Assembly: GCF_009910705.1 (NCBI RefSeq)
Contig: NZ_JAAAXJ010000001.1
Location: 62,001 to 126,000, forward strand
DNA length: 64,000 bases
From: Microvirga arsenatis
GTDB taxonomy: Bacteria; Pseudomonadota; Alphaproteobacteria; Rhizobiales; Beijerinckiaceae
Direction: 5' to 3'
This document shows, piece by piece, positions 1 through 64,000 of this stretch. How positions within the stretch are numbered: position 1 is the first letter of the stretch; each line of letters begins with the position of its first letter. A program made the translations under genes and the position numbers. The notes beneath the pieces are model-generated. The model did not search any database, was not told the DNA's origin, and saw only the letters and a list, made by a program, of their open reading frames with translations.

Positions 1-201
1 GTGCCGCGCCAATGGGTCCTGCCGATCTTCGTTCTCTCGGCGGCGGTCTTCGGGCTCCTGGCGAACTTTCCCTGGGAGATGCTCACCGCCATCTCGGTGC
101 TGTTCCTGGGCTCGATTCCCGTAAGCGCCATGCGCTACCGGCAGCTCGACCGCGCCCATGCCCAGCCCGCGGCCTCCGAGCCGGAGCCGCCGGCTGCTTG
201 A
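1..201 (+). CDS. pssA: CDP-diacylglycerol--serine O-phosphatidyltransferase, C-terminal fragment
   Basis: The frame is open from the left window edge, so only about 66 C-terminal residues are visible. They hold one clear hydrophobic segment (VLPIFVLSAAVFGLLANF), then PWEMLTAISVLFLGSIPVS and a short charged, Pro-rich tail. This pattern of two last membrane helices with a PWE turn resembles the C-terminus of rhizobial-type PssA, which makes phosphatidylserine from CDP-diacylglycerol and serine in the inner membrane. The catalytic CDP-alcohol phosphatidyltransferase motif lies outside the window, so the call rests on the tail alone. A related CDP-alcohol transferase cannot be excluded. Confidence 0.55.
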   Translation: MPRQWVLPIFVLSAAVFGLLANFPWEMLTAISVLFLGSIPVSAMRYRQLDRAHAQPAASEPEPPAA

Positions 202-240
202 TTCATTATCGCCTGGTGCCATGTTGTCACCGGGTCCAGG

Positions 241-347
241 GCATCGGACCCAAAAGTGGATCTTCACTTTTGGGATCCATCCGATGCTCATTCCTTGAAG
301 GGCACATCGTGTGGACCGGAAAACCGGATCCACTTTTCCGCACGATG
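241..347. repeat. Paired nested inverted repeats (dispersed intergenic repeat type)
   Basis: Two palindromic units lie side by side between pssA and maf. Unit 1 has outer arms GCATCGGA (241-248) and TCCGATGC (280-287) and an inner perfect hairpin CCCAAAAGTG / CACTTTTGGG. Unit 2 has outer arms CATCGTG (305-311) and CACGATG (341-347) and an inner GTGGA / TCCAC pair around CCGGAAAACCGG. Hairpins with CCGGAAAACCGG and ATCGTGCGG motifs are common dispersed intergenic elements in Hyphomicrobiales genomes. I see no second copy in this window. Confidence 0.6.
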
Positions 348-371
348 CGCTAACCTGAGCCTTCCCGAAGC

Positions 372-1034
372 GTGGAGAGAAAAGTGGCGTCGTCTTCCGA
401 GGTGTCGAATCCCAGTGCGCGGCCGAAGCTCGTTCTCGCCTCCGCCTCGCCCCGGAGGCTCGCTCTCCTGCAGCAGGTCGGGATCGAGCCCGATGCCCTC
501 CTGCCCGCCGACATCGACGAGACGCCCCTGAAGAACGAGAGCGCCAAGGAGCTCGCCAAGCGCCTCGCCCGTTCCAAGGCCGAGGTGGCCCGCAAGGTGG
601 CCCGCGGCCGGGACGAGCTGCGGGATTCCTACATCCTCTCCGCCGATACGGTCGTGGTGGTCGGCAAGCGGGTCCTGCCCAAGGCGGAGGTGGCGGACGA
701 GGCCGCGGCCTGCCTGCGCCTGCTCTCGGGGCGCGCCCACCGGGTCTACACCTCCATCTGCCTGATCACCCCCAAGGACACCGTTCGCGAGCGCTTCGTG
801 GAAACGCGGGTGCGCTTCAAGCGCCTGTCGCGTGACGAGTTCGAGCGCTACCTCGCATCCGGCGAGTGGCGCGGCAAGGCCGGCGGCTATGCCATCCAGG
901 GGCTCGCCGGCACCTTCGTGGTCAAGCTCGTCGGCTCCTACTCGAACGTGGTCGGCCTGCCCCTTTACGAGGCCGTGGCCCTGCTGGACGGGGAGGGCTA
1001 TCCCGTCCGTTCCAGCTGGCTCGAGGCCGCGTGA
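372..1034 (+). CDS. maf: Maf-family nucleoside triphosphate pyrophosphatase
   Basis: The protein has about 220 residues from a GTG start; a second GTG at 384 would begin at VASSSEVSN and is equally possible. The signature [14 protein letters not shown] sits near residue 20, followed by PADIDE, the SADTVVVV segment (about residue 94) and the [13 protein letters not shown] motif near residue 165, which is the usual order in Maf proteins. Family members hydrolyse non-canonical or pyrimidine nucleoside triphosphates to monophosphates in the cytoplasm. Together with yacG and tRNA-Phe it forms a gene order often seen in this bacterial order. Length is normal for the family. Confidence 0.93.
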
Positions 1035-1116
1035 GGCCCTTCCGCCCCGGGGCAGGGCGCCGCCTTGCGCCGGGCGGCGGCAGGCACCACGTTGCCGGTA
1101 ACCGAGGGAGGTGAGG

Positions 1117-1320
1117 ATGAACCCTGCCAACGAGAACAAGCCCCTGGCATCCTCCGGCAAGTGCCCGATCTGCGGCAAGCCGGCCGAGTCTCAGTACCGG
1201 CCCTTCTGCTCGAAGCGCTGCGCCGACGTGGACCTGAACCGCTGGCTGTCCGGGGGCTACGCCATTCCGGCCGTGGAGAGCGAAGAGGTCGACGAAGACG
1301 AAAGCGAGCGGGAAGCCTGA
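1117..1320 (+). CDS. yacG: DNA gyrase inhibitor YacG (zinc-binding)
   Basis: This is a 67-residue protein. The four zinc ligands appear as CPICGK and [15 protein letters not shown], the hallmark of YacG, followed by an acidic tail (EEVDEDESE). An in-frame GTG lies six bases upstream, but the ATG at 1117 is preceded by GGGAGGTGAGG, so I start there. YacG binds GyrB and inhibits gyrase in E. coli; that role here is by homology. It follows maf by about 80 bases and is probably co-transcribed with it. Confidence 0.93.
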
Positions 1321-1426
1321 GCGGCCGGTCGAAGGGAGAATTTTTCTCCGCCGACCCGCTGGACATGCGTTCCATGTCTGACTATACACCCCTCCACGAC
1401 GCGCACGGCTTCGCCGCGCATCGGAT

Positions 1427-1502
1427 GCCCAGGTAGCTCAGTTGGTAGAGCATGCGACTGAAAATCGCAGTGTCGGTGGTTCGATTCCGCCCCTGGGCAC
1501 CA
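1427..1502 (+). tRNA. tRNA-Phe (anticodon GAA)
   Basis: A complete cloverleaf can be folded. The acceptor GCCCAGG pairs with CCTGGGC, the D arm is GCTC-AGTTGGTA-GAGC, the anticodon arm TGCGA-CTGAAAA-TCGCA carries GAA, and the T arm is GGTGG-TTCGATT-CCGCC. The encoded ACCA end is present. Length is 76 nt. It sits at the edge between conserved genes and the accessory type I secretion region, a position typical of integration sites, although I found no repeat of its 3' end in the window. Confidence 0.97.
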
Positions 1503-2019
1503 CTCCTCCAAGATAAGCGGCTGGTCCTGTTCTGGTCTTAGGATGGGTCCTCGCGTGGGCTCGGGACTACTCCCAAAGTCATCCCAAGAAACCTCTTCGC
1601 TTTGCCGCTCGCTGCAGTGATAGACTTCGAGTATCGTGGAGCAGGTCGCAACTCTGACATCCCCATGCAAGCGCGGCTGCCCTAGCGTCTTCAGCGCCAG
1701 CTCCTTCTCAAGATCGTAAGCTGAGCGGTGTGAGAGGCACTGTGTGGTTTAGGTCGCAGTCTGCCGATAAATAAAACCAGCGCCAATACATCAGAGGTCC
1801 TGGCTCGAACCTATGCTTTATCAGACGAGGCTGCTTAGATCTAAGTTATTATAATCAGAAGAACAAATTGATCCGAGTTGTTTAGCTGCAACAGTGTCCC
1901 AAAATCGTCGCATACCTCCCTCTTATGCGGTAATCCCTTAGAGACAAAGTTCTCAGAACCAGTTACACGGTCCGCGGGACTATCCCAAAGATTGAATAAT
2001 TTTGACAAGGGGTGACGCG
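1503..2019. other. Non-coding gap, AT-richer, upstream of RTX operon
   Basis: No credible gene is seen in these 517 bases. Base composition drops from the GC-rich background to clearly AT-rich between about 1740 and 2005, which suggests that regulatory DNA for the RTX operon, or remnant foreign DNA, lies here. I found no integrase remnant and no copy of the tRNA-Phe 3' end. Confidence 0.5.
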
Positions 2020-3033
2020 ATGGCGACGACGCCAAGTGCATTTTTTAAGGACAGTGGGGCGCCTGAGGCTGTCTCTTATGCTTTGAAGAACGGGGCAAAG
2101 AGCTTCACGAAGCTGTATCCGGGCACGGCGAGTGCCGATCAGTTCGTGGGGACGAAGGGCAACGACATCTTCGTGCTCGGCGCTGGCGATAAGATCAAGT
2201 CGTCCGGTGGTGGCTATGATGCGGTCGTGACCGATCAGAGCTTCAGCATCGGCGGTACCGGCATCGACGCCGTCAAGCTGACCGGCTCGACCAATGCCAG
2301 CGTCACCGGCGACAATGCCGACAACAACCTGTTCGGCAACGCCGGCGCCAACACCATCAAGGGCCAGGCCGGCGAAGATGTGGTTGCCGGCGGAGCTGGC
2401 AACGATCAGCTCTATGGCGGCGCGGATGAGGATACGGTCCTCGGCGGCTCGGGTGACGACAAGGTCTACGGCGACGCCGGAGAGGATCTCGTCCGGGGCG
2501 GCGAAGGCAATGACAGCGTCTATGGCGGCTCCGACGACGACAAGGTCTACGGCGACGCCGGCGACGACAAGGTCTACGGCGATGCCGGCAACGACAAGGT
2601 CTACGGCGACGCCGGCAACGACAGCGTCTATGGCGGCGCCGGCAACGACAGCGTCTATGGCGGCGCTGACGATGACAAGGTCTACGGCGACGCCGGCAAC
2701 GACAAGCTGTTCGGCGGCACGGGCGACGACATCCTGACGGGCGGAAGCGGCAACGACACGATCGTCGGCGACAAGGGTTCGAACACCTTCCTGGGCGGCT
2801 CGGGCCGCGACGTCTTCGAGATCGCCAAGCAGACGGGCGAGATCGACACGATTCGCGATTTCCGTGCCGGTCAGGACGTGATCGATCTGTCCGACACCAG
2901 CGCAAACAGCATGCGCGACCTGAAGTTCGCTGCCGACAAGGACGGCACGATCATCACGGTGAAGGGCGGCGTTCAGATCAAGCTCGTCGGCTTCGATCCC
3001 GATGAGATCAAGAGCTCGTTCTTCGACTTCTAA
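2020..3033 (+). CDS. RTX-repeat calcium-binding protein, type I secretion cargo
   Basis: The product has about 337 residues. I start at ATG 2020, which follows AAGGGG by seven bases; the TTG at 2002 lacks such a site. Residues about 40-115 are a non-repetitive N-terminal part (GTASADQFVG, GTKGNDIFV). Residues about 115-255 are back-to-back nonapeptides such as VYGDAGNDK and VYGGAGNDS that form a Ca2+-binding beta roll. The C-terminus (GRDVFEIAKQ, DTIRDFRAGQDVIDLSD, ending SSFFDF) has the hydrophobic/acidic end typical of uncleaved type I secretion signals. No enzyme domain is visible, so this may be a structural, adhesion or matrix protein. The stop overlaps the next start and the exporter follows in the same operon. 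Confidence 0.88.
   Translation: MATTPSAFFKDSGAPEAVSYALKNGAKSFTKLYPGTASADQFVGTKGNDIFVLGAGDKIKSSGGGYDAVVTDQSFSIGGTGIDAVKLTGSTNASVTGDNADNNLFGNAGANTIKGQAGEDVVAGGAGNDQLYGGADEDTVLGGSGDDKVYGDAGEDLVRGGEGNDSVYGGSDDDKVYGDAGDDKVYGDAGNDKVYGDAGNDSVYGGAGNDSVYGGADDDKVYGDAGNDKLFGGTGDDILTGGSGNDTIVGDKGSNTFLGGSGRDVFEIAKQTGEIDTIRDFRAGQDVIDLSDTSANSMRDLKFAADKDGTIITVKGGVQIKLVGFDPDEIKSSFFDF
2458..2712 (+). repeat. In-frame tandem 27-bp repeats within RTX gene
   Basis: Units of 27 bases of the form GACAAGGTCTACGGCGACGC plus seven more recur with few changes, each encoding one nine-residue RTX turn. Several neighbouring copies differ at only one to three bases. This DNA-level identity exceeds what the protein repeat requires and points to recent slippage or unequal exchange. 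Copy number may vary among strains. Confidence 0.8.
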
Positions 3034-5063
3034 TGGATAACCGAGTGGGCCAGAATGAAGCGACGCACCCTCATGGTGCTTCGGTGGCTTCTGGCCCACT
3101 CTGGTGCGTGCCCGTTGCGGCAGGCATCGTCGCGGTTTGGCACAATCTCTCGCCTGAGCTCGACATCGTCGGCCTTGTCGGTGGAGCAGGTCTGCAGACG
3201 CCACTCGAGCGGCATCGCATCTTCTCGCCGCAATTTTCCACCAACTTCTACACGATCTCCGGCCATGGTCTTCAGGACGGGCAGCATCTTCGCGTGATCC
3301 TGCGAGGAGGCGATGGGGCCGATGTCGAGCACACGCTCGAACTCAGGCTGGCGCATTGGCAGGTCGAAGGCACGCCGCAGATCGTCTCCTTCATCATCTC
3401 CCGCATTCTCTCGAAGCGCGCCGCCTCAGGCGATCATGAGACGCTCGAACGCTTCCTGTCGCTGGCCAGCTCGTGGAGATCCTCGGCCCGCCTCAAGGCG
3501 CAGATCGGCAACCATTCTCTTTATGAGTTCGATGTGGCAGCGCGTCATCTCGCGCAGCGGCAGACATGTTTTGTGCTGAGGCAGGGGAGGCTCACGCGCG
3601 AGGTCGTCGACAGCTTCGGCGACAATGACAGCAGCATCTTCAGGATCTCGCAGGGATCTCCGGAGCGAGCTTACGCAGATCTGGGCGGCGATCTGGTTGA
3701 ACTCGCGTTTGCCGACACCTCCGTTGCCGCTCAGGACACGGTGGAATGGCTGAAAGGCTTGTCACCATCGGCCAAGAGCCGTTTGCTGGACTGTCTTTCG
3801 GCCGCTTCGGAGGCCGAGCCTATCGGTCTTCCGGCCTATGTCACGGCTTCACTGAAGACAGCGATCTTTCCCTTGAGCGAGCCTTCTTCGGAGGCTGCCG
3901 TCGAAGGTTGCTTCGAGGCCTCAGGCTCATTGTTCGTGTTTCTGCGGGTAGCAGGCACGGCGGCTCTGGACGACGTACGGCTCGAGCTTTTCGGAGGGGC
4001 AGGAAGCGCGCATCGTCGGACCGATTTGCTGACCTGTTCAGTCGACTCCGCAGAAGCCCTGCCTGCGACTTGCATCGTCGTGAAAGCCTGCCTTGACGGG
4101 AGACAGGCTTCCGCGTGCAAGGTCATCCTTCAGATCGAAGGGCGTAGCATCCAGCACTGGGTTCACGTTCAACAGGGCGGCTCAGCCGAAAGCCTCGGCT
4201 TTGCTCGTAGGTTCTGGCCTCTTGCTGACAGGGACGATCATTACCTAACGGAAGTTGGAGTGCCGTTCGCGCAAGCTTGGGCGCGGCATCCAGTCAAAGA
4301 GTTAGCGCGGATCGTCAGACTGGGAGCCCGTCAGAACGCGAGTTCCACGGTTGATCTGCAGATCTTTGCCGGAGCCTCAATCGAGCTGCTGCACGGAACG
4401 TTGATTGGCTTGAAGGCCTCTGTTCCTCGTGGCCAAGCCCTCAGGATAACGCTTCCCTCCAGCCATGATATCGAGGCGAGGTGCTCAAAAGCGATTGAAT
4501 GGGCGGAACGTTACGGAATAGATGGCGAACTCCAGATTCTACCGGCCAACGCACCCGATTCCGCGGCAGCAAGCCTGAGGTTGCGCCCATCTGCGGAGGT
4601 CGCGGTTGCGATCAGAGCCGGCTTCATCCCGCCCGGGGCAGGCTGGTTGGATGAGATCGTAGAGCAGATCGTGCAAAGACCCGACACGTTCCTTGTGGGC
4701 CTGGCGCCAAGCCGGATCCCGTTCGGGCTCGCCCTGGATAGGCTCGATCCGGAAACGCTGCTTCGTCTTCTTGCCCATGACGCCATTGCGGCCATTGCGG
4801 CACCGGCTGGCATGATGGGCCGTATCGTCGATGAGGCTGTCTGCCATACTCTTGCCGGATCTTGGATAGAGAGGATCATCGAGGGGTTTAGGCAGGGTGT
4901 GAAGGTCATGCCGCATGCCGCCCTCGATTTCCTGGAAGTCGATGGCTCCAGGGATCACGATAGATTTGGAATCGAAGTCGACGGGATCTCTTTGTCGCGC
5001 GAAATCTGCGCGACAGAACACCGCGACATGCCCACAAGCCCTACGAACGTGCTAAGCGTCTGA
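3033..5063 (+). CDS. Uncharacterised 676-aa protein encoded in type I secretion operon
   Basis: The start ATG overlaps the RTX stop (TAATG), and the exporter gene begins about 50 bases after its end, so the gene sits inside the secretion operon. There is no signal peptide, no membrane helix and no RTX repeat. I recognise no full domain. Residues about 440-570 (LHGTLIGLKA, LPSSHD, AERYGID, IPPGAGWLDEIV) follow the spacing of GT2 glycosyltransferases that carry an LNSDVLP-GWL motif, but the nucleotide-sugar Asp pair is absent, so a degenerate glycosyltransferase fold is my inference. Possible roles are cargo maturation, glycan coupling or a cytoplasmic chaperone. Function is unknown. Confidence 0.75.
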   Translation: MDNRVGQNEATHPHGASVASGPLWCVPVAAGIVAVWHNLSPELDIVGLVGGAGLQTPLERHRIFSPQFSTNFYTISGHGLQDGQHLRVILRGGDGADVEHTLELRLAHWQVEGTPQIVSFIISRILSKRAASGDHETLERFLSLASSWRSSARLKAQIGNHSLYEFDVAARHLAQRQTCFVLRQGRLTREVVDSFGDNDSSIFRISQGSPERAYADLGGDLVELAFADTSVAAQDTVEWLKGLSPSAKSRLLDCLSAASEAEPIGLPAYVTASLKTAIFPLSEPSSEAAVEGCFEASGSLFVFLRVAGTAALDDVRLELFGGAGSAHRRTDLLTCSVDSAEALPATCIVVKACLDGRQASACKVILQIEGRSIQHWVHVQQGGSAESLGFARRFWPLADRDDHYLTEVGVPFAQAWARHPVKELARIVRLGARQNASSTVDLQIFAGASIELLHGTLIGLKASVPRGQALRITLPSSHDIEARCSKAIEWAERYGIDGELQILPANAPDSAAASLRLRPSAEVAVAIRAGFIPPGAGWLDEIVEQIVQRPDTFLVGLAPSRIPFGLALDRLDPETLLRLLAHDAIAAIAAPAGMMGRIVDEAVCHTLAGSWIERIIEGFRQGVKVMPHAALDFLEVDGSRDHDRFGIEVDGISLSREICATEHRDMPTSPTNVLSV

Positions 5064-5114
5064 TTTGGGTGACCGCCCCGACATCAGTCCAAGGTCGGAA
5101 GTATTGGATCGAGC

Positions 5115-6839
5115 ATGAGCAAGAAGCCTGGCGAAACCATCGTCGCAGAAGCCCTCCGGCATTGCAGGGCTCACTTTGCTTATGCGCTCGGTTTCAACGT
5201 TTTCATCAACATCCTGCTCCTGGCCTACCCGATCTTCATGATCCAGGTCTACGAGCGGGTGCTCAGCTCGCGCAGCATCGAGACTTTGATCGTTCTGAGC
5301 ACCGGCTTGGTGATCGCTCTCATCTTCAAGGCCGTGTTCCAATGGGCGAGGGGAGCACTGTTCGTCCGTGCCGCCGTGCGGCTGGATCGGCTGCTTGCGG
5401 ATCGAATCCTGACGGCCCTGATCGAGCGCAATGCCGGCGGGACGTCATCGGAGGGCAGCCAGGCCCTTCGGGATCTCGATTCCTTCCGGCAGTTTGCGAC
5501 CGGTAAGGGCGCCCTTGCGGCGATCGATGCCCCCTGGGCTATCCTTTTTGCGGGCGTGCTGCTGATCCTCGATCTTCAGGTCGGGCTGGTTTCATTGGCC
5601 TGCATCCTTCTCATGGCCGTCGCGACGATTGCCAATACCGCGCTGACAAAGCGCGCCATCGCCGAGTCCTCGCAATATTCGAACAAGTCATATGGGTTTG
5701 CCGAGGCCAACCTGCGAGGCTCCGAAGCCATCGTTGCCATGGGCATGGTCGGATCGGTCGTCGGCAAGTGGCGCCATCTGAGAAATCCCGGCCTGGACAC
5801 TCAGGTGAAGACGAGCCAGGTCGGCGTGCTTTTCAACGCAATTCTGGGCTCGGCGCGGATCCTTGTTCAGGCCGTCATCATGATGGCTGGCGTGATCGAG
5901 ATTCTCTACAGCGACGCGCCTACCGGGATGCTGTTTGCCGCGCTGATCGTGGCCGGCTTCGCCATGAAGCCCATCGATCAGCTGGTCGCGGCCTGGGACG
6001 ATTACATCCCCGCGCGCCAGGCGCTGAAGCGCATCGAGGCTCTGCTCTCGGAGACGCCCCGCTCGCGAGCCGGTACGGCTCTGCCGAAGCCGCAGGGCCA
6101 TCTGACCTGCTACAACCTCTACTACATACCCCCCGGAGGGGAGCAGCCGATTCTGTCGAACGTCAACCTCGCAATCCGGCCGGGAGAGTCGCTCGGCCTC
6201 ATCGGCCTGAACGGGTCCGGCAAGACGACGCTCGCGCGCCTCCTCGTCGGCAATCTCAAGCCGACGCGCGGCCAGCTGCGCCTCGATGGCGTCGAGCTCT
6301 GGTCTGCAAGCCGCGAGGATATCGGCCGGCATATCGGCTATCTGCCGCAGAGCATCTCGATCCTGAGCGGCACGGTGGCCGAAAACATCGGCCGCTTTGG
6401 CAAGCTCAGCGACGAGGAGGTCGTCGCGGCGGCCAAGGCCGCCGGCGTCCACGACATGATCCTCCGTCTGCCGAAGGGCTACGATACGGAGATCGGGGAG
6501 AACGGGCATCCGCTGTCCGGCGGCCAGCGGCAGCTGATTGCCCTGGCGCGGGCCATCGCCGGATCGCCGGCCCTGGTGGTTCTGGACGAGCCGAATTCAA
6601 ACCTCGATGGACAGGCGGAAGAAGCGCTGGTTGCGTGCATTGCGGGCCTCAAGCAGCGCGGCATCACCTGCGTTCTGATTACGCATCGACCGACGCTGGT
6701 GCGCGATCTCGACCATGCGGTCGTTTTGAAGGATGGGCATGTGGTCAGCGCCGGTGCGACGGAAAACGTCTTCAAGCGCCTCGGCCGCCCGGTGGTCGTC
6801 AGGAATGCCTCCGGCAACGGAGAGGAAGTGGCACAATGA
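5115..6839 (+). CDS. Type I secretion ABC transporter, PrtD/HlyB-like (no C39 domain)
   Basis: The protein has 574 residues. The N-terminal half (about 20-300) carries the membrane helices of a type I ABC exporter (FNVFINILLLAYPIFMIQVYERVL near residue 28). The ATPase half has Walker A GLNGSGKT near 364, the Q-loop/YLPQ segment, signature LSGGQ near 467, Walker B LVVLDEP near 487 and the switch ITHRP near 522. There is no N-terminal peptidase-like domain, which matches the PrtD class that exports RTX proteins with C-terminal signals. It overlaps the adaptor gene by four bases (ATGA). The cargo is most likely the upstream RTX protein, and possibly the other RTX proteins of this window. Confidence 0.93.
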   Translation: MSKKPGETIVAEALRHCRAHFAYALGFNVFINILLLAYPIFMIQVYERVLSSRSIETLIVLSTGLVIALIFKAVFQWARGALFVRAAVRLDRLLADRILTALIERNAGGTSSEGSQALRDLDSFRQFATGKGALAAIDAPWAILFAGVLLILDLQVGLVSLACILLMAVATIANTALTKRAIAESSQYSNKSYGFAEANLRGSEAIVAMGMVGSVVGKWRHLRNPGLDTQVKTSQVGVLFNAILGSARILVQAVIMMAGVIEILYSDAPTGMLFAALIVAGFAMKPIDQLVAAWDDYIPARQALKRIEALLSETPRSRAGTALPKPQGHLTCYNLYYIPPGGEQPILSNVNLAIRPGESLGLIGLNGSGKTTLARLLVGNLKPTRGQLRLDGVELWSASREDIGRHIGYLPQSISILSGTVAENIGRFGKLSDEEVVAAAKAAGVHDMILRLPKGYDTEIGENGHPLSGGQRQLIALARAIAGSPALVVLDEPNSNLDGQAEEALVACIAGLKQRGITCVLITHRPTLVRDLDHAVVLKDGHVVSAGATENVFKRLGRPVVVRNASGNGEEVAQ

Positions 6840-8164
6840 GCATGGCATCCTCGCTTTCGAGCGGCAGCACGATCGACGCCGGCTTCGACTCGCCGCGCGC
6901 GCCGCTTCTGATCGGCGGCATTGCGGCCGTGCTGATGATCCTGATCTTCGGCGTCTGGGCTTCGATGATGTCGGTCGCCGGAGGCGCGGTCGCCAACGGC
7001 AAGGTCGCTCTCGAGGGCAATCGCAAGGCCCTGCAGCATCGGGAGGGCGGGACGGTCAAAGCCATTCTGGTGCGCGAGGGACAGCGCGTCGAGAAAGGGC
7101 AGCCGCTGATCGAGCTCAATCCGACGGATCTGCAGGCCGAGGTCGCGATTCTGGACAGTACGCGCGTGGCCACCATCGTGCGGCTCGGGCGTCTTCGGAC
7201 CGAGGCTCGGAACGAGAGCCAGATACTCTGGTCGTCCGATGTGAACGCACTGCGCGATCGGGTTCAAGCCCGCTCCATCATCGATCAGGAAACGGCCCTG
7301 TTCGAGGCCCGGCTCACCGCCTATCGCGGCAACATCAACCTGCTCCGCCAGCAGATCGAGGGTCGTGAGCGCCAGATCGCCGGCCTCGAGGCCCGCCTGG
7401 TCGCCATGCAGAGCCAGCTCACCTCCGTCGATCAGGAGCATCTGTCGCTGCTGCCGTTGGTGGAAAAGGGGCTCATCGCCCGGCCGCGCGTGCTCGCGCT
7501 CGAACGAACCTCCGCTTCCCTGACCGCCGACATCCAGACCATCAGGTCGCAGATCGACGCGGAACGCAGCAGCATCCAGCAGGCCGAGACGCAGATCGCG
7601 CAGCTTGAAAAGGACCGGCGCGAGGCGGTGGCGAGAGAGATCGCCGAGATGGAGGCGCGCCTCGCCGAAGTGGCGCCGCGCCTGACCTCGGCCAGCGAGC
7701 GGCTCCAGAACACCACCCTCGTCGCGCCGGAATCCGGCTATGTCTATGGCCTTGCCGTCTTCAACCCGGGCGCCGTCATCGCTCCCGGCCAGACGGTGAT
7801 GGAGATCGTGCCCTCGACCGATGCGCTGGTGCTGAGCGTCGAGATCAGCCCCAAGGATGTGGAGCGGGTGCGCAGGGGCCAGCATGTGACCGTGCATCTC
7901 CTGGCCTATTCGCAGCGCTACCAGTCGGTGATCAAAGGCCGGCTCGACAAGGTTTCCGCCGACCGGTTCGACAACCCGCAGACCGGAGCCAGCTACTATC
8001 GCGGCACGGTCAGCATCGCTCCGGGCGAGCTGCAGCGGGCTCAGGTGGAGCTGGTGCCCGGCATGCCCGTCAATGTGGTGATCGAGACCGGCGAGCGCAC
8101 CATTCTGGAATACCTGCTCGATCCGATCTTCCAGGTGACGGATTACGCCCTGCGCGAGCGGTGA
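6836..8164 (+). CDS. HlyD-family type I secretion periplasmic adaptor
   Basis: The product has 442 residues. The start is ATG 6836, inside the ATGA overlap with the ABC gene. A single membrane helix (LLIGGIAAVLMILIFGVWASM) near residue 27 is followed by the lipoyl-like start (GKVALEGNRKALQHREGGTVKAILVREGQRVEKGQPL), a long alpha-helical hairpin region (about 110-290), the second lipoyl half (VAPESGYVYGLAVFNPGAVIAPGQTVMEIVP) and a beta-barrel domain ending DPIFQVTDYALRER. This is the classic HlyD/PrtE layout that links the inner-membrane ABC protein to a TolC-type channel. No outer-membrane channel gene lies in the window, so a TolC from elsewhere must serve. Confidence 0.94.
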   Translation: MSMASSLSSGSTIDAGFDSPRAPLLIGGIAAVLMILIFGVWASMMSVAGGAVANGKVALEGNRKALQHREGGTVKAILVREGQRVEKGQPLIELNPTDLQAEVAILDSTRVATIVRLGRLRTEARNESQILWSSDVNALRDRVQARSIIDQETALFEARLTAYRGNINLLRQQIEGRERQIAGLEARLVAMQSQLTSVDQEHLSLLPLVEKGLIARPRVLALERTSASLTADIQTIRSQIDAERSSIQQAETQIAQLEKDRREAVAREIAEMEARLAEVAPRLTSASERLQNTTLVAPESGYVYGLAVFNPGAVIAPGQTVMEIVPSTDALVLSVEISPKDVERVRRGQHVTVHLLAYSQRYQSVIKGRLDKVSADRFDNPQTGASYYRGTVSIAPGELQRAQVELVPGMPVNVVIETGERTILEYLLDPIFQVTDYALRER

Positions 8165-8187
8165 TCGCGCAGGCAGAACCAGAGAAG

Positions 8188-8212
8188 GGCGAGCCCACCG
8201 GCTCGCCTTTTT
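8188..8212. terminator. Intrinsic terminator after the type I secretion operon
   Basis: GGCGAGCC (8188-8195), loop CACC, GGCTCGCC (8200-8207) and then TTTTT form a perfect 8-bp hairpin with a U tract on the plus strand. It lies between the HlyD stop and the convergent GT4 stop at 8212. Confidence 0.9.
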
Positions 8213-9426
8213 CATTGTGTCAGGAGATCGAGATAGCGCGGGAAGGTGCGCGTCTTGAAGTCGTAATGCTCCAGCACGGTCTCTCTGGCGGCCTGCGAGA
8301 GGCGCCGGCGCTGGGCCGGGTCGTCGAGCAGCTCGCATAGGGTGTCCACCAGCGCCGCGCGGTCGAAGAAGCCCACGCTGCGCCCGTTCTCGCCGTCCTT
8401 CAGAACCTCCAGCACCGGGCCCGTGGCGGAGCCCAGCATGGTGCAGCCGCAGGCCATGGCCTCCAGAAACGACCAGGACAGCACGAACGGGTAGGTGAGA
8501 TAGACGTGCACGGACGAGACCCGCAGCAGATCGAGATAAGCGTCGTAAGGCAGCTGGCCCAGGAAGTGCACGCGGCTCATGTCCAGATCGGCGCCGACCT
8601 CCTCGAGCATCACGCGCTTCCAGCTCTGCCCGCTCGCATGGTTCTGCCCGTAGCTGATCTCCTCCCGGCCCACCAGCACGACCTGCGCCTTCGGCCGCCG
8701 CTTCAGGATCTCCGGCAGGCTGCGCATGAACACATGGAAGCCGCGATAGGGTTCGAGGGAGCGCGATACGTAGGTCACCACCTCGTCGGCCTGGCTCAAC
8801 ACCGCGCCGTTCGGCAGGGCGAAGGCGGCGGCGGGGTTGGGCGCCGCATGGGCCGTGTCGATGCCCTCGTGGATCACCTCGATCTGCGATCCGATCTGCG
8901 GCGGGAACAGGCCGGCCTGCCAACGGGTCGGCGTGACGCAGCAATCCGCCGCCGCGAAGGCCAGGAGATTGGTGGCATTACGCAGGGGAACGGTGCGCAG
9001 GTCGCGGCTGCGGACCCTCAGCTCGGGATCGAAATCGAGGTCGCTGTCTTGCGCGCGGTAGAAGTATTCGAGATAGGCGATGAACCGGGCCTCGGGAAAC
9101 ACCTCCGGCACGAACAGGGCGTCGCCCCAGCCCGGATGCGCCAGGATCACGTCCGGCCTGAAGCCCTTGTCCTTCAAGGCTTGCGCGAGATCCGCCACTG
9201 TGCGCCCCCGGCGCGCGTGCTCGGCGAAGTCGGTGCCGAGAGGAAACGCCGCCTCCGCCGGCCCGGTCGGGTGCGAATAGCCCCGGTAGGTGATCCGCTC
9301 CGCCCCGCCGGACCCCCGCTCCCCTTCGCCGATCCCCACGATCCGCCACTCCTCCCGCCCCATCAGCTCCTTGGCGAGCCGCTTGAACTGGCCGGGAAAA
9401 TTGGGGTGGAGGAGGAGGAGGTTCAT
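8212..9426 (-). CDS. GT4-family glycosyltransferase
   Basis: The product has 404 residues and starts MNLLLLHPNFPGQFKRLAKEL, typical of a GT-B glycosyltransferase N-domain. The C-domain shows VTYVSRSLEPYRGFHVFMRSL (about residue 225), VVLVGREEISYG, FLGQLPYDAYLDLLRVSSVHVYLTYPFVLSWSFLEAMACG and a GENGRSV region, the acceptor/donor motifs of the GT4 family. It probably adds a sugar to a surface polysaccharide at the cytoplasmic face. The gene is GC-rich like the chromosome and lies convergent to the secretion operon. The AT-rich region begins just upstream of its start. Confidence 0.88.
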   Translation of the reverse strand: MNLLLLHPNFPGQFKRLAKELMGREEWRIVGIGEGERGSGGAERITYRGYSHPTGPAEAAFPLGTDFAEHARRGRTVADLAQALKDKGFRPDVILAHPGWGDALFVPEVFPEARFIAYLEYFYRAQDSDLDFDPELRVRSRDLRTVPLRNATNLLAFAAADCCVTPTRWQAGLFPPQIGSQIEVIHEGIDTAHAAPNPAAAFALPNGAVLSQADEVVTYVSRSLEPYRGFHVFMRSLPEILKRRPKAQVVLVGREEISYGQNHASGQSWKRVMLEEVGADLDMSRVHFLGQLPYDAYLDLLRVSSVHVYLTYPFVLSWSFLEAMACGCTMLGSATGPVLEVLKDGENGRSVGFFDRAALVDTLCELLDDPAQRRRLSQAARETVLEHYDFKTRTFPRYLDLLTQ

Positions 9427-9696
9427 GGGAAACCGATTACGATACGGATGTATAGATCAAGTTACAGCGGGAAGCTAACAGGTTGTATCTACTCAAGCTT
9501 AGCTCACATCGGACTTCAAGATTCTCCATTATTCTCCCGTTGCGTCATACCGTCATATGATATCAAGCAGAAGCTCATGAGATGGAGCTTGCTCATTAGT
9601 AGATGATTCGCTTATTTCGATAACACAACTTCCTCGTTGGAAGTGCCTTTGCGATGTAACCACGGCCGCTTAGGGCTCAACATCAATTTGAACGGA

Positions 9697-12627
9697 ATGA
9701 ATGACGTGACGACCCTCTACCCAACCAATAAAAAAAAGCGGATCTGCCTCGTTACTGAAGAGATCGCTGGGTTCGGCGGTTCAGGCGGCATTGGTGCAGC
9801 TTTTGAAGAGTTGGCTGTCAGCCTTTCCGTAAATGGTTACATCGTTGATATCCTGCATGCTCCGATCGCACCACCGTCTGAAGATGAGGCCCGCCGTCTA
9901 TTCGAGCGATTTATGCGGGACAACATCCAATTCATCTCTATGGACTTCAACCGGTTCGTTTGGGGAGGGGAGGCTCATGAGAAGCGTGCGTATTCGGTCT
10001 ATGAGACCTTGCGTCGAATGGTGCCGCATTATGATGCCATTCATTTTCATGACTACAAAGGCTTGGCGTATTTCTGTTTGGCAGCAAAGCGCCAAGGATT
10101 GGACTTCCAGTCAACCGTGTTGGTCGTGCAGGCTCACGGGCCAACACGATGGGCCCTTGAAGCAAACAAGTCCCTCTTTACCCATCAGGATCAGATCAAA
10201 ATCGATTTCATGGAAAGGAAGTCGATTGAACTGGCAGATTTCCTGGTAAGCCCCAGCCAATATCTTGTCGACTGGATGGTGTCTCATGGATACGCCCTTC
10301 CAGCGCCGGATCGCGTTCACATCATCAAGAATGTTTGTACTTTAGCGACGCGTTTCTCACGAAGCCTGGCATCTGAGGCTCCTGTGGCGGCCACCCCAGC
10401 CAATGAGATCGTGTTTTTCGCACGTCATGAAGGCCGCAAAGGGTTCATCGAGTTCTGTAAAGCTGTCGACTCAATTGCTGGTATTCTAGCCGAGCGCCAG
10501 ATCACGGTGACATTCCTTGGCAAGCTTGGAGAGATAAATGGTCGTCCTTCCGGCGTCGAGCTGACGAATCGCGCAAAGAATTGGAAATTCCCGATCAACA
10601 TTCGCACCAAGTGGGATCGTTATGCCTCGCTGAACTATCTGGGTAGCAATCCCCGTTCAGTGGTTGTGATCCCATCGCCGGAGGAAAACTCTCCATACAC
10701 AGTGCTTGAAGCTGTTGTGCTTCGGAAGCCGGTTATCACCTCCATTCACGGCGGCGCCCGTGAACTGATTGACGCAAGCTTGCACGACCAACTCCTATGC
10801 CCAATCACTCCTAAGGATCTTGCCGACAAGCTTCTGCAAGCGGTCACCGTTGGATTGCCTGGTGCTCTGCTCGATGAGACACCCGAGAGCATTGAGAAGC
10901 GCTGGGCTGAATTTCACAATAACCTGCCGGCGCCGACACCTGTTGCCAAAGTGACGGAGAGGGTCAAGAAGCCAAAGGTTGTATTGGGCATCACTCATTA
11001 CGAGCGTCCAGACAAGCTCTTGGAGGCCCTTATGTCGGCCGCCCGACAGACTTACGAGAATCTGGAGATCGTAGTAGTCGACGATGGCTCCAGCAAACCC
11101 GAGACACTTGAGAAACTGGCAAACATCGAGGTTCTGCTCAAGCGGCTTGGAGGCCGCTTGATTCGTCGGGAGAATGGCTATCTTGGAGCTGCACGCAACA
11201 CGATCGCCAAGAACACGAAATCCGACTATCTGGTTTTCCTTGATGATGATGACCTTGCCTTCGACACGATGGTGGAAACCCTTGTGCAAGCAGCCGAGGC
11301 AACCAAGGCGGATATTACGGGATGCTTCAACCTCTTCATGGAAGAGGTTCGTCGTCAGAAGGAAAAGCCGGCCATCATGCCGGAAAAGTTTGAACAAAAG
11401 TTGAGCTATGCTCCAATTGGTGGGCCGCTATCGATCGCTTCTTATGAGAATACCCTTGGTGCAGCTACGGCGCTGATCCGACGGAGGCATTTCGAGAAGA
11501 TCGGCGGCTACACTGAGATCTATGGAGTTGGGTTCGAAGATTACGAATTTTATCTTCGCTCGTTGCAAGAGGGCGCTACCCTGCAGATCGTACCTAGGGC
11601 TCTCTACCTTTACGAGGTTGGACGTCCAAGCATGATCTCCAACACGTCTGCGATGCAGAATTACCAGCGCATCCTTGATGCTATTGATCTGTCGAAGAAT
11701 CATTCCGAATGGCGGGATTTCATTGAACTTTTCACAGGTCGCGAGGCTCTCATGAATAGCCTGAATCGCATTGAGTGGGAGTACAGAAGTGACCCGCTCA
11801 GTGCGCATCTGGTACCTTTGCGTACGAGCAACAATGCGACTTCTGAATATGCTGAGATGCTCGCAACCTACGCAGAGGCTATTGGAGCTCCATTTCTCGC
11901 TCAAGCATGGAGAGCTTCGACGAAATCCGATCAGCGGAGTCCGGTGCAAGGCATGGCTCTGGACAACACGCATGATGAGCCGATCCGTCTCATCGCACGG
12001 CAGGAGGTCGAAGTGCCTCAGCCGGTAGTCGCTTCTGGTCTGACATTCGAGGATGCAGGTATCCTCCTTGATCTTTCCATGCAGCGCGCTGAAAAAGCAG
12101 CAGCTCATTTGGCAGACCTGCTTATGCGCAGGCAGGTGATTGACCTCACCTTGGCTGAACTCGTCCGCGAAGCTGTCCGCCAAGCCGGCAGCGATCTAGG
12201 CTCCAATGCATATAGGCTCCTCCTAGATCGCCTTCTTGAAAGCAAGATTCAGCCAGAGCATCAGATTTCGGTCGCAACTTCAGCTATTCTGATTGCGCAA
12301 GGACATTCGGATAAAAGAACTATTCATCAGATCATTGAAGCGCTTTTCAGAGCCGATGAAGCGGACTACTTCCAAGCCCATCCTGAGGTTCAGCAGATGG
12401 TGAAGGTAGAGAAGCGATTTGTAAGCGGTCTGCACCACTACAAGGAGCATGGACTCATTGAGGGTGAAGAGGGTTATCAGCGCCTCTTTGCGCTTTGCGC
12501 CGAGATGCGTAAGGCCAAGGGGTGGGAGGTGACTCCTTGGACAATTGGGGATGTTTTCGGTGTTTCTGGCGCCATTCCACGTGGCCAAGAGCAGCGACGT
12601 ATATTCAAAATTGCTCCGAAGGCTTAG
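9697..12627 (+). CDS. Bifunctional glycosyltransferase (GT4 + GT2)
   Basis: The product has about 976 residues from ATG 9697; an open TTG at 9637 would add 20 residues of unlikely sequence. Domain 1 (about 10-410) is GT4/GT-B with RICLVTEEIAGFGGSGGIG, the HFHDYKGLAYFC segment and PSPEENSPYTVLEAVVLRKPVI. Domain 2 (about 430-670) is GT2/GT-A with VVLGITHYERPDKLLEALMS, VVVDDGSS and the metal motif YLVFLDDDDLAF, then GVGFEDYEFYLRSL. The last about 280 residues are helical and unrecognised. Two linked transferases imply addition of two successive sugars to a polysaccharide. Composition is AT-rich against the chromosome. Pyruvyltransferase and methyltransferase genes follow. Confidence 0.87.
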   Translation: MNDVTTLYPTNKKKRICLVTEEIAGFGGSGGIGAAFEELAVSLSVNGYIVDILHAPIAPPSEDEARRLFERFMRDNIQFISMDFNRFVWGGEAHEKRAYSVYETLRRMVPHYDAIHFHDYKGLAYFCLAAKRQGLDFQSTVLVVQAHGPTRWALEANKSLFTHQDQIKIDFMERKSIELADFLVSPSQYLVDWMVSHGYALPAPDRVHIIKNVCTLATRFSRSLASEAPVAATPANEIVFFARHEGRKGFIEFCKAVDSIAGILAERQITVTFLGKLGEINGRPSGVELTNRAKNWKFPINIRTKWDRYASLNYLGSNPRSVVVIPSPEENSPYTVLEAVVLRKPVITSIHGGARELIDASLHDQLLCPITPKDLADKLLQAVTVGLPGALLDETPESIEKRWAEFHNNLPAPTPVAKVTERVKKPKVVLGITHYERPDKLLEALMSAARQTYENLEIVVVDDGSSKPETLEKLANIEVLLKRLGGRLIRRENGYLGAARNTIAKNTKSDYLVFLDDDDLAFDTMVETLVQAAEATKADITGCFNLFMEEVRRQKEKPAIMPEKFEQKLSYAPIGGPLSIASYENTLGAATALIRRRHFEKIGGYTEIYGVGFEDYEFYLRSLQEGATLQIVPRALYLYEVGRPSMISNTSAMQNYQRILDAIDLSKNHSEWRDFIELFTGREALMNSLNRIEWEYRSDPLSAHLVPLRTSNNATSEYAEMLATYAEAIGAPFLAQAWRASTKSDQRSPVQGMALDNTHDEPIRLIARQEVEVPQPVVASGLTFEDAGILLDLSMQRAEKAAAHLADLLMRRQVIDLTLAELVREAVRQAGSDLGSNAYRLLLDRLLESKIQPEHQISVATSAILIAQGHSDKRTIHQIIEALFRADEADYFQAHPEVQQMVKVEKRFVSGLHHYKEHGLIEGEEGYQRLFALCAEMRKAKGWEVTPWTIGDVFGVSGAIPRGQEQRRIFKIAPKA

Positions 12628-12716
12628 CAGGCATTTCATTAACGTTGAGCATGCTTGTTCTTCTGGGGCTGAGTGGAACTGCACCTTGTTCATGGCAGTT
12701 CAAGTGAGGATTGAAC

Positions 12717-13931
12717 GTGACTGAGATTTTTCTGCGCAGCACCCGACACTCCTATCCTTCAGATCCTGTTCAGAAGCGCTTTGAGGCTGCGGTATATAAC
12801 ACTGGTAACTACTTCTTTGAGGAAGCTGTTGCCAGCCATATGCCTTATCTTGAAGTCCATAACACTCTTGAGGGGCTCCCGCAGAATATCACCCGGCTCG
12901 TCTTGTCGATGTCAAACTTCATCAGCCCAGCTGCTGATCTCACAGGCTGGTGCGAGGAGCTAGAGTCTCGCAAAATCGACCAAATGGTAATGATTGGTGC
13001 CGGCGCTCAATCATATCGCTACGATGATAGCATTGAACTCAAGAAAGAAACGAGACGCTTTCTCGATCTGCTGGCCGATAAGAGTATTTCTATCGGTGTG
13101 CGAGGCTTCTATACAGCAGAGATACTTAATGATTTTGGGATCAAAAACATCGAGGTAATTGGCTGTCCCACTGCGTTTTGGAACGACTTTCCAGATGTCC
13201 GTCCTTTCAATGGTTCTGCGTCTGGAGAGCCGCGGCTAGCCATACATTGCACGCCAGATGGTAATTTCCGAGATGCTGTTGGGGCCTTATTCAAGCATGG
13301 GTTTGAACATAAGGCAGACTATATCATTCAATCTGAAGGTTGGATGATGCCTTATATTTTGCCGGACATGCCAAGTCTTCGAGAGCAGTACGAAACCGAT
13401 ACGCACTCTCGATACTACACACACGGCTACCTTTCTCACGATCAATTTGAGAGCTGGATGAGTGGCCATGCTCAAATCTATTTTGGCATGACCTCATGGA
13501 TCGAAGCGATGAAGGGCTATGACTTCGTTTATGGATCTCGCTTCCATGGCAATATGGCTGCCATCATGGCCGGAACACCAGCACTTAATATGCCATTCGA
13601 TACCCGAACGCGTGAGATGGTCGAGTATCTTAATCTGCCACATATCCCACTCGAGGACTTTGAAGCAAGTTTTTCACTGGAAGACTTGGCTGAATTCGCA
13701 GACTTTTCTCTATTTAACTCAAGCTACCCACTGTTGCGTGAGCGCTATATTTCGTTCCTATCGCGTAATGGGTTGGAGTTTGGAAAGAAAATAGGAGATC
13801 GGGCTCAAAGGGTAAAACGGAATAATCTCGACCACCTTGAGCAGATTGCATCCCAGGTTGATGTGCCTCCATCACTTTTGGAGCGTGAGTCGAAGTTACG
13901 ACGGCGCGATGAATCGGTATCTATTTTATGA
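12717..13931 (+). CDS. Polysaccharide pyruvyl transferase family protein
   Basis: The product has about 404 residues. GTG 12717 lies six bases after GAGGA and is preferred to TTG 12711. The motif order fits the family: KIDQMVMIGAGAQSY, SIGVRGFYTAEILNDFGIKNIEVIGCPTAFW near residue 125, and YGSRFHGNMAAIMAGTPALNMPFDTRTREM near residue 275 with the conserved R-H-G-N. Such enzymes move pyruvate from phosphoenolpyruvate onto exopolysaccharide sugars as ketals, which adds negative charge. The gene is clearly AT-rich and follows the bifunctional glycosyltransferase by about 90 bases in the same direction. Confidence 0.85.
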   Translation: MTEIFLRSTRHSYPSDPVQKRFEAAVYNTGNYFFEEAVASHMPYLEVHNTLEGLPQNITRLVLSMSNFISPAADLTGWCEELESRKIDQMVMIGAGAQSYRYDDSIELKKETRRFLDLLADKSISIGVRGFYTAEILNDFGIKNIEVIGCPTAFWNDFPDVRPFNGSASGEPRLAIHCTPDGNFRDAVGALFKHGFEHKADYIIQSEGWMMPYILPDMPSLREQYETDTHSRYYTHGYLSHDQFESWMSGHAQIYFGMTSWIEAMKGYDFVYGSRFHGNMAAIMAGTPALNMPFDTRTREMVEYLNLPHIPLEDFEASFSLEDLAEFADFSLFNSSYPLLRERYISFLSRNGLEFGKKIGDRAQRVKRNNLDHLEQIASQVDVPPSLLERESKLRRRDESVSIL

Positions 13932-13947
13932 GAAATATTACTTGTGC

Positions 13948-14562
13948 TCAGAAGAGTAAGTCTGAGCGGATGGCAACTATAACTTGTGTACACTGCGCGA
14001 TGTTAGTTACTAAATGACGCGAGATTGGCAGGAACTGAGACACGTACTGCTTGAATTCCAGTGTGGTCCATTCCCTTAGATGTGCTGGATTTGCTGGTGG
14101 GCCAAGGCGAGGGGACAGACCGCGATCAGCAAGGAGTTCCAATGCTGGTGTCGAAATCACCACAATCTTGGCAGATGACTCACCGATCGCGCTGAGAAGG
14201 ACATCGGGATCCGACAAATGCTCAATTACATCAGAGCAAATGACGATATCTGAATCGAATAACTCAGAAGTGATCTCTTCTCCACTGTGCCAAATCCGGT
14301 CTGGATATTTCTGACGCAGAAAGCTTAAAGCAGGCTCTATCTCAACACCGGCAAATTCGACGTCACCAAAGTATTTTATAAGCTTGAAACCGGAGCCGCA
14401 GCCAAAATCGACGGCCTTCTTACATCTATGTTTGTCGAACAATTCACGAGCTAATTCATAAACTTCTCTCTGCCACTCATCGCGGTACCTACGATCATCA
14501 AACGGCACACCTTCGCGGCGCGAGATGTACTCGGGATGAAGGCAGAACGGTGTCGTATTCAT
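13948..14562 (-). CDS. Class I SAM-dependent methyltransferase
   Basis: The product has 204 residues. Motif I is KKAVDFGCGSGFKLIKYF near residue 49. The acidic residue binding the SAM ribose is in FAGVEIEPAL. Motif IV is DSDIVICSDVIEHLSDPDVLLSAI near residue 105. It resembles the small methyltransferases of LPS/EPS clusters that methylate sugars or terminal residues. Composition is AT-rich like its neighbours. It converges on the pyruvyltransferase gene with a 16-base gap and no obvious terminator. The substrate is not predictable. Confidence 0.85.
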   Translation of the reverse strand: MNTTPFCLHPEYISRREGVPFDDRRYRDEWQREVYELARELFDKHRCKKAVDFGCGSGFKLIKYFGDVEFAGVEIEPALSFLRQKYPDRIWHSGEEITSELFDSDIVICSDVIEHLSDPDVLLSAIGESSAKIVVISTPALELLADRGLSPRLGPPANPAHLREWTTLEFKQYVSQFLPISRHLVTNIAQCTQVIVAIRSDLLF

Positions 14563-14666
14563 GGACTTTCCCAGTACATCTTGCCTGTAGCTTACGCGCG
14601 ATCAATATCTACAAGCAAACTCATAAGGCCCGGTTGCGTTCACGAATTTCCTGCCTGCGCTGAGCT

Positions 14667-15149
14667 ATGGTCGTGGTGGGCTTCTCGCTTCTCTACGAGG
14701 ACAACACGATCCAGCATCTGGGGATGACCTTCCCGCGCTCCTCCGCCATGGGCAATCTGCTCGTGGCGGATCACCCCATGAAGGGTCTGCCCTTCGACCT
14801 CTACGACGGTGACGCGATCCGCCCGGCCCAGGCCGTCACGGCGGCGCTCATGGCTCTGTCGAAGGACCTCTTCCTGGCACTGAACGGGTTCGACCTGCGC
14901 TACGAGCGCGGCGACTTCGAGGATGCGGATCTCTGCCTCCGGGCACGCCAGCTCGGGGCCGAGATCCAGGTTCACGTCCATCCCGGCCTGTACCACCTCG
15001 AACGCCAGTCCATCCCGTCCATGGGAGACGACGATATCAGAGCCATGGTCACCTACATGAACTGCGCGGAATTCAACCGGCGCTGGGAAGCGGAGCTGAC
15101 GCGTCCGAAGCGCGTGTTCAAGGTCTCCGCGCCCAAGGCGCCGGCCTGA
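14667..15149 (+). pseudogene. Truncated GT2-type glycosyltransferase (C-terminal fragment)
   Basis: The 160 residues match only the second half of a GT2 enzyme: GFSLLYEDNTIQHLGMTF, then PAQAVTAALMALSKDLFLALNGFDLRYERGDFEDADLCLRARQLG and YHLERQS. The N-terminal nucleotide-sugar half (DDGS, DxD) is missing. An in-frame TGA lies just one codon before the first ATG, at the point where AT-rich DNA turns into GC-rich DNA. This points to loss of the 5' part when the neighbouring block was gained. Expression as a short protein is possible but a full transferase is not. Confidence 0.75.
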
Positions 15150-15218
15150 CCGCCCATCGTCTCCGAAAGGCGCCCAGGATGTGCGTCGGTTATCCATTCA
15201 GCAGATAGGTTCTCCCAC

Positions 15219-16514
15219 ATGCGCGTCATGGTCCTTTCACACGGGCATCCGGATCTCGGGGCTGGCGGCGCCGAGCGCGCTGCCTATTCCCTGTTTCAGG
15301 CGCTCAAGACCGATCCGACGGTCGAGAAGGCCGTATTCGTGGCCCGCGCGGAGCACGATGCGATCGGCCATAGCGCCTTCTTCGGCAGCTTCCGCGGCCG
15401 CCCTGACGAGATCCTCGCAGCCCCTCCGCCTGTGGACGGCCTCACGTTCCAGAGCCAGAACTACGATCTGCTGAAGCAGCTCATCCAGGAACTCATCCGC
15501 CATGTGCAGCCGGACGTGGTGCACATCCACCACTTCATCTACTGGGGACTCGACATCTTCGAGCTGTTCCGGGAAGCCGGCGTCCGCGTCATCTTCACCT
15601 TCCATGAATATGCGGCGATCTGCGCGCATTTCGGTCAGATGATCAAGACGAACGGCCGTCTGTGCTATGCCGCCTCGCCGGCGGAGTGCAGCGGGTGCTT
15701 CCCGTCGATCAGCGCCGGCAAGTTCTTCGTGCGGGAATCGATCCTGAAGCAGTTCTTCGGCAACGTCGACATGTTCGTCTCGCCCAGCGCCTTTTTGAAG
15801 GACCGCTACGTGGCCTGGGGGCTGCCGGCCGAACGCATCGCGGTGATCGAGAACATCATGGATCAGGACGTCCTCCGGAAGGTCCGTTCCCTCTCGGATC
15901 GCAAAGTGCTGCGCGTGGAAGGCGACCGGCGCCTGACACTCGCCTATTTCGGTCAGATCAACCCCTACAAGGGCGTCGATGTGCTGCTGGAGGCATGCGC
16001 CTCGTTGCCGAAGCGCACGCGCAAGCGCATCGAGGTCCGCATTCACGGCGAGAACAAGCATTTCCGCGACACCGATTTCGGCCGCAAGGTCGATCGTCTT
16101 CTCGAGGAAACGCGCGGTGTGGTCCGCATGATGGGAGCCTATCGCAATCAGGAGGTCCTCGACCTCATGCGGGGCAGCGACTGGATCATCATTCCGTCCA
16201 TCTGGTGGGAGAACTCGCCCATCGTGATTCAGGAGGCCCGTATGGCCGGTCGGCCGATCATCTATGCCGATATCGGTGGGATGGCCGAGAAGGCGGACCC
16301 CCGGGTCGACCTGCCTTTCTCCGCCGGCAGCCCGGGCGCCCTTGCGGACGTCATCCGCTACCTGGTGGAAGCGGAGGCGCAGGGTGACAACGCAGTTCTC
16401 TCGGCTCATGTCGAATCGCGCCTGACCTCGGACGCCGAGAATTATCGTCGCCATATGACCCTTTACCTGGGCGAGGCTTCGGAGCCCGTGAAACGCAGGC
16501 AGCTTGCGAGCTAG
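15219..16514 (+). CDS. GT4-family glycosyltransferase
   Basis: The product has 431 residues. The N-domain has MVLSHGHPDLGAGGAERAAYSLFQAL and VVHIHHFIYWGLDIFELF, followed by a Cys-rich loop CYAASPAECSGCFP near residue 150. The C-domain has LAYFGQINPYKGVDVLLEA near residue 245 and IIIPSIWWENSPIVIQEARMAGRPIIYADIGGMAE near residue 325, with the donor-binding E-N-S-P-I-V-I-Q-E. The GC-rich composition matches the chromosome. It lies 70 bases after the truncated GT2, so both probably belonged to the original glycan locus. Confidence 0.9.
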   Translation: MRVMVLSHGHPDLGAGGAERAAYSLFQALKTDPTVEKAVFVARAEHDAIGHSAFFGSFRGRPDEILAAPPPVDGLTFQSQNYDLLKQLIQELIRHVQPDVVHIHHFIYWGLDIFELFREAGVRVIFTFHEYAAICAHFGQMIKTNGRLCYAASPAECSGCFPSISAGKFFVRESILKQFFGNVDMFVSPSAFLKDRYVAWGLPAERIAVIENIMDQDVLRKVRSLSDRKVLRVEGDRRLTLAYFGQINPYKGVDVLLEACASLPKRTRKRIEVRIHGENKHFRDTDFGRKVDRLLEETRGVVRMMGAYRNQEVLDLMRGSDWIIIPSIWWENSPIVIQEARMAGRPIIYADIGGMAEKADPRVDLPFSAGSPGALADVIRYLVEAEAQGDNAVLSAHVESRLTSDAENYRRHMTLYLGEASEPVKRRQLAS

Positions 16515-16649
16515 AGGATTTTTCGGCGACGTGGATCCGGTTCGCCGTCAGAAATTCAGCTCAGGCTGTGCGGTCCTTTCGAAGGCAAGCATGGAGCCTC
16601 TCTCGTTCACACGGTCTCTCCAGACGACGATCCGGGTTGTTTCTCCCGC

Positions 16650-16805
16650 TCACGGACGCAGCTTGGATTTCGTCGCCACGATTGTCGTCGCAGGCGCGTA
16701 GGCTTTCAGCGCCTGCCCGAAGAGGGTGCCGATCAGGAGGCCCGCGACCACGATCAGCGGCAGCTGGCGCCAATCGATCCCTGAACCGGCTTTCATTCCC
16801 TTCAT
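16650..16805 (-). CDS. Small single-helix membrane protein, hypothetical
   Basis: A 51-residue frame begins at ATG 16805 with GGGAG about ten bases upstream. It holds one hydrophobic segment, LPLIVVAGLLIGTLFGQAL, and a basic C-terminal end (TKSKLRP). A longer frame to 16892 exists but lacks a better ribosome site. No family is recognised. It is the only plausible gene in this gap. Confidence 0.4.
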   Translation of the reverse strand: MKGMKAGSGIDWRQLPLIVVAGLLIGTLFGQALKAYAPATTIVATKSKLRP

Positions 16806-16916
16806 GAGATGCTCCCGCCCCAACTCTGCTGCTCGCGCCAAGACATCGAGTGTGCCACGGCGAATGATAACAATGGGTGTGCCGAAGGCCATGCGGCCTT
16901 CGACCCGACGAAATGC

Positions 16917-17681
16917 CTAGAGCATGAAATAGGATTTCGAGACGCTGGCGACACCCTTCAGGTAGACCGAAAAGTCCGCGCCGCCGTCGCCGTCGACATC
17001 GCCGCTCACGAGATACCCGCTTCCGTATTTCTCGGAGCGGAGCTCGCCTGCACGGTCCTGGAACGCAGCCTTGCCGATGAAGCGGAAAGCCTGGTTGCCG
17101 GCGGCCGTCGCATTGGCATCGATGGCGCGCAGATCGATCCTGTCCCCCTGCGAGAACGAGAAATCCTGGATCGTGTCCCGTCCGCTGGACGAGACCGTGC
17201 TGTCCCGGATGGACTTGAAGGTGAACGTGTCGGCGTCGAGCCCGCCATAGAGCTTGTCGGCGCCCTGGCGCCCGTAGAGCACGTCTCTGCCGGCGAATCC
17301 TTCCAGCCTGTCGTTGTAGCCGCCGCCGGTGATCCTGTCGTTGCCCGAGAGAACGGACCGGAAGATGCCGCGATCATCGGAGGTGGAGAAGGTCGAGGCC
17401 GCGTTCACCAGGCTGGTCACCGGGACGGATCCGCCGTCGAGAGAGGCCACCTTCCTGCCGGAGACGATGGACGCGTAGCCCGTCACGACGCCGCCCGTCG
17501 GAACCCCGTACACGTCATAGGTGAAGCCATAGCCCCTGAACTCGTCCCGGTATCCGATGTCGTAGTAATAGGCGGAGAAGCGGGTCGAGGTTCGGATGTA
17601 GTCGTCCGCGTAGAAGAGGTTGCTCAGGTCGAGGTCCGACAGCTTGAACCCCCACGAGCCGTTCCAGGTGAGCGTCGCCAT
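16917..17681 (-). CDS. Small RTX-type secreted protein with serralysin-like C-domain
   Basis: The product has 254 residues. The N-terminal half (1-110) is Tyr/Asp-rich and unrecognised. Residues about 112-150 hold two or three RTX turns (GGGYNDRLEG, GRDVLYGRQGADKLYG), then DADTFTFKSIRDS, GRDTIQDFSFSQGDRIDLRAIDAN, FIGKAAF and GDVDGDGGADFSVYLKG, the order of the peptidase M10 C-terminal domain. The end VSKSYFML suits type I secretion. No protease domain is present. The ribosome site AAGGGG can pair with CCCCT about ten bases upstream of it, a possible translational control. It is probably exported by a PrtD-type system. Confidence 0.82.
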   Translation of the reverse strand: MATLTWNGSWGFKLSDLDLSNLFYADDYIRTSTRFSAYYYDIGYRDEFRGYGFTYDVYGVPTGGVVTGYASIVSGRKVASLDGGSVPVTSLVNAASTFSTSDDRGIFRSVLSGNDRITGGGYNDRLEGFAGRDVLYGRQGADKLYGGLDADTFTFKSIRDSTVSSSGRDTIQDFSFSQGDRIDLRAIDANATAAGNQAFRFIGKAAFQDRAGELRSEKYGSGYLVSGDVDGDGGADFSVYLKGVASVSKSYFML

Positions 17682-17775
17682 TCTTTTCCCCTTCGTTTAG
17701 AGGGGATTTTTAACGTCCGCCGGGATGGGACGCAATTCCGCAAAAGAGCTAGGGGCCCTCTGTCTGCAAGGCCGA

Positions 17776-18054
17776 TCAGCCCTTGCGGCTGCGGATCTCC
17801 TGCAACTGCTCCATGAGGGCCTTCAGGGTCTCGGCCGCCTTCACGCCGCGGATCGCGACGACGCCGCGGTCGATGGATTTGCCGTTCTCGTCCTTCCGGC
17901 CATTGAAGAAGGCGTCCCGCTCGGCCTTGGACATCTTCAGGAGGGCTCTCACCTCGCACTCGACCCGCCATTCCTCCGACCAGGTGTTCACGGGCTGGCC
18001 GGTGAGCTCGGAGAGGGCGGTGGTGCTGCGGGAGTAGGGGGCTTCGTCGGTCAT
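17776..18054 (-). CDS. Hypothetical protein (92 aa)
   Basis: I start at ATG 18054, giving MTDEAPYSRSTTALSELTG; the frame stays open further upstream but runs into the palindromic intergenic region. The sequence is charged and soluble (WRVECEVRALLKMSKAERDAFFNG, RGVKAAETLKALMEQLQEI), with no helix-turn-helix or metal motif. Codon use is normal for the chromosome. No function is recognised. Confidence 0.6.
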   Translation of the reverse strand: MTDEAPYSRSTTALSELTGQPVNTWSEEWRVECEVRALLKMSKAERDAFFNGRKDENGKSIDRGVVAIRGVKAAETLKALMEQLQEIRSRKG

Positions 18055-18099
18055 GCGCCAGCTTATCGCACGGCCAAGATGAAAAGATAGTTTCCTGTT

Positions 18100-18115
18100 T
18101 ACCCCTATAGGGGTA
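18100..18115. promoter_or_regulatory. Perfect 16-bp palindrome between divergent genes
   Basis: TACCCCTATAGGGGTA is self-complementary over all 16 bases and sits in AT-rich sequence between genes starting at 18054 (minus) and 18188 (plus). A C4/G4 tract bounded by TA resembles operators of the CsoR/RcnR/FrmR (DUF156) metal or formaldehyde sensors. No such regulator is encoded in the window, so its ligand and targets are unknown. Confidence 0.5.
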
Positions 18116-18187
18116 GAACAGAGGGCCGCCATGGGAACAATGGTGGGGTTCCGGTTTTTACGGACTATACCAGATGGGATTAGGACG

Positions 18188-18616
18188 ATGGCCAAATTGG
18201 AGAGAATGAAAGCCATCATCGTCGATCAGTGGCGCGACGAGGAGATGGCCTCATCCGCCTGCTACGGCGTCGAAGCCTATGCCAGGCGCTGGCCCCACGT
18301 GCTCATGGTCAATGACTGGGACGTCTGGGACGGGAGCCGGAAACATCTCAGGCGCGAGGTGATCGGCTGGCTCAACCAGCAGGGTGCATCCTGGGACTTC
18401 TACCATCTGCTCGATACGTGGGGCCTGATCGGGTTCGAGGATCCGGAAATGGCAGCGCGCTTCAAGCGTCGCTGGTCCGGAATGATCAAGGCGGTGCCGT
18501 CCTCCTCGTCCCGGGGCTGGAACCCGCATCCGCTCAACAGCTCCTTTGCGCCCTCGGAGGACGATCTGAGGTCCATGGGCAGCAAGGCCGGCCGCCCTGG
18601 GGCGGCCGGCCGCTAG
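18188..18616 (+). CDS. Hypothetical protein (142 aa)
   Basis: The likely start is ATG 18188 (MAKLERMKAIIVDQWRD); ATG 18131 would include residues read from promoter-like DNA. The sequence is soluble and rich in Trp (AYARRWPHVLMVNDWDVWDG, WLNQQGASWDFYHLLDTWG), with a Ser/Gly-rich tail. No family is recognised. Its stop overlaps the stop of the convergent ABC ATPase gene (shared CTAG), and the last codons form a GC hairpin. Confidence 0.6.
   Translation: MAKLERMKAIIVDQWRDEEMASSACYGVEAYARRWPHVLMVNDWDVWDGSRKHLRREVIGWLNQQGASWDFYHLLDTWGLIGFEDPEMAARFKRRWSGMIKAVPSSSSRGWNPHPLNSSFAPSEDDLRSMGSKAGRPGAAGR
18586..18611. terminator. GC-rich hairpin at convergent gene ends
   Basis: GGCCGGCCGCCC and GGGCGGCCGGCC form a 12-base inverted repeat with almost no spacer, ending two bases before the shared CTAG stop. 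No U tract follows on either strand, so termination would need Rho or roadblock effects. It lies within the last codons of the plus-strand gene. Confidence 0.45.
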
Positions 18617-19404
18617 TGCACGCCCTCCGCCTGCATGGCCTCCACGCGGATCTCCTCGGTCAGCTGCGCCTTCAGGCTTGAGAATTCCGGCGTGGTCTTC
18701 ATGGTGTAGTGCCGCGGGTGCGGCAGCTCGACGGGGATGTCGGCCTTGATGCGCCCGGGACGCGCCGACATCACAACGACGCGCGAGGCGAGGAAGATCG
18801 CCTCCTCGATGTCGTGGGTGACGAAGAGCACGGTCTTGCGCTCGCGCTCCCAGATGCCGAGCAGCAGCTCCTGCATCAGGCCGCGGGTCTGGTTGTCCAG
18901 GGCTCCGAACGGCTCGTCGAGCAGAAGAATCTCCGGGTCGTTGGCGAGCGCCCGGGCGATGGCCGTGCGCTGCTGCATGCCGCCGGAGAGCTGCTTGGGG
19001 TAGTGGTTCTCGAAGCCGCGCAGGCCCACCTTCTCCGTGTAGGAGGCGACGATCTCCTGGCGCTGGGCTTTCGGCACCCCCTTTTCGCGCAGGCCGTAGG
19101 CGATGTTCTCGGCGATCGTGAGCCACGGAAAGAGGGTGTAGGACTGGAACACCATGCCCCGGTCGGCGCCCGGGCCCTTGATTTCGCGCCCGTTGAGCAG
19201 CACGCGCCCACCGCTCGGCCGGTCGAGGCCCGCCACGATGCGCAGGAGCGTGGACTTTCCGCAGCCGGAGGGGCCGAGGATGGTGATGAAGTCGTTTTTC
19301 GCCACCTGCAGGTTCGTGGGTTCGAGCGCCCGCACGGGTGCGCCGCCGCGCACGCCGGGAAACACCCGCGAGACATTGTCGATCTGGAGGATCGTGCTGC
19401 TCAT
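18613..19404 (-). CDS. NitT/TauT-family ABC transporter ATPase
   Basis: The product has 263 residues. Walker A is GPSGCGKSTLL near residue 44, the Q-loop is MVFQSYTLFPWLT, the signature is LSGGMQQR near 145, Walker B is ILLLDEPFGALD near 165 and the switch is VTHDIEEA. This layout is typical of SsuB/TauB-like proteins. It overlaps the permease gene by four bases (ATGA). A perfect HutC-like operator upstream of the binding-protein gene suggests that histidine-pathway signals control this transporter, so histidine or a derivative is a reasonable substrate guess. Confidence 0.9.
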   Translation of the reverse strand: MSSTILQIDNVSRVFPGVRGGAPVRALEPTNLQVAKNDFITILGPSGCGKSTLLRIVAGLDRPSGGRVLLNGREIKGPGADRGMVFQSYTLFPWLTIAENIAYGLREKGVPKAQRQEIVASYTEKVGLRGFENHYPKQLSGGMQQRTAIARALANDPEILLLDEPFGALDNQTRGLMQELLLGIWERERKTVLFVTHDIEEAIFLASRVVVMSARPGRIKADIPVELPHPRHYTMKTTPEFSSLKAQLTEEIRVEAMQAEGVH

Positions 19405-20177
19405 GCGAGCCTCCACGGGAAGAGCTTGCGGTTGAAGGCCTTGAACAGGAAATCGGAGATCAGGCCGATGATGCCGATGACGATGATGCCGAAGATCATC
19501 TGGCCCGTGGCGAGCAGCGCCTGGCTGTCGATGATCATGTGCCCGATGCCCGACGACGAGCCGATCAGCTCCGCCACGATCACGTAGGTCCAGGCCCAGC
19601 CGAGCACGAGGCGCAGGATCTCGGCGATCTCCGGCGCGTTGGCGGGGATCAGCACCCGCCTGACCACGCCCCGGTCGCTCGAGCCCAGCGTGTAGGCGGC
19701 CTCGACGAGGTCGCGGCGCGTGTTGCCCACGGCCACCGCCACCATCAGGATGATCTGGAACACCGAGCCGATGAAGATCACGAGGAGCTTCTGCATCTCG
19801 CCGATGCCGGCCCAGAGGATGAGCAGCGGCACGAAGGCGGAGGCGGGCAGGTAGCGCGCGAAGGACACGAAGGGCTCGAGGAAGGCCTCGAAGGTCTTGT
19901 AGGCGCCCATCAGGATGCCGAGCGGCACCGCAATGATGGCAGCGAGGATGAAGCCGCCGACGACCCGCCAGACCGTGACGCCGATATCGCTTAAGAATCC
20001 GAAGCGCGTAAGCAGCAGCCAGCCGTCCTGCACCATGGTGATGGGATCGGCCAGGAAGGTGCGCGAGACGAAGCCGCCCAGCGTCGCGAAGGCCCAGGCC
20101 GCCACGAAGAGGACGAAGAAGGAGATGCCGAGCGTGATGCGCGTGCTCTGGCTGACGGGTTCGAGGGGACGAGGCAT
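19401..20177 (-). CDS. NitT/TauT-family ABC transporter permease
   Basis: The product has 258 residues starting at MPRPLEPVSQS; the frame continues further upstream but that part covers the intergenic region. There are six predicted helices, and the cytoplasmic EAA-type loop EAAYTLGSSDRGVVRRVLIPANAPEIAEILRL lies near residue 150. This is the BPD_transp_1 fold of the SsuC/TauC group. It is encoded between the binding protein and the ATPase, about 95 bases after the former. Confidence 0.9.
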   Translation of the reverse strand: MPRPLEPVSQSTRITLGISFFVLFVAAWAFATLGGFVSRTFLADPITMVQDGWLLLTRFGFLSDIGVTVWRVVGGFILAAIIAVPLGILMGAYKTFEAFLEPFVSFARYLPASAFVPLLILWAGIGEMQKLLVIFIGSVFQIILMVAVAVGNTRRDLVEAAYTLGSSDRGVVRRVLIPANAPEIAEILRLVLGWAWTYVIVAELIGSSSGIGHMIIDSQALLATGQMIFGIIVIGIIGLISDFLFKAFNRKLFPWRLA

Positions 20178-20272
20178 GGGATCTGCTCTGCGGGCCGCAC
20201 CACAGGTTCGGACCGCCAGGATGGTGAAACGACCGGGCGGCCCGCACGGAAGCGGGCCGCCGGAAGAATGCG

Positions 20273-21214
20273 TTACTGGATGAAGCTCGTGTCCGCCAGC
20301 GCTTCCATGTCCGGCTTCTGCTTGATGACGCCGGTCTCGAGCAGCAGGTCGGCGGCCTCGGCCGAGAAGGTCCTGAACTCGCCGGCAAAGAACTTCTTGT
20401 TGGCCTCGCGGTCCTGCCAGCGCAGGTACTGGGCCGACTTGCCGAAGGCCTCGCCGGTCTGCTTCACGTCCGCGCCCATGATCTCGTAGGCCTTGGCCTG
20501 ATCCTTGGCGATCATGTCGAGGGCCTCGAAATAGCTGTCGGCCAGAGCCTTCGCAGCCTTCGGGTTGTCGGCGAGGAATTTCGGCGTGCAACCGAAGGTG
20601 TCCATCACGGCCGGATAGTCGAGGGTGGTGGCGATGATCTTGCCGGCCTGGGGCGCCGCGCGCACGGAAGACAGGTACGGCTCATAGGTCATGGCCGCAT
20701 CGTTCTGGCCCGCGATGAAGGCCTGGGCGGCAGGACCCGGCTCCATGTTCACGACGGTCACGTCCTTCACGGACAACCCGTTCTTCTTCAGCATCCAGGA
20801 CAGCACGAAATAGGGCGACGTCCCCGGCGCGGAGGCCGCCACCGTCTTGCCCTTGATGTCCTTGATGGAGGCGACGTCGTTGCGCACGACCATGCCGTCG
20901 GCGCCGTAGCTCTTGTCGAGCTGGAAGATCTGCTTGGTGGGCACGCCGTTGGCGTTCCAGACGATCCAGGTCTCCACCGTGGTGGCGGCGCACTGGATGT
21001 CGCCGGACTGGATGGCGAGGTGGCGGCTTGCCTGCGGCACCTTCTTGATCGTCACGTCGAGGCCGTTCTTCTTGAAGATGCCGGCCTCCTTCGCGAGCGT
21101 GAGCGGCGCGAAGCCCGTCCAGCCCGAGATGCCGATGGCCACCTTCGTCTCCTGCGCCGAAGCGGATCCTGCCGCCAGCGCCAACACGGCCAAACCACCC
21201 AATACCGCCTTCAT
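20273..21214 (-). CDS. ABC transporter substrate-binding protein (NMT1/TauA-like)
   Basis: The product has 313 residues with a clear signal peptide, MKAVLGGLAVLALAAGSASA. I start at 21214 because GGAGG lies six bases upstream; MEAAMKAV at 21226 is the alternative. The mature part has the NitT/TauT pattern: GISGWTGFAPLTLAKEAGIFKKNGLDVTI, QSGDIQCAATTVETWI and APGTSPYFVLSWMLKKNGL. It acts in the periplasm and hands ligand to the permease. The distance to the HutC-like palindrome at 21342 (about 130 bases upstream of the start) suggests repression by HutC. The ligand is not fixed by the sequence. Confidence 0.9.
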   Translation of the reverse strand: MKAVLGGLAVLALAAGSASAQETKVAIGISGWTGFAPLTLAKEAGIFKKNGLDVTIKKVPQASRHLAIQSGDIQCAATTVETWIVWNANGVPTKQIFQLDKSYGADGMVVRNDVASIKDIKGKTVAASAPGTSPYFVLSWMLKKNGLSVKDVTVVNMEPGPAAQAFIAGQNDAAMTYEPYLSSVRAAPQAGKIIATTLDYPAVMDTFGCTPKFLADNPKAAKALADSYFEALDMIAKDQAKAYEIMGADVKQTGEAFGKSAQYLRWQDREANKKFFAGEFRTFSAEAADLLLETGVIKQKPDMEALADTSFIQ

Positions 21215-21341
21215 TGCAGCCTCCATTGCTTCGATCCTCTGACCCGTCATGTCTTCCGCCCTTCGAGGGGATCTCAAGATCCCTGCACCGGGCATTCTTT
21301 TTCCGAGCGGGCGAATGGCACCATGACGAAGCGGCAATGTC

Positions 21342-21357
21342 AAATGTCTAGACATTT
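21342..21357. promoter_or_regulatory. HutC-type operator upstream of ABC transporter operon
   Basis: AAATGTCTAGACATTT is a perfect 16-bp palindrome with the same GTCTAGAC/GTCTATAC core as the two sites in the hutI-hutF intergenic region. It lies between the end of hutD and the start of the transporter operon, reading toward the transporter. GntR/HutC-family repressors bind such TGTMTAKACA palindromes and release on urocanate; occupancy here is inference. Confidence 0.7.
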
Positions 21358-21400
21358 AAATATGCTGCTGTTTTGGGCATCATCCGCGGAAATTGCACTC

Positions 21401-21982
21401 CTATCTCGGTGTGTCCGACGCGATCTCGACGAGGATCGCCCGGCCGGATCCGGAGAGCAGGATGAGATCCTGCGGGGCCTCCAGCATCAACGCGTCGAGC
21501 ACCTGGAGGGAATGGATCGTCGAAGCCACGGTGACGTCGAAGGAGCCGTCGAGCGCCACGAGGAAGGCGACGCTCGTGCCCTCCGCCAGCAGCGCCACGC
21601 CCGATTCCACGAACCGCGTCCGGTGCCGGAACAGCCCGCGCCGGGTCATCACGTTGAGGTCGCGGATCGGTCCCGCGAGAAGCCGCCCGGCGGTCGTGTC
21701 GTCGCCGGAGAAGGAGAGCTTGGGAGAGTCCCTGTCCAGCCGGTAGGCGATGCCCTCCACGTTGAGCTCGATGCCGCTGCCTTCGACCACGATGAGCGTG
21801 CGGTCGATCCCCGGAAAGACCGAGAACGGCCCGTCGGAGGCCACATCCGCCAGGCTGATGCGCCAGCCGAACGTGTCGAAGCCCGAGCCCTCCGGAAAGG
21901 CGGCGACCTCCGCGGTGGTGCCGCCGCCGTTCTTCCAGGGAACGCGCACGAGATCGTGGTTGCGGATTACCCGCGCCGCCAT
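21401..21982 (-). CDS. hutD: HutD/Ves family protein
   Basis: The product has 193 residues with the start pattern VIRNHDLVRVPWKNGGGTTAEVAAFP and FGWRISLADVASDGPFSVFPGIDRTLIVVEG, diagnostic of HutD, a bicupin found in hut clusters. Work in Pseudomonas suggests a governor role that limits hut expression, possibly by binding formylglutamate; no enzyme activity is assigned. Its ATG overlaps the hutU stop (ATGA), so it is the last gene of hutI-H-G-U-D. Confidence 0.92.
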   Translation of the reverse strand: MAARVIRNHDLVRVPWKNGGGTTAEVAAFPEGSGFDTFGWRISLADVASDGPFSVFPGIDRTLIVVEGSGIELNVEGIAYRLDRDSPKLSFSGDDTTAGRLLAGPIRDLNVMTRRGLFRHRTRFVESGVALLAEGTSVAFLVALDGSFDVTVASTIHSLQVLDALMLEAPQDLILLSGSGRAILVEIASDTPR

Positions 21983-23646
21983 CAGCCCAGGCTCGGCAGG
22001 TTGAGGCCGAACTCGCGGGCGCAGTCGATGGCGATGTCGTAGCCCGCATCCGCATGGCGCATCACGCCGGTGGCCGGATCGTTCCAGAGCACGCGCTCGA
22101 TGCGCTTGGCCGCTTCCGGCGTGCCGTCGCAGACGATCACCATGCCCGAATGCTGCGAGAAGCCCATGCCGACGCCGCCGCCATGGTGCAGCGACACCCA
22201 GGTGGCGCCCGACGCGCAGTTGAGGAGCGCGTTCAGGAGCGGCCAGTCGGAGACGGCGTCCGAGCCGTCCTTCATGGCCTCCGTCTCGCGGTTCGGGCTT
22301 GCGACCGAACCGGAATCGAGATGGTCGCGGCCGATCACGATGGGCGCCTTCAGCTCGCCCCTGGCCACCATCTCGTTGAAGGCGAGGCCCAGGCGGTGGC
22401 GGTCGCCGAGACCCACCCAGCAGATGCGGGCAGGCAGGCCCTGGAACTTGATGCGCTTCTGCGCCATGTCGAGCCAGTTGTGCAGGTGCTTGTTGTCCGG
22501 CAGCAGCTCCTTCACCTTGGCGTCGGTCTTAAAAATGTCCTCCGGATCGCCCGAGAGGGCGCACCAGCGGAACGGCCCGATGCCGCGGCAGAAGAGCGGG
22601 CGGATATAGGCCGGCACGAAGCCCGGGAAGTCGAAGGCGTTGTCGACGCCTTCCTCCTTCGCCATCTGGCGGATGTTGTTGCCGTAGTCGAGGGTCGGCA
22701 CGCCGGCCTTGTAGAAGTCGAGCATGGCGCGCACGTGCTCGGCCATGGATTGCTTGGCGGCATGCTCCACGGCCTTCGGGTCGGTCTCGCGCTTCGCCTC
22801 CCATTCGGCCAGCGTCCAGCCCTTCGGCAGGTAGCCGTTGATGGGGTCATGCGCCGAGGTCTGGTCCGTCACCGCGTCGGGACGGATGCCGCGGCGGTAG
22901 ATCTCCGGGAAGATCTCGGCGGCGTTGCCGAGGAGGCCGACGGACACGGGTTTCCTGTCGCGGCAGGATTGCTCGATGATGGCGAGCGCCTCGTCGAGGG
23001 TGTCGGCGCGCCGGTCGAGATAGCCGGTGCGCAGGCGCATCTCGATGCGGCTCGGCTGGCACTCGACGGCAAGGCAGGAGGCGCCGGCCATGGTGGCAGC
23101 GAGCGGCTGCGCGCCGCCCATGCCTCCGAGGCCGCCGGTGAGGATCCAGCGGCCGGAGAGATCGCCGTTATAGTGCTGGCGGCCCACCTCCACGAAGGTT
23201 TCGTAGGTGCCCTGCACGATGCCCTGGGTGCCGATATAGATCCAGGAGCCGGCCGTCATCTGGCCGTACATCATGAGCCCCTTGCGGTCGAGCTCGTGGA
23301 ACTTGTCCCAGGTGGCCCAGTGCGGCACGAGGTTGGAATTGGCGATGAGCACGCGGGGCGCATCCGCGTGGGTGCGGAACACGCCGACGGGCTTGCCGGA
23401 CTGCACGAGCAGGGTCTCGTCCGCTTCCAGGTTCCTCAAGGCCGCCACGATGCGGTCGAAGCTGTCCCAGTCGCGCGCGGCGCGGCCGATGCCGCCATAG
23501 ACCACGAGCTCGCCGGGCTTCTCGGCGACCATCGGATCGAGGTTGTTCATCAGCATGCGAAGCGGTGCTTCCGTCAGCCAGCTCTTGGCGGACAGCTCGG
23601 TGCCGTGGGGAGCGCGGATCACGCGGGCGTTGTCGATGCGGGTCAT
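21982..23646 (-). CDS. hutU: Urocanate hydratase
   Basis: The product has 554 residues, normal for urocanase. It has [30 protein letters not shown] near residue 32, the dinucleotide region [18 protein letters not shown], the [10 protein letters not shown] segment and the active-site region [22 protein letters not shown]. It converts urocanate to imidazolonepropionate in the cytoplasm with a tightly bound NAD+. I start at [13 protein letters not shown]; the frame is open further upstream into hutG. It is the fourth gene of the minus-strand hut operon. Confidence 0.97.
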
Positions 23647-23656
23647 GGGACGATCC

Positions 23657-24490
23657 TCAGGCTTTGGATTGGGCGAAGGTGAGACAGGTCTGAAGGATGA
23701 GTGTGAGCGCCGCGCGCATGGGCGCCGCATAGGCCTCGTCGTAAGGGGTCGGCCACTGGCCTTCCGAGACGGAGCCGAGGGGCTCGCGCATGTAGCCGCG
23801 GCAGGCAAGCTCCATCTGGACGGCATGCACGCCTGCCTCGGGCCTGCCCAGGCTGCGGGTGATGTAGCCGCCCTTGAAGCGACCGTTGACCACATGGCTG
23901 AAGCCGCTGCCGACGCAGATCGTTTCGATGGCTTCGCTCAGCGCGGGCGAACAGGTGACGCCGCCATTGGTGCCGATGTTGAAATGGGGCAGGGTGCCGT
24001 CGAAGAGGCGCGGAATGACCGAGCGGATCGAGTGGCAGTCATAGACCACCACATGGGCGTGCCTGGAGCGCAGGCGCTCGATCTCGGCGCGAAGCGCCGC
24101 GTGATAGGGGTCGAAGAAGCGGGCGCGGCGACCGGCGATCTCCTCCGCCATGGGCTCGGTGCCCGGCCTATAGAGCGGCTCGCCGTCGAAGGTGGTGGTG
24201 GGGCAAAGCTCGGTCGTCGCCTGTCCCGGATAGAGCGAGACGCCGGACGGGTCGCGGTTCACGTCGATCACCGTGCGGGAGATCGTTGTGCGGATCACCG
24301 TGGCGCCTAAGCCCGCGGCGAAATCGTAGAGCCGCTCGATCCACCAATCCGCATCCTTGCGCGCGAGCCAGGGCGAGACGAGGCCGCGTTCATACGCGGC
24401 CGGGATCTCGGTGCCGGTATGCGGCAGGCTCACCACGAGGGGCGCCTCGCCGCGGACGATCGTGAGCCAGTCGGGATGCTCGCTGCTCAT
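23657..24490 (-). CDS. hutG: N-formylglutamate deformylase (amidohydrolase)
   Basis: The product has 277 residues. Family motifs include [17 protein letters not shown] near residue 17, [18 protein letters not shown], a histidine/aspartate set in [13 protein letters not shown] and NIGTNGG near residue 167, and [12 protein letters not shown]. It hydrolyses N-formylglutamate to formate and glutamate. Its presence with HutF defines the five-step route through formiminoglutamate deimination. Its ATG overlaps the hutH stop. Confidence 0.95.
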
Positions 24491-26037
24491 GCGGCTGCCT
24501 CATCCGCCACGAGCGGCAGCACGTCGCCACCGACAGCGTCCGCAAGCTCTCCGGAGGCCACGAGGGCGGTCGCCACTTCCATCTCGGGCGCCATGTACCG
24601 GTCGTCGTCGAGATGCGGAACTCTCGCGCGCAGCAGGGCGCGGGCGCGCTCGAGGCGCTCGCTCGAGGTCATCGGCGCGTGGAAGTCGCAGCCCTGCACG
24701 GCGGCGAGGTACTCGATGCCGATGACATTGGCGGCGTTCGCCGCCATCGGCAGGAGTCTGCGGGCGCCATGGGTCGCCATCGACACATGGTCTTCCTGAT
24801 TGGCGGAGGTCGGGATCGAGTCGACGCTTGCCGGATAGGCGCGCTGCTTGTTCTCGGACACGAGGGCCGCAGCCGTCACCTGCGGGATCATGAAACCGGA
24901 ATTGAGGCCGGGCTTCGGCGTCAGAAAGGCCGGCAGGCCCGACAGGGTCGGGTCGACCAGCATGGCAATGCGCCGCTCGGCGAGCGAGCCGATCTCGCAG
25001 AGCGCCATCGCGATCATGTCGGCAGCAAAAGCCACGGGCTCCGCATGGAAGTTGCCGCCGGAGATGATCTCGCCGGTTTCTGAGAACACGAGCGGGTTGT
25101 CGGAGACGCCGTTCGCTTCCGTTGCGAGCGTCTCGCCCGCCTGGCGCAAAAGGTCGAGCACCGCGCCCATCACCTGGGGCTGGCAGCGCAGGCAGTAAGG
25201 GTCCTGCACGCGGTCGTCGTTGGTGAGGTGAGAGGCGCGGATGGCGCTGCCCTGCATCAGGGCGCGAAGCGCCGCCGCCACCTCGATCTGCCCGCGATGA
25301 CGGCGCAGCTTCTGGATGCGCTCGTCGAACGGCCCGTCGGACCCCTTGGCCGCGTCGGTCGCCAGCGCTCCCGTCACGAGGGCCGCGCGGAACACCCGCT
25401 CGGCCTCGAACAGGCCCGCGAGGGCGAGCGCGGTCGAGACCTGCGTGCCGTTGAGAAGCGCAAGACCCTCCTTGGGGCCGAGGGTCAGCGGCGTAAGACC
25501 GGCGCGGGCAAGGGCCGCCTCCGCCTTCATGCGAACCCCGTCCACGAAAAATTCGCCGACGCCCATGAGGGCTGCGGTCATGTGGGCCAGCGGTGCGAGG
25601 TCCCCTGAGGCGCCGACCGAGCCCTGGCCCGGAATGACGGGGATGAGATTGGCCTTCAGGCAGGCGGTCAGGTGCTCGATGGTGGACCAGCGCACGCCCG
25701 ACGCTCCTTGAGCGAGGCTCGCGAGCTTGAGCGCCATGACGAGCCGCACGACGGACGGCGGCAGAGGTTCGCCGACGCCGGCCGCATGCGAGAGCACGAT
25801 GTTGCGCTGGAGCGCCGCGAGATCCGCGGTGCCGATGCGCACGCTGGCGAGCTTTCCGAAGCCCGTGTTGATGCCGTAGACCGGATCGCCCTTGGCGACG
25901 ATGGCCTCGATGGTCTTGGCTCCCGCCTCGATGGCGGCGCGGCAATCCTGGTCGAGGGCGATGTCGGCGCCGAAATAGATGCTACGCCAATCGGCGAGAG
26001 AGACGGAGCCGGGATGAAGCATGATGATTTGTGTCAC
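24487..26037 (-). CDS. hutH: Histidine ammonia-lyase
   Basis: The product has about 516 residues from GTG 26037, which overlaps the hutI stop as GTGA; ATG 26022 (MLHPGS) would give 511. The autocatalytic Ala-Ser-Gly that forms the MIO cofactor is in [15 protein letters not shown] near residue 145. [10 protein letters not shown], the [15 protein letters not shown] motif and the NQEDHVSM motif are also present. It removes ammonia from histidine to give urocanate, the first step and the source of the inducer. Translational overlap on both sides shows tight coupling. Confidence 0.97.
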
Positions 26038-27236
26038 TGTCCCCTCCAGACACGGGCGTGAAGCGGGTTGAAGCCGATGCGGTAGACGAGCTCCGCGGGC
26101 CGTTCGATGTTCCAGATGGCGAGATCGCAGCTCTTGCCGGGTTCGAGCGTGCCGATCTCGTCGAGCTTGCCGAGGGCGCGGGCCGCCTCGCGCGTCACGC
26201 CGGCGATGCATTCCTCGACCGTCAGGCGGAACAGCGTCGCACCCATGTTCATGGTGAGCAGCAGCGAGGTGAGCGGCGAGGTGCCGGGGTTGCAGTCGGT
26301 CGCGAGCGCCATGCGCGTGCCAGCCTCGCGGAACGCGGCAATCGGCGGAACCTTCGTCTCGCGCAGCATGTAGAAGGCGCCCGGCAGCAGCACCGCCACC
26401 GTGCCGGCCTTCGCCAGGGCGGCGGCACCCTCCTCGTCCGTGTACTCGAGATGGTCGGCGGAGAGGGCGCCATGCTCGGCCGCGAGCTTCGCGCCATGCA
26501 GGTTGGAAAGCTGGTCGGCATGGAGCTTGATCTTCAGACCCAACGCCTTCGCGGCATCGAACACGCGGGCGGTCTGCTCCGGCGAGAAGGCAATGCCCTC
26601 GCAGAAGGCATCCACCGCATCGGCCAGACCTTCGCGGGCGAGAGCCGGCAGCATCTCGCGGCAGACCGTGTCGATGAAGGCGTCCTTGTCGCCGTTCGCC
26701 TCCGGCGGCAGGGCATGGGCGCCGAGAAAGGTAGTGGAGACGGAGACGGGGCGCTCATGGGCGAGGCGCCGCGCCGCCCGCAGGCACCGGGCCTCCGTCT
26801 CCAGGTCGAGGCCATAGCCTGACTTGATCTCGATGGTGGTGCAGCCCTCACTGATGAGATGGTCGAGGCGGGGCAGGGCGCTCGCAACGAGCTCATCTTC
26901 GCCCGCCGCACGGGTCGCCTTCACGGTGGAGACGATGCCGCCGCCGGCCCGGGCGATCTCCTCGTAGCTCGCCCCCTTGAGGCGCAGCTCGAACTCATGC
27001 GCCCGGTCGCCGCCATAGACCAGATGGGTGTGGCAATCGACGAGCCCGGGGGTGATCCAGCGGCCCTCGCAGTCGATGCGTTCGGCGGCATCCCAGCCTG
27101 CGGGCATGTCCTGCGCCGGTCCGGCAAAGGCGATGCGTCCGTCTTTCGCAGCGACGGCTCCGCTCTCCACGATCCCGAGACCGTTGCCCCTGAGCGTGGC
27201 GAGGCGAGCGTTGAGCCAGACCCGGTCGAAGCGCAT
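26034..27236 (-). CDS. hutI: Imidazolonepropionase
   Basis: The product has 400 residues. Metal and substrate motifs include [21 protein letters not shown] near residue 65, [10 protein letters not shown] near 137, the LHADQLSN motif and [12 protein letters not shown] near 315. It opens imidazolone-5-propionate to formiminoglutamate. It is the first gene of the minus-strand hut operon, and its start faces hutF across about 140 bases with two HutC-like sites. Confidence 0.97.
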
Positions 27237-27262
27237 GTTCCTGCTCCGGTGAGGTTCCGATA

Positions 27263-27305
27263 ATGTCTATACATAATCGCGAATGATCGATATTGTCTAG
27301 ACGTA
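27263..27305. promoter_or_regulatory. Two HutC-type operators in hutI-hutF divergent promoter region
   Basis: Site 1 is ATGTCTATACAT (27263-27274). Site 2 is ATTGTCTAGACGTA (27292-27305) with the core GTCTAGAC. They are centred about 30 bases apart, near three helical turns, between the divergent hutI and hutF genes. The same core occurs upstream of the ABC transporter. HutC is encoded downstream of hutF, so autoregulation is likely. Confidence 0.75.
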
Positions 27306-27378
27306 TTCGATCGGCTCTGATGGTCGGGCGGCGGCATGGCTTTTTGGCGGCTGCCGCTTCTCAGCAAAGGTGACAGCG

Positions 27379-28737
27379 ATGCGCAGGCTCATTCTCGATC
27401 ATGCCCTCCTTGCCCGCGGCTGGGCCCGGAATGTCGGTCTCGACATCGAGGGCGGCACGATCGCCGCCGTGCACCCGGAGGCCCCGGCCGAGGGACGGGA
27501 GCGCGTCGCCGGAATCGCGCTGCCCGGATTGCCGAACCTCCACAGCCACACCTTCCAGCGCGGCATGGCGGGCCTTGCCGAGACGCGCGGGCCTCAAGGA
27601 GACAGCTTCTGGACCTGGCGGCAGGTGATGTACCGTTTCCTGGGCTCCCTCACGCCGGACGATGTGGAGGCCATCGCGGCCTTCGCCATGATGGAGATGC
27701 TGGAGGGCGGCTTCACCGCGCTCGCCGAGTTCCATTACCTCCATCACGAGGCGGAGGGCCGCCCCTATGCCGACATCGCGGAACTGTCGGGTCGTATCGC
27801 AGCAGCCGCGCACGAGACGGGCATGGGCCTGACGCTGCTGCCGGTGTTCTACGCGCAGGGCGGCTTCGGCGGGGCCGCGCCGACGGAAGGGCAGCGGCGC
27901 TTTATCAACGACGTCGAGAGTTATGCCCGCCTGCTCGAGGGTGCGCGGAAAGCCGTTGCCGGTCTTGACGATGCCGTTGTCGGCATCGCGCCTCACAGCC
28001 TGCGCGCGGTCACGCCCGAGAGCCTTCGCGCAGTCGTCGCGATGGCAGGCGAGGGGCCGATTCACATCCATATCGCCGAGCAGGTCAAGGAGGTGGAGGA
28101 TTGCCTCGCCTGGTCGGGCCAGCGCCCGGTCGCATGGCTGCTCGATCATGCGCCCGTCGACCGGCGCTGGTGCCTGATTCACGCCACCCATCTCGACACG
28201 CAGGAGGTGAAGGGCATCGCTGCAAGCGGGGCAGTGGCGGGCCTGTGCCCGATCACCGAGGCCAATCTCGGCGACGGCATCTTCGAAGGGGTCGATTATC
28301 TGTCAGCCGGTGGGCGTTTCGGCGTCGGATCCGATTCCAACATCGAGATCAGCGCGCCTGGGGAACTCAAGCAGTTCGAATACAGCCAGCGGCTCAAGCA
28401 CCGGGCCCGCAACGTTCTGGCCGAGCGGGAAGGGCAGTCGACTGGGCGCAGCCTCTACGAGAAGGCGCTGGCAGGCGGGGCGCAGGCGCTCGGCCGGCGG
28501 ATCGGCGCCATCGCCGAGGGGCATCGCGCCGACCTCGTCGTGCTCGATGCGGAGCATCCCGATCTTGCAACCGTGTCGGGCGACCGCTGGATCGATTCTT
28601 ACGCGTTCGTGGCCGGCAGGGCCGCCATCGATACGGTGTTCGCTGCGGGCAAGGCCGTGGTAAGGAGCGGCCGGCACGTGAACCGCGCGGCGATCCGCGC
28701 CCGCTACGCGCGCGCCATGGCCCGCATCCTGGCATGA
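27379..28737 (+). CDS. hutF: Formimidoylglutamate deiminase
   Basis: The product has about 452 residues from ATG 27379, placed eight bases after AAAGG; GTG 27370 is an alternative. Amidohydrolase features are LHSHTFQRGMAGLAE near residue 55, VGIAPHSLRAV, HIHIAEQVKEVEDC, LIHATHLD and GRFGVGSDSNIEISAPGELKQFEY. It converts formiminoglutamate to formylglutamate and ammonia, feeding HutG. It runs divergent from hutI and its stop overlaps the possible hutC start ATG 28734. Confidence 0.95.
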   Translation: MRRLILDHALLARGWARNVGLDIEGGTIAAVHPEAPAEGRERVAGIALPGLPNLHSHTFQRGMAGLAETRGPQGDSFWTWRQVMYRFLGSLTPDDVEAIAAFAMMEMLEGGFTALAEFHYLHHEAEGRPYADIAELSGRIAAAAHETGMGLTLLPVFYAQGGFGGAAPTEGQRRFINDVESYARLLEGARKAVAGLDDAVVGIAPHSLRAVTPESLRAVVAMAGEGPIHIHIAEQVKEVEDCLAWSGQRPVAWLLDHAPVDRRWCLIHATHLDTQEVKGIAASGAVAGLCPITEANLGDGIFEGVDYLSAGGRFGVGSDSNIEISAPGELKQFEYSQRLKHRARNVLAEREGQSTGRSLYEKALAGGAQALGRRIGAIAEGHRADLVVLDAEHPDLATVSGDRWIDSYAFVAGRAAIDTVFAAGKAVVRSGRHVNRAAIRARYARAMARILA

Positions 28738-28754
28738 AGGAGGATCCCGCCGGC

Positions 28755-29459
28755 ATGAAACATCTGCACCAGCGCATCCGCGACGACATCGAGGCCAGGA
28801 TCATGTCCGGCGAATGGGCGCCGGGGCACCGCATCCCGTTCGAGCATGAGCTGATGGCGGAATACGGCTGCTCGCGCATGACCGTGAACAAGGTGCTCTC
28901 GACGCTCGCCGCCAACGGCCTCATCACGCGCCGGCGCCGCGCGGGCACGGTCGTGGCGGAGCCGAGCAGCCAGCAGGCGGTGCTGCAGATCCAGGATTTT
29001 GCCCTGGAGGCCGCGCGTGCCGGCGTCGAGTATCGCTTCAAGATCCTGAGCCGCTCCGTCGAGCCCATCGACGTCGCCGCCGCGCAGCGCACCGGCCTGC
29101 CGGCGGGCACGCAGATGCTCTGCCTCTCGACCCTGCATGTGATGGACAATGTGCCCCAGGCCTTCGAGCAGCGCCTGATCAACCTCGCCACCGTGCCGGA
29201 GGCGGGCACGGAGCCGTTCAAGGACGATCCGCCGGGCACGTGGCTTCTGCGCCGCGTGCCTTGGACGGATGCGGAGCATATCGTGCGCGCCGTCAACGCG
29301 GACGGCACCATGGCGAAGCGGCTCCAGATCCAGTCGGGCGCGGCCTGTCTCGTGCTGGAGCGGCGCACCTGGCAGGCAGGCGCCTTCGTCACCGAGGCGC
29401 GGATCACCTATCCCGGCGACCGGCACCAGCTCGTCGGGCGCTTCTCGCCGGTCGCATGA
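28755..29459 (+). CDS. hutC: Histidine-utilisation repressor HutC (GntR family)
   Basis: The product has about 234 residues from ATG 28755, preceded by AAGGAGGA; ATG 28734, which overlaps the hutF stop, is the other candidate. The winged helix is IRDDIEARIMSGEWAPGHRIPFEHELMAEYGCSRMTVNKVLSTLAANGLITRRRRAGTVV. The UTRA effector domain follows (VLQIQDF, PAGTQMLCLSTLHVMDNVPQAFEQRLIN, LERRTW, ARITYPGDRHQLVGRF). HutC releases DNA on binding urocanate. The three palindromes at 21.34 and 27.27 kb are its probable targets. Confidence 0.94.
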   Translation: MKHLHQRIRDDIEARIMSGEWAPGHRIPFEHELMAEYGCSRMTVNKVLSTLAANGLITRRRRAGTVVAEPSSQQAVLQIQDFALEAARAGVEYRFKILSRSVEPIDVAAAQRTGLPAGTQMLCLSTLHVMDNVPQAFEQRLINLATVPEAGTEPFKDDPPGTWLLRRVPWTDAEHIVRAVNADGTMAKRLQIQSGAACLVLERRTWQAGAFVTEARITYPGDRHQLVGRFSPVA

Positions 29460-29506
29460 CGACGCGCAGCGGCGATCCGGGATCGCGTGCAGGAGAGGGC
29501 GCAGGC

Positions 29507-29539
29507 CACCCTCTCCCGCTGCGGGGAGAGGGCGAGGTG
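29507..29539. repeat. Palindromic CCCTCTCCC/GGGAGAGGG element
   Basis: A nine-base perfect stem with a six-base loop is extended by CACC/GGTG outer arms. Elements of this sequence type are dispersed between genes in many GC-rich proteobacteria. It follows hutC and could end its transcript, though no U tract is present. Part of the stem sequence also appears at 29492-29499. Confidence 0.6.
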
Positions 29540-29553
29540 CGGGTAGGTGCAAT

Positions 29554-29597
29554 GTTCTCACTTTGTTCTTGACTTCGGCTGCAAGCTGGGCTATATC
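29554..29597 (+). promoter_or_regulatory. Predicted LexA-controlled sigma70 promoter
   Basis: GTTC-N7-GTTC (29554-29568), the direct-repeat SOS box of Alphaproteobacteria, abuts TTGACT (29569-29574), which is followed after exactly 17 bases by TATATC (29592-29597). Transcription would start near 29604 and run into DNA that encodes no recognisable protein. The precise abutment makes chance less likely, but binding is untested. Confidence 0.6.
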
Positions 29598-29603
29598 ATG
29601 GCT

Positions 29604-29860
29604 CATCCTCGTCCGGTGAGGGGCGCGCTCGCGAGGCGTCGCAGATGCGGGACGGGGCGCGGTCCCGCCGCAGGTCTCGCACGCCTGTGGTCGCGGGAGG
29701 CCGATCCTGGCTTGTTCCAGGTCCGCCTGAAAAGAACCGCGCGTGACGAGCAGTCCGGCTCTCACACTCACCACCATCACCCATCGAGCCGGGCTGCCCC
29801 AAGCGCCACCCTCGAGCAACCCTGACGGCCCGCAGCTCACGCTGCGGGCCCGAAGGCGCT
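29604..29860 (+). ncRNA. Candidate structured RNA, possibly SOS-regulated
   Basis: The segment lies between convergent gene ends and folds densely. CTCGTC (29608) pairs with GACGAG (29745) and encloses two arms: AGGCGT/ACGCCT with inner GCGGGAC/GTCCCGC, and AGGC/GCCT with inner CCTGG/CCAGG. Next comes GCAG-CCGGCTC / GAGCCGG-CTGC with a C/A-rich 24-base loop. A last stem, AGCGCC/GGCGCT, holds GGCCCGCAGC/GCTGCGGGCC. I recognise no known RNA family (no RNase P, SRP, 6S or tmRNA marks). The 75-codon ATG frame from 29598 would begin upstream of the expected start site. Confidence 0.45.
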
Positions 29861-29963
29861 GGCTCTGTGACAAGAGAAACGAGCCGCGACCCTCCCGCAT
29901 GGAAGCCAAGGAGGCCGTGAAGCTCTGTGCCCCATGCAGTCGGGATCGCGGCTTCGACAACCT

Positions 29964-31124
29964 TTATGCGAGCGCGGAGCGCAGATCCTCGATCAGGTCG
30001 TCCGCATCCTCGATGCCGACCGAGAGGCGCACGAGGCCGTCGTCGATGCCGAGTTCGGCCCGCACCTCCGGAGGCACCGAAGCGTGCGTCATGATCGCCG
30101 GATGCTCGATGAGGCTCTCGACGCCGCCCAGGCTCTCCGCCAGCGTGAAGAGCTGGCAGCGTTCCAGGAAGCGCGTCGCGCCGTCGAGCCCGCCCTTGAT
30201 GCGGGCGGTGATGATGCCGCCGAAGCCGCGCATCTGGCGCTTGGCCAATTCGTGCTGCGGATGCGAGGCGAGACCCGGATAGATCACGCCGTCCACGCCT
30301 GAATGGGACTCCAGAAACTGCGCAATCTTGAGCGCCGAGGTGCAGTGCCGCTCCATGCGCAGCGAGAGGGTCTTGAGACCGCGCAGGGCCAGGAAGCTGT
30401 CGAAGGGACCGGAGACGGAGCCGACCGCGTTCTGCAGGAACGCGATCTTCTCGCGAATCTCCTGGTTCTGGCCCACGACGACCACGCCGCCCACCATGTC
30501 GGAATGACCGTTCAGGTACTTCGTGGTGGAATGCACCACGATGTCGAAGCCGAATTCGAGCGGGCGCTGCACATAAGGGCTGGCGAAGGTGTTGTCGGCC
30601 ACGAGCCAGGTGCCATGCCCGCGCGTCGCCGCAGCAATGGCCTCGAGATCGGCGAGCTTCAGGAGCGGGTTCGTCGGCGTCTCGACCCAGACGAGCTTCG
30701 TGTTGGGGCGCAAGGCCGCCTTCACGGCATCGGCATCGCCGAGATCCACATAGGTGATGTCGAGCCCCGCCGATTTCCGGCGCACGCGCTCGAACAGGCG
30801 GCGCGTGCCGCCATAGAGGTCGTCCGAGGCGACGATGTGCGAGCCGTGCTCCAGCATGTCGAGCACGGTGGCGCTCGCTGCAAGTCCCGACGAGAAGGCG
30901 AAGGCGGCCGAGCCCCCTTCGAGATCCGCGATGCAGCGCTCGAAGGCCATGCGGGTCGGGTTCTGCGAGCGGGCATATTCGAAGCCCTTGTGCACGCCGG
31001 GGCTCTCCTGCGCGAAGGTGGAGGTGGCGTAGATCGGCATCATCACCGCGCCGGTGGTGGGATCCGGCGACTGGCCCGCATGAATGCAGCGGGTGGCGAA
31101 ATCGAGCTGGTTGCGGACGGTCAT
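29964..31124 (-). CDS. Cystathionine gamma-lyase/synthase-type PLP enzyme
   Basis: The product has 386 residues of the Cys/Met metabolism PLP family. Marks are TRCIHAGQSPDPTTGAVMMPIY at the start, FEYARSQNPTR, AFAFSSGLAA, VWVETPTNPLL, the PLP lysine in HSTTKYLNGHSD near residue 200, and the SLGGVESLIEHPAIMTHA end motif. Translational overlap with the CBS gene argues for gamma-lyase action (cystathionine to cysteine, 2-oxobutyrate and ammonia) in reverse transsulfuration. Sequence alone does not fully exclude gamma-synthase. Confidence 0.88.
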   Translation of the reverse strand: MTVRNQLDFATRCIHAGQSPDPTTGAVMMPIYATSTFAQESPGVHKGFEYARSQNPTRMAFERCIADLEGGSAAFAFSSGLAASATVLDMLEHGSHIVASDDLYGGTRRLFERVRRKSAGLDITYVDLGDADAVKAALRPNTKLVWVETPTNPLLKLADLEAIAAATRGHGTWLVADNTFASPYVQRPLEFGFDIVVHSTTKYLNGHSDMVGGVVVVGQNQEIREKIAFLQNAVGSVSGPFDSFLALRGLKTLSLRMERHCTSALKIAQFLESHSGVDGVIYPGLASHPQHELAKRQMRGFGGIITARIKGGLDGATRFLERCQLFTLAESLGGVESLIEHPAIMTHASVPPEVRAELGIDDGLVRLSVGIEDADDLIEDLRSALA

Positions 31125-32497
31125 TGGGGCTGGATCCGGAAGAAGTTGATGAGATCGATGCGGGTGGCGAGGCCCACGAAGGCGTCGCCATCCACGATCA
31201 CCGGCACGAGGCCGGCGGCGAAGAGGGGCAGAAGCTCCCGGACGGGAGCATCGGCGGCGATGGTCTTGAGGCGCGTCACCATCACGTCGCGCACCGGCTT
31301 GTCGAACACGCCCTGGGGCGCGCCCTCGTTCGCCACCAGCGCATCGAGGATGTCGCTTTCGTCGATCAGCCCGACCACGCGGCCGTTCTCGATCACGGGC
31401 AGCTGCGAGATGTCCGACGAGCGCATACGGGCGAAGGCCGAGCGCAGGGTCTCGCCCGGCGAGACGAAGACGGTGGCGCCCTCGCCGAAGGGATTGATCA
31501 CCACGTCGCGGGCCGTGCCGGTGACCTTGCGGTCGAGCCAGCCCTCCTGCGCGATGAAGGCATCGTTGAACACCTTCGACAGGTACTTGGCGCCCGTATC
31601 GCAGACGAGGGTGACGACCCGCTTTGGCTCGGTCTGCTCGCGGCAGTAGCGGAGAGCCGCCGCCAGCAGCGTGCCGGAGGAGGAGCCTGCCAGGATTCCT
31701 TCCTTGCGCAGGAGCTCGCGGGCTGCCGAGAAGCTCTCCTTGTCGGTGATGGAATAGGCCTTCTTGACCAGGGAGAGATCGCAGTTCGGCGGCACGAAGT
31801 CCTCGCCGATGCCTTCGACAGCCCAGGAACCGGCCTCGGTCATCTGCCCGGTCTCCACCAGCGGCGCGAGGATCGAGCCCGCCGGATCGGCCAGCACCAT
31901 GGCGGTTTTCGGCGAGGCCTTCCTGAGGAAGCGCCCGACGCCGGTGAGCGTGCCGCCGGATCCGACGCCGACCACGACCGCGTCCACATCCCCATCCATC
32001 CCGCCCAGGATCTCGGGGCCGGTGCTCGCTTCATGGGCGGCCGGGTTGGCGGGGTTCTCGAACTGGTTGATGTAGACGGCGCCCGGCGTCCTGCGGGCGA
32101 TCTCCTGGGCGAGGTCCTGATAATAGTCCGGGTGACCCTTGCCCACGTCGGAGCGGGTGATCACCACCTCTGCGCCCAGAGCCTTGGCGTGGAGCACCTT
32201 TTCCCGGGACATCTTGTCCGGCACCACGAGGAGGGTGCGGTAGCCCTTGCTCGCGCCGACCAGCGCCAGCCCGACGCCGGTGTTGCCGGCCGTCGCCTCG
32301 ACGATGGTGCCGCCGGGCTTCAGCCGACCATCGGCTTCCGCCGCCTCGATCATGGCGCGGGCTGGGCGGTCCTTGATGGAGCCGCTGGGATTGGCGCTCT
32401 CCAGCTTGAGGAAGAGCCTGCAGGGACCGGCATCGAGATGCGTCACCTCCACGAGAGGGGTCCTTCCGATCAGGTCCAGAGCTCCATGAGCCGCCAT
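31121..32497 (-). CDS. cbs: Cystathionine beta-synthase with tandem CBS domains
   Basis: The product has 458 residues. The PLP fold-type II catalytic part (1-320) has the lysine in NPSGSIKDRPARAMI near residue 42, ATAGNTGVGLALVG, and the phosphate loop VGVGSGGTLTGVGRF. The C-terminal part (about 330-458) has two CBS motifs, DISQLPVIENGRVVGLIDESDIL and PVIVDGDAFVGLATRIDLINFF. The enzyme joins homocysteine and serine; lack of an N-terminal heme part is usual in bacteria. The stop overlaps the next gene's ATG, forming a two-gene cysteine-from-homocysteine operon. Confidence 0.93.
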   Translation of the reverse strand: MAAHGALDLIGRTPLVEVTHLDAGPCRLFLKLESANPSGSIKDRPARAMIEAAEADGRLKPGGTIVEATAGNTGVGLALVGASKGYRTLLVVPDKMSREKVLHAKALGAEVVITRSDVGKGHPDYYQDLAQEIARRTPGAVYINQFENPANPAAHEASTGPEILGGMDGDVDAVVVGVGSGGTLTGVGRFLRKASPKTAMVLADPAGSILAPLVETGQMTEAGSWAVEGIGEDFVPPNCDLSLVKKAYSITDKESFSAARELLRKEGILAGSSSGTLLAAALRYCREQTEPKRVVTLVCDTGAKYLSKVFNDAFIAQEGWLDRKVTGTARDVVINPFGEGATVFVSPGETLRSAFARMRSSDISQLPVIENGRVVGLIDESDILDALVANEGAPQGVFDKPVRDVMVTRLKTIAADAPVRELLPLFAAGLVPVIVDGDAFVGLATRIDLINFFRIQPQ

Positions 32498-32634
32498 TTC
32501 ACGTCTTTCTTATGTTTAATCTAGAGCGTTGGCTATTGCATATGTAGAATTTTCTTCTCCTTATAGCTGCCGACGTGAATTGTCACCTGGCTCAGCGATC
32601 ACTCAACTGCGATCCGCACCCTAGGGTCCCGAAG

Positions 32635-32661
32635 AAAAAGCCCCGCCTTTTAGGGCGGGGC
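32635..32661 (-). terminator. Intrinsic terminator of AlgE-like gene
   Basis: Read on the minus strand, GCCCCGCC, a six-base loop and GGCGGGGC are followed by TTTTT and CTTC. It lies about 25 bases after the stop at 32687. An almost identical hairpin, without the U tract, follows the paralogue at 36134-36155. Confidence 0.85.
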
Positions 32662-33028
32662 ACGGTGCTGTGTGGGGTGAGGGATGTCAGACGATGAGGA
32701 AGTCCTTGAAGGTGAGCTTCAGGTTCTTGCCGAGCTGGGCGAACTCCACCGCCTGGCGGGCGCCGGAGCCGTCCGCATCGTAGGACAGCACGCCGGTGGT
32801 CTTGTTGTAGATCAGGTAGTCGTCGCGCTCGCGCGCCCGGCTGCCGATCACGAAGAACTCGCTGTTGAGCTCGGCCGGAGCGGCGAGGCTGCCGGCGCCG
32901 AGCTTCCGGAAGATGGCGTTGTCGAGCCACAGGCTGTCGGCTGCGACGCTGAAGTCGACGATCCGGTCGAAGCTCACCGCCCGGTCGGTGCTGGCGCTGC
33001 CCAGCCGCGCGTTGAACACGAAGGCATC
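32640..33028 (-). repeat. 389-bp duplicated block, copy 1
   Basis: Identical to 36134-36522 except one base in the terminator loop (A at 32652, G at 36146), as far as I can align by eye. It covers about 114 C-terminal codons of the 1013-aa protein plus the noncoding tail and hairpin. Upstream of 33028 the two genes diverge at once. Confidence 0.9.
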
Positions 33029-35728
33029 CAGGCCCCCGCGACCATACAGGGTGTCATTGCCGGACCCGCCGAAGACTGTGTCGTTGCCCGCACCGCCTCC
33101 GACGGTATCGGAACCCGTGCCTCCATGGACCCAATCATCCCCGTCGCTGCCCGCAACCCGGTCGTTGCCGCTATCGCCTAAGACACGGTCGTTGCCGGCC
33201 CCGCCGTCCACGCTGTCGTTGCCGGCCCCGCCGGATACCCGGTCATTGCCCGAATGGCCGTTCAAGCGGTCGTGCCCCGAATTGCCGTAGAGACTATCGT
33301 TGCCACCGAAGCCCCTGATGACGTCGTGACCGCCCATGCCTTTGATGATGTTGTCGGCACCGCTGCCATTGAGGATTTCGGAACGGTTCGTGCCCGTCCG
33401 ACTCGACACGATCGGGGAAGGGGCGGGGGCAGGCTGATTGCCGGGTTGTGCGCCGCCCGAGCCGCCACCTGGATTGCCCGGATCTGGCGGAGTGGTCGGC
33501 TCCCATGTGTCGCCGACGAGACGCCCGTCGGCGAACTGCAGGATCTCGATTCCCCTGAGCGCATCGGTGCCGGAGGTGCCGCCGGTGATGGTGCGGTCGG
33601 AAAGCGTGCCGGTGATCGCATAATCGGCCCGATTGCCGGCATACACCGCCGTATCCGTGCCGATGCCGCCGTCCAGGGTGTCGTTGCCCAAGCCTCCATC
33701 GAGGGTGTCGTTGCCATCCGCGCCTGTGAGCTTGTTGGCCTGGTCGTTGCCCAGGATGGTGTTGTCCAGGGCGTTGCCGGTTCCGTTGAGGGCTGCCCCG
33801 AGGAGAGTCAGGTTCTCGACGTTCTGCGCCAGGACGTGGGAAATGGTGCTGACAACACGGTCGAGTCCCTCATCGGCATTCTCGACAACGACATCCCCGG
33901 TATTGTTCACGAAATACGTATCGTCGCCGGCCCCGCCGATCATGCGGTCTGCGCCCGCCAAGCCGTCGAGGACGTTGGCGCCCGAGTTGCCGGTCAGCAC
34001 GTTCGCGGACGCGTTGCCGGTGGCGTTGATGTTGGCCGATCCCAGAAGGGTGAGGTTCTCGACATCCTGCGTGAGGGTATAGCTGATGGTGCTGTTGACC
34101 GTGTCCACGCCGCCGGCGCCGAGGTTCTCCTTTTCGATGACCACATCGCCCGTCGAGTCGATGTAATAGGTGTCGTTGCCGTCGCCGCCCTGGAGCTCGT
34201 CGTCGCCACCGCCGCCATCGAGAGTGTCGCTGCCGCCGAGGCCCTTCAGCTCGTTTCGTGCGCCATTGCCGAAGAGCTTGTTCGCGAGTTCGTTGCCGGT
34301 GCCGTTGATGACGGCGGTCCCCGTCAGGGTCAGGTTCTCGACATTGGGGCCGAGGATAAACTTGATCGACGAGAAGACGTGGTCGGTGCCTGCGCCGGCA
34401 TCCTCGATCACCACGTCGCTCGTATGATTGACGGTATAGGTGTCGTCGCCGCCGAGGCCCTTCATCTCGTCGCCGTCGGGCGTGCCGACCAGGTTGTCGG
34501 CGCCGCTCGTGCCGACGACGGGGTTGAGATAACCGGGAACGGACACGAAGCCGGACACCATGCCGTAGATCGTATTGGCGTCCAGGAAGGTGCCTGTCGG
34601 CCCGCCGTCGTCATTGGTCGGCTCTTCCCGGATGCCGTAGCGCGACCGGATCGCACCGTCGGCGTAGATCGTGTTGTTGGTGATCCGCGTGTTCAGCGAG
34701 TAGTAGGTCAGCTGGGAATAATCGTCGTCGAAGCGCAGGCGGATGTTGATCTCGTCGTAGACGCCATTGGCCTCCTGCGAATTGTTGTAGACGCGGCTCG
34801 AGTCGACGGTGACGTCCTTCGAGCCTTCGATCCTCACGCCCTGGCGCTCGTTTCCATAGATCCAGGCGCCTTTGATGAGGATCCTTTCCGAGAGCTTGAC
34901 GAGAATGCCTTCCTTGCCGTTGTTGTAGTATTGGCCTCCGATGATCTCGACGTCCGAAACCCAGGGGATGATTGTCGAGCCCACAGGAGGGATGTTCCCG
35001 CGCTGGATGGTAAGGCCGGCTCCGCCCGCCAGCTGCCCCTGATACAGGTATCTGTAGCCGTTGTCGTAGGCGAGGTTGTCCTGCAGCTTAAGGCCCTTGG
35101 TCTCGTTCTGGATGTTGAAGCCGTGACGGTCGTTGTTGTAGGCCTTGTTGTTGATGTAGACGCCGCCGCGGACCGCATCGGCGACGAATCCGTCGAGGCC
35201 GTTGTTGTGCGCGGTGCTGTTCTTGATCACCATGTTGTAGGTGACTTCATGGGGGTTGAGGCCGTAGGCGGTGCAGTTCCTGACCTCGACCCCGTCGATG
35301 GTGATGTTCTTCTGGATGCGCCCGCTGCCGTCTTCTTTGACGCCGCAGATGAAGCCGGCTTGGTGGTCCGTGTTGTTGGCGCGGTTGCCGTCGATGATGA
35401 GGTTCGAAACCGTGACGTTCTCGACCGTTTCCAGCTTCGTGCGCACGATGCCGTTGATCCTGGCATCGAAGTGGTTCTCAAGCTTGACGATAGACTCCCG
35501 CGTGCCCGAGCCCGTCAGCTCGATGCCTGAGGGGAGTTCGATAGCGCCCTTGGAGGGATTGGTCTTGTCGCCGGTGACAACATAGGTGCCCTTGGCAAGC
35601 TGAACCTTGACTGGAGTCTTCGTAGGATCAGCGAGATAGGCTTCATAAGCCTTCTGAATGGCGTTGTTGATGGCCGCCGTATCTTGCTTTGCCTTGCCGG
35701 TGGGCCCTTTGACAAAAATAGTGGCCAT
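32687..35728 (-). CDS. AlgE-like mannuronan C5-epimerase homologue with RTX repeats, catalytic Asp replaced
   Basis: The product has 1013 residues. Residues 1-400 form a right-handed beta-helix like AlgE epimerases ([57 protein letters not shown]). The AlgE active-site motif YGFDPHE reads YGLNPHE (Y155, N158, H160); the second Asp (D184) is kept. Residues about 410-680 hold three VENLTLxG-type beta segments with GGxGxD repeats, then an RTX block (about 790-900) and a C-terminal secretion domain ending KDFLIV. It is presumably exported by type I secretion. The D-to-N change suggests lost or altered epimerase activity while glycan binding could remain. The ribosome site is AAGGA. Confidence 0.87.
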
Positions 35729-36133
35729 TCTCGAAATCCTTACGAGTAGACCCGGCTCGGGACACCAGCTGGGGCTTGGATGCTCGAACGAGGGGGAGTG
35801 GCGATCGGCAGAGATGACGAGCCGCCGCGATATTGCGGTGGCGCATCAGCTGGAAAAGAATCCATATTCGTCAGACGCGATGTGCTCGAGGGCGCTTCTT
35901 CACCCAGCATGCGAGATCCTGCACGAGCCGAGGTGCAGGCGTGGAGGTGATCTGATAAGCAATGCGGCATCGATGATTCAGCGTTGTCTCGGACGTTCAA
36001 GATTGGGATTCTACGATCAGCGAGACGAATGGATATTATCTACTCAAGGTATGGCGCGGTTTATTGAGGGGTAACCACTCGGAAGCTTGGCTTTCCCTCC
36101 CGTTGTACTTCATCGCGCGCCAGTAACAGAAGT
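35729..36133. other. Intergenic region between tandem AlgE-like genes
   Basis: About 400 bases without a credible gene. It is AT-richer than the flanking genes and should hold the promoter of the 1013-aa gene on the minus strand. I see no clear -35/-10 pair or operator. Confidence 0.5.
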
Positions 36134-36522
36134 GCCCCGCCTTTTGGGGCGGGGCACGGTGCTGTGTGGGGTGAGGGATGTCAGACGATGAGGAAGTCCT
36201 TGAAGGTGAGCTTCAGGTTCTTGCCGAGCTGGGCGAACTCCACCGCCTGGCGGGCGCCGGAGCCGTCCGCATCGTAGGACAGCACGCCGGTGGTCTTGTT
36301 GTAGATCAGGTAGTCGTCGCGCTCGCGCGCCCGGCTGCCGATCACGAAGAACTCGCTGTTGAGCTCGGCCGGAGCGGCGAGGCTGCCGGCGCCGAGCTTC
36401 CGGAAGATGGCGTTGTCGAGCCACAGGCTGTCGGCTGCGACGCTGAAGTCGACGATCCGGTCGAAGCTCACCGCCCGGTCGGTGCTGGCGCTGCCCAGCC
36501 GCGCGTTGAACACGAAGGCATC
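36134..36522 (-). repeat. 389-bp duplicated block, copy 2
   Basis: Partner of 32640-33028. It includes the 3' end of the 998-aa gene, the stop and the hairpin GCCCCGCC/GGCGGGGC at 36134-36155, but not the following A tract, so this copy lacks a full terminator. Confidence 0.9.
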
Positions 36523-39177
36523 GCCGCCTGAGCCGCCATAGAGGCGATCGTTGCCCGAGCCGCCGAAGACCGTGTCGTTGCCCGAGTTGCCGAAGACCCA
36601 GTCGTTGCCGCTGTCGCCTACAACCCAGTCATTGCCCGAGCCGCCATCCGCGGTGTCGTTACCGGATCCGCCATACACCCGGTCGTCATTCCCTTGGCCG
36701 TACACCCGGTCATTGCCCAAGCTGCCGCTGACCCGATCATTGCCTAGGCCTCCGTAAAGCTGATCGTTGCCGGATTCGCCGTAGACCGCATCGTTGCCGC
36801 TGTCGCCATAAACCCTGTCGTTGCCGGTGCCGCCATAGAGGCTGTCGTCGCCGCCCAGACCTCGAATGAAGTCGTTGCCGCCCATACCCTTGGTGAAGTT
36901 TTTGGCATCGCTGCCGGTGAAGGTCTCGGAACGGGACGAGCCTGTCCTCCTCTCTGTGGGCTGCTCCGGAGCCGGAACGGGCTTCGGTTCCCAGACATCG
37001 CCAACGAGGCGACCATCGGCGAATTGCACGATCTCGATGTCATCGAGCGTGTCCGTGCCGGAGGCACCGCCGCTGATCGTGCGATTGGTCAGCGTGCCGC
37101 TGATGACGTAGTCGGCACGGTTGCCGGCATAGACGGCCGTGTCCGTGCCGAGGCCACCGCTCAGGGTGTCGTCGCCGCCGCCGCCGTCGAAAGCGTCGTC
37201 CCCGCCCACTCCGGTGAGCTTGTTCGCCAGAGCGTTGCCGATGATGACATTGTTCAGCCCGTTGCCGTTGCCGGTAACGGCGGCGCCGATCAGAACCAGG
37301 TTCTCGAGATTGTCGCGAAGCGTCGAGGTGCCCAGTGCACTGTAGACCGTATCGGATCCTGCATTTGCTTCTTCGGTCACCACGTCGCCGCTGTGATCGA
37401 CTACATAGGCGTCATGGCCTAGGCCGCCCGCCATCAGGTCGGCGCCGCCCTGGCCGTCGAGGACGTTGTTGCCTGCGTTGCCGATCAGGCGGTTGGCCCC
37501 CGAGTTGCCCGTGGCGTTGATATTGAGGGAGCCGAGCAACGTCACGTTCTCGACTTCCTTGAAAGCGGAAACCGAGTAGCTCACGGAGCTGTAGACGGTG
37601 TCGATGCCGCCGGCCCCCAGATTTTCCTTCTCGAGAATGACGTCTGCTGCGGAATCGACGTAATAGCTGTCGTTGCCGTCGCCGCCTTCCAGGCTGTCAG
37701 CGCCTGCGCCGCCGTCGAGAATGTCGGCGCCCACGCCGCCCTTGAGGGTGTTGGCACCCGCGTTGCCGATGATGATGTTGTTGAGCTCGTTTCCTGTGCC
37801 TGTCGCTGCACCTGTTTGGAGCACAAGGTTCTCAACGTGAGCTTCCAGGGTGTAGTTGATGTAGGCGTAAACCGTATCGTTGCCTTCACCAGCCTTTTCG
37901 ATCGCCGAGTCGCCCGAATGGTTGACGACGTAGCTGTCGTTGCCGAGCAGGCCAGTCATCTCATCGCCGTTGGGGGTGCCGACCAGGGTGTCGTCGCCGT
38001 TCGTGCCCGAAACGGGATTGGCCTGTCCCGGAACCGAAACGCCGCCGCTGTCCATTCCGGTGATGGTGTTGTTGGAGACGACAGTGCCGGTCGGTCCGCC
38101 GTCGTCGTTGGTGGGTTCCTCGCGAACGCCCCAGCGGGCATTGACTGCGCCGGTGGACGAAATCGTATTGCCGATGATCTTCGTGCCGGTCGAGTAGTAG
38201 GTGATGCCGGTGACCGCATCCGCGTCGAAGCGGATGTTGATCTCGTCGTAGGCGCTGTCGCCCTCCTGCGAATTGTTGTAGATGTTGCTGTTCTGAACGG
38301 TGGTGTTCTTGCCACCCTCGATCTTCACGCCCTGGCGCTGGTTGCCATAGATCTTGGCGCCGTCGATGGTGACATTCTCCGCCATGTTGACGAGGATGCC
38401 TTCGCGGGCATTGTTGTAGTACTCGCCGCCGATGATGCGCACCCCATCCGGCCATTCGATGTTCTCGGAACCGCGCTGGACGACGATGCCTGCCGATCCG
38501 TTCGCATAGGCCTTGTTGCCTTCCATCAACAGATTGGTCGTAGACGTGGTCACGTTGAAACCGTGCCGGTCGTTGCTGTAGGCGATGTTGTTCCGGTAAA
38601 CGCCGTCGACGATGTAGTCGGCCACGAATCCGTCGAGGCCGTTGTGATGCGCGACGCTGTTCTCGATCGTGAGGTTGACGGTCTGCTCGTGCGGGTCGAA
38701 GCCGTAGCCCGAGCAGTTCATGATCTCCACGCGGGACACATGAATGTCGGCGTCCTGCTGCGTGCTGCCGGGACGTACGCCCGTATAGAAGCCGTCGATC
38801 TTGCCGGCCGTGCCGTTACGGTTGCCGTCGATGCTCAGATCGAACAGGCCGACATTGTTGGTGACTTCGTCGAACGGCGTGCGCACCACGCCCGTGATGT
38901 CTCCGACCCAGTTGGTAGCGACCTTGAGGACGGTGTTCCCCATGCCGGCACCCTGCAGAGAGGTGCCGCTGAGCAGTTGAATGGCGCCGTCGCTCTTGTC
39001 GCCCGTGCCCGAGACGATGAAGGTTCCGCCCGTGAGGACGACGGTGACTTTACCTCCGCCGGGATTGGCAAGGTACGCCTCATGGGCAGCCTTAAGAGCG
39101 GCATTGATGGCTGCAGTATCGTCGGTGTTGTCGTTTGCAGTCGCGCCATAATCAGCCGCGTTGATCGTCATCGCCAT
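36181..39177 (-). CDS. AlgE-like mannuronan C5-epimerase with RTX repeats
   Basis: The product has 998 residues. The beta-helix domain (1-390) carries the intact AlgE catalytic set: Y158, D161 and H163 in GYGFDPHEQT and D187 in LDGFVADY. Other close matches to AlgE are SNDRHGFNV, GIVVQRGSENI, GGEYYNNAREGILVNM and IYGNQRQGVKIEGG. Then follow VENLVLQ/VENVTLLG segments with GGxGxD repeats (about 395-680), an RTX block (about 740-890: LYGGTGNDRVYGDSGNDAVYG) and the shared C-terminal secretion domain. The predicted reaction is conversion of D-mannuronate to L-guluronate, or a similar uronate, in an extracellular polymer, with Ca2+ dependence. The ribosome site is AGAGGA before MAMTINAADYG. Confidence 0.88.
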   Translation of the reverse strand: MAMTINAADYGATANDNTDDTAAINAALKAAHEAYLANPGGGKVTVVLTGGTFIVSGTGDKSDGAIQLLSGTSLQGAGMGNTVLKVATNWVGDITGVVRTPFDEVTNNVGLFDLSIDGNRNGTAGKIDGFYTGVRPGSTQQDADIHVSRVEIMNCSGYGFDPHEQTVNLTIENSVAHHNGLDGFVADYIVDGVYRNNIAYSNDRHGFNVTTSTTNLLMEGNKAYANGSAGIVVQRGSENIEWPDGVRIIGGEYYNNAREGILVNMAENVTIDGAKIYGNQRQGVKIEGGKNTTVQNSNIYNNSQEGDSAYDEINIRFDADAVTGITYYSTGTKIIGNTISSTGAVNARWGVREEPTNDDGGPTGTVVSNNTITGMDSGGVSVPGQANPVSGTNGDDTLVGTPNGDEMTGLLGNDSYVVNHSGDSAIEKAGEGNDTVYAYINYTLEAHVENLVLQTGAATGTGNELNNIIIGNAGANTLKGGVGADILDGGAGADSLEGGDGNDSYYVDSAADVILEKENLGAGGIDTVYSSVSYSVSAFKEVENVTLLGSLNINATGNSGANRLIGNAGNNVLDGQGGADLMAGGLGHDAYVVDHSGDVVTEEANAGSDTVYSALGTSTLRDNLENLVLIGAAVTGNGNGLNNVIIGNALANKLTGVGGDDAFDGGGGDDTLSGGLGTDTAVYAGNRADYVISGTLTNRTISGGASGTDTLDDIEIVQFADGRLVGDVWEPKPVPAPEQPTERRTGSSRSETFTGSDAKNFTKGMGGNDFIRGLGGDDSLYGGTGNDRVYGDSGNDAVYGESGNDQLYGGLGNDRVSGSLGNDRVYGQGNDDRVYGGSGNDTADGGSGNDWVVGDSGNDWVFGNSGNDTVFGGSGNDRLYGGSGGDAFVFNARLGSASTDRAVSFDRIVDFSVAADSLWLDNAIFRKLGAGSLAAPAELNSEFFVIGSRARERDDYLIYNKTTGVLSYDADGSGARQAVEFAQLGKNLKLTFKDFLIV

Positions 39178-39387
39178 TTTGGGATTTCCTCTCGATGAAG
39201 AACTTTCGCCCGATTAAATGGCGGATTCTTCATCAAGAGTAGTAGGTATATCCTTTCAGGACCGGTCGATTTGGAGCTAACTATTTCTGTGGGGCGAGGT
39301 AACTACTTAGGTGTAGCAAGAAGCATTCTCATATCCACTGGGATTAGGCCGGTGCGCACTGAGAGCAGGAGCTTGGGCGGAATTGCC

Positions 39388-39693
39388 TCATTTGAGCATG
39401 TCGAAGAGCCGGCCCGAGAACTGGGCGATCAGGATCAGGACGATGATGCCGATGAACCACAGCCAGGAACCGGATTTCTCCGGCTTACGGGGCTGGGGCG
39501 GTGCCTCCTGGGGCGGAAAGAGCGGCACGGGAGGCGCAGGCAGGCGCTCGATCAGCTCCGCCGATGCGGCAGGAATGCTGCCTGCCGTTCCGATGAAGCG
39601 GAAGCTCACCGGAATGCCACCCACGAACCCGACCTCCGCCGGCTGGATCGCAGCCTCATAGCGAACCCACCAGTATTCCTTGCGATCATCCAT
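39388..39693 (-). CDS. Hypothetical C-terminally anchored membrane protein
   Basis: About 101 residues from ATG 39693; ATG 39714 would add MKLEPCR. The soluble part (DDRKEYWWVRYEAAIQPAEVGFVGG) is followed by a Pro-rich linker (PAPPVPLFPPQEAPPQPRKP) and one C-terminal helix, WLWFIGIIVLILIAQFSG. No known family is recognised. It stands alone between the AlgE-like gene and galE. Confidence 0.6.
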   Translation of the reverse strand: MDDRKEYWWVRYEAAIQPAEVGFVGGIPVSFRFIGTAGSIPAASAELIERLPAPPVPLFPPQEAPPQPRKPEKSGSWLWFIGIIVLILIAQFSGRLFDMLK

Positions 39694-39813
39694 TCTGCAC
39701 GGTTCCAGTTTCAACAGGCTACCCTAACGCCTAACCGGCTCGGTTTGATCTGGAAAGCCGGAGCCGATACAGCCACACTGACAACAGGTTGAAGAATGCT
39801 TTGAGGAGATCCC

Positions 39814-40806
39814 ATGAACGTCCTCGTCACCGGTGGGGCAGGGTATATCGGCGGCCATATGGTTCTGGCTCTGCGCGATGCAGGGCACAACCCGGTCGTG
39901 TTCGACAACCTGTCGACCGGCTTCCGCTGGTCGGTTCCGGAGGGGGTTCCCCTCGTCGTCGGCGATGTGGGCGATCATGAACTGGTCCTTCGAACCCTCC
40001 AATCCCATCAGATCGATGCCATCGCCCACTTTGCGGCCAAGCTTGTCGTGCCGGAATCGGTTGCAGACCCGCTCGGCTACTACCTCAACAACACGGTCAA
40101 GAGCCGCACCCTCATGGCGGCGGCGGTGGCGGCCGGGGTCGAGAAGTTCGTGTTCTCGTCGACCGCGGCGGTCTACGGCAACGCCTCCGACAAGCCGCTC
40201 GGCGAGGATGCGCCTCTTGCGCCTCTTTCTCCCTACGGCAGCTCCAAGCAGCTCACCGAGGTGATGCTGCGCGACGTGGCCGCCGCCCACGGCATGCGCT
40301 ACGTGACGCTGCGCTACTTCAACGTGGCGGGAGCCGACCCGGCCCTGCGACACGGCCAGTGCACGGAAAACGCCACCCATCTCATCAAGGTGGCGATCCA
40401 GACGGCGCTCGGCCTGCGCCCCCACATGGAGATCTTCGGCACCGATTATCCGACGCCGGACGGGACCTGCATCCGCGACTACATCCACGTCACCGATCTG
40501 ATCGCGGCCCATGTGCTCGCCCTCGAGCACCTCGATCGGGGCGGCGAGAGCATGGTGGTGAATTGCGGCTACGGGCACGGCTATTCCGTCTCCGAGGTGA
40601 TCGAGACGGTGCGCAAGGTCTCCGGAAAGCCCGTAGAGGCACGCTTCGGGTCGCGCCGACCGGGCGATCCCGTGACCATCGTCGCGGATTCGGGCCGCAT
40701 CCGCTCGAGGCTCGGCTGGGAGCCCCGGCTGGACGATCTTGCCACCATCGTGGAGCATTCCCTGCGCTGGGAGAGCATGCTCCGGGAGCGGAACCTCAAG
40801 CTGTGA
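39814..40806 (+). CDS. galE: UDP-glucose 4-epimerase
   Basis: The product has 330 residues. The NAD-binding loop is VTGGAGYIGGHMVLAL, the catalytic Ser region is VFSSTAAVYGN near residue 117 and the YxxxK pair is YGSSKQLTE near 140. LRYFNVAGADP, DYPTPDGTCIRDYIHVTDL and NCGYGHGYSVSEVIE also match GalE. It interconverts UDP-glucose and UDP-galactose for surface glycans. GAGGAGAT precedes the ATG. Its nearness to the epimerase/RTX genes fits polysaccharide production. Confidence 0.95.
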   Translation: MNVLVTGGAGYIGGHMVLALRDAGHNPVVFDNLSTGFRWSVPEGVPLVVGDVGDHELVLRTLQSHQIDAIAHFAAKLVVPESVADPLGYYLNNTVKSRTLMAAAVAAGVEKFVFSSTAAVYGNASDKPLGEDAPLAPLSPYGSSKQLTEVMLRDVAAAHGMRYVTLRYFNVAGADPALRHGQCTENATHLIKVAIQTALGLRPHMEIFGTDYPTPDGTCIRDYIHVTDLIAAHVLALEHLDRGGESMVVNCGYGHGYSVSEVIETVRKVSGKPVEARFGSRRPGDPVTIVADSGRIRSRLGWEPRLDDLATIVEHSLRWESMLRERNLKL

Positions 40807-40918
40807 GATCCACCGGATCCTCCATCCCGCTAAGACCGGGTTAAGAACCTCTGCCTCAAATGCTCATCAGGACCGGCTGCCGATTCCCGGCGGCCGCATC
40901 GGTGACGCGGAGGCAGGC

Positions 40919-41461
40919 ATGGGCGAGGGCAGGGGAGCGGGCATCAACGGAGTTCTGCTGCTGGGCCGGCTGCTGCTGGCAGGCTGCTTCCTGCCGGCGG
41001 CCATCGGGCGGGCTGCGAACATCTCGGGGTTCGCCGTCGCTCTGACCATGAAGGGCATGCCCTACGCGGATGTCGTGGCGACCCTCGTCGTCCTGGCCGA
41101 GGTGTTCGGGCCGTTGGCCCTCGTCTTCGGCCTGGCCCCGCGCCTGAGCGCCGGCGCGCTGATCGCTGCTCTCGTGGTGACGACCGGAACCCTCCATCGC
41201 TTCTGGGACTATGGCGGCCTCACGCGGCAGGCGGAGCAGGCCGTGTTCCTGTCCCATCTCGGCGTTCTCGCCGGGCTCCTCTTCTATGGCCTCGTCGGGC
41301 CCGGCGGGTGGAGCTGGCAGGCCTGGTGGCGGGGGCTGCAGGGCCACGGGAAGCCTGTCAGAGGCAAGAAGCGGCAGCCGTCCCGCCCGCGCAGCCCGAG
41401 GCCCAAGCCCGCTCCCGTCCGCCAGGGCATGGATGACGAGGAGCTCGCCGATGCGGCGTGA
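40919..41461 (+). CDS. DoxX-family membrane protein
   Basis: The product has 180 residues from ATG 40919, which follows GGAGG by five bases. There are four hydrophobic segments (LLLGRLLLAGCFLPAAIG; VVATLVVLAEVFGPLALVFGL; AGALIAALVVTTGTL; LSHLGVLAGLLFYGLV) in the DoxX arrangement, with RFWDYGG after the third. A basic, Pro/Arg-rich tail of about 45 residues (KKRQPSRPRSPRPKPAP) is unusual. The function of DoxX proteins is mostly unknown; some take part in quinone or thiol redox. Confidence 0.78.
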   Translation: MGEGRGAGINGVLLLGRLLLAGCFLPAAIGRAANISGFAVALTMKGMPYADVVATLVVLAEVFGPLALVFGLAPRLSAGALIAALVVTTGTLHRFWDYGGLTRQAEQAVFLSHLGVLAGLLFYGLVGPGGWSWQAWWRGLQGHGKPVRGKKRQPSRPRSPRPKPAPVRQGMDDEELADAA

Positions 41462-41607
41462 GAGGAAGTCGCGAGCCGTTTCGGACGCACCACCCGCCAC
41501 GGCCAAGGCTCCTGCCTTCATTCAGCCTCTAATCGAGGCGATAAACTCTTGACGAGCCATGCTTTTGCGCATGGGCTCCGGTGACTTTTCAGGTTAGCAG
41601 TGGCGTC

Positions 41608-42699
41608 ATGCTCCATTCGTCCTTGCGTTGCATTCTTGGCCTTGCCGTCGCCCTGGCATGCGCGGCTCCCGCTGCGGCCCAGCAGCCCTCCGATCCGCTG
41701 ACCCGTTTCCTCGACGGCATCTTCAAGAAGCCGTCTCCTCCTGCGAGCGCGCCCCAGGCGCCGCCGCAGGCCGAGCCCGCTCCCCCGGCGGCCGCGCGGC
41801 CGCAGGCTCAGCCCCGGCCGCAGCCGAGGGCCGCGGCCCCGAAGCCGCAGGCGCCGGCAGCGCAGCGGACGGCGAAGCCCCAGCCAAAGCCCCAGGCCGA
41901 GCCGGGTCCTGAGCCGCGCACGGCGGCGAAGCCGCAGCCTGCCGCCGCGCCCTCAGCGGACGTCAAGCCGGCTGCGCCCGAGCCACCGAAGCCGGCCCCC
42001 GCACCGCCCGCGCAGACGGTCGAGGAGCCCAGGCCCGCAGCACCTGCTCCGGCCCCGGCGAAGGTCGCCGAGCCGCCGAAGCCTGCCCGATCCACGCCGG
42101 CTCAGGCCGCTCCCGCCGCTACCGCCGCTACCGCCGTAGCGGCGCCTCCGACCGCTCCCACTCCGACCTCCCCGCCCGGGCCGAAATCGCCGGAGGAGGC
42201 GCTCGACCGGGTCAACGCATATTTCAACAGCATCGATCAGCTGTCGGCCACTTTCGTGCAGAAGAACCCCAACGGCCAGCAGGCGGAGGGGACGCTCTCC
42301 CTGCGCCGCCCGGGCCAGTTCCACTTCGCCTATGCGCCGCCGAGCACCCTCGAGGTGGTGTCCGACGGCCGGAATGTGGCGATCCGCGACAAGAAGCTCG
42401 GCACCAACGACGTCTATCCCGTCGGCCAGACGCCCCTGAAGTTCCTCGTCCAGGACAATATCGATCTGTCCCGGGATACCAAGGTTCGCGACGTGCAGGT
42501 GGGGCGCGACGGAGTGGTCACGGTCCGCTTCGACGACAGCGCCACCCTCGGCGGCACGTCTAAGATCACCCTGCGCTTCGACACCCGGGCCAATGCGCTC
42601 AAGCAATGGACCATCATCGACGCCCAGGGCTACGAGACCACCGTGACCCTCTCAGGGCTCAACGCAACCTACCGCAGGGATGTCCGGGCGGGGCAATAG
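41608..42699 (+). CDS. LolA-like outer-membrane lipoprotein carrier with long Pro/Ala linker
   Basis: The product has 363 residues from ATG 41608, giving signal peptide [24 protein letters not shown]. Residues about 45-190 are almost entirely Pro, Ala, Gln and Lys. The LolA fold begins near 193 ([87 protein letters not shown]). LolA shuttles lipoproteins across the periplasm. A typical LolA has about 200 residues, so the linker, which could span or bind peptidoglycan, is a real oddity. The composition of the linker could also reflect repeat expansion. Confidence 0.85.
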
Positions 42700-42803
42700 G
42701 CTCTTCCCGTGGACAGGGGGAAGTTTCTGGCGCGCAGGATCTGGCATGGGCGGGAATTCTGGCTAGAACTCCGGCAGTCACGGCCCCTCGAAACCCTTGG
42801 CAG

Positions 42804-43784
42804 ATGAACATGGTGGATCAAGCAGCCCTCGAAGCCTATGCCGGTTACGTCCTGGAGGACGCCACCATCCCGGAGCTGCCGAACCACTACCGCGGCAAGG
42901 TGCGCGACAATTACGACCTGCCGGACGGGCGACGCATCATCATCGCCTCCGACCGGCTCAGCGCCTTCGACCGCAACCTCGCCGCCATCCCCCTGAAGGG
43001 CCAGGTGCTGACGCAGACGGCACGGTTCTGGTTCGAGCAGACGGCGGATATCTGCCCCAACCACGTGATCGAGTATCCCGACCCGAACGTGCTGGTGGGC
43101 CGCAGGCTCACCATCCTGCCCGTGGAAATCGTGGTGCGCGACTATCTCGCCGGCACGACGGGCACCTCGATCCTCTCCCTCTACAAGAAGGGTGAGCGCG
43201 AGATGTACGGCATCCGGCTGCCGGACGGGATGCGCGACAACGAGAAGCTGCCGCAGACCATCGTCACGCCCACGAGCAAGGCTTTCGACGGCGGCCATGA
43301 CGAGCCGCTGACGCCTGCCGGGATCGTCGATCAGGGTCTCTTGACCCGCGAGCAGTGGCAGACGGTCTCGGATTACGCGCTTGCGCTTTTCGCGAAGGGC
43401 AGGGCAATGGCCCGCGAACGCGGCCTCATCCTCGTCGACACGAAGTACGAGTTCGGCATCGACGAGAGCGGCACCATCATGATCGCCGACGAGATCCACA
43501 CCCCGGACTCGAGCCGCTACTGGTTCCTGGAAAGCTACCGGGAGCGCTTCGAGGCGGGCGAGCGCCCCGAGAGCTTCGACAAGGATTTCGTCCGCACCTG
43601 GGTCGTGGCGCGCTGCGATCCCTACAAGGACGAGATCCCCGAGATCCCGCAGGACGTGGTGCTCGAAACCTCGAGGGTCTACATCCATGCCTTCGAGCGG
43701 ATCACCGGGCAGACTTTTGCCCTGCCGGATCCGAACGTGCCGGTGCTGGAGCGGGTACGAGAAAATCTCAAGGCGTATTTCTGA
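42804..43784 (+). CDS. purC: Phosphoribosylaminoimidazole-succinocarboxamide synthase
   Basis: About 326 residues from ATG 42804; ATG 42810 is also possible. Motifs are [29 protein letters not shown] near residue 27, [14 protein letters not shown] near 112, [32 protein letters not shown] near 208, and [11 protein letters not shown]. It joins aspartate to CAIR in purine synthesis. It is the longer, SAICAR-synthase-II type seen in alphaproteobacteria and eukaryotes. It is not obviously in an operon; a tyrS promoter follows. Confidence 0.95.
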
Positions 43785-43790
43785 GAGCTG

Positions 43791-43819
43791 TTGACGATCG
43801 CGCTTCGCACGCGTAGTTT
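43791..43819 (+). promoter_or_regulatory. Predicted promoter of tyrS leader transcript
   Basis: TTGACG (43791-43796), a 17-base spacer and TAGTTT (43814-43819) form a sigma70 promoter starting six bases after the purC stop. The expected start site falls at or next to the ATG at 43827, which would make the leader mRNA leaderless. Confidence 0.65.
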
Positions 43820-43826
43820 CTCGCCC

Positions 43827-43877
43827 ATGATCACCGGTCGCACCAGCTTCGTGAACTATTTTACGCCGTCCCCATAG
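43827..43877 (+). CDS. Putative 16-aa leader peptide (Phe/Tyr codons) upstream of tyrS
   Basis: ATG to TAG encodes [16 protein letters not shown]. Codons 8, 11 and 12 are Phe, Tyr (TAT) and Phe (TTT). The ATG lies seven bases after the -10 box, so translation would begin at the transcript's 5' end, as known for the leaderless trpL of Sinorhizobium. Overlapping RNA segments (see the next entries) fit transcription attenuation. A single Tyr codon is fewer than in classical leaders. Confidence 0.5.
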
Positions 43878-43932
43878 GGCGGCTCCGTTCGGTTGCGACC
43901 AGACGTGCGATGCCGCCGCTCCCGGCGGCATC
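43836..43932 (+). promoter_or_regulatory. Putative attenuator with alternative pairings
   Basis: Segment 1, GGTCGCA (43836-43842, inside the leader frame), can pair with TGCGACC (43894-43900). GGCGGC (43878-43883, just after the stop codon) can pair with GCCGCC (43912-43917). GATGCCGCC (43909-43917) can instead pair with GGCGGCATC (43924-43932). A ribosome stalled at the Tyr codon would cover segment 1 and favour the middle pairing. One that reaches the stop would cover the middle segment and favour the terminator. Confidence 0.5.
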
Positions 43933-43935
43933 TTC
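43909..43935 (+). terminator. Attenuator terminator hairpin before tyrS
   Basis: Nine perfect base pairs, GATGCCGCC/GGCGGCATC, with loop GCTCCC, followed only by TTCATAT, so the U tract is weak. It could alternatively serve only as the purC terminator. Confidence 0.5.
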
Positions 43936-43990
43936 ATATGGTGATCAGGTCTCCGGGCAGCGGCTCCCGCTAAAATCCCAGGAGACAGAC

Positions 43991-45244
43991 ATGAGCACAC
44001 CTCAATCCGAATTCCTGAAGACGCTCACGGAGCGCGGCTTCATCCACCAATGCACCGATCTGGCAGCGCTCGACGAGCGGCTCTCGGCCGGACCGGTCGC
44101 GGCCTATATCGGCTTCGACGCCACGGCCGACAGCCTTCATGTGGGCAGCCTCGTGCAGATCATGGCCCTGCGCTGGCTGCAGAAGTGCGGCCACAAGCCT
44201 GTGGTGCTCATCGGCGGCGGCACCTCGCAGATCGGCGATCCGAGCTTTCGCGATGCGAGCCGGCCGCTGCTTGAGGCTGAGCAGATCGCAAGGAATGCTG
44301 CGGGGCTGAAGCAGGTCTTCTCCCGCTACCTCGCCTTCGGCGACGGGCCGACCGATGCGGTGATGGTCGACAATGCGGACTGGCTCGACCCGCTGCGGTA
44401 CCTGCCTTTCCTCCGGGATTTCGGCACGCATTTCACCATCAACCGGATGCTCAGCTTCGACAGCGTGCGCCAGCGGCTCGAGCGGGAGCAGCCGCTGACC
44501 CTGCTCGAGTTCAACTACATGGTGCTGCAGGCCTTCGACTTCCTGGAGCTGTCGCGGCATCATGCCTGCGTGCTGCAGATGGGCGGGTCGGACCAGTGGG
44601 GCAATATCGTCAACGGCATCGAACTCGCCCGCCGCATCGACGGGCGACGGCTCTTCGGCCTGACGACGCCGCTCATCACCACCTCCGCCGGAGCCAAGAT
44701 GGGCAAGACGGCGGGCGGGGCCGTGTGGCTCAATGCCGAACGCCTGACCCCTTACGAGTTCTGGCAGTTCTGGCGCAACACAGAGGACGACGATGTCGCC
44801 CGCTTCCTGCGTCTCTTCACCGAATTGCCCCTGAACGAGGTGCAGCGGCTCGGGCAGCTGAAAGGAGCCGAGATCAACGAGGCGAAGCAGATCCTGGCTA
44901 CCGAGGCGACGCGGCTCGCCCATGGCGAGGAAGCCGCGCGAGAGGCTGCGGACACCGCACGCCGCGTCTTTGAGGAGGGCGAGAGCGCCTCAGGTCTGCC
45001 GACCGTCGAACTCCCGCGGGCCGAACTCGACGCAGGAGTCACCGTTGCGCAACTCCTGGTCCATGCGGGCCTCTCGACCTCGAGGAGCGACGCCCGGCGC
45101 CTGGTGCTCAACCAGGGCGCCAGGCTCAACGGAACCCTCGTGCAGGACGCGGATTTCCGCATTTCCGCAGAGGATCTCGCCGATGGAGCGTTGAAGCTCA
45201 CCGCCGGCAGAAAACGACACGTCCTGGTCCATGTGAGCGGCTGA
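43991..45244 (+). CDS. tyrS: Tyrosyl-tRNA synthetase
   Basis: The product has 417 residues; AGGAG precedes the ATG by seven bases. The class I HIGH-type motif is in [24 protein letters not shown] near residue 40. Tyrosine/adenylate pocket segments are [21 protein letters not shown] ([16 protein letters not shown]) and [30 protein letters not shown] and the KMSKS-type loop [15 protein letters not shown] follow. The C-terminus is an S4 RNA-binding domain ([31 protein letters not shown]). It charges tRNA-Tyr. Confidence 0.96.
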
Positions 45245-45247
45245 ACG

Positions 45248-46111
45248 TCATGGAGGAACGGTGGCCTCGCGCAGGCTGCCGTTCCTCTGCGAGGAGGATG
45301 ATTTCAGAAAGTCCTTCACCAGCTTCGCCACGCCGCGGGGCCGCTCGACCGGCAGCATGTGGGTCTCGTGCCTGAACAGCGCGAGCCGGGCCGAGGGAAT
45401 GGCGCGCGCCGTCTCCTGAAGGGCCTCGACGTCGAAGAAGCGGTCCCTCGTGCCGCCCACGATGAGGGTGGGAGCCCGGACGCGGGAAAGCCACGAGGGA
45501 TCGCTGCCGAAATCCTCGCCGGCGACCGCGCTGAGGCCGCGAACGATGATGGCGGGATCGTTCATCATCTCGTGCAGGCGCGGGCGCTCCTGCCTGAACC
45601 GCAGGCGCATCAGCCAGTTCAGCCACGGGCGGCGGAAGACGAGGCCGAACTCCTCCAGAAAGCCCTGGAAGTTGCCCTGCCACGCGCATTCGATTTGCCG
45701 GTCGATGCTGCGGCGGCCTTCGGGCGAGAAGCGGTGCGCGCTGACCAGGAGGATCAGCCGATCCACGAGGCCGGGATGCTCCGCCGCCAGGCGGGCCGCG
45801 ACGAAGCCGCCGAAGGAGATGCCCATGATGATGGCTGGGCCGGTCTCGTCCTGCAGAATCTGCGCGACGTCCCGCACGATCGTGTCGAGCGAGTAGTCGG
45901 CCGGAGGCGACTGCTCGTAGCCCAGGATGTAGATGGCATGGTCGGAGGGCAGGAGGCGCGCGATGCGCCTGGCGTCCCGGATTGCGCGCGCCGGCGTCGG
46001 GCGCCTGACGAAAGCCTGCCCGCCGTTGAGCACGACGATGGGGCGGGAATCTCCTCCCGTCCTCACATAGGGGATCCTGTTCAGGAAAAGACCCGATTGA
46101 ACGTTCTTCAT
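45248..46111 (-). CDS. Alpha/beta hydrolase
   Basis: The product has 287 residues from ATG 46111 (MKNVQSGLFLNRIPYVRTGG); the frame is open further upstream. The nucleophile elbow is IIMGISFGGFVAARLA near residue 105. The acid is probably in LIVGGTRDRFFDVEAL and the base in FRHETHMLPVERPRG. No signal peptide is seen. It could be an esterase or a related hydrolase; the substrate is unknown. It converges on tyrS with a three-base gap. Confidence 0.8.
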   Translation of the reverse strand: MKNVQSGLFLNRIPYVRTGGDSRPIVVLNGGQAFVRRPTPARAIRDARRIARLLPSDHAIYILGYEQSPPADYSLDTIVRDVAQILQDETGPAIIMGISFGGFVAARLAAEHPGLVDRLILLVSAHRFSPEGRRSIDRQIECAWQGNFQGFLEEFGLVFRRPWLNWLMRLRFRQERPRLHEMMNDPAIIVRGLSAVAGEDFGSDPSWLSRVRAPTLIVGGTRDRFFDVEALQETARAIPSARLALFRHETHMLPVERPRGVAKLVKDFLKSSSSQRNGSLREATVPP

Positions 46112-46367
46112 GATGGGTTGCCCCGTCGGAGGCAGCTGCGGCTGGGTTTCGTGCCGCAAGGCAGCTGCCGGGTCGCAAAAACGCCTGCTCGCATGCCCCC
46201 GCGCAACGGTCGCGCGGGAGGGGCCGTCAGCCATACGGCTGAAACGTCATGGAGGAGCAGGGATGGAGCCGGCGGACACTGGAAGAGTGGCGACGGCTGG
46301 CGGGCCGGGACCACGTTCGTAATCCCGGCCGATTTCGACGTCAATCGCTCCGGTTGGGATTCGCCTG

Positions 46368-47138
46368 TCAGCCTGCGAACGATACAGCCGGCAGGCTCTC
46401 CAGAGCTGGCTTGGCGAAGAGGAAGCCCTGGAAAAGGTCGATACCCGCCTCCGCCAGGATCGTCAGCTCGTCGCGTGTTTCCACGCCCTCGGCGATGATC
46501 GTGATGTCGAGGGCGCGGGCCATGACCAGGATGCCGGCGAGAATGGCTTGGCGCGCCGCCGAGCCGGCGATGCCGCGGATCAGCTCCATGTCGATCTTGA
46601 TCAGGTCCGTCTGGAAATTGGCGAGGAGATTGAGGCCCGCATGGCCCGCGCCGAAATCGTCGATGGCGGTGATGAATCCCAGGCGCCGGTACTCCGCGAT
46701 GATGCGGGCCACGTGCTTGGTGTCCGCCATGCGCTCGTTCTCGGTGAACTCGAACATGATGCGCCGCGTATCGAAGCCGACGCGGCGGGCGGTTTCGAGG
46801 GAGGTCCTGATGCAGGCTGCCGGCTCGTAGACCGCGTTCGGCATGAAGTTGATGGACAGCCGCGTGTCCTCCGTCTTCGGGAAGAGCTGCCCTGCCAGCT
46901 CGATGGCCTTCACCCGGCAGGCCTGGTCGAACTTGTACTGCCGCTGCTCGTCGACCTGGCTCAGGATCGACCCTGCCGACTGCCCCTCGGTGCCGCGCAC
47001 GAGCGCCTCGTAGCCCCAGATCGCCTGCCGCCGGAGGTCGATGATCGGATGGAAGGCCATGGTGAAGGAGAAGGGCAGCGCCACGCCGTTCCGGCACCCT
47101 CGGCACCCTGCTTCTGTCGTCTTCACTGGAGCGTCCAT
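46368..47138 (-). CDS. EAL-domain protein, probable c-di-GMP phosphodiesterase
   Basis: The product has 256 residues, almost all EAL domain. Catalytic marks are present: YEALVRG near residue 43, LSINFMPNAVY, MFEFTENERM, TAIDDFGAGHAGLNLL near 155, LIKIDMELI, ITIIAEGVETRDEL and DLFQGFLFAKP. No sensor, GGDEF or membrane part is seen. An N-terminal CRGC pair may bind metal or be structural. It would lower c-di-GMP and thus affect biofilm and polysaccharide output. GGGAAGGGC precedes the ATG. Confidence 0.9.
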   Translation of the reverse strand: MDAPVKTTEAGCRGCRNGVALPFSFTMAFHPIIDLRRQAIWGYEALVRGTEGQSAGSILSQVDEQRQYKFDQACRVKAIELAGQLFPKTEDTRLSINFMPNAVYEPAACIRTSLETARRVGFDTRRIMFEFTENERMADTKHVARIIAEYRRLGFITAIDDFGAGHAGLNLLANFQTDLIKIDMELIRGIAGSAARQAILAGILVMARALDITIIAEGVETRDELTILAEAGIDLFQGFLFAKPALESLPAVSFAG

Positions 47139-47228
47139 GCCCTTCCCGCGCGCAATCCGCTCAAGAGTGGGCGCAAAGTCTTGAGATTGCCCTAACGGAA
47201 GATTTCTTCTGTCGAACCCGGACCGGGC

Positions 47229-47624
47229 TCAGGCCGTGCCGCGGGAGGAGCGCTCGCCTTCGCTCCTGTGCCGGTCCCAGGGCCAGCGCCCCTCGATCTC
47301 CACCTCGAGAGAGAAGCTCAGGAAGGTGCGGATCAGCACGATGCCCCCGAGGATGAGAAGGCTCTGGAGCGTCGGTTCGATGGCCACCGTGCTGATGATG
47401 TCCGCTGCCACGAGGAACTCGAGACCCAACAGGATGGCGCGTCCCAGGTTCGAGCGGTAGAGCGCGAAGGCCTCCGCGCCGGATCGGCCCCTCAGGACCT
47501 GCCAGAGCACGGCGATGCTCGCGCCCAGAAGCCCGAGAACGATGATGGCGATGCCGCCGATCTCGATGGCGCGCGTCATCAGCCTCAGCGCCGGGGAAAA
47601 CCACTCGTCCATGAAAGCTCCCAT
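47229..47624 (-). CDS. DUF1622 family membrane protein
   Basis: The product has 131 residues; MDEWF at 47612 is an alternative start with GGGAG upstream. Two or three helices are present (IEIGGIAIIVLGLLGASIAVLW, AILLGLEFLVAADIISTV, LLILGGIVLIRTFLSFSLEVEIEGRWPW). The last stretch, ending in EVEIEGRWPW, is the family hallmark. The role is unknown. Confidence 0.85.
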   Translation of the reverse strand: MGAFMDEWFSPALRLMTRAIEIGGIAIIVLGLLGASIAVLWQVLRGRSGAEAFALYRSNLGRAILLGLEFLVAADIISTVAIEPTLQSLLILGGIVLIRTFLSFSLEVEIEGRWPWDRHRSEGERSSRGTA

Positions 47625-47693
47625 GTCTCCGCCCTCAGCAGAGATTCATAGGACGCGCGGCCGAAGCCTCCAGAGGCCAGCCGAAGGCGGGGA

Positions 47694-47897
47694 TCAGGTA
47701 AAGCCGGGCTTGCTCGGAAGCCCCATGCGCTTGAACATCATCACCACCGGGCACAGGCCGGTGAAGGACGCCTGCACCAGATGGGCGCCGAGAATGCCCG
47801 TGAGCCAGAGCCAGTTGATGTTGACGGTGACGGCGAGCAGCACGCTGACGATGATGAGCCCGCCGACGGTCAGGAGGATCGCGCGTTCGACTGTCAT
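47694..47897 (-). CDS. DUF2892 (YgaP-TM-like) membrane protein
   Basis: About 67 residues from ATG 47897, seven bases after GGAGG. Two helices (ERAILLTVGGLIIVSVLLA and NWLWLTGILGAHLVQASF) precede GLCPVVMMFKRMGL, the conserved end with one Cys. Members often accompany rhodaneses. Here it follows the DUF1622 gene in genomic order and is transcribed toward it, about 70 bases away. Confidence 0.85.
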   Translation of the reverse strand: MTVERAILLTVGGLIIVSVLLAVTVNINWLWLTGILGAHLVQASFTGLCPVVMMFKRMGLPSKPGFT

Positions 47898-47958
47898 GAC
47901 CATGCCTCCAGCAGAGACGGCATGATCTTACACCCGGGCCCATGGGTCACCTAAGAAA

Positions 47959-47986
47959 AAGGGCTACCCGGCAGGATAGCCCTTTG
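47959..47986 (-). terminator. Intrinsic terminator of L,D-transpeptidase gene
   Basis: On the minus strand, AAGGGCTA and TAGCCCTT with a ten-base loop are followed by TTTCTT. It lies about 30 bases after the stop at 48012. Confidence 0.8.
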
Positions 47987-48011
47987 CCTGTTCCAGCGGG
48001 TGCGGTGGCGG

Positions 48012-48761
48012 TCAGTAGGCCGACGACACGCGCATCTCGTTATCGGCATCGAACATGCGCTGCCCCCGCAGCACGACCACGGGGGAGCCGACCGGCACGC
48101 GGTTGTAGAGGTCGATGATGTCCTGGTTGAACATGCGGATGCAGCCGCTCGACACGGATTCCCCGATGGTCCAGGGCTCCGTGGTGCCGTGGATGCGGTA
48201 CATGGTGTCCCGGCCGTTGTCGTAGAGGTAGAGCGCGCGCGCCCCGAGGGGATTGTTCAAGCCGCCCGGCATGCCGCCGGCCCAGGGGGCGTTGCGCTCG
48301 GGCTCGCGCCGGATCATCGCGGGCGTCGGGGTCCAGCGCGGCCACTCGGCCTTGCGGCCGACCCGCGCGCGCCCGCTCCAGGCCAAGCCCTCCTTGCCGA
48401 CGCCGATGCCGTAGCGGATCGCCCGGCCGCCCTCGCGGACGAGGTAGAGATACCGGGCATCGGTATCGACGACGATGGTGCCGGGTTCCTCGCGGCCGTA
48501 ATAGGCCACCTCCCGGCGCAGGAAGCGCGGGTCGACCTCGGAAATGTCCGTAGCCGGCAGCGGGTGCGGCTCGTCCGGGCGCGGCCCGTACATGGCGGCA
48601 TAGACGGGGTCGATGCGGCGAACCGCCTGTTGAACGGGCGGCTGCGTCGAGACGCAGGCCGCAAGCGCCACCGGAAGCAGAAGGGTGAGGAAGCGGAGTG
48701 CCTTTCGCAGCAGGGACGGAATCGGAAGCGGCGCAGCAAACATCAGTTGGGAAACCTGCAT
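48012..48761 (-). CDS. L,D-transpeptidase (YkuD domain)
   Basis: The product has 249 residues. The N-terminus has a helix ending LPVALAACVS, a lipobox-like site. The catalytic motif is MYRIHGTTEPWTIGESVSSGCIRMFNQD near residue 185, with His and nucleophile Cys. The domain begins at EPGTIVVDTDARYLYLV. It makes 3-3 peptidoglycan cross-links or attaches proteins to peptidoglycan in the periplasm. It is terminated by its own hairpin. Confidence 0.93.
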   Translation of the reverse strand: MQVSQLMFAAPLPIPSLLRKALRFLTLLLPVALAACVSTQPPVQQAVRRIDPVYAAMYGPRPDEPHPLPATDISEVDPRFLRREVAYYGREEPGTIVVDTDARYLYLVREGGRAIRYGIGVGKEGLAWSGRARVGRKAEWPRWTPTPAMIRREPERNAPWAGGMPGGLNNPLGARALYLYDNGRDTMYRIHGTTEPWTIGESVSSGCIRMFNQDIIDLYNRVPVGSPVVVLRGQRMFDADNEMRVSSAY

Positions 48762-48995
48762 TTTCTGGTTCTTGGCTGTGACCGTCGGCCCCGGAGGCGA
48801 CGGCGGTGCTCAGGCAAAGACATAGTCTCGGCCGTGACGAGAAGGTGGATCTCGCATGGCCGGAATGTGGCAAACACCCGCTGTGGTTTGCAAGACACAG
48901 TGTTTTGATCGCATCGATCCAATCGAGCCGCCGCGGGTTAACCCGTAGACAAGAACCTGTCATGGTCCTGCCTTATCCAGCCTGCGAGCGAACCG

Positions 48996-49574
48996 ATGCA
49001 GCCCCTCTCGATACAGATGCTGACGATCTGCGGCATCTCGGAACTTCCGGACCAGCGGGAGCGGTCCGTCACGCATGTGCTCTCCATCCTCGATCCGGAT
49101 CATCCGGACCCGGAAGCGTTCGAGGCCTACGATCCCCATCACCGGACCGTGCTGCGCTTCCACGACATCATCGCCCCCGTCCAGGGCATGATCCTGCCGC
49201 AGCCCGAGCACGTCGAGGCGGTGCTGCGCTTCGGCGATGCCGTGGCGGAGGGGCGGCACGGTCGGGCCGAGGGGCACCTTCTCGTCCACTGTCATATGGG
49301 CGTCTCGCGCTCGACGGCCGCGATGCTGACGCTCCTGGCGCAGGTCCATCCCGACGAGAACGAGGATCGGCTCTTCGAGCGCCTGGTCGAGATCCGGCCG
49401 CAGGCCTGGCCGAACTCCCGGATGGTTGCCTTCGCCGACGACCTTCTGTCCCGCAACGGGCGCCTCGTCGATGCGCTGCGCCGGCACTATGGCCGCCAGA
49501 TCCGGCGCATGCCGCGCTACGTGCAGATCATGCACGACCTCGGCCGCAGCCGCGAGGTGGAGATGGCGGCCTGA
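48996..49574 (+). CDS. Tyrosine/dual-specificity phosphatase-like protein
   Basis: The product has 192 residues. The P-loop CX5R is VHCHMGVSRSTAAML near residue 97, with the general acid probably in HDIIAPVQG near residue 55. It matches the cyanobacterial/alphaproteobacterial DSP-like phosphatases with a DDLLSRNGRLVDALRRHY tail. No transmembrane part is seen. The target is unknown. The upstream gap shares promoter space with the divergent transpeptidase. Confidence 0.83.
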   Translation: MQPLSIQMLTICGISELPDQRERSVTHVLSILDPDHPDPEAFEAYDPHHRTVLRFHDIIAPVQGMILPQPEHVEAVLRFGDAVAEGRHGRAEGHLLVHCHMGVSRSTAAMLTLLAQVHPDENEDRLFERLVEIRPQAWPNSRMVAFADDLLSRNGRLVDALRRHYGRQIRRMPRYVQIMHDLGRSREVEMAA

Positions 49575-49596
49575 TAAAGGCCGTCACTCGGATCGC

Positions 49597-50048
49597 CTAC
49601 CGCGCTGCGGTCTTGCCCAGCACGCCGAACTTCGCGTCGGGCTTCGCGGCAGCGGGCTCGGCGCCGTCGCTCGCCAGCTCCTCCAGGATCGGACAATGCG
49701 GACGCGCGTCGCCATGGCAGTTCACGGCCAGGTGCTTCAGGGTCGAGGCCATCTCCTGCAGCTCCCGGATCTTGCGCTCGAGCACGCCCACATGTTCGAG
49801 CGCGATCGCCTTCACGTCCTTGCTCGCGCGCTCCCGGTCCTGCCAGAGCGACACGAGGTCGGCGATCTGCTCGACGGAGAAGCCGAGGTCGCGCGCCCGG
49901 CGGATGAAGCGCAGGGTGTGCACGTCATGATCCGAATAGACCCGGTAGCCGGATTCCGTGCGCAATGTCTTCGGGATGAGCCCGATGGATTCGTAGTAGC
50001 GGATCATTTTGGCGGAGACGCCTGAGGCCTTGGCGGCCTGTCCGATAT

Positions 50049-50052
<4 letters not shown>
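49597..50052 (-). CDS. cueR: Cu(I)-responsive MerR regulator CueR
   Basis: The product has 151 residues. The helix-turn-helix is [59 protein letters not shown] and a dimer helix follow. The metal loop CHGDARPHC near residue 111 keeps two Cys in CueR spacing. The Ala/Lys-rich tail is longer than usual. It overlaps the copA stop (ATGA), so copper should induce copA and cueR together from the promoter at 52.61 kb. Confidence 0.93.
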
Positions 50053-52574
<2,522 letters not shown>

Positions 52575-52605
52575 GATCGAACTCCTGAAACCCTATATGG
52601 GGATG

Positions 52606-52636
52606 GGTTTAATCCTTCCAATCATGGGAAGGTCAA
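52606..52636 (-). promoter_or_regulatory. CueR-dependent copA promoter
   Basis: On the minus strand, TTGACC (52636-52631) and TAAACC (52611-52606) are separated by 19 bases, the long spacer typical of MerR-family promoters. The spacer region holds the inverted repeat CCTTCC-N7-GGAAGG (52614-52632), the CueR half-sites. It lies about 30 bases upstream of the copA start. Confidence 0.9.
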
Positions 52637-52785
52637 GCGGGTTTCGGCGGCCTCTCCGTGCCAGGAAAACCCTTGGAACCCTGCCGGAAGCTGTGTCATT
52701 GATCCCACACGTTTTCCGAACGGGCTGCACCGGCGGGGCAATTCCCGCGCCGCCGTGTGCGGCGCCTTCACCGATCACTTCTGAT

Positions 52786-53613
52786 TTGAGCCGGTACCGA
52801 CCTTTGCAGCATAGCGACCTCCCGGGGCGAACCCTTCGGATCCTCACCTACAACGTCCACCGCTGGCTCGGCACGGACCGGCAGATCTCCCCGCAGCGCA
52901 TCGCCGAGGTGATCGCCTCCTGCAACCCCGACATCGTGGCCCTGCAGGAGGTCCGCGTCGGTCGGGTGCGGGCGGGGGAGGCGGATCAGGCGGCGACCGT
53001 CGCTTCCTTCCTCGGGATGGACCTTCACTTCCAGCCGACGATCCGCATCCTCGGCGAGCAGTACGGAATCGCCGTTCTGACGCGCCACGCCTCGCGGCTC
53101 ATCAGATCCGAGCGCCTGCCGACCCAGTCGACGCGCCCCTCCTTCGAGAAGCGCAGCGCCTTATGGGTCGCGGTCGAGGTCGAGGGCCGGACGATCCAGG
53201 TCGTCAACGCGCACCTGTCGCTCCGCTCGGGGGAACGGCGCACCCAGGCGGCCGCCCTGGTGGGGCCGGACTGGATGGGACACCCGGACTGCGCCGACCC
53301 GGCCGTGCTGCTGGGCGACTTCAATGCGCCGCCCTATTCGCGCTCCTACCGCCTGATCGCGAACCGGCTGCGCGACGCCCAGCTCTCCAACTCCTTCGGC
53401 GAGCCGCAGCCGACGTTCCACACCCGCGCCCCCGTGCTGCGCCTCGATCATGTCTTCGTCACCCGATCCATCGACGTGATCGATGCAGGCCCGGTGCGCA
53501 ATCCGCTGACGCGGGTGGCGTCCGACCACTTCCCGCTCCTGGCGGAGCTGCGGGTCCGCGAGCCTTCACGGCTGACGCCCTCGGGGCAGGCACGCGCAGG
53601 GGAGCTGCTGTGA
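52786..53613 (+). CDS. Endonuclease/exonuclease/phosphatase-family protein
   Basis: The fold motifs are RILTYNVHRWLGTD, DIVALQEVRVG near residue 48, VVNAHLSL, VLLGDFNAPPYS near 185, LDHVFVT and ASDHFPLLAEL, i.e. the EEP metal/catalytic set (N, E, D-N, D-H). The start is uncertain. The frame is open to 52564, but that would run through the copA promoter, so I place it at TTG 52786 (276 residues). The substrate could be a phospholipid or nucleic acid. Confidence 0.82.
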   Translation: MSRYRPLQHSDLPGRTLRILTYNVHRWLGTDRQISPQRIAEVIASCNPDIVALQEVRVGRVRAGEADQAATVASFLGMDLHFQPTIRILGEQYGIAVLTRHASRLIRSERLPTQSTRPSFEKRSALWVAVEVEGRTIQVVNAHLSLRSGERRTQAAALVGPDWMGHPDCADPAVLLGDFNAPPYSRSYRLIANRLRDAQLSNSFGEPQPTFHTRAPVLRLDHVFVTRSIDVIDAGPVRNPLTRVASDHFPLLAELRVREPSRLTPSGQARAGELL

Positions 53614-53750
53614 CCCTTCTGCCTGCCCGTTGAAATAAAGTATCAATTAGTCGTATGCCGCCTTGAAAGTGCCATGGAGTGACGCAGAAATGGCGCCTTA
53701 TGTGATGTTATAAAATGCACTCCCGCAGGGGCGCGGGAAGAAGGATCGCA

Positions 53751-54365
53751 ATGAAGCTTTACTATACACCAGGGGCCTGCTCCCTGGCTCCCCGGATCAT
53801 TGCCTGCGAGGCCGGCCTGGAGATGGAGTATGACAAGGTCGACCTGAGGACCCAGACCACCGCCTCGGGGCGGAATTTCATCAAGATCAATCCAAAGGGC
53901 CATGTCCCGGCCCTGGCGCTCCACACGGGCGACATCCTCACCGAGGTGCCGGTGATCCTCGAATACCTGGCCGATCAGGTGCCCGCTGCCCGATTGCTCC
54001 CGCGACTGGGTTCACTGGAGCGCTACCGCGTCAGAGAATGGGTCGACTTCACCGGCTACGAGCTCCACAAGGGCTTCGAGCCGCTCTGGGTCGCGCCGAT
54101 GCCGCCCAAGGCCCGACAGCTGGCGGTGAACCACCTTCAGCGCCGCTTCGCCTATCTCGACGGGTGCCTGCAGAAGCGCGCCTACCTCGCAGGCGAGCAC
54201 TTCACCGTAGCGGACGCCTATTGCTTCACCGTCCTGAGCTGGGCCCGTTTTCACCGGCTCGACCTCTCGCCCCACGCGGCCTTGGCGGAGTACATGCTGC
54301 GCGTCTCCGCGAGGCCGATGGTGCGGCGGGCCCTGCAGGCCGAGGGACTGGTGCCACAGGTCTGA
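53751..54365 (+). CDS. Glutathione S-transferase family protein (beta-class-like)
   Basis: The product has 204 residues beginning MKLYYTPGACSLAPRI, with the Cys of bacterial beta-class GSTs at position 10. INPKGHVPALAL carries the cis-Pro and LTEVPVILEYLAD binds glutathione. The C-terminal helical domain has LAGEHFTVADAYCFTVLSW near residue 145. AAGGA precedes the ATG. The specific substrate is unknown. Confidence 0.9.
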   Translation: MKLYYTPGACSLAPRIIACEAGLEMEYDKVDLRTQTTASGRNFIKINPKGHVPALALHTGDILTEVPVILEYLADQVPAARLLPRLGSLERYRVREWVDFTGYELHKGFEPLWVAPMPPKARQLAVNHLQRRFAYLDGCLQKRAYLAGEHFTVADAYCFTVLSWARFHRLDLSPHAALAEYMLRVSARPMVRRALQAEGLVPQV

Positions 54366-54444
54366 TCCTTCGACCGTCTCCCCTGCATCCTGAGGCGGGA
54401 TGGCCCTTGCCATGGATCGGCGGGGCGGATAGGCACCCGTTGCC

Positions 54445-55275
54445 ATGCTTCCCGTTTCCGTCTTCATCATCGCCAAGAACGAGGCCGACCGGATCGGCGC
54501 GACCATCCGCGCCATCCGGGGGCTGACGGATGATCTGGTCGTGGTGGATTCAGGCTCGACCGACGGAACCCCGGCCGTGGCCGAGGAGCTCGGCGCCCGG
54601 GTGATCCACAATCCCTGGCCGGGCTACGGCCCCCAGAAGCGCTTTGCCGAGGACCAGTGCCGCCACGACTGGCTCCTGAACCTCGATGCGGACGAGGAGG
54701 TCTCCCCGGAGCTTCTGGCGGAGATCCGGGCCCTGTTCGCGGAAGGCGAGCCGGCGTGCAAGGCCTATGCGATCCGGATCGCCGAAACCTATCCGGGAGA
54801 AAGCGCCCCGCACCCGCTGGCCTACCGGATCGCGCCCGTCCGGCTGTACCACAGGAGCGTCGGCCGCTACTCGTCCTCCCTCGTGCACGACCGGGTCGAC
54901 CTGACGCCGGGAACGAAGGTCTGCAAGCTCAAGGGCCTCGTGCACCACAGGTCCGTCCGGTCCATCGGGGATCAGCTCGCCAAGCTCAACAGCTATGCCG
55001 AACAGCAGGCCATCGATCTGGAGGTGAGGGGGGTCTCGATCCCGACCTGGCGGGTGTTCTTCGAGTTTCCCGCGGCCTTTCTCAAGGTCTATTTCGGCCG
55101 CCTTCATTTCCTGCGCGGCACCTACGGCTTCCTGATCTCCATGAACTATGCCACCTGGCGCCACCTGCGCCTGGCGAAGCACTACGAGCGCAAGCGTCTG
55201 AGCGCCCTGAGGCGCGCGAAATCCGGAACGGAAGCGCCGCTCCCGTCCTCGGACGGCCTCAAAGAGCGGCGATAA
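54445..55275 (+). CDS. GT2 glycosyltransferase, WaaE/KdtX-like
   Basis: The product has 276 residues. The GT-A domain has VSVFIIAKNEADRIGATIRAI, VVVDSGSTDGT near residue 35 and LLNLDADEEVSPEL with the DxD near 82. FGRLHFLRGTYGFLISMNYATW near 210 is typical of the LPS-core WaaE-like group. It probably adds a core sugar to lipopolysaccharide. Its end overlaps the convergent ridA gene by 17 bases. Confidence 0.87.
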   Translation: MLPVSVFIIAKNEADRIGATIRAIRGLTDDLVVVDSGSTDGTPAVAEELGARVIHNPWPGYGPQKRFAEDQCRHDWLLNLDADEEVSPELLAEIRALFAEGEPACKAYAIRIAETYPGESAPHPLAYRIAPVRLYHRSVGRYSSSLVHDRVDLTPGTKVCKLKGLVHHRSVRSIGDQLAKLNSYAEQQAIDLEVRGVSIPTWRVFFEFPAAFLKVYFGRLHFLRGTYGFLISMNYATWRHLRLAKHYERKRLSALRRAKSGTEAPLPSSDGLKERR

Positions 55276-55612
55276 CCTGGATCTCGAGCTTGTAGCGCGG
55301 GTCGGCCAGCCTGGATTCCACGCAGACGCGCGCCGGCGCCTGTCCCGGAAGCACCCAGGCATCCCATACCGCATTCATCCCGTCGTAGAAGGCGATGTCC
55401 GACAGCCAGATGGTGGCGTGCAGGAGCCTCGACTTGTCGCTCCCGATCTCGCTCAAGGACTGCTCGATCTGCCCCAGGACGTCCCGGGTCTGATCCGCAA
55501 TCGAGCCGTCCAGGGTCGTCTCGGGAACATAGCCCGAAAAATAGGCCCGGTCGCCGAGGATCACGAGATCGCTGTAGCGCGCCGCCACGCCGATCCGCCG
55601 GATGTCTGTCAT
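55259..55612 (-). CDS. RidA-family protein (reactive imine deaminase-like)
   Basis: The product has 117 residues. YFSGYVPETTLDGSIADQTRDVLGQIEQSLSEIGSDKSRLL and ARVCVESRLADPRYKLEIQVIAAL follow the YjgF/RidA pattern, with the active-site Arg in ARVCVESRL. RidA hydrolyses enamine/imine intermediates; this copy may belong to a less studied subgroup because its substrate region is not identical to the E. coli archetype. GGAG precedes the ATG. It overlaps the GT2 gene end. Confidence 0.85.
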   Translation of the reverse strand: MTDIRRIGVAARYSDLVILGDRAYFSGYVPETTLDGSIADQTRDVLGQIEQSLSEIGSDKSRLLHATIWLSDIAFYDGMNAVWDAWVLPGQAPARVCVESRLADPRYKLEIQVIAAL

Positions 55613-55712
55613 GGGGCACTCCTGCTCGTTCGAAGGCTTGCGCAGCCCCCTACCACATTGTGCATGGCGCGGCAGCGTGAGATCGAGAGCGCTGGGTAGG
55701 GATGACGGGAAA

Positions 55713-55803
55713 TGGCGGAGACGGAGGGATTCGAACCCTCGATACCCTTTTGGGGTATGCTCATTTAGCAAACGAGTGCCTTCAGCCGCTCGGCCACGTC
55801 TCC
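55713..55803 (-). tRNA. tRNA-Ser (anticodon GCU)
   Basis: On the minus strand, GGAGACG pairs with CGTCTCC. The D arm is GGCCGAGCGGCTGAAGGC, the anticodon loop TTTGCTAAA carries GCT, the long variable arm is CATACCC/GGGTATC-like and the T arm GAGGG-TTCGAAT-CCCTC leads to the encoded GCCA end. Length is 91 nt, as expected for a serine tRNA. Confidence 0.97.
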
Positions 55804-55944
55804 AGGCGAAGGGCGCAGGATAAAATCCCGCTTCGCAGGTGGCGCAATAGACGCGAACAGGGATCTTTCGTCAAGGTGCAAAATGCCCCAAGGACGGAGC
55901 AGCGTCCGGTCGAGCCTGGGGATGTCTCATGCGTGCAAGCGGCT

Positions 55945-56208
55945 TCAGGAGGCCGGAGCCGCCTCGACCTCCGCGTAGAGGTTCCTGATCTCCTCGAGGC
56001 TGCGGATGGGAGGACCGGATTGCCTGACGATCACGGCGCTCAGCTGCCTGAACTTGTCGTCGGCCCAGTCGTTCACGACGAGAGCGACGGCATCCCGGAG
56101 CGGCAGGGTGGCGATCCTGCCGGCGATCCCGGGAGCGGCGGAGCTCTCGAAGGGCCGGGGCAGGGCGAGAAGATCGACTATCTCGTCGAGATCGTAGGCC
56201 GTCGTCAC
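55945..56208 (-). CDS. Hypothetical protein (87 aa)
   Basis: I start at GTG 56208, six bases after GGAG (VTTAYDLDEIVDLLALPRPF). It is acidic and soluble, with no recognised motif (DAVALVVNDWADDKFRQLSAVIVRQSGPPIRSLEEIRNLYAEV). Codon use is normal for the region, which supports a real gene. Confidence 0.55.
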   Translation of the reverse strand: MTTAYDLDEIVDLLALPRPFESSAAPGIAGRIATLPLRDAVALVVNDWADDKFRQLSAVIVRQSGPPIRSLEEIRNLYAEVEAAPAS

Positions 56209-56344
56209 TAACGTCTCCAAAGAATCGCATGAACGAATCCGGGCAATTGGACATCCAATTGTGGCAACCGAATGCCCAAGCTTGCCGGAAGCTTGCCTGT
56301 GTTTTCGGGGCGAGCCGCCCCGCCGGTCAGGCGGGACAGGGCTC

Positions 56345-56587
56345 CTAGTTGAGGCTCGTCTTTCTGCCTTGGTCGCAGAGCGGTGCGCGGATATCCGAGA
56401 GCATCTCCGTTTCGTCGGGAATGATGAGCACGGAGACCGCATGGCCCGTCGAGGCCAGCGAGTCCGCCGCATCGAAGGCGGAGCGCTCCGCATCCTGGCG
56501 CGTTGCGAAGGCGCTCTGCTTCCGGTCGGAATAGGTGACCAGCCACTCATCCTGAAACTTGAAGACGACGAAACGGTCCGTATGCAT
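56345..56587 (-). CDS. Small DUF2188-like hypothetical protein
   Basis: 80 residues from ATG 56587, preceded by AGGAGG. MHTDRFVVFKFQDEWLVTY, DRKQSAFATRQDAERSAFDAADSLA and GHAVSVLIIPDETEM resemble the DUF2188 pattern of a short beta sheet plus a helix. The function is unknown. It lies alone between hypotheticals. Confidence 0.6.
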   Translation of the reverse strand: MHTDRFVVFKFQDEWLVTYSDRKQSAFATRQDAERSAFDAADSLASTGHAVSVLIIPDETEMLSDIRAPLCDQGRKTSLN

Positions 56588-56823
56588 CGGCTCCTCCTTC
56601 ACCCGGTCGAACGACAGGGTGCAGAAAGGCTAGCCGATCATGGCCGTTCGCGGACGAAACGATGGGGGTAGGACGCAGCGCAAAAGGATAAAAATTCCCA
56701 GCCCGTCGGAGCCGCGCCGCACGTGCTCCTCCGAGCCGCCGCAGCGGCCCGGAGGAGCGCTGCGGCGGCCTATTCGACGTGGACGGGAGGTCCTGCGCTC
56801 GAGGGGCGGGTTTGCGGCCGCCG

Positions 56824-57309
56824 TCAGGAGCGGCCGAAATCGCTTTCGGAGGGGATGCGCCCCTCCGGCGTGTATCGGTCGACCGCCTGTGGCAGCTCCC
56901 GCGAGAGGCGGGCAAGAAGCTCCTCGCGCGACAGCCCTGTCTGCTGGGTGAGGGTCGCGAGCACGTCGGGGTCGATGGCCCGTTCGAGCTGCTGCGGCTG
57001 GACTTCCTTGTTCGGCCCGGTGCCGACCCAGGACTCGGCCACGTCGCCATGGCCGTTCCGGCGGAAGCTCTCGACCAGTTCGCCCAGGCCGCCGCTGAGC
57101 AGGCCGCCGGGGCTGGAGCTGCCCAGGCCACCCAGGAGGCCGCCCAGGCCTCCCAGGCCGCCCTGCTGCGCCTGGCCTTGTCCGCCGGGCAGGGCCCCGC
57201 CTTGCCCCGATGCGCCGCGGAGCATCTCGGCGATCTTGTCGCGATTCTGGTACCCGGCGATGGCGAGAAGCCCCAGAAGGGCGGTCATGGATGGGAAGCC
57301 ACGGCTCAT
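56824..57309 (-). CDS. YidB-like DUF937 protein
   Basis: 161 residues from ATG 57309 (GAGGAGGATC upstream). [23 protein letters not shown] is followed by a Gly-rich middle (about 30-75). The C-terminal part [62 protein letters not shown] is the DUF937/YidB signature. The function is unknown. Confidence 0.85.
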
Positions 57310-57676
57310 ATCGATCCTCCTCAATGGATGCACGGGAATCCCTGCGGCGCCAAAAGGGTTCCGCAAACAGGTCCGGCCGGCGCAATCGATCTCTTGTCCG
57401 GCGATGCGCCAGGACGGGGCACCTCCGGCGAGCACCGCCGCTCAAAGGTGGAGCAGTCCATAAGGGCGCTCCATTCCGTGTCAGCTGCAACCTATGCTTG
57501 ACGCCGCCCATCGGAGGCCCGCTCGCATACGATATGCGAGCTGCAATGGCTGCGCTGACAATGCGTCCAGTAGGGCTGAGCCTGCCGCCGATGCCGATGC
57601 GTAAACCCGCTGAGAACGCTCCGAGTCGCTCGCGGGACAATTGCCCCTGACAAATCGTGCATGGAAGGAAAAGGCC
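57310..57676. other. Non-coding gap between YidB-like and RTX genes
   Basis: These 367 bases separate divergent genes. I see no supported gene, operator or hairpin. Ribosome sites of both neighbours occupy the ends. Confidence 0.5.
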
Positions 57677-58909
57677 ATGGAAGAGGAACTCCGGTACATT
57701 TTTTACGGTGGCGTCGAAGGTTCGTTTCAGCGGACCGATCTCGCTGATCTCTCGCTGCTCGCCGCTCCGTTCGGTGCAGCGGCCTTCGGCTACACGGAAG
57801 GCCAGCTCGTGACGGGGTATATCAGCTTCACGGGAGCGGCCCTCGATCTGGTGAAGGCGGGCCTGCCGCCGGATCCCCTCACAGTCACCGAGATCCCCAT
57901 CGGCACCGCAGGCCTCGACGTCTTCTTCCAGCAGCCCCTGGTCGGAGATTACACGGAGGCCGATCTTGCCGGCATCGACGATCCGATCCGCAATTCCGTC
58001 GATATCAGGCTGACCGGCTCCCCGACCGATCCGATCGAATCCCTTGCCATGCGCTTCAGGGATGACGGGCTAGGTGTCGGCGGGTTCATCGGCCAATTCG
58101 GCGGCACCTTCTCCAGCAACGGCGGTGCCCAGGCTGCCGTGGACGGCATCTGGCTTCCCGAAAGCATCGTTCCGGACTTCAAGTCCGGCACGTCCGGGAA
58201 CAACAGCCTGCGAGGCGATGCCGAGTACAACTTCCTCGCCGGCCTGTCGGGCAACGACACGCTTTCCATCAGGAACGGCATCGGCTGGGCCTGGGGCGGC
58301 AACGGCAACGACACGATCAAGGGATCCGAGGAGGGCAGCGCCAACCTGTTCGGCGGCGACCACCTCTATGGCGGAGCGGGATCCGACAAGATCTACGGTG
58401 CGCGCGGTGGCGACGTCATCGAAGGCGGCGGCAATGCCGACGATCTGCGGGGCGAGGAGGGCGACGACGTCGTCGGAGGCGGCGTCGGCAACGACACGGT
58501 GAGAGGCGGAAGCGGCAACGATTTCCTGGGCGGCCAGAGCGGGTCCGACCTGATCTATGGCAATAGCGGCGACGACAACATCGATGGCGATTCCGGCAGC
58601 GACACGATCGACGGAGGCAGCGGAAACGACTGGATCCGTGGTCGTGCGGGGGACGACCACCTGCGCGGCGGGCCCGGCAGCGACACCTTCGTGTTCGATA
58701 TGCCCAATGAAGGCGACGACACGATCTACGGCTTCCAGAGCGGCATCGACAAGATCAACATCGCATCTGCCGGGCTGACGTTCGATCTGCTGATCGGGAC
58801 CGCCGTCGTCGCGGACGGTGACGTGACCCTCACCTACGGCGCGAACACGATCACCTTCGTGGACACGGCCCTGTCGTCGCTTCTGTCGACCGACTTCAAC
58901 ATCGTTTGA
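57677..58909 (+). CDS. RTX-repeat protein with unrecognised N-domain
   Basis: The product has 410 residues from ATG 57677 (AAGGAAAAGG upstream). Residues 1-165 form a domain resembling short PEP-CTERM-like beta proteins (GYISFTGAALDLVKAGLPPDPLT, DIRLTGSP, GIWLPESIVPDF); its function is unknown. Residues about 175-345 hold RTX turns (GLSGNDTLSIRNG, GNGNDTIKG, GGAGSDKIYGARGGDVIEGG, GNSGDDNIDGDSGSDTIDGGSGNDWIRG). The C-terminus GPGSDTFVFDMPNEGDDTIYGFQSGIDKINI ... DFNIV suits type I secretion. A strong terminator follows. It is a probable fifth RTX cargo of the window. Confidence 0.85.
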   Translation: MEEELRYIFYGGVEGSFQRTDLADLSLLAAPFGAAAFGYTEGQLVTGYISFTGAALDLVKAGLPPDPLTVTEIPIGTAGLDVFFQQPLVGDYTEADLAGIDDPIRNSVDIRLTGSPTDPIESLAMRFRDDGLGVGGFIGQFGGTFSSNGGAQAAVDGIWLPESIVPDFKSGTSGNNSLRGDAEYNFLAGLSGNDTLSIRNGIGWAWGGNGNDTIKGSEEGSANLFGGDHLYGGAGSDKIYGARGGDVIEGGGNADDLRGEEGDDVVGGGVGNDTVRGGSGNDFLGGQSGSDLIYGNSGDDNIDGDSGSDTIDGGSGNDWIRGRAGDDHLRGGPGSDTFVFDMPNEGDDTIYGFQSGIDKINIASAGLTFDLLIGTAVVADGDVTLTYGANTITFVDTALSSLLSTDFNIV

Positions 58910-58950
58910 CGCTGCTCAGGGCAAGATCTTCCTGAGCCACCTGCCTCCGA

Positions 58951-58977
58951 GCGCCCCGGACAACCGGGGCGCCTTTT
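58951..58977 (+). terminator. Intrinsic terminator after RTX gene
   Basis: GCGCCCCGG, loop ACAA, CCGGGGCGC, then CTTTT. Nine perfect base pairs, 42 bases after the stop at 58909. Confidence 0.9.
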
Positions 58978-59100
58978 GCTGCCTGCCGCTTCTGACGGGA
59001 GCGAAGTACCGGTTGGCAGATGTGCTGAAGCCTCTACGTTACCTGGCGTCGTCCGAAACATGATGCCAGCGATTCGGACGGGCGGAGGGTGAAAGGTCCA

Positions 59101-60240
59101 ATGGCAGCGTTCGACGTGGCGGTGATCGGCCTGGGGGCCATGGGCAGCGCCGCCCTCTACAATCTCGCCCGCCGGGGGCAGCGCGTGATCGGCATCGAGC
59201 AGTTCGAGCCGGGGCACGACAAGGGCTCCTCCCATGGCGAGAGCCGGATCATCCGGCTCTCCTATTTCGAGCATCCCTCCTACGTTCCCCTGGCGCGCCG
59301 CGCCCTGGAGAAGTGGCGCGAGCTGGAGCGGGCCTCCGGCGAGACGATCCTGACGGTGACCGGCGTGCTCGAAGCAGGCCATCCCGGCTCCACCATCGTC
59401 AGCGGCTCGCTCGCAGCCGCCCGGCAGCACGGACTGGTCCACGAGGAGCTCGGCGCCTCCGACATCCGCCGCCGCTTTCCGGCCTTCCAGGTTCCGTCGC
59501 ATTGGAGCGGCCTGTTTCAGCCTGAGGGCGGTTTTCTGCGGCCGGAGCTTGCCATCCGGCAGTTCGTGCGGCTGGCGGAAGGGCATGGGGCGGAGGTTCG
59601 CGTCCGGACTCCCGTGACGGCCATCGAGCCGTTCGGCGCAGGCGTGCGCGTGCGGACGGCAGGCGAGGTGATCGAAGCCGGCACCGTGATCGTCGCCGCC
59701 GGCGCATGGATCGGCGATTTCGCGCCCGGGCTCAAGCCGCATCTCAAGCTGACGCGGCAGGTGCTCGGCTGGTTCTCGCCGCTCGAGCCGGCGCTCTTCG
59801 CGCCGGAACGCTGCCCTGTCTTCCTGCTCGAGTCCGAGGAAGACGCCTGCTACGGCTTTCCCGACTTCGCGGGGACCGGCGTCAAGACAGCATCTCATCG
59901 AGAGGGCGCGCGCCTGACGGCGGCGGGCGATCTGAATCAGGATGGGGATGCGGACGACGAGGCGCAGATCCGACGCATGCTCGCCCTCGCCATGCCCGGC
60001 GCCAATGGGCCGCTCCGGCAGATGCGCACCTGCATGTACACCCGCACGCCGGACGAGGATTTTGTAATCGATTACTCGCCCGCCGATCCGAGGATCGTCC
60101 TGGCTTCTCCCTGCTCAGGGCACGGCTTCAAGTTTGCCAGCGTCATCGGGGAGGTGCTCGCCGACCTCGCCCTTGGAGCGACGCCGGCGAGCGACATTTC
60201 CCGTTTCCGGATCGACCGTCTGGCGGCGCAGCCTGCCTGA
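59101..60240 (+). CDS. Monomeric sarcosine oxidase / SolA-like flavoprotein
   Basis: 379 residues from ATG 59101 (AAAGG upstream; GTG 59089 is possible). The FAD-binding start is VAVIGLGAMGSAALYNLARRG. KGSSHGESRIIRLSYFEHPSYVPLA near residue 42 holds family active-site Arg/Tyr residues. The Cys for covalent FAD is probably in QMRTCMYTRTPDEDFVIDY, near residue 310, and SPCSGHGFKF lies at the end. It would oxidise an N-methyl amino acid such as sarcosine or N-methyltryptophan to an imine plus H2O2; the exact substrate is not visible. Confidence 0.87.
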   Translation: MAAFDVAVIGLGAMGSAALYNLARRGQRVIGIEQFEPGHDKGSSHGESRIIRLSYFEHPSYVPLARRALEKWRELERASGETILTVTGVLEAGHPGSTIVSGSLAAARQHGLVHEELGASDIRRRFPAFQVPSHWSGLFQPEGGFLRPELAIRQFVRLAEGHGAEVRVRTPVTAIEPFGAGVRVRTAGEVIEAGTVIVAAGAWIGDFAPGLKPHLKLTRQVLGWFSPLEPALFAPERCPVFLLESEEDACYGFPDFAGTGVKTASHREGARLTAAGDLNQDGDADDEAQIRRMLALAMPGANGPLRQMRTCMYTRTPDEDFVIDYSPADPRIVLASPCSGHGFKFASVIGEVLADLALGATPASDISRFRIDRLAAQPA

Positions 60241-60252
60241 GCCGGCGAGGGC

Positions 60253-60684
60253 TCAATCGCGGGCGGTGGCGGCGTCTGCCTTCTGCGCCGGAACGAGGTG
60301 CTCGATGGAAACCCATTCGGTGCAGGCTCGCAGGATAGGGGCGAGATAGGCGCGGTTGCCTTCGATCTCCACCACGCGGCAGGAATAGGCCCTGCGATCG
60401 CCCGGAGGGCGGTAGATCACGGTGGCGCCCGGCCTGATGGTCTCGTCGGGAGCAGGCGGCGGGCAGTCCCTGGTTTCGGTCCCGATCCGCACATTATCCT
60501 GCGTGAGGGAGGCCTGCCGCCCCGCCCGGTAGCGTTCGAGCGCCTCGATGGCCACCCGCGCCCGGTCGCGGTAGCGGTCGCAGACGACCCGCATCAGCGT
60601 TCCCTTCTCGCGCCCTGGATACCAAGTCACCCCTCCGATCTTAGCCAGCTCTTCCGCTACGACTTCGATCTCTTCCTCAGTCAT
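60253..60684 (-). CDS. Hypothetical protein (143 aa)
   Basis: The sequence is charged. An N-terminal helical part (EEEIEVVAEELAKIGGVTWYPG, RDRARVAIEALERYRAG) and a C-terminal part with PPGDRRAYSCRVVEIEGNRAYLAP show no known motif. It may form an SH3-like small beta barrel (VIYRPPG...VVEIEGNRAYL), but this is only a guess. It converges on the flavoprotein gene with a 12-base gap. Confidence 0.6.
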   Translation of the reverse strand: MTEEEIEVVAEELAKIGGVTWYPGREKGTLMRVVCDRYRDRARVAIEALERYRAGRQASLTQDNVRIGTETRDCPPPAPDETIRPGATVIYRPPGDRRAYSCRVVEIEGNRAYLAPILRACTEWVSIEHLVPAQKADAATARD

Positions 60685-60848
60685 TGGCTACAATCCCTCA
60701 TGAGCAGTCGTGATGTGCTCAGGTCTTGTGAATGCACCGATGTGACCTGCTCCATCGCGTGCTTTAGCCCCTATGATTCTTTCCTTTTCTCGGACGCTTG
60801 GCGTTTCGGTGTCGTCGTTTGTGTTAGTTCCGGTGAGAGGACAGTTGA

Positions 60849-61133
60849 TCAGGCCCGCAGCTGCATCATGCGTTCTTGCAGCACGGCGAGCTGCTGGATG
60901 TAGGGCTCCCGTCTCTCGCGATGGCGGGCCTTGAGCCTTTCGAGAGCACGGAGCTCGAGCGTGGAGTCGGGCACCGCCGTCCTCAGCTTCTCGCGCTCTT
61001 TCTCGTAGTCGAAATCGATGTCTGCGAGGGTTGCAAGAAGGGACTGGAGCAAGGGCTGGTAGGTGGGTGAGTAGATCCTGGGAAGGAAGGCCCCTTTGTC
61101 GCTTTCTTCTTTATGAAACTTAGTATCGCCCAT
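60849..61133 (-). CDS. Hypothetical coiled-coil protein (94 aa)
   Basis: The middle and end are a long charged helix (DIDFDYEKEREKLRTAVPDSTLELRALERLKARHRERREPYIQQLAVLQERMMQL). The N-terminal 25 residues are unstructured. No family is recognised. It lies between a hypothetical gene and a Crp-type regulator in the same direction. Confidence 0.6.
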   Translation of the reverse strand: MGDTKFHKEESDKGAFLPRIYSPTYQPLLQSLLATLADIDFDYEKEREKLRTAVPDSTLELRALERLKARHRERREPYIQQLAVLQERMMQLRA

Positions 61134-61278
61134 GCTATTCCTCGCATTAACTTTGCGTTAAACGAGCTTGAGGATACTAACGTAGAGTTACTCCGTCTGT
61201 TGGGAAGCCGACAGTGCCGGGAGAAAACCTGCCCGCAGATCACATCCATGTGCTTTTCCGCACTCCAAGGGCTGCCGT

Positions 61279-62016
61279 TCAAAGGGAACGACGTTTGAAC
61301 GATCCCGGCAGGAGCTTCTCGAAGCTTCTATACACGGTGTGGTAGCACTCGCAGGCCGTCTCCTCGAGACCTGAGCGGTCGGTGATTCGGATCGTGCCGC
61401 GGCCTTGGCTGATCAGCCCTGCCTTCTGCAGAGCACTGGTAACGCTGCTTACCGTCGAGCGCTGGACTCCGAGCATTTCGGCCAGGGCTTCGTGGGTGAG
61501 GGGAATGTCGTCGTTGTCGGTCCGGTCGCGGGTGCACAGGATGGCGCGGCAGCAGCGAGCCTCCACGCTATGCACGGCATTGCAGGCAACCGTCTGAAGG
61601 GTCTGTGCCAGGAGGGCCTCCGTGAAACGGAACAGAACATTGCGCAGCTTCGGCCTGTTCGCGATTGCCTCGTTGAGGCGGTCCAGCGCAACGCGTGAAG
61701 CGGTTCCGGGCACCTGTGTGATGTAGCGGCCGAAGGACTGGCGGGTGATGAAGGCGCTGATGAAGCCGAAGGCGCCCTCCCGGCCGAACACGGCCATCTC
61801 GACCGATCCGCCGCTCCGGAGAACCGTGACGAGGGAGACGATGGCATCATGAGGGAAGTATGTGTGCCGGATGGTTTCCCCGATCTCGTAGAGAACCTTT
61901 CCACGGGGCAGATCGATGACTTCGAGGTGAGGTTCGAGCCAAAGGAAATCCTCGGGCTCCAGAGCGGCGAGGAGCCGGTTGCTCCGATGAATTGCGGCCT
62001 TCGCACCGTTACTCAT
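61279..62016 (-). CDS. Crp/Fnr-family transcriptional regulator
   Basis: The product has 245 residues. A cyclic-nucleotide-type beta barrel (about 20-120: PHLEVIDLPRGKVLYEIGETIRHTYFPHDAIVSLVTVLRSGGSVEMAVFGREG) lacks the usual cAMP-binding RxS pair. A dimer helix and winged helix follow (PLTHEALAEMLGVQRSTVSSVTSALQKAGLISQGRGTIRITDRSGLEE). No N-terminal Fe-S cysteines are seen. A C-terminal ACECYHTVYRSFEKLLPG is typical of a Hyphomicrobiales subgroup. The signal is unknown. Confidence 0.88.
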   Translation of the reverse strand: MSNGAKAAIHRSNRLLAALEPEDFLWLEPHLEVIDLPRGKVLYEIGETIRHTYFPHDAIVSLVTVLRSGGSVEMAVFGREGAFGFISAFITRQSFGRYITQVPGTASRVALDRLNEAIANRPKLRNVLFRFTEALLAQTLQTVACNAVHSVEARCCRAILCTRDRTDNDDIPLTHEALAEMLGVQRSTVSSVTSALQKAGLISQGRGTIRITDRSGLEETACECYHTVYRSFEKLLPGSFKRRSL

Positions 62017-62405
62017 GGCAGGGTGTCACCGCGTCGCGCAGATCGTCCGCGCAGGAAATCGGGCATCTCGATCCTAGCATGATAGCACAGCTTCGAGGCG
62101 GGTAACGAAATTATGTGTATCGAACAGGTTGCGAGCCTGCCTTGGCCTCCTTTCGGACAACGATCCTCGATCTGCACCGTTAGCGATCGTTAGCAGACAA
62201 ACCGTTTACGGCCTCGTTTGTGCCATCGGAAAGCTGACCTGCCTCCAAAGAGCCGGAACGGCTTGCCTGGAGGCTTCTCGGGGCGCCCCTGCACCCATGT
62301 CATAGGTCCGGCGCCCGGCATGCGCGAAACGGGTTTACCAGCGGTCCGGATAGCCTCAGCATGGTTCCCCATCGAATCCGCCAGCGAGAGAGCGCCCCCT
62401 TGAGC
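62017..62405. other. Non-coding gap between Crp-type regulator and amidase
   Basis: About 390 bases without a supported gene; part could be the amidase 5' end if ATG 62361 is used. It has one short direct repeat GTTAGC-GATC-GTTAGC near 62180. No terminator or operator is recognised. Confidence 0.45.
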
Positions 62406-63827
62406 ATGCCACCGTCGCCGCACCGATCCGCTCAGGATTCCTCGCCCGATCTTGCCGATTGGTCCGGATTTGCGCTTCTGGAATCCTTTGCGAACCGCAG
62501 CGTGTCGCCCGTCGAGGTGGCGAAGGCCGTCATCGCGCGCATCGAGGCGTACGAGCCGAGGCTTCAGGCGCTCTATGCCTTCGATCCCGAGGCCGCGCTC
62601 CGGGATGCGAAGGCATCGGAGCAGCGCTGGTTGAAAGGCGAGGCGAGGGCTCTCGACGGCATCCCCGCGACGATCAAGGAGAACATCGCCACCAGGGGCA
62701 CCCCCGTGCCGCTCGGCACGGCCGCGCGCCCGCTCGTTCCGGCCGCGGCCGATGCCCCTTCCGCCGCGCGCCTGCGCGAGGACGGCGCCGTCCTCCTCGC
62801 CAAGACCACCATGCCCGATTACGGCATGCTTTCCTCCGGTCTCTCCAGCTTCCACCCGCTCACGCGCAATCCGTGGGATCTGTCGAGGAATCCGGGCGGC
62901 AGCTCGGCGGGCGCGGGCGCCGCGGCCGCGGCCGGATACGGACCGTTTCATGTCGGCACCGATATCGGCGGCTCGATCCGCCTCCCGGCCTCCTGGTGCG
63001 GGGTCTTCGGCCTCAAACCGAGCTTCGGGCGCATTCCCATCGACCCGACCTATTACGGCCGCGTGGCAGGGCCGATGACGCGAACCGTGCGCGACGCCGC
63101 GCTGATGATGGCGAGCCTCACGCGGCCCGATCCCCGCGATCCCATGAGCCTCCCGTACCAGGATCTGCCGTGGCTCGATCTCGCCATCGACGTCAGAGGC
63201 CTGAGGATCGGCGTGATGATGGAGGCCGGAATCGGCCTCACCCTCGATCCCGAGATCCGCACCGCCGTCGAGCGGGCCGCACAGCTCTTCGCCGCTGCCG
63301 GCGCCGTCATCGAGGAGGTGCCTCCCTTCGTCACCCGCGAGATGCTCGATGGGCTCGACGATTTCTGGCGCCAGCGCGCCTGGGCGGATATCGGCGCCCT
63401 GGGCGAGGAGGAGCGCGCCAAGGTCCTGCCCTATATCCGCCAATGGGCCGAAGGGGGCCGGAACCTGACGGGAGCCCAGGTCTATCACGGCATGAACCAG
63501 ATGATGGCGATGCGCCACGCGGCGGTCGCCGCCACGCACCGTTTCGATTTCGTGCTCTCGCCCGTGGCGCCTTGCGTCGCCTATGCGGCGGAGCTCGCGT
63601 CCCCGATCCATGATCCGGAGCGGCCCTTCGAGCATATCGGCTACACGGTGGCCTTCAACATGTCGGATCAGCCGGCCGCTTCGGTGAATGCCGGCTTCAC
63701 GAAGGCGGGCCTGCCCATCGGCCTCCAGATCGTCGGCCGCCGCTTCGACGACGTGGGCGTGCTGCGGCTCTCCCAGGCCTGGGAGGAGATGTGCCCGGAG
63801 AAGCGGCCCTGGCCGAGGCTCTCCTGA
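62406..63827 (+). CDS. Amidase-signature hydrolase
   Basis: About 473 residues from ATG 62406; ATG 62361 gives 488. The Ser-Ser-Lys triad region is visible: Lys in IPATIKENIATRG near residue 82, and the Ser pair in NPGGSSAGAGAAAAAGYGPFHVGTDIGGSIRLPASWCGVFGLKPSFGRIP near 160-200. The end has GLPIGLQIVGRRFDDVGVL. It hydrolyses an amide to acid and ammonia; the family covers many substrates. It is not GatA-specific in context, since no gatB or gatC is nearby. Confidence 0.9.
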   Translation: MPPSPHRSAQDSSPDLADWSGFALLESFANRSVSPVEVAKAVIARIEAYEPRLQALYAFDPEAALRDAKASEQRWLKGEARALDGIPATIKENIATRGTPVPLGTAARPLVPAAADAPSAARLREDGAVLLAKTTMPDYGMLSSGLSSFHPLTRNPWDLSRNPGGSSAGAGAAAAAGYGPFHVGTDIGGSIRLPASWCGVFGLKPSFGRIPIDPTYYGRVAGPMTRTVRDAALMMASLTRPDPRDPMSLPYQDLPWLDLAIDVRGLRIGVMMEAGIGLTLDPEIRTAVERAAQLFAAAGAVIEEVPPFVTREMLDGLDDFWRQRAWADIGALGEEERAKVLPYIRQWAEGGRNLTGAQVYHGMNQMMAMRHAAVAATHRFDFVLSPVAPCVAYAAELASPIHDPERPFEHIGYTVAFNMSDQPAASVNAGFTKAGLPIGLQIVGRRFDDVGVLRLSQAWEEMCPEKRPWPRLS

Positions 63828-63893
63828 CAAGGGCGACATCGCGGACCGCGCCGCCGGGTTTCCCGGCCGTGTGCCTGCTGCTAAACAGCCGCC

Positions 63894-64000
63894 ATGACGT
63901 ACAAGGTTGCCGCCCTCTATCAATTCGTTCCGCTGCCCGACTTCCGCGAGATCAAGGACCCGCTGCACCGGATCTGCCTCGACCTCGGGATCAAGGGCAC
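63894..64000 (+). CDS. trhO: tRNA uridine hydroxylase TrhO (rhodanese-like), N-terminal fragment
   Basis: Only 35 residues are present before the window edge: KVAALYQFVPLPDFREIKDPLHRICLDLGIKG. This matches the start of TrhO (YceA), which 5-hydroxylates U34 of some tRNAs using a rhodanese-type Cys. The catalytic part is outside the window, so the call is tentative. Confidence 0.7.
   Translation, partial: MTYKVAALYQFVPLPDFREIKDPLHRICLDLGIKG

Follow-up and report, generated by a model that had tools for sequence, protein, structure and literature searches.

A putative leaderless attenuator with tyrosine codons upstream of a second tyrosyl-tRNA synthetase gene in Microvirga and other Alphaproteobacteria

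In the 64-kb stretch of Microvirga arsenatis DNA analysed here (the window), the space between purC and a downstream tyrosyl-tRNA synthetase (TyrRS) gene holds a promoter, a short open reading frame and a succession of complementary segments. The initial annotation had listed the promoter, a 16-codon frame with Phe8, Tyr11 and Phe12, and the three pairings GGTCGCA:TGCGACC, GGCGGC:GCCGCC and GATGCCGCC:GGCGGCATC, all of which have the letters and positions it gave; it overlooked a hairpin around the leader stop codon (1:2, 43865-43871:43877-43883) and another over the Shine-Dalgarno sequence of the gene. It was also right that the gene encodes a TyrS, but this is the second TyrS of the genome and not the ordinary copy, and the gene is called tyrS2 below. 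The features, with + for the forward strand, are as follows.

43784: end of purC, 6 bases 5' of the -35 box
43791..43796, +: -35 box TTGACG, from the sequence; TTGAC identical in 30 Microvirga loci
between TTGACG and TAGTTT, +: promoter spacer of 17 nt, from the sequence
43814..43819, +: -10 box TAGTTT, seven bases 5' of the ATG at 43827
43826-43827, +: probable transcription start (+1), from the promoter-AUG spacing in the curated leaders
43827..43877, +: leader open reading frame, 16 codons plus TAG; frame kept in 31/31 distinct Microvirga leaders
43836..43842, +: P0 5' arm GGTCGCA, partner 43894-43900
43857..43862, +: putative regulatory codons Tyr11 TAT (43857-43859) and Phe12 TTT, from the Microvirga alignment and ribosome-position folding
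43865..43871, +: arm 1 of the 1:2 hairpin, GCCGTCC, mostly beneath a ribosome stalled at Tyr11
43875-43877, +: leader stop codon TAG, from the sequence
43877..43883, +: arm 2, GGGCGGC, partner of arm 1 or, as GGCGGC (43878-43883), of arm 3
43894..43900, +: P0 3' arm TGCGACC, partner 43836-43842
43909..43917, +: arm 3, GATGCCGCC, predicted antiterminator with arm 2 and terminator with arm 4
43924..43932, +: arm 4, GGCGGCATC, partner of arm 3 (43909-43917)
43933..43939, +: weak U tract TTCATAT, from the sequence
43949..43954, +: GTCTCC, inside GTCTCCGG, pairs with the tyrS Shine-Dalgarno strand
43981..43986, +: GGAGAC, Shine-Dalgarno strand of the second hairpin, partner 43949-43954
43991..45244, +: tyrS2, second tyrosyl-tRNA synthetase, 417 aa, TIGR00234 359.9 bits (cut-off 113.8)

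Residue 8 of the leader peptide is Phe, and GGCGGC (43878-43883) is complementary to GCCGCC (43912-43917), which gives the 2:3 pairing. Once the 1:2 hairpin around the stop codon is included, the arms follow the classical attenuator order (1:2, 2:3, 3:4). An outer stem, TGATCACC (43828-43835) with GGTGATCA (43940-43947), folds in the window and decays in distant Microvirga, and was therefore left out of the element. An Rfam scan of the whole window at gathering scores returned two tRNAs only, with neither a T-box nor any other RNA family. T-box RNAs read tRNA directly, without a leader peptide; a T-box riboswitch was considered as the identity of the tyrS2 leader and rejected, the window holding no Rfam T-box match.

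The ordinary TyrS of the window genome (G000:C5:18524-19777) is 57% identical to the tyrS2 product, tyrS2 being a second, distinct TyrRS gene beside it. Among 48 Microvirga genomes, a TyrS of the window type (73-100% identical) was found in 39, with the leader directly 5' of it in 39/39 and the end of the leader match 47-58 nt 5' of the TyrS homology, and an ordinary TyrS (56-60% identical to that of the window) in 47. The ordinary copy is intact in 37 of the 39 genomes with the window type and missing from the fragmented assembly G025 (92% complete). In G023 it lies in two adjacent pieces (G023:C7:1474-2859) beside an intact leader-bearing TyrS2, which may reflect either a fault in the assembly or the loss of the ordinary gene. 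The Tyr leader of Microvirga stands before tyrS2 (39 of the 48 genomes) or before a prephenate dehydrogenase gene (8: G036, G001, G017, G028, G030, G005, G823 and G813), with only G813 having it at both, and no leader match was found in G010 and G021. The prephenate dehydrogenase leaders, of the SYYPPSS-stop type and kin, are homologous to the tyrS2 leader, and the seven Microvirga with a leader only at that gene have one TyrS each.

A BLAST search with the region gave a match in 28 of 36 genomes of the genus, one each and always directly 5' of tyrS, and in 0 of 24 genomes from other families of the order. Because purC is near only 16 of 29 Microvirga loci (inside the fetched flank, window locus included) and missing from the other 13, the conserved block consists of promoter, leader and tyrS. 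The 31 distinct leaders have the consensus M-I-x-x-R-x-x-x-x-[NS]-Y-[FY]-x-x-S-x-stop, with a TPSP ending in 29. Conservation of the frame in relatives had been proposed as a check and was found, the frame with Tyr11 being kept in all 31; position 12 alternates between Phe and Tyr (Tyr in 8/31), and Phe8 is lost in two. The single Tyr codon, named at the outset as a weak point, is indeed single in 23 of these leaders, with YY in the other 8. Over 30 loci, pairwise identity is 99.7% from codon 13 to arm 2, 92% in the 3:4 hairpin and 100% in GTCTCCGG, compared with 41-42% in the promoter spacer and upstream of the promoter, and 55% at four-fold degenerate sites in the window-type tyrS. The constraint is so strong that the genus alone yields almost no compensatory change: two-sided change was seen in 1 of 35 consensus pairs. 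GGTCGCA:TGCGACC is poorly kept within Microvirga, where other rows read GGCCGCA, AGCCGCA, GATCGCA or AACCGCC.

Outside Microvirga, eight of 72 tyrS loci (among 80 loci fetched by protein homology) have the same layout and were first spotted via short frames holding Tyr codons. Six are Rhizobium-type loci (MTRVPTLSGLYYALLP-stop and kin), and the other two are from Azospirillum oryzae (MTDRIALTSPMYYLPLT-stop) and one further proteobacterium (MTNNYLILCSYYPRPT-stop); L046, one of the six, lies at a contig end and was excluded from the alignments, its leader start not being trusted. A CATAG-n-GCGGC motif and TCTCCGG near the gene, noticed afterwards, are common to the non-Microvirga leader loci apart from L071, with a variant of the former, and L063, with CTCCGG only; TCTCCGG also occurs ~245 nt upstream in two other tyrS loci. 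The exact pattern CATAGNGCGGC-N45-75-TCTCCGG was tried and discarded: it matched 15 of 385 genomes of the class (own included), the reversed control matched some too, and on visual inspection the remaining matches lacked the leader layout.

Three covariance models (R1, R2, R3) were built in succession. R1 matched 14 of 297 genomes of the order, 10 of the 14 matches being leaders by inspection, and R2 gave 20 matches in 18 of 385 genomes across the class, with 17 leaders by inspection, the window site and one other training site included. R3 gave 86 matches in 74 of 397 genomes of the order. At E <= 1e-4, 46 of 48 R3 matches (own included) precede tyrS (16), prephenate dehydrogenase (22; five were scanned and have Pfam PF02153) or a GNAT-type gene (8; assigned by weak tblastn hits, E down to 4e-4), and the other two, L223 and L226, have no assigned gene class; at E <= 1e-6 there are 40 matches, 9 of them training sites, and 31/31 others precede one of these three kinds of gene. 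Of the 38 weaker than E 1e-4, 22 were fetched and 16 left aside; the fetched set contained four leaders, before two trpS genes, one trpE and one DAHP synthase gene, the last two names coming from a reading of the protein sequence. The remaining 18, among them L245 in the window genome, were judged false or unassignable, as were the model matches L144-L147, L163, L164, L166, L168, L170, L223 and L226, and the weak partial matches L169 and L171, in the window genome, stand outside the leader counts. No R3 match fell below E 0.67 in 72 leaderless tyrS loci, of which 64 were fetched loci of non-Microvirga type and eight were ordinary copies of Microvirga.

The copy number of TyrS follows the position of the leader. 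All 16 other genomes with a leader-bearing tyrS have two TyrS, as do the Rhizobium-type, Azospirillum and further proteobacterium locus genomes (7/7 checked), and 19 of 20 genomes with a leader only at prephenate dehydrogenase or GNAT genes have one, the last having none at the threshold. In total, a further intact TyrS is present in 60 of 62 checked genomes with a leader-bearing tyrS, and two TyrS in 0 of 27 checked genomes with the leader only at prephenate dehydrogenase or GNAT genes. These counts indicate that, in the genomes checked, the attenuator accompanies either a gene of tyrosine biosynthesis or a TyrRS of the auxiliary lineage and is not associated with the ordinary TyrRS. A tree of 55 proteins, built without an outgroup, has a branch (98/92) between 23 leader-bearing TyrS and 16 ordinary copies, of which 13 come from genomes that have both kinds and 3 from Microvirga lacking the second. 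The 32 leaderless TyrS also group together, on one side of a branch with lower support (87/79).

The aromatic codons of the leaders match the genes that follow. The curated set comprised 74 leaders after removal of L205 and L227, whose start codons are uncertain, and of duplicates of the same site. Tyr is present in 52/52 leaders of tyrS and prephenate dehydrogenase and Trp in 0/52, Trp is present in 4/4 leaders of trpS and trpE, and both occur together in 13/13 GNAT leaders; the downstream gene is not encoded in R1-R3, which were trained on Tyr-rich leaders and therefore favour Tyr leaders. YY occurs in 22 of 24 prephenate dehydrogenase leaders, and the trpS leaders end in ..RNWWRSN-stop and ..ANLWWRST-stop, with MNMILTSIWWWRGAT-stop as the trpE leader (L246). 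In predicted translation the element thus has what characterizes an attenuator, a short leader frame with codons for the amino acid tied to the regulated gene. As for the promoter, TTGAC lies <=60 nt upstream in 60 of the 74 leaders (shuffled mean 2.9, maximum 8), 35-36 nt 5' of the AUG in 46 of these 60, and in 56 of the 74 the best -10 hexamer, sought between 9 and 18 nt before the AUG, starts 12-13 nt upstream of that codon. This spacing is that expected if +1 is the A of the AUG or its neighbour, and fits a leaderless transcript.

Folding, partner swapping and covariation were evaluated, like the Shine-Dalgarno helix below, on curated, non-random sets. The best fold of 43827-43990 has z = -5.8, with 0/200 shuffles as good, and the predicted energies of the 1:2 and 3:4 hairpins of the window are -11.7 and -20.1 kcal/mol. 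For 73 leaders, a ribosome was set on each codon in turn and the RNA 3' of it was folded with arm 4 absent. The terminator 5' arm pairs most with upstream RNA (0.70-0.71) when the last Tyr/Trp codon or its predecessor occupies the A site; this pairing drops to 0.25 with the ribosome five codons beyond the last such codon, and is intermediate (0.47-0.60) for stalls three or more codons before the aromatic codons. Between the last aromatic codon and the stop, arm-3 pairing differs by >0.2 in 67 of the 73, a stall at the cognate codon favouring 2:3 and a ribosome at the stop favouring 3:4; the window leader is among the 6 below 0.2, with a small contrast (0.71 at Tyr, 0.58 at the stop). Before arm 4, the window stretch downstream of the ribosome folds at -20.9 kcal/mol with the ribosome at Tyr11 and at -7.1 with it at the stop. 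With arm 4 present and the ribosome at Tyr11, equilibrium prefers 3:4 (-31.0 in the window), so antitermination would have to be kinetic, the antiterminator forming first.

Swapping of partners among 36 non-redundant leaders (of 57 having <=17 codons) gave a mean of 15.25 for P0 (first 12 nt against the RNA after arm 2) vs 11.75 with swapped partners (0/1000), the window P0 (12), whose arm lies beyond the first-12-nt test window, being no better than swapped partners; for the nearly invariant 1:2 hairpin, swapped partners were as good in 27/1000. Outside Microvirga, many leaders have a P0 stem that begins with the AUG. Alignment A6 holds 31 two-sided cells in 1:2 plus 3:4 vs 12.8 in shuffles (0/500 as high), 7 pairs with two-sided change vs 4.8 (reached by 47/500 shuffles) and 22 pair types vs 20.0 (reached by 77/500). 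By these comparisons the same architecture is built from different sequences in other families, and its pairs show compensatory change, so that the compensatory changes sought by the initial annotation do exist between genera and families and are nearly wanting within Microvirga.

Ribosome-mediated attenuation is textbook knowledge for Trp, His, Phe, Thr and the branched-chain amino acids. The tyrS2 element is probably (at roughly 80%) a leaderless ribosome-mediated transcription attenuator that senses tRNA-Tyr charging and controls an auxiliary TyrRS; the comparative evidence, the codon-gene match and the promoter spacing support the attenuation of tyrS that had been proposed from the window alone. 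The leader AUG would be the transcription start. With Tyr-tRNA scarce, the ribosome would wait at Tyr11 and cover most of arm 1, upon which 2:3 would form before arm 4 is made and the polymerase would continue into tyrS2. If Tyr-tRNA is ample, a ribosome at the stop codon would cover arm 2, leaving 3:4 to form and transcription to end. If no ribosome is loaded, P0 and the 1:2 hairpin would form, leaving 3:4, again with termination. P0 often includes the AUG, and we infer that it blocks the start once a first ribosome has passed, besides providing the terminated state without a ribosome. The start in vivo, translation, stalling, termination, tyrosine as the signal and a back-up purpose are likewise what we infer from the alignments and folds.

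The output of the same sensor could instead be mainly translational, the structures and the Shine-Dalgarno hairpin gating access of the ribosome to tyrS2 and not the polymerase. In its favour, GTCTCC (43949-43954) and GGAGAC (43981-43986) form a hairpin predicted at -19.7 kcal/mol that hides the tyrS Shine-Dalgarno sequence, and the helix score averages 17.1 over 31 non-redundant leaders (4 of the 31 Microvirga leaders kept, gene starts set by hand) vs 14.97 with swapped partners (0/1000) and 12.1 before 71 leaderless tyrS (P about 8e-10). U tracts are also weak, above all at prephenate dehydrogenase leaders, and the strong 3:4 stem of the window is followed by TTCATAT only; given this tract and the 4/23 prephenate dehydrogenase leaders with 6+ T, the output may not be intrinsic termination everywhere. 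The poor U tract had already been conceded in the initial annotation and is real in the window, but in 19 of 27 curated tyrS leaders T makes up at least 6 of the 12 nt that follow the stem, and a T-rich tract follows it in 13/13 GNAT leaders; at the U-tract position, 7 of 31 Microvirga leaders have the stem core followed by GTTTTCAT. Moreover, the Shine-Dalgarno helix is poor in L159, L161 and L162, and a chain switch, in which freed arm 4 would open the Shine-Dalgarno hairpin, was tried and rejected: predicted accessibility is the same (0.318 vs 0.315 in 28 leaders), so a link from the sensor to this hairpin was not found. A mainly translational output is on this evidence unlikely.

Two further explanations concern what is sensed. 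Nucleotide conservation goes beyond the needs of the peptide, which would suit autoregulation through TyrRS binding to the conserved RNA, the small frame being incidental, and E. coli ThrRS does bind the thrS leader. Such binding is very improbable here, however, as the same layout precedes prephenate dehydrogenase, trpS, trpE and the DAHP synthase gene with aromatic codons altered to fit each gene, the promoter-AUG distance is kept, and the stop codon is kept inside the 1:2 hairpin in most families. It is just as hard to credit that the sensor responds to Phe or to any aromatic amino acid in place of Tyr. Phe12 directly follows Tyr11 in the window, Phe8 is frequent and the GNAT leaders combine Trp, Tyr and Phe, but against this stand the invariance of Tyr11 in Microvirga, the exchange of Phe and Tyr at position 12, the two losses of Phe8 and the YY of the prephenate dehydrogenase leaders. 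Of the signals "Tyr (or Phe)" proposed initially, Tyr is therefore the likelier.

Returning to attenuation by tRNA-Tyr charging, the lack of tyrS2 in 9 of 48 Microvirga genomes fits dispensability, and by analogy with Bacillus subtilis TyrZ the spare TyrRS may serve when the ordinary one cannot keep tRNA-Tyr charged. More tentatively, and with somewhat less than even odds, TyrS2 and its leader may be a heritable emergency unit, an old second TyrRS lineage of Alphaproteobacteria that is on only when the ordinary TyrRS fails, whether through starvation, D-Tyr or a natural TyrRS inhibitor. Such a unit would have a double gate (Tyr-codon attenuation and the Shine-Dalgarno hairpin) and would be a single branch within a larger family of leaderless attenuators with aromatic codons, at tyrS2, prephenate dehydrogenase, trpS, trpE, DAHP synthase, GNAT and S4 genes.

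The nearest known system is Sinorhizobium meliloti trpL (rnTrpL/peTrpL), an example of leaderless ribosome-mediated attenuation (PMC7298713, PMC10117765). Both are alphaproteobacterial and share, as predicted for the tyrS2 leader, an RNA that starts at the AUG of a short leader frame, mutually exclusive antiterminator and terminator, and a ribosome stalling at cognate codons; unlike trpL, with Trp codons before trpE(G), the window has Tyr codons before a second tyrS, and its leader additionally has P0 and a hairpin that covers the Shine-Dalgarno sequence of the gene. The aminoacyl-tRNA synthetase genes described as attenuated by leader peptides are under the same kind of control with other amino acids and in other phyla or classes, and their description mentions neither second gene copies nor leaderless transcripts, the former a feature of tyrS2 and the latter predicted for it. 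Bacillus subtilis tyrZ also encodes a second TyrRS, auxiliary to the housekeeping one, under a T-box and a MarR regulator (PMC9437257), unlike the window, which has a leader-peptide layout and no Rfam T-box match. Term searches found tyrS and tyrosine nowhere in the main text of a survey of premature terminators (PMC2965389), and no mention of tyrS in papers on small reading frames of S. meliloti and Bradyrhizobium (PMC10117765, PMC5082802). A literature search, mostly of open-access papers, contained no Tyr attenuator among the matches listed. Enterococcus durans reportedly has a tyrosine-regulated tyrS-like gene (PMC3315439). The tyrS2 leader would represent classical attenuation that is leaderless, responds to an amino acid new to this mechanism, has two additional conserved stems and belongs to a second TyrRS gene. 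If true, this would be a tyrosine-specific RNA control in Alphaproteobacteria, where Firmicutes use T-boxes, would give a reason why some Alphaproteobacteria keep two TyrRS genes, and would predict the condition that induces the second TyrRS.

Some of the related leaders depart from the pattern. At prephenate dehydrogenase genes (L139, L140, L141, L143 and kin) the 3:4 hairpin is kept and the U tract almost absent (6+ T in 4/23), which hints at a different output. Similar leaders at L153, L157, L165 and L167 lie upstream of genes whose small products (87-92 aa, three measured) resemble, on reading of the sequence, the C-terminal S4 domain of TyrRS; of two scanned, one had a sub-threshold PF22421 match and the other no match. 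The tyrS leaders of family f213 (L142, L207, L210-L212, L214-L216, L218 and L225) run past the usual stop and end some codons later (YFYYVTSIPAAA-stop and kin), indicating that a stop in the hairpin loop is not strictly required. Leaders with Trp, Tyr and Phe together (..WYFTPLT-stop, ..SYFWLYL-stop) precede a small GNAT-type acetyltransferase gene, found in the class search (L149, L152, L154, L155, L158) and in the order search (L190, L192, L197, L198, L201, L203, L209, L217), and the DAHP synthase leader L229 (MITVATSYYWYF..) also holds all three aromatic amino acids.
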